A DNA stretch of 17,017 nt from Candidatus Naiadarchaeum limnaeum (GTDB lineage: Archaea > Undinarchaeota > Undinarchaeia > Undinarchaeales > Naiadarchaeaceae), in assembly GCA_014189685.1 (NCBI GenBank), contig DVAB01000036.1, forward strand, positions 1-17,017. The letters run 5' to 3'. Shown one piece after another: positions 1-17,017 of this stretch. Position 1 is the stretch's first letter; every line of letters begins with the position of its first letter. The notes under the pieces are model-generated. The model saw nothing but the letters and a program-made list of their open reading frames with translations, ran no database searches and was not told where the DNA came from. The position numbers and the translations under genes are program-made.

Positions 1-285
1 ACATGCGTTCAAAGCTGTTAAAGCTGCGGTTAGTTCATTTTTATTTCCATTTAAATTAACAAGCACATCCTCACCCAGCTGCCTCGAATAAATACTTTGT
101 TGGTCAAAGCTATTTACAATAACTAAAACTTTATCAAAAATCGGTTTTAATTTATAATAAGTAATTTGCAAAATGCTTTCCCCATATATCTGCAAGAGAT
201 TTTTGTCATTCTGCAGGCTAGTGAAATCGCTGTCTGCGATTAAAACAGCTATTTTTAGTTTTTTTTGTGGTTGCAGTGTTCCCAC
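1..285 (-). CDS. Divergent MobA-like nucleotidyltransferase, N-terminal part (runs off left edge)
   Basis: Ninety-five codons are visible, from a GTG at 285 to the window edge, with the frame open throughout. The GTG lies six bases past the stop of the upstream phosphatidyltransferase, so the two are probably co-transcribed. The pattern (beta strand KIAVLIA, a short loop, NDKNLLQIYGESIL, then KVLVIVNS) follows the start of the NTP_transf_3/MobA family, which transfers a nucleotide from NTP to a phosphorylated substrate. The hallmark loop GGxSxRMGxDK is badly degraded: only the terminal DK survives and the glycines and arginine are gone. Either the protein has lost catalysis or it uses a modified nucleotide site. 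The C-terminal two thirds lies outside, so the substrate cannot be guessed. The pairing with a CDP-alcohol enzyme hints at a nucleotide-activated headgroup, but that is inference. Confidence 0.55.
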   Translation of the reverse strand, partial: MGTLQPQKKLKIAVLIADSDFTSLQNDKNLLQIYGESILQITYYKLKPIFDKVLVIVNSFDQQSIYSRQLGEDVLVNLNGNKNELTAALTALNAC

Positions 286-291
286 CTTTGT

Positions 292-900
292 TTAAAGCAG
301 CTTCCACGTATTATAAGCTCTTTGCAAAGCAGTGATATTCCCAACAAAAGCAAACCCAATCATAACCCATTCGAGAAAAGTGAAGCTGTAAATTTCTACA
401 ATTCCTATGCGTAGCAAAAAATAATGCACAAGCGGAGCAAGAACTAAAATCAAAAGCCTAGTTGCCCTTCCAAGATATCCTGAATAATCTCGCTTTCCAA
501 TTAAGGCATGGGCCTGCGTTCCCATATAACTTAGTAAAATTACCCCTATTATTGCAAAAAATCCTAAAATGTCATCAACCCACGGGCTGAACATCAGACC
601 TCCTACAATAAAAATATCTGCATATCGATCTAAAACATGGTCTAAAAAATCTCCGCGCTTACTTGCTAATTTGCTAACTCTTGCTAGTGCGCCATCCATT
701 GCATCAAAAAAACCACTAATTCCAACAAGTAAACTTGCTAATAAAAGAAAACTTTCTTTTCCTGTGTAAAATGTGTAGCCAGTTAAAATTGCGAAAACTA
801 AAGCAAGCCAAGTAAATACATCTGGATTAACCCCTTTCAATCGCATGGCTATGCGCTTTAGAATCCTGTCTGTAATTGGCCTATAAGAGTCCAAAACCAT
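292..900 (-). CDS. CDP-alcohol phosphatidyltransferase, probably archaetidylinositol phosphate synthase-like
   Basis: Integral membrane enzyme that moves a CDP-activated alcohol (in archaea usually CDP-archaeol) onto a polar headgroup acceptor, releasing CMP. The full family signature D-x2-DG-x2-AR-x8-G-x3-D-x3-D is present around residues 66-92 (DAMDGALAR, then GDFLDHVLD), which supplies the metal and nucleotide ligands. Hydrophobic segments before and after it fit the usual six-helix fold, and 202 residues is a normal length. The N-terminus (LDSYRPITDRILKRIA, then GVNPDVFTWLAL) resembles archaeal members annotated as archaetidylinositol phosphate synthase; the acceptor is inferred, not shown. 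The ATG at 900 sits about 25 nt from a TATA-like element, so the message may be leaderless. It diverges from the archaetidylserine genes, which makes this a headgroup-diversifying locus. Confidence 0.85.
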   Translation of the reverse strand: MVLDSYRPITDRILKRIAMRLKGVNPDVFTWLALVFAILTGYTFYTGKESFLLLASLLVGISGFFDAMDGALARVSKLASKRGDFLDHVLDRYADIFIVGGLMFSPWVDDILGFFAIIGVILLSYMGTQAHALIGKRDYSGYLGRATRLLILVLAPLVHYFLLRIGIVEIYSFTFLEWVMIGFAFVGNITALQRAYNTWKLL

Positions 901-906
901 AAAAGG

Positions 907-914
907 TTTAAATA
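907..914 (+). promoter_or_regulatory. TATA box for the archaetidylserine decarboxylase operon
   Basis: TTTAAATA preceded by GG; its centre is 28 nt from the ATG at 939, the spacing expected for a leaderless archaeal message. Confidence 0.6.
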
Positions 915-921
915 CTCCTGT

Positions 922-929
922 CTTAAAAA
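922..929 (-). promoter_or_regulatory. TATA-like element for the CDP-alcohol phosphatidyltransferase
   Basis: On the minus strand it reads TTTTTAAG, centred 25 nt from the ATG at 900. It lies downstream of the plus-strand TATA box, so the two divergent promoters overlap and could interfere with each other. Confidence 0.4.
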
Positions 930-938
930 CTTTTGGTT

Positions 939-1544
939 ATGAGATTAACAATAAACAAAGAAGGATATCCCTATATTTTCCTAGCATTATTAGCAGCAGC
1001 TCTTTCATCCTCTTTTGACTCCCATTTTGCAACTTACGCTTTTCTTTTCTTAATTGGCTTTTTTTCAATTTTTTTCCGTGACCCGCAGAGAAAAATTCCT
1101 TTAGCAAAAAATATTATTGTTTCTCCCGCAGACGGCAGAGTAAAAAGTATTAAAGATTATGGTGCTTTCAAGGCTGTCCATATTTTTATCGGGCCGCTTG
1201 ATGTTCATATAAACCGCTCTCCAATAAGCGGAGTCATTCAAAATATCACTCCGAAAAAAGGGAAACATAAAATTGCGTTTAGGAAAGCTGCGGAATTAAA
1301 TGCCGAAAATTATATAACTATCAAATCAGGAAAAAGAAAAATTACGGTTGTCCAAATTGTCGGATTCATGGCGCGCCGCATAAAGTGCTGGGTTAATGTC
1401 CTCGAGCGTGTTAAAATAGGCCAGCCAATAGGAATGATTCTTTTTGGAAGTGGAACAAAATTAATTCTTCCTTCAAATGCAAAAATTTTAGTTCAAAAAA
1501 AGCAAAGAGTTAAAGCAGGAGAGACAATTGTTGCCAAGTTCTAA
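939..1544 (+). CDS. asd: Archaetidylserine decarboxylase (phosphatidylserine decarboxylase family, pyruvoyl-dependent)
   Basis: Converts archaetidylserine to archaetidylethanolamine using a pyruvoyl group made by self-cleavage. Family landmarks in order: an N-terminal membrane-associated hydrophobic stretch, FFRDPQRKIP, SPADGRV, the DVHINRSP block with the conserved histidine, QIVGFMARRI, and a C-terminal FGSG in which the Gly-Ser bond is the cleavage site and the Ser becomes the pyruvoyl. About 200 residues is typical of the short archaeal/PSD-A form. A TTG at 933 would add two codons, but I chose the ATG at 939: it is 28 nt from the centre of a good TATA box (907-914) and gives a leaderless message. 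The synthase making its substrate starts six bases after the stop, so the pathway is in an operon. Confidence 0.9.
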   Translation: MRLTINKEGYPYIFLALLAAALSSSFDSHFATYAFLFLIGFFSIFFRDPQRKIPLAKNIIVSPADGRVKSIKDYGAFKAVHIFIGPLDVHINRSPISGVIQNITPKKGKHKIAFRKAAELNAENYITIKSGKRKITVVQIVGFMARRIKCWVNVLERVKIGQPIGMILFGSGTKLILPSNAKILVQKKQRVKAGETIVAKF

Positions 1545-1550
1545 TTTCTC

Positions 1551-2207
1551 ATGAAATTTACTTCTTTGATTCCAAACGGCCTCTCAACATTAAATTTAAT
1601 ATTCGGCTTTCTTTCAATCTTAAGCTCTATTAATGGAAATTTTACAAACGCAGCACTCTTTATTTTGTTCGCGATTTTAGCAGATGCTTTTGATGGGAAA
1701 ATCGCCCGCAAAGTGCATGCAGTTTCTGATATCGGGAAAGAATTTGATTCTCTTGCAGATTTGGTAAGTTTTGGAGTTGCAGGCTCGCTTTTAATTTATT
1801 TGTACGCATTAAAAGGAATGGAATTTGGAATTTTTGTCCCAATTCTTGCACTGGTTTGCACAGCTTTAAGATTGGCGCGCTTTAATATTGATTCAAGTAC
1901 TGAATATTTTGTTGGGTTGCCATCTCCGGCTTATGGATTTTTTGCAGCTGCTTTTATTCTCTCAGAAGTTCAGCTTGAAACAAATATAGTTGCTTTAATA
2001 GCTGTAGTAATAAGTTTAGCAATGGTTTCTAATATAAAATATCCAACGTTTAAGATTGCGAGTAGAAAATTTTGGACAATAATAGGAATTCTATTAATAA
2101 TTTTGATCGCTCTAATCTTTTTTGAGGTTAAATTTGTGTTGTTGCCCTTTATTATCTATGGTTTATTTGGCCCGATAATATTTCTTTGGATGAACAAACG
2201 CTTCTAA
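1551..2207 (+). CDS. Archaetidylserine synthase (CDP-archaeol--serine archaetidyltransferase)
   Basis: Membrane enzyme of the CDP-alcohol phosphatidyltransferase class I family that joins L-serine to CDP-archaeol. The complete catalytic motif is visible (DAFDGKIAR, eight residues, GKEFDSLAD), followed by LVSFG, which with FDSLAD is typical of the PssA/serine branch rather than the inositol or glycerol branches. ALRLARFN and YFVGLPSPAYGFFAAA downstream are also serine-branch landmarks. Several hydrophobic helices run to the C-terminus, and 218 residues is normal. It follows the decarboxylase gene by six bases with no obvious own promoter, so synthase and decarboxylase should be made together and give archaetidylethanolamine in two steps. 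The order (decarboxylase first) does not match reaction order but is common. Confidence 0.9.
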   Translation: MKFTSLIPNGLSTLNLIFGFLSILSSINGNFTNAALFILFAILADAFDGKIARKVHAVSDIGKEFDSLADLVSFGVAGSLLIYLYALKGMEFGIFVPILALVCTALRLARFNIDSSTEYFVGLPSPAYGFFAAAFILSEVQLETNIVALIAVVISLAMVSNIKYPTFKIASRKFWTIIGILLIILIALIFFEVKFVLLPFIIYGLFGPIIFLWMNKRF

Positions 2208-2226
2208 AATAATTTTTAACATAAGA

Positions 2227-2234
2227 TTTAATAA
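2227..2234 (+). promoter_or_regulatory. TATA box for the phosphohexomutase gene
   Basis: TTTAATAA, centred 26 nt from the ATG at 2257; suggests independent, leaderless expression despite the upstream lipid operon. Confidence 0.45.
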
Positions 2235-2256
2235 GCGGTGGTTATGAGTAGGAGCT

Positions 2257-3576
2257 ATGGGTACGTTGTTTGGAACCTCTGGCATTCGAGGTATTTTTGG
2301 AAAAGAACTAAATTTAGATTTAGCCCTAAAAATCGGAAAAGCAATTGGAACTTATTTAAATAAGGGAGAAGTTGTTATTGCGCATGACCCCAGAACAAGT
2401 TCGCTTGCGATTGAAAATTGTATTATTTCTGGGCTAGAAAGCGCAGGAATTTCTGTTGTGCGCACAGGAATGATTCCAACTCCAACTTTAGCCTTTGCAG
2501 CGCGAAAATTAAATTCAGTTGGAATAATGATAACAGCTTCTCATAATCCGGCCGAGTATAATGGCGTAAAAATTTGGAATTCTGATGGAAGCGCTTTTAC
2601 TTCAGAACAGGAAGATGAAATTGAAAAAATAATTTTTTCTGGAGAATTCAAGAAAGTTCCATGGAATCTGATAGCAAAATCGCGCTCAGGGGATTTTTCA
2701 GAGGATTATATTCAATTTGTTACAGGAACTGTTGCAATTCCAAATAGGTTCAAAATTGCTTTGGATTGTGGAAATGGAGCTTGCTCAATAATTTCTCCTT
2801 TAGTTTTAGAAGAATTCGCAGAAAACTTAAAAACAATTTTCACAGAAACAAATGGAATTTTTCCGCGCGGGCTTGAGCCTTCAAAAGAAAATTTGATTAA
2901 ACTTTCACAATTAGTGCGTAAAGAAAAAGCTGATTTAGGATTTGCGCATGATGGAGACGGGGATAGATTAGCTTTAATTGATGAAAAAGGAAATTTTGTT
3001 TCACGGGATGATTTGCTTGCTCTGTTAATGAAAAATGAATTAGAAGGGACATCTGGAGCAAAAATCGTTGTCCCAATTGATACTTCAAAATTAATAGAAG
3101 ATGTTGCTGCTGACTACAGTGCCCATGTTATCTATAGCAAAGTTGGAGATGTTTCTGTTGCTCAAAAATTAAAAGAGCATAGCGGAACTTTTGGAGGCGA
3201 GCCTTCCGGATGTTTTATTTTCCCAAAAGCGCATATGTGCCCGGATGGAATTCTTTCTGCACTGAAAATTTTAGAATTTCTTTCAACCGAGGGAAGAAAA
3301 GTTTCAGAATTGGTTGCAGAGCTCCCAAAATATCACACAATTAGGGAAGTAATTAAGGTGCGCTCTGAAAGCGAGAAATCAAAAACTTATTCTAAACTTT
3401 CTAAAAAATTAAAAGGATTGCGGCCGCAAAAAGTTTCTTCTATAGATGGAACAAGAGCAGATTTTTCCGATGGTTGGATTCTTGTTCGGCCTTCAGGAAC
3501 AGAGCCAAAGGTAAGAATTACAGTTGAATCCCGTGATTTAATGCGCGCAAAAGAATTGCTTAAAAAAATAATTTAA
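2257..3576 (+). CDS. glmM: Phosphohexomutase (phosphoglucosamine mutase / phosphomannomutase family)
   Basis: Cytosolic alpha-D-phosphohexomutase that interconverts hexose 6- and 1-phosphates. All four active-site elements are intact: the phosphoserine loop TASHNPAEYNG (Ser at about residue 95), the metal loop DGDGDR (about 232-237), the sugar-recognition loop GEPSG (about 314-318), and the phosphate-binding loop RPSGTEP (about 411-417). The N-terminus LFGTSGIRG is canonical. At 439 residues it matches archaeal GlmM/ManB proteins. Sequence alone cannot separate glucosamine-, manno- and glucomutase activity; GlmM is the likeliest label, feeding UDP-GlcNAc and hence surface glycans. A TATA-like element at 2227-2234, 26 nt from the ATG, suggests an independent leaderless promoter although an SD-like GGAG lies just before the start. 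Confidence 0.88.
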   Translation: MGTLFGTSGIRGIFGKELNLDLALKIGKAIGTYLNKGEVVIAHDPRTSSLAIENCIISGLESAGISVVRTGMIPTPTLAFAARKLNSVGIMITASHNPAEYNGVKIWNSDGSAFTSEQEDEIEKIIFSGEFKKVPWNLIAKSRSGDFSEDYIQFVTGTVAIPNRFKIALDCGNGACSIISPLVLEEFAENLKTIFTETNGIFPRGLEPSKENLIKLSQLVRKEKADLGFAHDGDGDRLALIDEKGNFVSRDDLLALLMKNELEGTSGAKIVVPIDTSKLIEDVAADYSAHVIYSKVGDVSVAQKLKEHSGTFGGEPSGCFIFPKAHMCPDGILSALKILEFLSTEGRKVSELVAELPKYHTIREVIKVRSESEKSKTYSKLSKKLKGLRPQKVSSIDGTRADFSDGWILVRPSGTEPKVRITVESRDLMRAKELLKKII

Positions 3577-3710
3577 ACTGCATTCAAAATATCCTTTACT
3601 ATTGGGGAGAAAAGCAAATAGAGCAATGCAAATACACCAATTAATATTGCAAACGCTATTAAACTGTACTGCATGTGCGTTGGCACACCCAAAGATTTTT
3701 CAGCGTCCAT
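3573..3710 (-). CDS. 45-residue single-span membrane protein, function unknown
   Basis: Short minus-strand gene from ATG at 3710 to TAA at 3573. It has a polar N-terminus (MDAEKSLGVPTHMQYS), one strongly hydrophobic helix at about residues 16-35 (LIAFAILIGVFALLYLLF), and a short tail SPIVKDILNAV. It is not recognisable as SecE or Sec61-beta. Two things support it beyond an open frame. Its start lies 30 bases from the centre of the palindromic TATA box it would share with SRP54, exactly mirroring the SRP54 start. It also fills the whole gap between the phosphohexomutase and that promoter, overlapping the mutase stop by three bases. Position beside SRP54 and the FKBP suggests a small membrane partner in export, but that is speculation. 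Confidence 0.6.
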   Translation of the reverse strand: MDAEKSLGVPTHMQYSLIAFAILIGVFALLYLLFSPIVKDILNAV

Positions 3711-3734
3711 TAAGCGCAGACAAAATACTATTTA

Positions 3735-3744
3735 GTTTATAAAC
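3735..3744. promoter_or_regulatory. Palindromic, probably bidirectional TATA box (SRP54 / small membrane protein)
   Basis: GTTTATAAAC is a perfect 10-bp palindrome. Its centre (3739.5) is 30.5 nt from the SRP54 ATG and 29.5 nt from the ATG of the 45-residue minus-strand gene, so both starts fit one box read in opposite directions. Confidence 0.6.
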
Positions 3745-3769
3745 CTTTTCTCCCATATAATTAGCTGCT

Positions 3770-5125
3770 ATGGTATTGGACAAATTAGGAAAAAGTTTGC
3801 GCGAAGCGCTGCGCAAAATAGCGCGAGCAGGATACATTGATAGTGAAACTTTAGATACAATTTTAAAAGAAATCCAGCGCGCGCTTTTGATGGCTGATGT
3901 AAGAGTTGATTTAGTTTTTAAATTGACTGAAACAATTAAGAATCGAGCGAGCAACGAAAAGCCGCCTTCTGGATTGAGTGCGCGAGAACATATTTTGAAT
4001 ATTGTTTATGGGGAATTAACAAAACTTTTAGGAGGAAGCGAGGCTTCGCTGAAAGAAAATGCAAAAAAGATAATGCTCGTTGGTTTGTTTGGAAGCGGAA
4101 AGACAACAACCTGTGCAAAGCTTGCAAAATTTTTGCAAAAGAAGGGATTAAAAGTTTGTTTGATTGGAACTGATATCTGGAGGCCGGCTGCTTTTGAACA
4201 ATTAAAACAATTGGGTGCAGAGATAAATGTTCCTGTTTTTGGGAATCCTGAATTAAAGGACCCTGCAAGAATATTGAAAGAAGCACTTACAAAAACGCAG
4301 AGCTTTGATATTGTAATAGTTGATTCTGCTGGCAGAGATGCATTAGATAAAGACTTATCAAAAGAATTGAAAGCCATCGCTGATCTGTTCAGGCCTGATG
4401 AAAACCTTCTTGTTTTGTCATCAGATATTGGGCAAAAAGCCTCTGATGAAGCCCATGGCTTTAATACTATAGTTCCTCTGAATGGGGTTATTTTAACAAA
4501 AATGGATTCAAGTGCAAAAGGAGGCGGTGCTTTGAGCGCATGTGCAGCTCTTGGAATCCCAATAAAATTTGTTGGTTTAGGGGAAAAAGTAGATGCATTC
4601 GAAACTTTCAATGGAACGAAATTTGTTTCAAAACTTTTGGGAATGGGCGACTTGGAAAGTTTAGTAAAGAAAACAGAGGAAATTTTTGCAGGAGCCTCAA
4701 AAGACCAAATGGAAGCGGTTATGAAAGGTGACTTTAATCTTAAAGATTTCCGCGCGCAAATAGATTCAATGAGAAAAATGGGGCCGCTTAAGAAAATTTT
4801 CGAAATGCTCCCGATGGGCTCTCTTGGAGTTGAGATCCCAGAGGAGCAATTCAATCTTTCAGAGGAAAAGGTAAACAAATTTATATATGTAATGGACTCT
4901 ATGACCCCGCAAGAAATGGAAAATCCAGATGTAATAAATGCTTCCAGACTGCAGAGAATTGCAAAAGGCTCTGGAACAGCTCCTGAGGAGGTTAAAGCAC
5001 TTTTAAATCACTACAACATGACAAAAAAAATGATAAAGCGCTTTGGAAAAATGGGGAGAAATAAAAAAACGATGGAGCAGCTTTCAAAAAGATTTAAGGG
5101 GTTTCCAGGATTCAAAGGATTTTAA
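3770..5125 (+). CDS. srp54: Signal recognition particle 54 kDa GTPase (SRP54)
   Basis: Cytosolic GTPase that with 7S RNA and SRP19 binds hydrophobic signal sequences at the ribosome and docks to FtsY. Domains in order: helical N domain (about 1-90), G domain with P-loop GLFGSGKTTT (about 104-113), TDIWRPAAFEQ, DSAGRD, DIGQKA, and TKMDSSAKGGG (about 243-253), then a methionine-rich M domain (about 305-451) with the RNA-binding SRLQRIAKGSGTAPEEV segment. Length 451 is standard. Small departures from consensus are phenylalanine where GLQGSGKTT normally has glutamine, and DSAGR for DTAGR. The ATG is 30 nt from a palindromic TATA box, giving a near-leaderless message. The FKBP gene begins at the base after the stop, so the two form an operon linking targeting and folding. 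Confidence 0.96.
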   Translation: MVLDKLGKSLREALRKIARAGYIDSETLDTILKEIQRALLMADVRVDLVFKLTETIKNRASNEKPPSGLSAREHILNIVYGELTKLLGGSEASLKENAKKIMLVGLFGSGKTTTCAKLAKFLQKKGLKVCLIGTDIWRPAAFEQLKQLGAEINVPVFGNPELKDPARILKEALTKTQSFDIVIVDSAGRDALDKDLSKELKAIADLFRPDENLLVLSSDIGQKASDEAHGFNTIVPLNGVILTKMDSSAKGGGALSACAALGIPIKFVGLGEKVDAFETFNGTKFVSKLLGMGDLESLVKKTEEIFAGASKDQMEAVMKGDFNLKDFRAQIDSMRKMGPLKKIFEMLPMGSLGVEIPEEQFNLSEEKVNKFIYVMDSMTPQEMENPDVINASRLQRIAKGSGTAPEEVKALLNHYNMTKKMIKRFGKMGRNKKTMEQLSKRFKGFPGFKGF

Positions 5126-5848
5126 GTGAGAAATATGCGCAAGATTTTTGTCTATTTGGTTTTAATAGCTCTTTTCGCACTTATAGCATTTTATTTTTTG
5201 CTTCCGAAAGCGCCCTCTCCGCAGGAGGGTGATATTGTATGGCTAACACTTGTTGGAAAATTGGAGAATGGGACTATTGTTGATAATAGAACAAATTTTT
5301 TTGTATTGAATTCTACTGAGCTTCTGCCAGGAATATTCCAAGAAGTTTTAACTATGCACGAAAATGAAATGAGGGAAGTAATCTTGCCCTCAGAAAGAGC
5401 ATTTGGAAAATACAATTTCGATCTTTTGCAATCAGTTGACCGCATAAGTTCAGTAGATAGATATCAAAACTTTTCAAAAGAGGAATTTGCAACTCTAACA
5501 AAAGAAAAGCCCGAGGTGTATAAGTTATACATTCTTAAGGACATAGCATGGCATGTTAATATAACAAATATGACTCGCACAACAATTTTTATTGAGCACA
5601 AACCTGTTCTTCAGTCTCTCTACTTCGATCCCTTATCAACTCAGTGGGCGGTTCGAGTAAGAGGAATTGATCCAGATAAAATAATCTATACATATGAACC
5701 AAAAGTTGGTGCTCCAACTGTGTTTGGGGGAAAGCCAGGCGTGGTTAAGGAAATGGACGGTTTTAGAATAATTGTTGATTTAAACCATCCACTTGCTGGG
5801 AAAACTATTACTTACAATATAAAGCTCTGGAATTTTACATCGGCTTAG
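5126..5848 (+). CDS. Membrane-anchored FKBP-type peptidyl-prolyl cis-trans isomerase
   Basis: Probable folding factor for exported proteins. An N-terminal hydrophobic anchor (about residues 6-26) is followed by an FKBP domain: GDIVWLTLVGKLENGTIVD, LLPGIFQEVL, then REVILPSERAFGKYNF. It closes after a long insertion with VDLNHPLAGKTITYNIKLWNF, the ending typical of SlyD-like FKBPs. The insert between the two halves (about 100-212) holds the usual IF chaperone flap and is larger than in small cytosolic SlyD proteins. The catalytic domain would lie outside the membrane. The GTG at 5126 abuts the SRP54 TAA; an in-frame ATG at 5135 is an equally reasonable start and loses only three residues. The stop overlaps the convergent surface-protein gene by 14 bases. 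It shares the SRP54 transcript. Confidence 0.85.
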   Translation: MRNMRKIFVYLVLIALFALIAFYFLLPKAPSPQEGDIVWLTLVGKLENGTIVDNRTNFFVLNSTELLPGIFQEVLTMHENEMREVILPSERAFGKYNFDLLQSVDRISSVDRYQNFSKEEFATLTKEKPEVYKLYILKDIAWHVNITNMTRTTIFIEHKPVLQSLYFDPLSTQWAVRVRGIDPDKIIYTYEPKVGAPTVFGGKPGVVKEMDGFRIIVDLNHPLAGKTITYNIKLWNFTSA

Positions 5849-8399
5849 TTTCTGGAGTTTCGCCCAAGAATTTTTCTGTAACCTCGATTCGTCTCAGCTT
5901 TCCAATTTTTGTTGTTCTCACCAACCCTCTATTTTCAAGAGAAACAATCCATCTAAACAGCGTTGTTGGCGGCATTCCTGTATGATGAAAGATGCGTGCC
6001 ATTGTTGACTTTCCGCCGTGCAAGATTAAAACTTCCATGACTTCTTTTTCCCTATAATGGAGAGCAGAAAGAATTGATGCCATATGCGCATTAACCGAAA
6101 GTGGCTGCGCTGCATAGGAGTTTGCCAATGTTGGGAATGCAGGCTGCGGAGCAGGAATTTTTACTTCAACTTGTTTAACTTCTTCATCTTTCACAACTTT
6201 TGTTTTTAGCTCATCAGGGACAATCTTTTCATAAACTATTTTTGGCCTTACAATTATCCTTGGGCGGATAACAACTGGCCTTTCAATTTTAACTTTTGGA
6301 GCAGGTGTTGTTTGCACTTGTATATCATTTAAAATTCTTTGTATGAAATCTGGTTTATATTTTTCAACAGAGCCTGAAATTTTCGGCATTCTAAATGATT
6401 TTATTTTTTCTAAAAAATTAAATTTCGGCTTTTCAATGGTTGGAGTGCTTATTTTTGGAAGTTTAAGTTTCCCTGTATGCAATGTGTATCCAACTAATCC
6501 TGCAAATAAAATTGCTCCGAATGCTGCGATTACATACGGATTCTTAGCTTGATTTAATATTGCAAAGCCTGTTGATGCTTGCTTCTGTGTTGTTGTTTCT
6601 GGAACAGTTGTAACAGAAGCTATCTCAGTTTCAGCAGGAATTAAGTCTGTTGGAGCAGGAAGTGTAGCAGTTTGAACTTTCTCTTTCGCCCCTATTGCAA
6701 AGAACGAAAAGCTTTGCGCTGGGGCAGAATAGTGATACTTATCCTCTACTGAACCAACCTTTCTTGTATTCAATTTTTTCCATTCTCCGTCCTCATAGTG
6801 CAAAAGAACAATATCCATTCCAGCTGCATTTTTTCCTAGCCAGGATGAGTTTGCCAAGAATTCAATTTCAGCATTCTGAATAGAATCGCTCTTGAAATTT
6901 ATTGGATCAACGCTTATGTATGTAAATACTGCGCCAGCATCAGAAACCGTGCCCGGTTTTGTGAAGTATCTTGTAACTCTTATCGCGCCGTTTGAAATTT
7001 TTTCTTTTGCAGAAACTGAAGTTGTGAAAATATAGTGCTTGTCCCAAAGCTGGAAAACTGCTTTTTTTAAATCTCCTGGGTCCACATTACCAATTATTAC
7101 AGTTTCCTGCGGCAAGAGAATTCCTCCTCCCCCTCCGCCGCCTCCCCCTCCGCCCCCAGTTTCTCCAGGCGGTGGTGGAGGTGGAGCAACATTTGTTTGG
7201 GCAGTATCATTTGTCCAGCTTCCAATATTTGTAACATTATCCACTGGCCGCACTTGAATTTCATAAATTGTGCTCGGGCTTAAACCAGAGATTGTTGTCA
7301 AATTAGTTGGAGCAGTAACATTTTCCCTGAAAGTTCCATTCAGCCAAACCTCTGTATGATTGAAATCAGAATCAGAAGGATTTGTCCATGCCCAAGTTAT
7401 TGAAGAGGAAGTTGTTGTAGTTTCGTTTAAATTTGTTATATTTGAAGGTGGGGTATAAGTAGTTTCAAAAGACCCAAGGGTTGCAACAGCAGGAGTGCCA
7501 TACATTGTAAATTCAGTATCTGTGCTCTCAACGACTAAATCAACATACTTCAATTGGGCTGTTGGCCACCAATAGTGCGATATTCCCACTAACGAAGTTT
7601 GGGGCGTGGTAAAGTCAAAATTTGTTACAAATTGGTTTCCGTCAATTGAAGCATTGAACTTATCCGTGTTTGCGTTGTGCCTCAGAGTCACGCCGTACCA
7701 TATGTCCGCATTGTACGCTCCATATGTTATAGTCGAACCATTTCCCGTTGTTATTATATTTCCCACATCATCAAATTGTACTCCCCCGCCGCTATCCCAA
7801 GTGCTGCCTCGCTGTGTTATATATTTGTGTGTGCCAGTCGCTTGGCTTGAGCGATAAACCAATCCAGAAATCAAAAGCCCAGAGCTGCTTACATTTGGTA
7901 TGTATGGCTCATTGCCAACTTCTGGCTGCGCTGCAATAAAGAGCAGAGAAGTATTTCCTGTAAAAACAACACCTGTTTCATTCTGCTCAAAATTCTGCGT
8001 CCAGTCAGAAGTCCTATCATCATAGTCATCTGCATAAGTGAAAATTGTTGAGTTTGTATAGTTGGCATTTGGGTTTTTGCAATAAATTGAGTAAGAATAG
8101 TCGCTGTTAGTGGTGTTTAAGCGGATTATTATTCGGTCTCCGACTATTAGCCATTGGAACGGAACTTGCGTTGCATTGTCCTTTACAACCCTCAAGTCCT
8201 TTTTATCAGCAAAAGAGCAGGAAACATTGCTAACCTTAATAGGTATAGGCTCGTTCGTATGCGTTCCATTATTGTGTGTAATATTTATCGTATAAGAATT
8301 CTGCCAATTACTATCCCACCATGCGCTAACTGAAAAAATGTTTAGCAAAAAGATTACAAGAATTATTGCTAGTACAATTTTTAGCCCCTTTGGAGCCAT
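5835..8399 (-). CDS. Surface-exposed transmembrane protein with cytoplasmic winged-helix domain (putative one-component regulator)
   Basis: Order of parts: signal peptide (about 1-26, cleavage likely after SVSA); DUF2341-like module beginning WWDSNWQNSYTINI (about 27-115); a jelly-roll/concanavalin-like region (about 125-310) with GVTLRHNANTDKFNASIDG; a fibronectin type III-like domain (about 317-402); a Pro6/Gly12 hinge (406-426); a PGF-pre-PGF-like domain (about 432-572) with SWLGKN, VLLHYEDGEWKKLNT and FSFFAIG; a Thr/Pro stalk; one membrane helix (about 620-640); a basic proline-rich linker; and a C-terminal winged helix (about 773-846: MARIFHHTGMPPTTLFRWIV, then LENRGLVRTTKIGKLRRIEVT). 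Many N-glycosylation sequons precede the helix and none matter after it, matching type I topology with the DNA-binding domain inside. Function as a sensor-regulator is inferred from architecture. Unlike most genes here it has a 5' leader with an SD-like GAGGGG. Confidence 0.85.
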   Translation of the reverse strand: MAPKGLKIVLAIILVIFLLNIFSVSAWWDSNWQNSYTINITHNNGTHTNEPIPIKVSNVSCSFADKKDLRVVKDNATQVPFQWLIVGDRIIIRLNTTNSDYSYSIYCKNPNANYTNSTIFTYADDYDDRTSDWTQNFEQNETGVVFTGNTSLLFIAAQPEVGNEPYIPNVSSSGLLISGLVYRSSQATGTHKYITQRGSTWDSGGGVQFDDVGNIITTGNGSTITYGAYNADIWYGVTLRHNANTDKFNASIDGNQFVTNFDFTTPQTSLVGISHYWWPTAQLKYVDLVVESTDTEFTMYGTPAVATLGSFETTYTPPSNITNLNETTTTSSSITWAWTNPSDSDFNHTEVWLNGTFRENVTAPTNLTTISGLSPSTIYEIQVRPVDNVTNIGSWTNDTAQTNVAPPPPPPGETGGGGGGGGGGGGILLPQETVIIGNVDPGDLKKAVFQLWDKHYIFTTSVSAKEKISNGAIRVTRYFTKPGTVSDAGAVFTYISVDPINFKSDSIQNAEIEFLANSSWLGKNAAGMDIVLLHYEDGEWKKLNTRKVGSVEDKYHYSAPAQSFSFFAIGAKEKVQTATLPAPTDLIPAETEIASVTTVPETTTQKQASTGFAILNQAKNPYVIAAFGAILFAGLVGYTLHTGKLKLPKISTPTIEKPKFNFLEKIKSFRMPKISGSVEKYKPDFIQRILNDIQVQTTPAPKVKIERPVVIRPRIIVRPKIVYEKIVPDELKTKVVKDEEVKQVEVKIPAPQPAFPTLANSYAAQPLSVNAHMASILSALHYREKEVMEVLILHGGKSTMARIFHHTGMPPTTLFRWIVSLENRGLVRTTKIGKLRRIEVTEKFLGETPETKPM
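7122..7184 (-). repeat. GC-rich Pro/Gly hinge with 15-bp tandem duplication
   Basis: Encodes six Pro, GET, then twelve Gly. Units 7126-7140 and 7141-7155 match at 14 of 15 bases, an in-frame five-codon duplication. The coding strand carries three runs of five G and several GG runs, an outlier in this AT-rich sequence. Confidence 0.75.
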
Positions 8400-8424
8400 C
8401 TTCCCCTCAACCCTCTCCCTATTG

Positions 8425-8438
8425 GCCTAAAAGTAGGC
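8425..8438. promoter_or_regulatory. 14-bp dyad (GCCTA-N4-TAGGC), candidate operator
   Basis: Perfect five-base inverted repeat with a four-base spacer, lying between the TATA box and the predicted start site of the winged-helix gene. A protein bound there would block polymerase loading. Autoregulation is inference from position. Confidence 0.35.
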
Positions 8439-8445
8439 TGAACTC

Positions 8446-8455
8446 TATTTAAATA
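8446..8455 (-). promoter_or_regulatory. TATA box for the transmembrane winged-helix gene
   Basis: TATTTAAATA, also palindromic. The expected start site is about 8424, leaving a leader of about 25 nt before the ATG at 8399 that contains an SD-like GAGGGG. No gene on the plus strand lies at a matching distance. Confidence 0.55.
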
Positions 8456-8498
8456 TTTCCATTTTTCTTAAAAAGCTTCCTGAAAAGTAAATTCTGGC

Positions 8499-8504
8499 AA
8501 AAAA
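8499..8504 (-). terminator. T-run after the propeller-protein gene
   Basis: On the minus strand six T residues follow the stop by about 17 bases, just after an imperfect AAGG/CCTT inverted repeat; a second T-rich run lies at about 8466-8474. Archaeal termination often needs only such T-runs. Confidence 0.3.
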
Positions 8505-8520
8505 GGCAATTGGTACCTTT

Positions 8521-11500
8521 TTAATAGCTACACCTACTGGTATAAGCTAAATCAGTTGCCCACCCATTAGCAGTTCCATTGCAGGCAAAAGTCCTTGCCT
8601 CGATTTCATATGTTTGCAGGACAAGCCCTGAGAAGTTATAGGATGTGGATGTTGTATTTACCTTAAATGTGTTGTTCACAGAAACCTCAACTTTGCAGAA
8701 ATCAACATGGGTTGGATTTGTCCAATTCCAAAGAATCCAATTGTCTCCAGTCACAGTTTCTCGCAGGTCTGTAACAGGGCCTAAATTATCGCCTGCACCA
8801 CCCCCGCCACCCTCACCACTTACATTTATGAAAACCCATCTGAATTTGCCGACAAATGTATTGCCCCCCATATCATTTGCAAAAACCCTGAAGGTATAGT
8901 TTGTATCATTTGAAAGTCCTGTCTGGTTTCTGTACCAGTTTGTGTTAGTTAGTCCCTGAGTCATGGAATAATTAGTCAATTCGTTCCATTCAAGAGTTGA
9001 TGAGCTTCCAGCAGCGCTCAGGGTTACATTAATAAAAGCCCACAACTGGTTTACTGTTTCATTATTTGGAGTTGGAGTTACATAGGTTATTGTTAGATTT
9101 CCTTGTGAAACGCTACTAGCTTCTGTAACAAAGTTATTGTTCTCAAGAACTTCAGCATATCTTCCTGCCCCATCAACTACTGCATATAAGCGTCCAGTTC
9201 CTGTTTGAGTAGGGGTCCAGTTTAGAGTGTAGAGTTTTGAGGCTCTGAAGGCATCATTAATGTCTATTACTTGCGAATCAATGTATTTGCTTGAAACTTG
9301 GCCATTGTTAAGTATTGTAACCTGTCCAGTTGTGCCATTTGCCACCAATATATCAATATCTCCATCCATGTCAAAATCTGCAAAATCAAAGTCCTGGGCA
9401 TTGGAAGAGCCAATGAATGTAGAGCCCCAGTTTGAAATATTTGATGGATTTGTGTTGTTCAATAATCTTGGGTTTGCAATATCAGTTAACATGTCCAAAT
9501 CCCCATCAGAATCAAAGTCAGCGATTATTGAGCCTAAATTGACATGCTGTGAGCCTCCATAGCCATAGCCTGTTACTGAGGATGGCCAAGTGGTTAAGTT
9601 CAGAGTGTACCTTGGATTATGAAGCGCAGTTACATTTGATACAAATTCAGCATCAAACACAACTATTTCATAATCCCCATCACCTTCAAAGTCACCAACT
9701 TCAACATCATCAGCCACTCCAACGCTCACTCTTGAATAGCTTGGCCAACTTGATATTGTTGTTCCTATATTTTCCATAATGCTTACATTCTGTGTTGCTG
9801 CAACAACAATATCATTATCTCCATCATTATCAAAATCAGCAATCGCATGCCTTCCGCAGGCACTAGAGGCGTTATACCAGTCCCATTTACTAAAGTTAAT
9901 GTTTCCATTGTTATCGAACACTGAAATTATACACGCAACTGGCTGTGCAATAACAATCTCAGCATCTCCATCACCATCCATATCAGCAAACCTTATTTTA
10001 GGGCGGTCATCATCCAGAGTTCTGTTATAAGTTGCCCACTGCGAGATGTTTAAGTTATTTCCAGGATTTTCAAAAAGTATGAGCTCCGTGGACAAATGGC
10101 CTACAATATCATTATCCCCATCATTATCAAAATCAGCTGCGGTTAAGCTATATATAGTGTTTGCACTGTTGCTCAATGTTCTATTAAAAGCTGTCCATGT
10201 GCTTATGTTTATGTTATTTCCTGGGTTTCTCCATGTTGTGATCATTGTGTCCCCAGAGAAGATTCCTGTTTTTCCACTTGTTACAACATCGCTGTCATTG
10301 TCTCCATCCAAATCAACTGGAATTGCTGCATTGGTTATGTATCCGGCAGCAGCGCGATTCTGTGTATATTGTCCTATATCAGGCCCTCCAGGTGTTACAT
10401 TATAAAGTGTAGTGTTGACAGCCCAGTTTCCGCTCAGAGTTGTGACATTTGCTGCAACGTAATCTGTTTGCAAGCTTACAACAAAGACTGTTGAGTTCGC
10501 TGCCAATCTTAAAATTCCGCCTGAACTTATAAAATCACTTATGTTTTGAGTTGTGTTCAAAATAGCCACTACTTCAATATCTACAGGATCAGGACAAGCC
10601 TGATATATTCTGCTCCAAGTGTTTGAGCTAAAGTTGTAGAGTGAGACTTGTATGTTGTCTACATCAATAGAGCATGCAGTATATTCTCCGAATCCCTCCC
10701 AAACAACTCTTATACTCTTTATTGCAGATTTTGAAGCAGATAGCGTTACATTAAAATCAAAAACATGGCCAGTATCATTAGCAGTTGTATTTGCATTTAC
10801 TTTTGCGCGCAAATTATCTGAAAAAGATACATTTGCATAGCTATTGTTTGTTGCGTTCGGCCCTGTCCCAAATTCAAATGTGCCGCCTGCCTCATAAGTG
10901 TAATTTGCCTTATGAGTTGTGCTTGGCGTTGATATTCCGCTATAGGTATATGTGTTTAAAGTAGCGTTGCCAGTTCTTATTATATCTACAGAAACATTTA
11001 TTGTGTTCTGCTGGTTTGTTGTTATGCTTGAGTTTGTGAGGTTCATTGCAACTATATCTGGCGGATTTAATGCTCTGAAATTGGAAGTTACATTGATGGC
11101 AACATAATCGGTATAAGTTGTTCTTGTATCCCCAACTGCGGCATCCATAGAAGTGTTTACTCCAATTCTAAGAAAATTATTAGAACTTACAAAATTGCTA
11201 ATATTCTGCTTTGTGTCAAGCACTCCAGTGAGTGTTACATCTCCAGAAAGAGGGCATGCTCCAGCAAATTTATGCCAAGAATTTGAGCTAAAGTTGTAGA
11301 AGTACGCGTTTAGTGCCTCTGACCCTCCAGGAAGATTTGAACAATCAGCTCCTGTTGCGCCTTCCCACACAACTCTTATGCTACTAATTCCTGATTTTGG
11401 CTCTTCTAGTTTAAAATCAAAAATATGCCCTGATTCATTATTGAGAGGCTCCTCGTTGGAAGTTGTTGCTGTTGCTTTTACATTGTCAGAAGCAGTAACA

Positions 11501-11715
11501 TTTGTATAATTGTTTGCTGATGCTTGTGGCCCTGTTCCAAACTCAAAAGTCCCAACACCTCTTACAGAATAGTTTGCTTTGTGAGTTGTGCTCACATTTT
11601 TTATGTCTGTGTAATTATAAGTTCGCATGTATGCAAAAGTATGCGGCATTATTAAAAATAAAGAAATTAGAATAACTGCGCCTACAAAGAGAATTTTTTC
11701 TCTATTATTGAGCAT
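8521..11715 (-). CDS. Large secreted surface protein with seven FG-GAP/VCBS repeats (beta-propeller) and fibronectin-like C-terminus
   Basis: A signal peptide (about 1-28, ending PHTFA) is followed by two copies of a roughly 180-residue domain (about 32-212 and 255-425). Each has STTHKANY, FEFGTGP, FDF, IRVVWEG, a cysteine pair, YNFSSN and DYVA. Seven calcium-loop motifs of the D-x-D-x-DGD/NDGD type follow at about residues 467, 527, 577, 626, 674, 732 and 779, spaced 47-60 residues, matching one seven-bladed integrin-alpha-like propeller. Then come a CARDB-like segment (about 808-866), an Ig-like domain (about 872-966), a GEGGGGGAG hinge and a fibronectin III-like domain to the end. I counted about fifty NxS/T sequons. 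No C-terminal anchor or sorting signal is visible, so it is secreted or held by partners. Adhesion or glycan binding is plausible but unproven. A TATA-like element 26 nt from the ATG suggests a leaderless message. Confidence 0.88.
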   Translation of the reverse strand: MLNNREKILFVGAVILISLFLIMPHTFAYMRTYNYTDIKNVSTTHKANYSVRGVGTFEFGTGPQASANNYTNVTASDNVKATATTSNEEPLNNESGHIFDFKLEEPKSGISSIRVVWEGATGADCSNLPGGSEALNAYFYNFSSNSWHKFAGACPLSGDVTLTGVLDTKQNISNFVSSNNFLRIGVNTSMDAAVGDTRTTYTDYVAINVTSNFRALNPPDIVAMNLTNSSITTNQQNTINVSVDIIRTGNATLNTYTYSGISTPSTTHKANYTYEAGGTFEFGTGPNATNNSYANVSFSDNLRAKVNANTTANDTGHVFDFNVTLSASKSAIKSIRVVWEGFGEYTACSIDVDNIQVSLYNFSSNTWSRIYQACPDPVDIEVVAILNTTQNISDFISSGGILRLAANSTVFVVSLQTDYVAANVTTLSGNWAVNTTLYNVTPGGPDIGQYTQNRAAAGYITNAAIPVDLDGDNDSDVVTSGKTGIFSGDTMITTWRNPGNNINISTWTAFNRTLSNSANTIYSLTAADFDNDGDNDIVGHLSTELILFENPGNNLNISQWATYNRTLDDDRPKIRFADMDGDGDAEIVIAQPVACIISVFDNNGNINFSKWDWYNASSACGRHAIADFDNDGDNDIVVAATQNVSIMENIGTTISSWPSYSRVSVGVADDVEVGDFEGDGDYEIVVFDAEFVSNVTALHNPRYTLNLTTWPSSVTGYGYGGSQHVNLGSIIADFDSDGDLDMLTDIANPRLLNNTNPSNISNWGSTFIGSSNAQDFDFADFDMDGDIDILVANGTTGQVTILNNGQVSSKYIDSQVIDINDAFRASKLYTLNWTPTQTGTGRLYAVVDGAGRYAEVLENNNFVTEASSVSQGNLTITYVTPTPNNETVNQLWAFINVTLSAAGSSSTLEWNELTNYSMTQGLTNTNWYRNQTGLSNDTNYTFRVFANDMGGNTFVGKFRWVFINVSGEGGGGGAGDNLGPVTDLRETVTGDNWILWNWTNPTHVDFCKVEVSVNNTFKVNTTSTSYNFSGLVLQTYEIEARTFACNGTANGWATDLAYTSRCSY
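9301..10398 (-). repeat. Seven FG-GAP/VCBS repeats
   Basis: Encodes about residues 440-805. Seven Asp-rich calcium-loop motifs, mostly AD(F/M)DxDGDxD(I/L)V, at 47-60 residue intervals. Near-identical DNA (for example 20 bases shared at 9821-9840 and 10118-10137) shows the repeat at nucleotide level too. Confidence 0.85.
10441..10953 (-). repeat. Duplicated N-terminal domain, copy 2, of the propeller protein
   Basis: Encodes about residues 255-425, diverged in loops but keeping the core strands and the two cysteines of copy 1; an ancient internal duplication. Confidence 0.8.
11080..11622 (-). repeat. Duplicated N-terminal domain, copy 1, of the propeller protein
   Basis: Encodes about residues 32-212. 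Aligns with copy 2 through HKANY, FEFGTGP, FDF, IRVVWEG, the Cys pair, YNFSSN and DYVA. A 19-base identical stretch (11282-11300) recurs 660 bases away in copy 2 at 10622-10640. Confidence 0.8.
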
Positions 11716-11736
11716 GCTAGAAAGTAAGAATGTAGG

Positions 11737-11744
11737 ATATTTAA
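11737..11744 (-). promoter_or_regulatory. TATA-like element for the propeller-protein gene
   Basis: Minus-strand TTAAATAT centred about 26 nt from the ATG at 11715; fits a leaderless message. Confidence 0.4.
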
Positions 11745-11760
11745 CAATTTCTAACTAACT

Positions 11761-12243
11761 TTAGAACAGCACAAAACTTGTTATAAATCCAACTACCCCA
11801 AAAATCGCATAAGCTTCTAGGAGTAGCTTTCCAAACTTTCCTATATCTCTAAGTATGCGCCTATCTTTGTATACTGCATAAATAATTTCAGCTGCTGCTA
11901 GTGCAACTAAAATGTAAAAGGCTACCCAAGCAGCAGTAAGATTTCCTACGCCAGCGCTTGCAGTTTCGCTTGCAATTCCAAGAGTTCCATAGCGCGCAGC
12001 AATTCTTCCACTTATCTCAGCGCCTGTTATTATTCCGCCTTCGCTTGCGATTGCAACTCCGGCAGCGCGGCCAAAAAGCTTTGAAACATAGCAGATTCCA
12101 AGCTCCCTGAAAAAGACAGTAACCCTTTGAAAGCTCATTTCTCTGAAAAACACAATCGCACGCTGTTTAAAAAGAAGCCAATGGGTAAACATCCCAATAC
12201 CAGCGACCACTCCAGTTATGTCTATCAGCTGAAGCGCATCCAT
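11761..12243 (-). CDS. Small membrane protein of unknown function
   Basis: 160 residues, not recognised. Hydrophobic segments at about 9-25, 104-124 and 141-160 suggest two or three membrane helices; the region between (about 55-100) is rich in Gly, Ala and Ser. Residues 27-50 are two back-to-back 12-residue units, QRAIVFFREMSF and QRVTVFFRELGI, with seven identical positions: an amphipathic basic/aromatic helix-like repeat. The ATG at 12243 is 26-27 nt from a TATA box shared with the divergent cutA gene. It ends 45 bases upstream of the propeller-protein ATG, which has its own TATA element, so co-transcription is possible but not required. Position next to surface-protein genes gives no firm role. 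Confidence 0.7.
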   Translation of the reverse strand: MDALQLIDITGVVAGIGMFTHWLLFKQRAIVFFREMSFQRVTVFFRELGICYVSKLFGRAAGVAIASEGGIITGAEISGRIAARYGTLGIASETASAGVGNLTAAWVAFYILVALAAAEIIYAVYKDRRILRDIGKFGKLLLEAYAIFGVVGFITSFVLF

Positions 12244-12265
12244 AATTCATATTAGTTCCACAGGG

Positions 12266-12273
12266 TTTATAAG
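12266..12273. promoter_or_regulatory. Shared TATA box between cutA and the 160-residue membrane protein gene
   Basis: TTTATAAG, with palindromic core TTATAA centred at 12269.5. The cutA ATG is 27.5 nt to the right and the minus-strand ATG 26.5 nt to the left; one box can explain both leaderless starts. Confidence 0.6.
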
Positions 12274-12296
12274 TTTTAAACTTTTAACTATATGCC

Positions 12297-12620
12297 ATGC
12301 TACTAATCTATGTTCCCTGCAAAAATGAGGATGAGGCAAAAAAGATAGGCAGCATTCTTGTTGAAGAAAGGCTTGTCTGCTGCGCAAATATAATTCCGAA
12401 AATGGATTCCCTCTATATTGAAAATGAAAAAGTTAAAGAGACAGGCGAAGCTCTTTTGCTGATGAAAACCATTGCTAATTATGAAATAGTAAGGAAAAGA
12501 GTAGAAGAATTGCATTCCTATGAAGTGCCTGCAATTGCAGCCTTTGATTTGGCAGAAATAAACCACTCCTATAATGAGTGGGCAATCTCGGTTCAGAAAA
12601 AGAAAGGGGTCTACCCGTAG
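12297..12620 (+). CDS. cutA: CutA-family protein (periplasmic/cytosolic divalent cation tolerance homologue)
   Basis: Small ferredoxin-like-fold protein that forms very stable trimers; linked to copper tolerance in bacteria, with the archaeal role unsettled. Family landmarks are LLIYVPCKNEDEAKKIGSIL, LVCCANIIPKMDSLY, EALLLMKT, LHSYEVPAIAAFDL and YNEWA. Length 107 is standard. The usual SxYxWxGK segment reads SLYIENEK, so the conserved Trp is absent. The start is the ATG 27-28 nt from the TATA box at 12266-12273; an ATG at 12292 is out of frame. The gene is monocistronic: its stop overlaps the convergent neighbour by 10 bases. Confidence 0.92.
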   Translation: MLLIYVPCKNEDEAKKIGSILVEERLVCCANIIPKMDSLYIENEKVKETGEALLLMKTIANYEIVRKRVEELHSYEVPAIAAFDLAEINHSYNEWAISVQKKKGVYP

Positions 12621-13006
12621 AGTTTTTTGTATTTCTCCTTATCCATGCTCTCTAGCTTTTTTGAAAGAGAATAAACAAGGGCTGCTTTTATGTCCTTTTC
12701 CTTTGAACCCTTTAAATTCTCCTTCATATAAAGAAATGTGTCATAAATAGATTCAACAACATCGCGCTCCATTCCCTCTAATTCAAGAATCCATTCCTCC
12801 AAATCTAAATCAGATTCAACGTATTCCATTTCTCCTAGAACACCTGGCAAAATTGTCGGCGCCCAAATGTGCGCATCTGTGTATCCGTTAGCTTTCAAAG
12901 CCTCAACAGTGTTCTTTAGGCAAAATTCGCCAAACTCGTGCTCATTTTTCTTTAATTTCTGCAAGATATTTTTAATATGTTTAGGAATTTTTTTCTCTTT
13001 GAACAT
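12611..13006 (-). CDS. Acidic hypothetical protein, about 131 residues
   Basis: Not recognised. It has a basic N-terminus (MFKEKKIPKHIKNILQKLKK), a conserved-looking middle with AHIWAPTILPGVLGEMEYVE, an acidic stretch of mixed Glu/Asp/Leu, and a helical Lys/Glu-rich tail ending KKLYG. No membrane segment or signal peptide, so it is probably cytosolic and mostly helical. A TTG at 13012 would add two codons and lies four bases from a GAGAGG SD-like run; I prefer the ATG at 13006, about 25 nt from an A/T-rich TATA-like stretch at 13025-13034. Converges on cutA with a 10-base overlap. Upstream sequence holds a hairpin separating it from elp3. Confidence 0.75.
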   Translation of the reverse strand: MFKEKKIPKHIKNILQKLKKNEHEFGEFCLKNTVEALKANGYTDAHIWAPTILPGVLGEMEYVESDLDLEEWILELEGMERDVVESIYDTFLYMKENLKGSKEKDIKAALVYSLSKKLESMDKEKYKKLYG

Positions 13007-13038
13007 TTTCAAATTGCCTCTCAGATTTTTTATTTGAA

Positions 13039-13065
13039 AATCAAGCGACGTTAGTCGCGCTGATT
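13039..13065 (-). terminator. Hairpin between elp3 and the downstream hypothetical gene
   Basis: Two five-base-pair stems (AATCA/TGATT and GCGAC/GTCGC) separated by a small asymmetric internal loop and capped by four bases. On the minus strand it is followed by TTTT only weakly. It may mark the end of the elp3 transcript or form a 5' structure for the next gene, since a TATA-like element at about 13091-13104 could start transcription above it. Confidence 0.35.
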
Positions 13066-13130
13066 AGCATCACAATAAAAATGTTGTAAATATGATATAA
13101 ATAGATTTGTATCGTCTAAAACGAGAATTT

Positions 13131-14705
13131 TTATAGAAATTTCCTCATATAAGCACCTTCATAATCATATCCTAGTTTCTTATAGTACTCTTTTGCCCCA
13201 ATTCCACTCAAAACTAGCAATTTTTTATATCCATTTTCTTTAGAAATCTCCTCTGCGCGGCTCAAAAGCTTTTTTCCAAAACCGCGATGCTGGAAAGCAT
13301 TTTCGTTTGCCGTTTGTCCAATTGGAACTTCTGGCCCATAAACGTGCAGCTCTCTTACAAGCGCAGTTTCAGAATCAATCTCAGGCCTGAAAAATTTCTC
13401 TGATGGAAATCTCAATCTTAAATATCCAATTAAAATTTCGCGCTCAAAATCCTCTGCGCTTATGAAAATTTCTTTTCCTCCACTCGCTTCATATACCTCT
13501 TCTCTGATTTCAATGTTCTCTGGTAGAACTTTTTCTTTTCTAAATCTATGCCCAACTTCCCTGCATCTAATACATTTACACTCAATTCCGAGTTCCTTTA
13601 ATTTTTCCTTCACTAACTCACGCAAATCAGTTCTTAAAACTCCTGCTTCAATCTCTGTTGATGGAATATCGCGATTAACACGCATAACTCTTACATATTT
13701 TGGAAAATGTTCTTTTGCGCGCGCAATTGTCTCTGCTGCTTGCTCGCTTGTTAAAGGTTTATACTCGCCGCGCTTCCATTGATGATAGAGCGCAGTTCCT
13801 TTAATAACCAGAGTTGGATAACTTTTTAACATATCTGGGCTAAGATCCGGATTTTCAAAAATCTCTCTAAAACTTTTCAAATCTTTTTCAAAATCACTTC
13901 CAGGAAGGCCGGGCATCATATGATAATTAACTTTCAATCCAGAATCTTTCAAAAGTTGCGTGGCTTCAATTGTATCTTTTAAAGTATGTCCTCTGTTTGT
14001 TGCTTTTAAAATATCATCATAAATTGTTTGCGCTCCAATCTCTACTCTTGTTGCGCCCAGTTCAAGCATTTTATTTATATGCGCTTGCTTGCAGTAATCA
14101 GGTTTTGTCTCAATTGTAATTCCAACTGGCCGAACTTTTGAGGTTTCAGCTGCTTTTTTTACCTCTTCCCAAGTTTTTAATTCATAACCCAGCATTGCTT
14201 CTAAGCATTTTTTTATAAAATTCTCCTGATACTCAATTGGCGCAGAAGTAAAAGTAGCTCCCTGTACAATTAATTCTGCTTTATCAAGCGGATGCCCAAT
14301 TCTTCTTAACTGTTGCAATCTGTTTGTAACTGTTTTATATGGATCATAATAATTCATTTTTGAGCGCCGCGTGGACGGCTCTTTTCCTGTGTATGATTGC
14401 GGAGCATTTTCACCCTTTGGGCAAAAAGTACAGACTCCATGCGGACATCTCAATTCAGGAGAGGTCATAACAGCAATTACAGAAACTCCTGAGATTGAGC
14501 GAGTGGGCTTTCTAGAAAAAATCTTTTTCAAAAATTCCAATTCCGAATCTTTTGCCTGCTCCAAAATTTGCGCATTTTTTACAACAGTTTGCAAGCCATA
14601 TTTTTTGCTTACTTTAATTTTCAATACCTCAAAATCATGCTTTTTAAAATTTTCTGAGTTTTCCAAACTGTTTTCAATAATTTCTCTGCAGGCCTGTTCT
14701 ATCAT
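13131..14705 (-). CDS. elp3: Elp3-type tRNA uridine-34 modification enzyme (radical SAM plus GNAT)
   Basis: Makes carboxymethyl-type modifications on wobble uridine of tRNA, using acetyl-CoA and S-adenosylmethionine. The N-terminal radical-SAM half has the Fe-S triad CPHGVCTFCPKG (Cys at about 87, 92 and 95) followed by QSYTGKEPSTRRS, GHPLDKAELIVQGATF, GITIETKPDYC, TRVEIGAQTIYDDIL and NYHMMPGLPGSD. A cysteine cluster CKCIRCREVGH (about 375-385) links to the GNAT acetyltransferase half: RELHVYGPEVPIG, QHRGFGKKLLSRAEEIS as acetyl-CoA loop, and KKLGYDYEGAYMRKFL at the end. Length 524 is normal for archaeal Elp3 and the enzyme looks intact. Its ATG overlaps the stop of the upstream 160-residue gene (ATGA), so translation is coupled and no separate promoter is needed. 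Confidence 0.95.
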   Translation of the reverse strand: MIEQACREIIENSLENSENFKKHDFEVLKIKVSKKYGLQTVVKNAQILEQAKDSELEFLKKIFSRKPTRSISGVSVIAVMTSPELRCPHGVCTFCPKGENAPQSYTGKEPSTRRSKMNYYDPYKTVTNRLQQLRRIGHPLDKAELIVQGATFTSAPIEYQENFIKKCLEAMLGYELKTWEEVKKAAETSKVRPVGITIETKPDYCKQAHINKMLELGATRVEIGAQTIYDDILKATNRGHTLKDTIEATQLLKDSGLKVNYHMMPGLPGSDFEKDLKSFREIFENPDLSPDMLKSYPTLVIKGTALYHQWKRGEYKPLTSEQAAETIARAKEHFPKYVRVMRVNRDIPSTEIEAGVLRTDLRELVKEKLKELGIECKCIRCREVGHRFRKEKVLPENIEIREEVYEASGGKEIFISAEDFEREILIGYLRLRFPSEKFFRPEIDSETALVRELHVYGPEVPIGQTANENAFQHRGFGKKLLSRAEEISKENGYKKLLVLSGIGAKEYYKKLGYDYEGAYMRKFL

Positions 14706-15184
14706 GTCTGTAAAATGCTCTTATCACTTTTAGTTGGATTATAGCCCAGGCTTCCTATGTCCTCAACAAGTTTTGTTTTGAACATATTTACCTTATCTGA
14801 AATTTCCATTGCACGCTGTGTTGGAATTAATCCTGATGCCCAAAAAACTTTTCCATGCATTGGCTTTAAAATTGAAAAATATTTGTAGTAATTGCCTATT
14901 TCAATCTCTCTTTTTTCAGTATCAAACTCGCTTGCTGAACCTGTTGTTTTAATTTTATCAAGCAAAATTTCAAGCCTTTCCTTCTCCTCATATAAAGCCA
15001 TTGAAACAGGGCCATAATCATTTTCCAATATTTGCGCATTAACAACATCCGAGAGCAAATGGGTTTCAAACATTTCCAGTAGAACAGGAATCACATGGCC
15101 ATCAAAAACTCCGCCGCACTCAAAGTGCATACTATCGGAGTTCTGCACCTCATAGTAATAAAGGGTGTTTTCCTTGAAATCCAT
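14702..15184 (-). CDS. Hypothetical protein co-transcribed with elp3
   Basis: 160 residues, not recognised. Soluble, with no signal or membrane helix. Visible landmarks: NTLYYYEVQNSDSMHFECGG near the N-terminus, a Glu/Lys-rich likely helix at about 66-80 (EEKERLEILLDKIK), a FSILKPMHGKVFWASGLIPT segment, and an ILQT end. It is the first gene of a two-gene operon with elp3, overlapping it by four bases (ATGA), which raises the possibility of a tRNA- or translation-linked job, though nothing in the protein shows it. The ATG lies 27 nt from the TATA box centre at 15208-15215 and should give a leaderless message. Confidence 0.75.
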   Translation of the reverse strand: MDFKENTLYYYEVQNSDSMHFECGGVFDGHVIPVLLEMFETHLLSDVVNAQILENDYGPVSMALYEEKERLEILLDKIKTTGSASEFDTEKREIEIGNYYKYFSILKPMHGKVFWASGLIPTQRAMEISDKVNMFKTKLVEDIGSLGYNPTKSDKSILQT

Positions 15185-15207
15185 GTATTTCTGATTATCA
15201 AAAAGTT

Positions 15208-15215
15208 ATTTATAG
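15208..15215. promoter_or_regulatory. TATA box of the elp3 operon, possibly shared with the mini-ORF/KaiC-like gene
   Basis: Minus-strand CTATAAAT is 27 nt from the ATG at 15184. Read on the plus strand it is 30 nt from the mini-ORF ATG at 15242, although a second A/T-rich element at 15233-15240 could serve the plus-strand gene instead. Confidence 0.5.
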
Positions 15216-15241
15216 TATTCGCCTAAAACAAATTTTATTGC

Positions 15242-15274
15242 ATGGAAGTTAAAAATACAAACCTTGGCTCATGA
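15242..15274 (+). CDS. Ten-codon mini-ORF (leader peptide MEVKNTNLGS) overlapping the next start
   Basis: An ATG at 15242 opens a ten-codon frame whose TGA (15272-15274) overlaps the ATG of the following gene (15271) as ATGA, the same coupling geometry as the neighbouring elp3 operon. The ATG lies about 30 nt from the centre of the TATA box at 15208-15215, so a leaderless transcript from that box would begin at this mini-ORF. It may deliver ribosomes to the downstream start by termination-reinitiation. Ten codons can arise by chance, and another TATA-like stretch at 15233-15240 would bypass it. Confidence 0.35.
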   Translation: MEVKNTNLGS

Positions 15275-15876
15275 AAAAGCACAGAAAGAAAAGGGCAGCG
15301 CAATACCAAAAGACTAGTGGGAAAATTGGTAAAATGATAACAAAACTTAAAAAGGAACTGGAGAAAAATCAGGTAGTTTTGGTTATTCTGTCCCAGGAAG
15401 ATTATGCCCATTCTGCCAAATTGGTTGGCAAACTCGTTGAGGGAAAGGGCTGCTATCTCACCACTAACAAAAATTCCCTTGCTATTATTGGGGAATTAAC
15501 CCGGGCGAAAATCAATGCTGACAACTTCCTCTTTTTGGATTGTGTTTCAAAGGAAGCTGAGTTAACTGATGGGATGGAAGGAAGCGTATTTTTGAAGTCC
15601 CCAAAAGATTTAGACGAAATTTTTTCAGCAGTTTCTATTGCGCTTAAAAAAGACTTTGAGCTGTTTGTTTTGGATTCGCTGAACTCCCTCCTAATGCACA
15701 ATCTTGATAGGCCGGCAGATGTTGTGGAATTTGCATCAAGGCTTGCAAACAGGGTGAGAAATGAGCGCACTAAACTAATATTTATTGCAGAGGACATGCC
15801 ATCTCAGCAACAATTTATAGATGATATAGAAATCTTTGTGGACAAGGTCATTAAGCTTTCCAAGAGTAAAAAATAA
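15271..15876 (+). CDS. RecA/KaiC-superfamily-like protein lacking a P-loop
   Basis: 201 residues. After a very basic N-terminus (MKKHRKKRAAQYQK) the chain follows the late RecA/KaiC core: VVLVILSQEDYAHSAKLVGKL where the Walker A loop should sit, a Walker B-like strand ELFVLDSLNSLLMH (about 130-143) with the conserved DS, then FASRLANRVRNERTKLIFIAED and a final strand VDKVIKL. There is no GxxxxGK[ST], so ATP hydrolysis is unlikely. Degenerate KaiC-like proteins occur widely in archaea, but what this one does is unknown; a DNA-, RNA- or partner-binding role via the basic tail is inference. It probably shares the divergent TATA box with the elp3 operon. It ends nine bases from the convergent surface-protein gene. 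Confidence 0.7.
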   Translation: MKKHRKKRAAQYQKTSGKIGKMITKLKKELEKNQVVLVILSQEDYAHSAKLVGKLVEGKGCYLTTNKNSLAIIGELTRAKINADNFLFLDCVSKEAELTDGMEGSVFLKSPKDLDEIFSAVSIALKKDFELFVLDSLNSLLMHNLDRPADVVEFASRLANRVRNERTKLIFIAEDMPSQQQFIDDIEIFVDKVIKLSKSKK

Positions 15877-15885
15877 GTTTTTGCT

Positions 15886-17017
15886 TTATCTCTCTTCCCA
15901 TTCTTCAAGCTTCTCCTCAACTTCTTTAAGCTCTTTTTTCCTTGAAATCTTTTTCTTAATACCTTTTGCGTATTTTGCAATTGCGAAAATAACAAATGCA
16001 GCAAATCCTATCACAGCCGCATAGAGAAGAACACTGCTGGGGGATATTTTTGCTTTGCTCAAAAGAATTACTGCTTCCTCAATATGCTTTTTCGCCACTA
16101 AAACCAAACCCGAGGCTTTTTCAAGTTTTCCAGGGGTTAAAGCAGTCTTTGCCTCTGCAAGATTGCGATTCACGATTCTTAAATGAGTGAGAACTCTGCT
16201 TACATCAAAACCCTGTATTTGTTTTTGGAGCGCAACATTCCATATTTCATTTGCAACAAACTGTGCATTTGCTATCTCTCTTTCCAATCTCTTTATCTCC
16301 CTCTTCTCAAAAGATTTCTCAAGATTTTCATCTATGTGCAAGCCTATATCATAGTCTTTTGTAATGCGGTTTGAGGTTATTTCTAGTAATAATTTATCCA
16401 TCCCTACTATGGCATCATCCGGCACATAGAGGGACATTGCAAATATTGCTATCTCATTTTTCTTCAAACCTGGAATAATTAATGGAGTTATGTTTATACT
16501 ATATGGAGCCCCACTCACAGATAGGGAAATATCTTTTTGCTCGTTCACTCCATTGTTTATTGTAGTTATTATGTATAAATCTGAGCTTCCCTGCGGAATA
16601 TAAATTTCTGCCGGATAACTGAGTATTCTCAAAGTTCTATAGGAGGTAAAAGAGATATCTGTGTTGTCACCGCTTATTGAGTTTACAACTATTTTTACAT
16701 CAGCTCTATCATCATTATCAAAATCCACATATCCTGGCTTTCCAACTTCTAAGAGAAGATTTACTGGAGTCGAGCTTATTGTTATGTTAACTCTGTTTAT
16801 CGATACATCATTAATAATCACTAGGTGCTCCTCAAAATCTATTTTTGCACCCTTGGCTACCAATGCAACACCTTCCGCTGTTCTCTCTACTGGCCCTATA
16901 ATTCTCATTAAAAGAGAATCCCCTTCATGCGGTGTTTTTCTGTGTTCGTCCTTTTTTTCAAAATCAATATCTATGTCCTTCCTCTTTTTACCGCCCTCTC
17001 CCTCGCCTCCTCCACCG
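15886..17017 (-). CDS. Surface protein with C-terminal membrane anchor, C-terminal part (runs off right edge)
   Basis: An internal ATG at 16908 looks like a start, but the same frame is open all the way to the edge: 36 more codons, including a Gly/Glu-rich hinge (GGGGEGEGG), a charged linker and DSLL leading into MRIIGPVER. So this is the C-terminal end of a longer gene. Parts in order: hinge; a beta domain with VNITISSTPVNLLLEVG and the FG-GAP-like loop VDFDNDDRADV; a NEW3/CARDB-like beta domain (from YPAEIYIPQGSSDLYIITT); a helical charged stalk (ENLEKSFEKREIKRLEREI onward); one membrane helix (SSVLLYAAVIGFAAFVIFAI); and a short basic then acidic cytoplasmic coiled tail ending EEWEER. Function is likely surface display. 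Promoter and N-terminus lie outside. Confidence 0.82.
   Translation of the reverse strand, partial: GGGGEGEGGKKRKDIDIDFEKKDEHRKTPHEGDSLLMRIIGPVERTAEGVALVAKGAKIDFEEHLVIINDVSINRVNITISSTPVNLLLEVGKPGYVDFDNDDRADVKIVVNSISGDNTDISFTSYRTLRILSYPAEIYIPQGSSDLYIITTINNGVNEQKDISLSVSGAPYSINITPLIIPGLKKNEIAIFAMSLYVPDDAIVGMDKLLLEITSNRITKDYDIGLHIDENLEKSFEKREIKRLEREIANAQFVANEIWNVALQKQIQGFDVSRVLTHLRIVNRNLAEAKTALTPGKLEKASGLVLVAKKHIEEAVILLSKAKISPSSVLLYAAVIGFAAFVIFAIAKYAKGIKKKISRKKELKEVEEKLEEWEER

Follow-up and report, generated by a model that had tools for sequence, protein, structure and literature searches.

The window analysed here (17,017 nucleotides, the entire 17-kb contig of a 984-kb, 98% complete genome of the archaeon Candidatus Naiadarchaeum limnaeum) harbours a gene which raises the question of what a large, adhesin-like surface region may be doing on the same polypeptide as a putative DNA-binding domain. 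The original prediction regarded the product as a surface-sensing one-component regulator, and, judging from its sequence, this appears to be the likeliest role: the protein is probably a DUF7343-type archaeal regulator of transcription, a one-component system tethered to the membrane and bearing a greatly enlarged surface-protein ectodomain. The predicted frame was found intact on the minus strand, with the following parts:

5835..8399, minus strand: whole gene, a single intact frame of 854 aa (signal peptide, ectodomain, membrane helix, linker, winged helix; order shared by the orthologues P0002-P0005)
8446..8453, minus strand: candidate archaeal TATA box TTTAAATA, 54 bases upstream of the ATG of the regulator gene
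8322..8399, minus strand: signal peptide, residues 1-26 (hydropathy 2.86 at residues 8-26, net +2 before, SVSA at the end)
7470..8321, minus strand: N-terminal ectodomain region, residues 27-310, WWDSNW at the start (fold putative, without Pfam match, poor model)
7233..7442, minus strand: fibronectin type III (FN3) domain, residues 320-389 (E 1.6e-4, slightly under the Pfam cut-off; matches solved FN3 domains)
7122..7157, minus strand: 12 consecutive glycines, residues 415-426 (each of the four orthologues has glycine runs too, 4 to 12 long)
6693..7025, minus strand: PGF-pre-PGF domain, residues 459-569 (TIGR04213, E 1.5e-15, 57.5 bits against a cut-off of 28)
6480..6536, minus strand: membrane helix, residues 622-640 (hydropathy 1.95; 21 N-glycosylation sequons ahead, 0 behind; basic residues after)
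6075..6479, minus strand: linker of 135 aa, residues 641-775, predicted to be cytoplasmic (basic, net +12; proline-rich, 12%)
5862..6074, minus strand: C-terminal winged helix, residues 776-846, DUF7343/IclR-like (profile matches, conservation)

The candidate TATA box suggests that the regulator gene has its own promoter, and no palindromic operator whose arms match exactly over at least 6 positions was found in the 121-base stretch upstream of it. Chance, annotation artefact and assembly fusion were ruled out as the origin of this combination, since the order of the parts is kept in other genomes: a search for homologues having the ectodomain and the winged helix together revealed four orthologues, one in each of 4 of the 5 other genomes searched from this small phylum, and the large-frame version is present in 5 of the 6 genomes.

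The orientation of the protein in the membrane is indicated by several signals. The signal peptide was recognised as a hydrophobic segment at residues 8-26, and the single C-terminal membrane helix, expected to be followed by basic residues, indeed has a net charge of +3 in the 15 residues directly after it; a basic flank is found at this place in every orthologue as well. Among four non-redundant orthologues, the window protein included, 148 sequons were counted in the 2788 residues before the helix versus 2 in the 572 residues after it (Fisher P 3e-10), a count which partly reflects the composition of the N-, S- and T-rich ectodomain, such composition being itself typical of exported regions. 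Because of the sequon distribution and the flanking charge, the C-terminus most likely lies inside, in agreement with the single-pass topology proposed originally. An STT3 oligosaccharyltransferase is encoded in the genome, and the regulator protein is probably exported and N-glycosylated.

The ectodomain was predicted to contain DUF2341-like, jelly-roll, FN3 and PGF-pre-PGF modules, of which the latter two could be recognised. The PGF-pre-PGF match lies above the cut-off of its family, and the FN3 assignment, despite the sub-cut-off Pfam score, is backed by the matches to solved FN3 domains and by 45-52% identity to the FN3 modules that archaeal surface proteins carry (Methanomicrobia, ANME-2, Woesearchaeota and one further archaeon); thus, the ectodomain uses a common archaeal stock of surface modules. 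Proteins of other archaea found in the contig scan (L004-L008) match through the FN3 module only and were dropped as whole-protein homologues. In the case of residues 27-310, the Pfam search gave no match even at E 10, which holds for DUF2341 (PF10102) too, and the jelly-roll was not confirmed, the sole model being a single-sequence prediction too poor for use (pLDDT 35). The orthologue P0002 shows a sub-threshold DUF2341 match (E 0.011), being the only orthologue with one, and a sub-threshold CBM_4_9 match in the Pfam search. As a whole, the ectodomain appears to be a mostly beta-type, glycosylation-prone surface region of adhesin-like make-up. It shares the PGF-pre-PGF domain and FN3-type modules with archaeal PGF-pre-PGF surface proteins but, unlike these, continues as a membrane helix and a cytoplasmic winged helix, without a terminal sorting signal. 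A PGF-CTERM archaeosortase substrate, recognised by a PGF motif, a hydrophobic segment and a basic tail at the extreme C-terminus, was rejected as an identity for the protein, since 214 residues including the winged helix come after the hydrophobic segment.

The winged helix placed by the original prediction at the extreme C-terminus is supported by an HTH_IclR match above the cut-off (residues 787-829, E 8.5e-6) and by a 19-sequence profile of the winged-helix group, which matches solved winged helices of RPC39, CodY, Lrp-type regulators and SlyA. Structure prediction was as uninformative here as for residues 27-310, and the fold rests on sequence profiles because the single-sequence model is poor (pLDDT 57). 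With the DUF7343 profile (PF24034), the window copy scored 15.5 bits when the protein was scanned and 20.6 bits when the genome was, both under the Pfam cut-off of 27.6; in the genome scan, all four orthologues scored above it, as did three more proteins encoded alongside the window copy in its genome. The winged helix of the window protein appears to belong with archaeal DUF7343, with which it has the winged-helix signature in common, down to the LTxxFLG tail seen in the Nanoarchaeota-type subgroup. Matches to the CRISPR regulator Csa3/CasR stayed under the NCBIfam cut-off and covered nothing but the winged-helix end, and were therefore rejected as a CRISPR linkage.

Winged helices can bind proteins, and the solved structure which the family profile matches best, the winged helix of the RNA polymerase III subunit RPC39, does not come from a classical regulator. 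Since the ectodomain modules, too, are common to ordinary archaeal surface proteins, the protein might serve chiefly for adhesion or as a structural component of the surface, with a winged helix that has no part in regulating transcription but holds on to the chromosome or to a protein of the cytoplasm. This seems very unlikely, as the remaining profile matches (Lrp, SlyA, CodY; IclR) are regulators that bind DNA and, of about 80 winged-helix columns, the 23 that are invariant in five sequences include basic and polar positions assigned by prediction to the recognition helix and the wing (R50, W51, R58, K68, R70 in alignment A2). The relatives moreover carry differing ectodomains on a single winged-helix type, as sensors would. 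We therefore continue with the surface-sensing regulator as the preferred reading.

The layout of the protein had been called non-standard, bacterial ToxR/CadC being the only comparison made. ToxR/CadC would be analogous as membrane one-component regulators with an extracytoplasmic sensor, but they belong to another winged-helix family and, as correctly claimed, have the reverse order, with an N-terminal cytoplasmic winged helix, a membrane helix and a periplasmic domain. ArnR and ArnR1 have the HTH in the N-terminal region, unlike the window protein, and to our knowledge, again unlike it, they have no large ectodomain. They are membrane-bound archaeal regulators of Sulfolobus (PMC13286277) and share with the window protein the character of archaeal membrane-bound one-component regulators. 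In the survey of Demey et al. (2023; PMC10269533), transmembrane transcription regulators (TTRs), defined as proteins that carry one or more membrane regions besides a predicted DNA-binding domain, occur in 367 of 404 archaeal species, the single-pass form being the commonest (56%). The window protein, with its HTH_IclR match and membrane helix, is built as such a single-pass TTR and differs from the TTRs as described there in its adhesin-type ectodomain.

The archaeal form with a C-terminal winged helix, overlooked in the comparison with ToxR/CadC, proved to be the usual one among DUF7343-type proteins. DUF7343 matches above the cut-off occur in 49 of the 60 genomes sampled from a large archaeal phylum, and in 6/6 genomes of the phylum studied here. 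In 71/71 relatives from other archaea, these being the best-scoring matches outside the phylum, mostly the top ones and not a random sample, a membrane segment precedes the winged helix and none follows it, and the winged helix ends within 40 residues of the C-terminus. The sequence of signal peptide, ectodomain, one membrane helix and C-terminal winged helix is thus common to these proteins and the window protein, a layout typical of DUF7343 proteins although Pfam does not define the family by it; the match lists also hold shorter frames, of about 100-150 aa, which may be soluble. What does stand is the unusual size and make-up of the ectodomain, which takes up about 600-800 aa in the phylum versus roughly 100-265 aa in the relatives read. 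Frames of 806-985 aa are distinctive for the phylum, the longest ones outside it, among the matches listed for several hundred genomes, being 607, 464, at least 464 and 481 aa. The gene is, accordingly, a lineage-specific large-ectodomain variant of a widespread archaeal architecture.

Besides the regulator, this genome has three membrane proteins that end in a DUF7343 winged helix. One of them (P0006, 289 aa) has a small ectodomain, another (L028, G000:C22:20521-20703, 316 aa) a CWB2 cell-wall-binding ectodomain and one membrane helix, and the third (162 aa) two membrane helices. The presence of a CWB2-bearing sibling counts in favour of a surface-sensing regulator. Together with its homologues L018, L019 and L020, this sibling type is found in 4 of the 6 genomes of the phylum. 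Winged-helix proteins of about 160-180 aa with two membrane helices (L024, G000:C51; L025, G002:C20; L043, G006:C73) share a cysteine pair in the inter-helix loop, which could serve redox or metal sensing.

Comparison of distant orthologue pairs revealed 48-69% identity in the winged helix versus 20-31% in the ectodomain, and in the closest orthologue, P0002, Ig-like domains replace the FN3 and PGF-pre-PGF domains of the window protein. Hence, the make-up of the ectodomain shifts while the winged helix is retained. No relatives were found on viral contigs.

The long proline-rich linker, anticipated by the original prediction, would suit a factor released by regulated proteolysis, in which, after shedding of the ectodomain, the linker and winged helix would be cut loose by an intramembrane protease and reach their targets in soluble form. 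M50 (site-2-type) proteases are present above the cut-off in 6/6 genomes of the phylum, and a TG[FY] motif lies about 11-15 residues ahead of the helix in the window protein (P0001), P0002 and P0004; most of P0001-P0006 also have a short hydrophobic-x-hydrophobic-P motif just past it, and both motifs are possible processing or coupling signals. M50 proteases, however, occur in 14/14 control genomes as well, so their presence says nothing specific, and the linkers of the orthologues are merely 36-52 aa long. An exosortase-family (PF09721) gene was not found across the six genomes, but the model misses Haloferax volcanii too, so that this absence counts for little. Release by proteolysis is therefore considered unlikely, and a regulator that acts while tethered is preferred.

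The gene neighbourhood is conserved only between two close orthologues and not among the remaining ones; the context therefore suggests no target genes. A gene for a secreted surface-type protein adjoins the regulator in the window (8521-11715) and in genome G001 (L013 1-432), and a secreted-protein gene adjoins that of P0006 too, which is a hint only; the neighbours in G002, G004 and G005 are unrelated. The product of 8521-11715 (minus strand) is a secreted FG-GAP repeat protein of 1064 aa, with a C-terminal FN3 like that of the regulator, and ends without membrane anchor or sorting signal. Elsewhere in the window, positions 292-2207 hold an ether-lipid head-group cluster, in which an archaetidylinositol phosphate synthase-like gene lies beside genes for a phosphatidylserine/archaetidylserine decarboxylase and a serine phosphatidyltransferase (PssA). 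The 340-aa product of 15886-16908 (minus strand), without clear family, has a charged tail and, at its C-terminus, a membrane helix, and is likely another surface protein.

In the mechanism that we infer, the protein, once exported and held in the membrane by its one helix, would use its ectodomain to report on the cell surface, where the signal might be a glycan, a second cell in contact, or the condition of the envelope or S-layer. The resulting change in the ectodomain would be relayed through the helix to the winged helix, e.g. by altered dimerisation, and the latter would most likely bind DNA near the membrane while tethered, its reach to presumed target sites being extended by the flexible basic linker. 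A bolder version, offered tentatively and as less likely than not, is that a very large adhesin acts as a direct contact sensor in a small-genome archaeon: the ectodomain would bind a host cell, a neighbour or a glycan and switch genes via the tethered winged helix without a kinase or second messenger, diversifying fast while the DNA-binding domain stays fixed.

DUF7343-type winged-helix proteins are encoded in most archaeal genomes sampled, and the literature search found no paper naming the family. The variant with an adhesin-like ectodomain is a tangible candidate for a protein by which an archaeon with a small genome might sense its surface, or a contact, directly. As a fast-changing sensor is fused here to a fixed regulator domain, the question of the ligand may be approached by comparison of the ectodomains.
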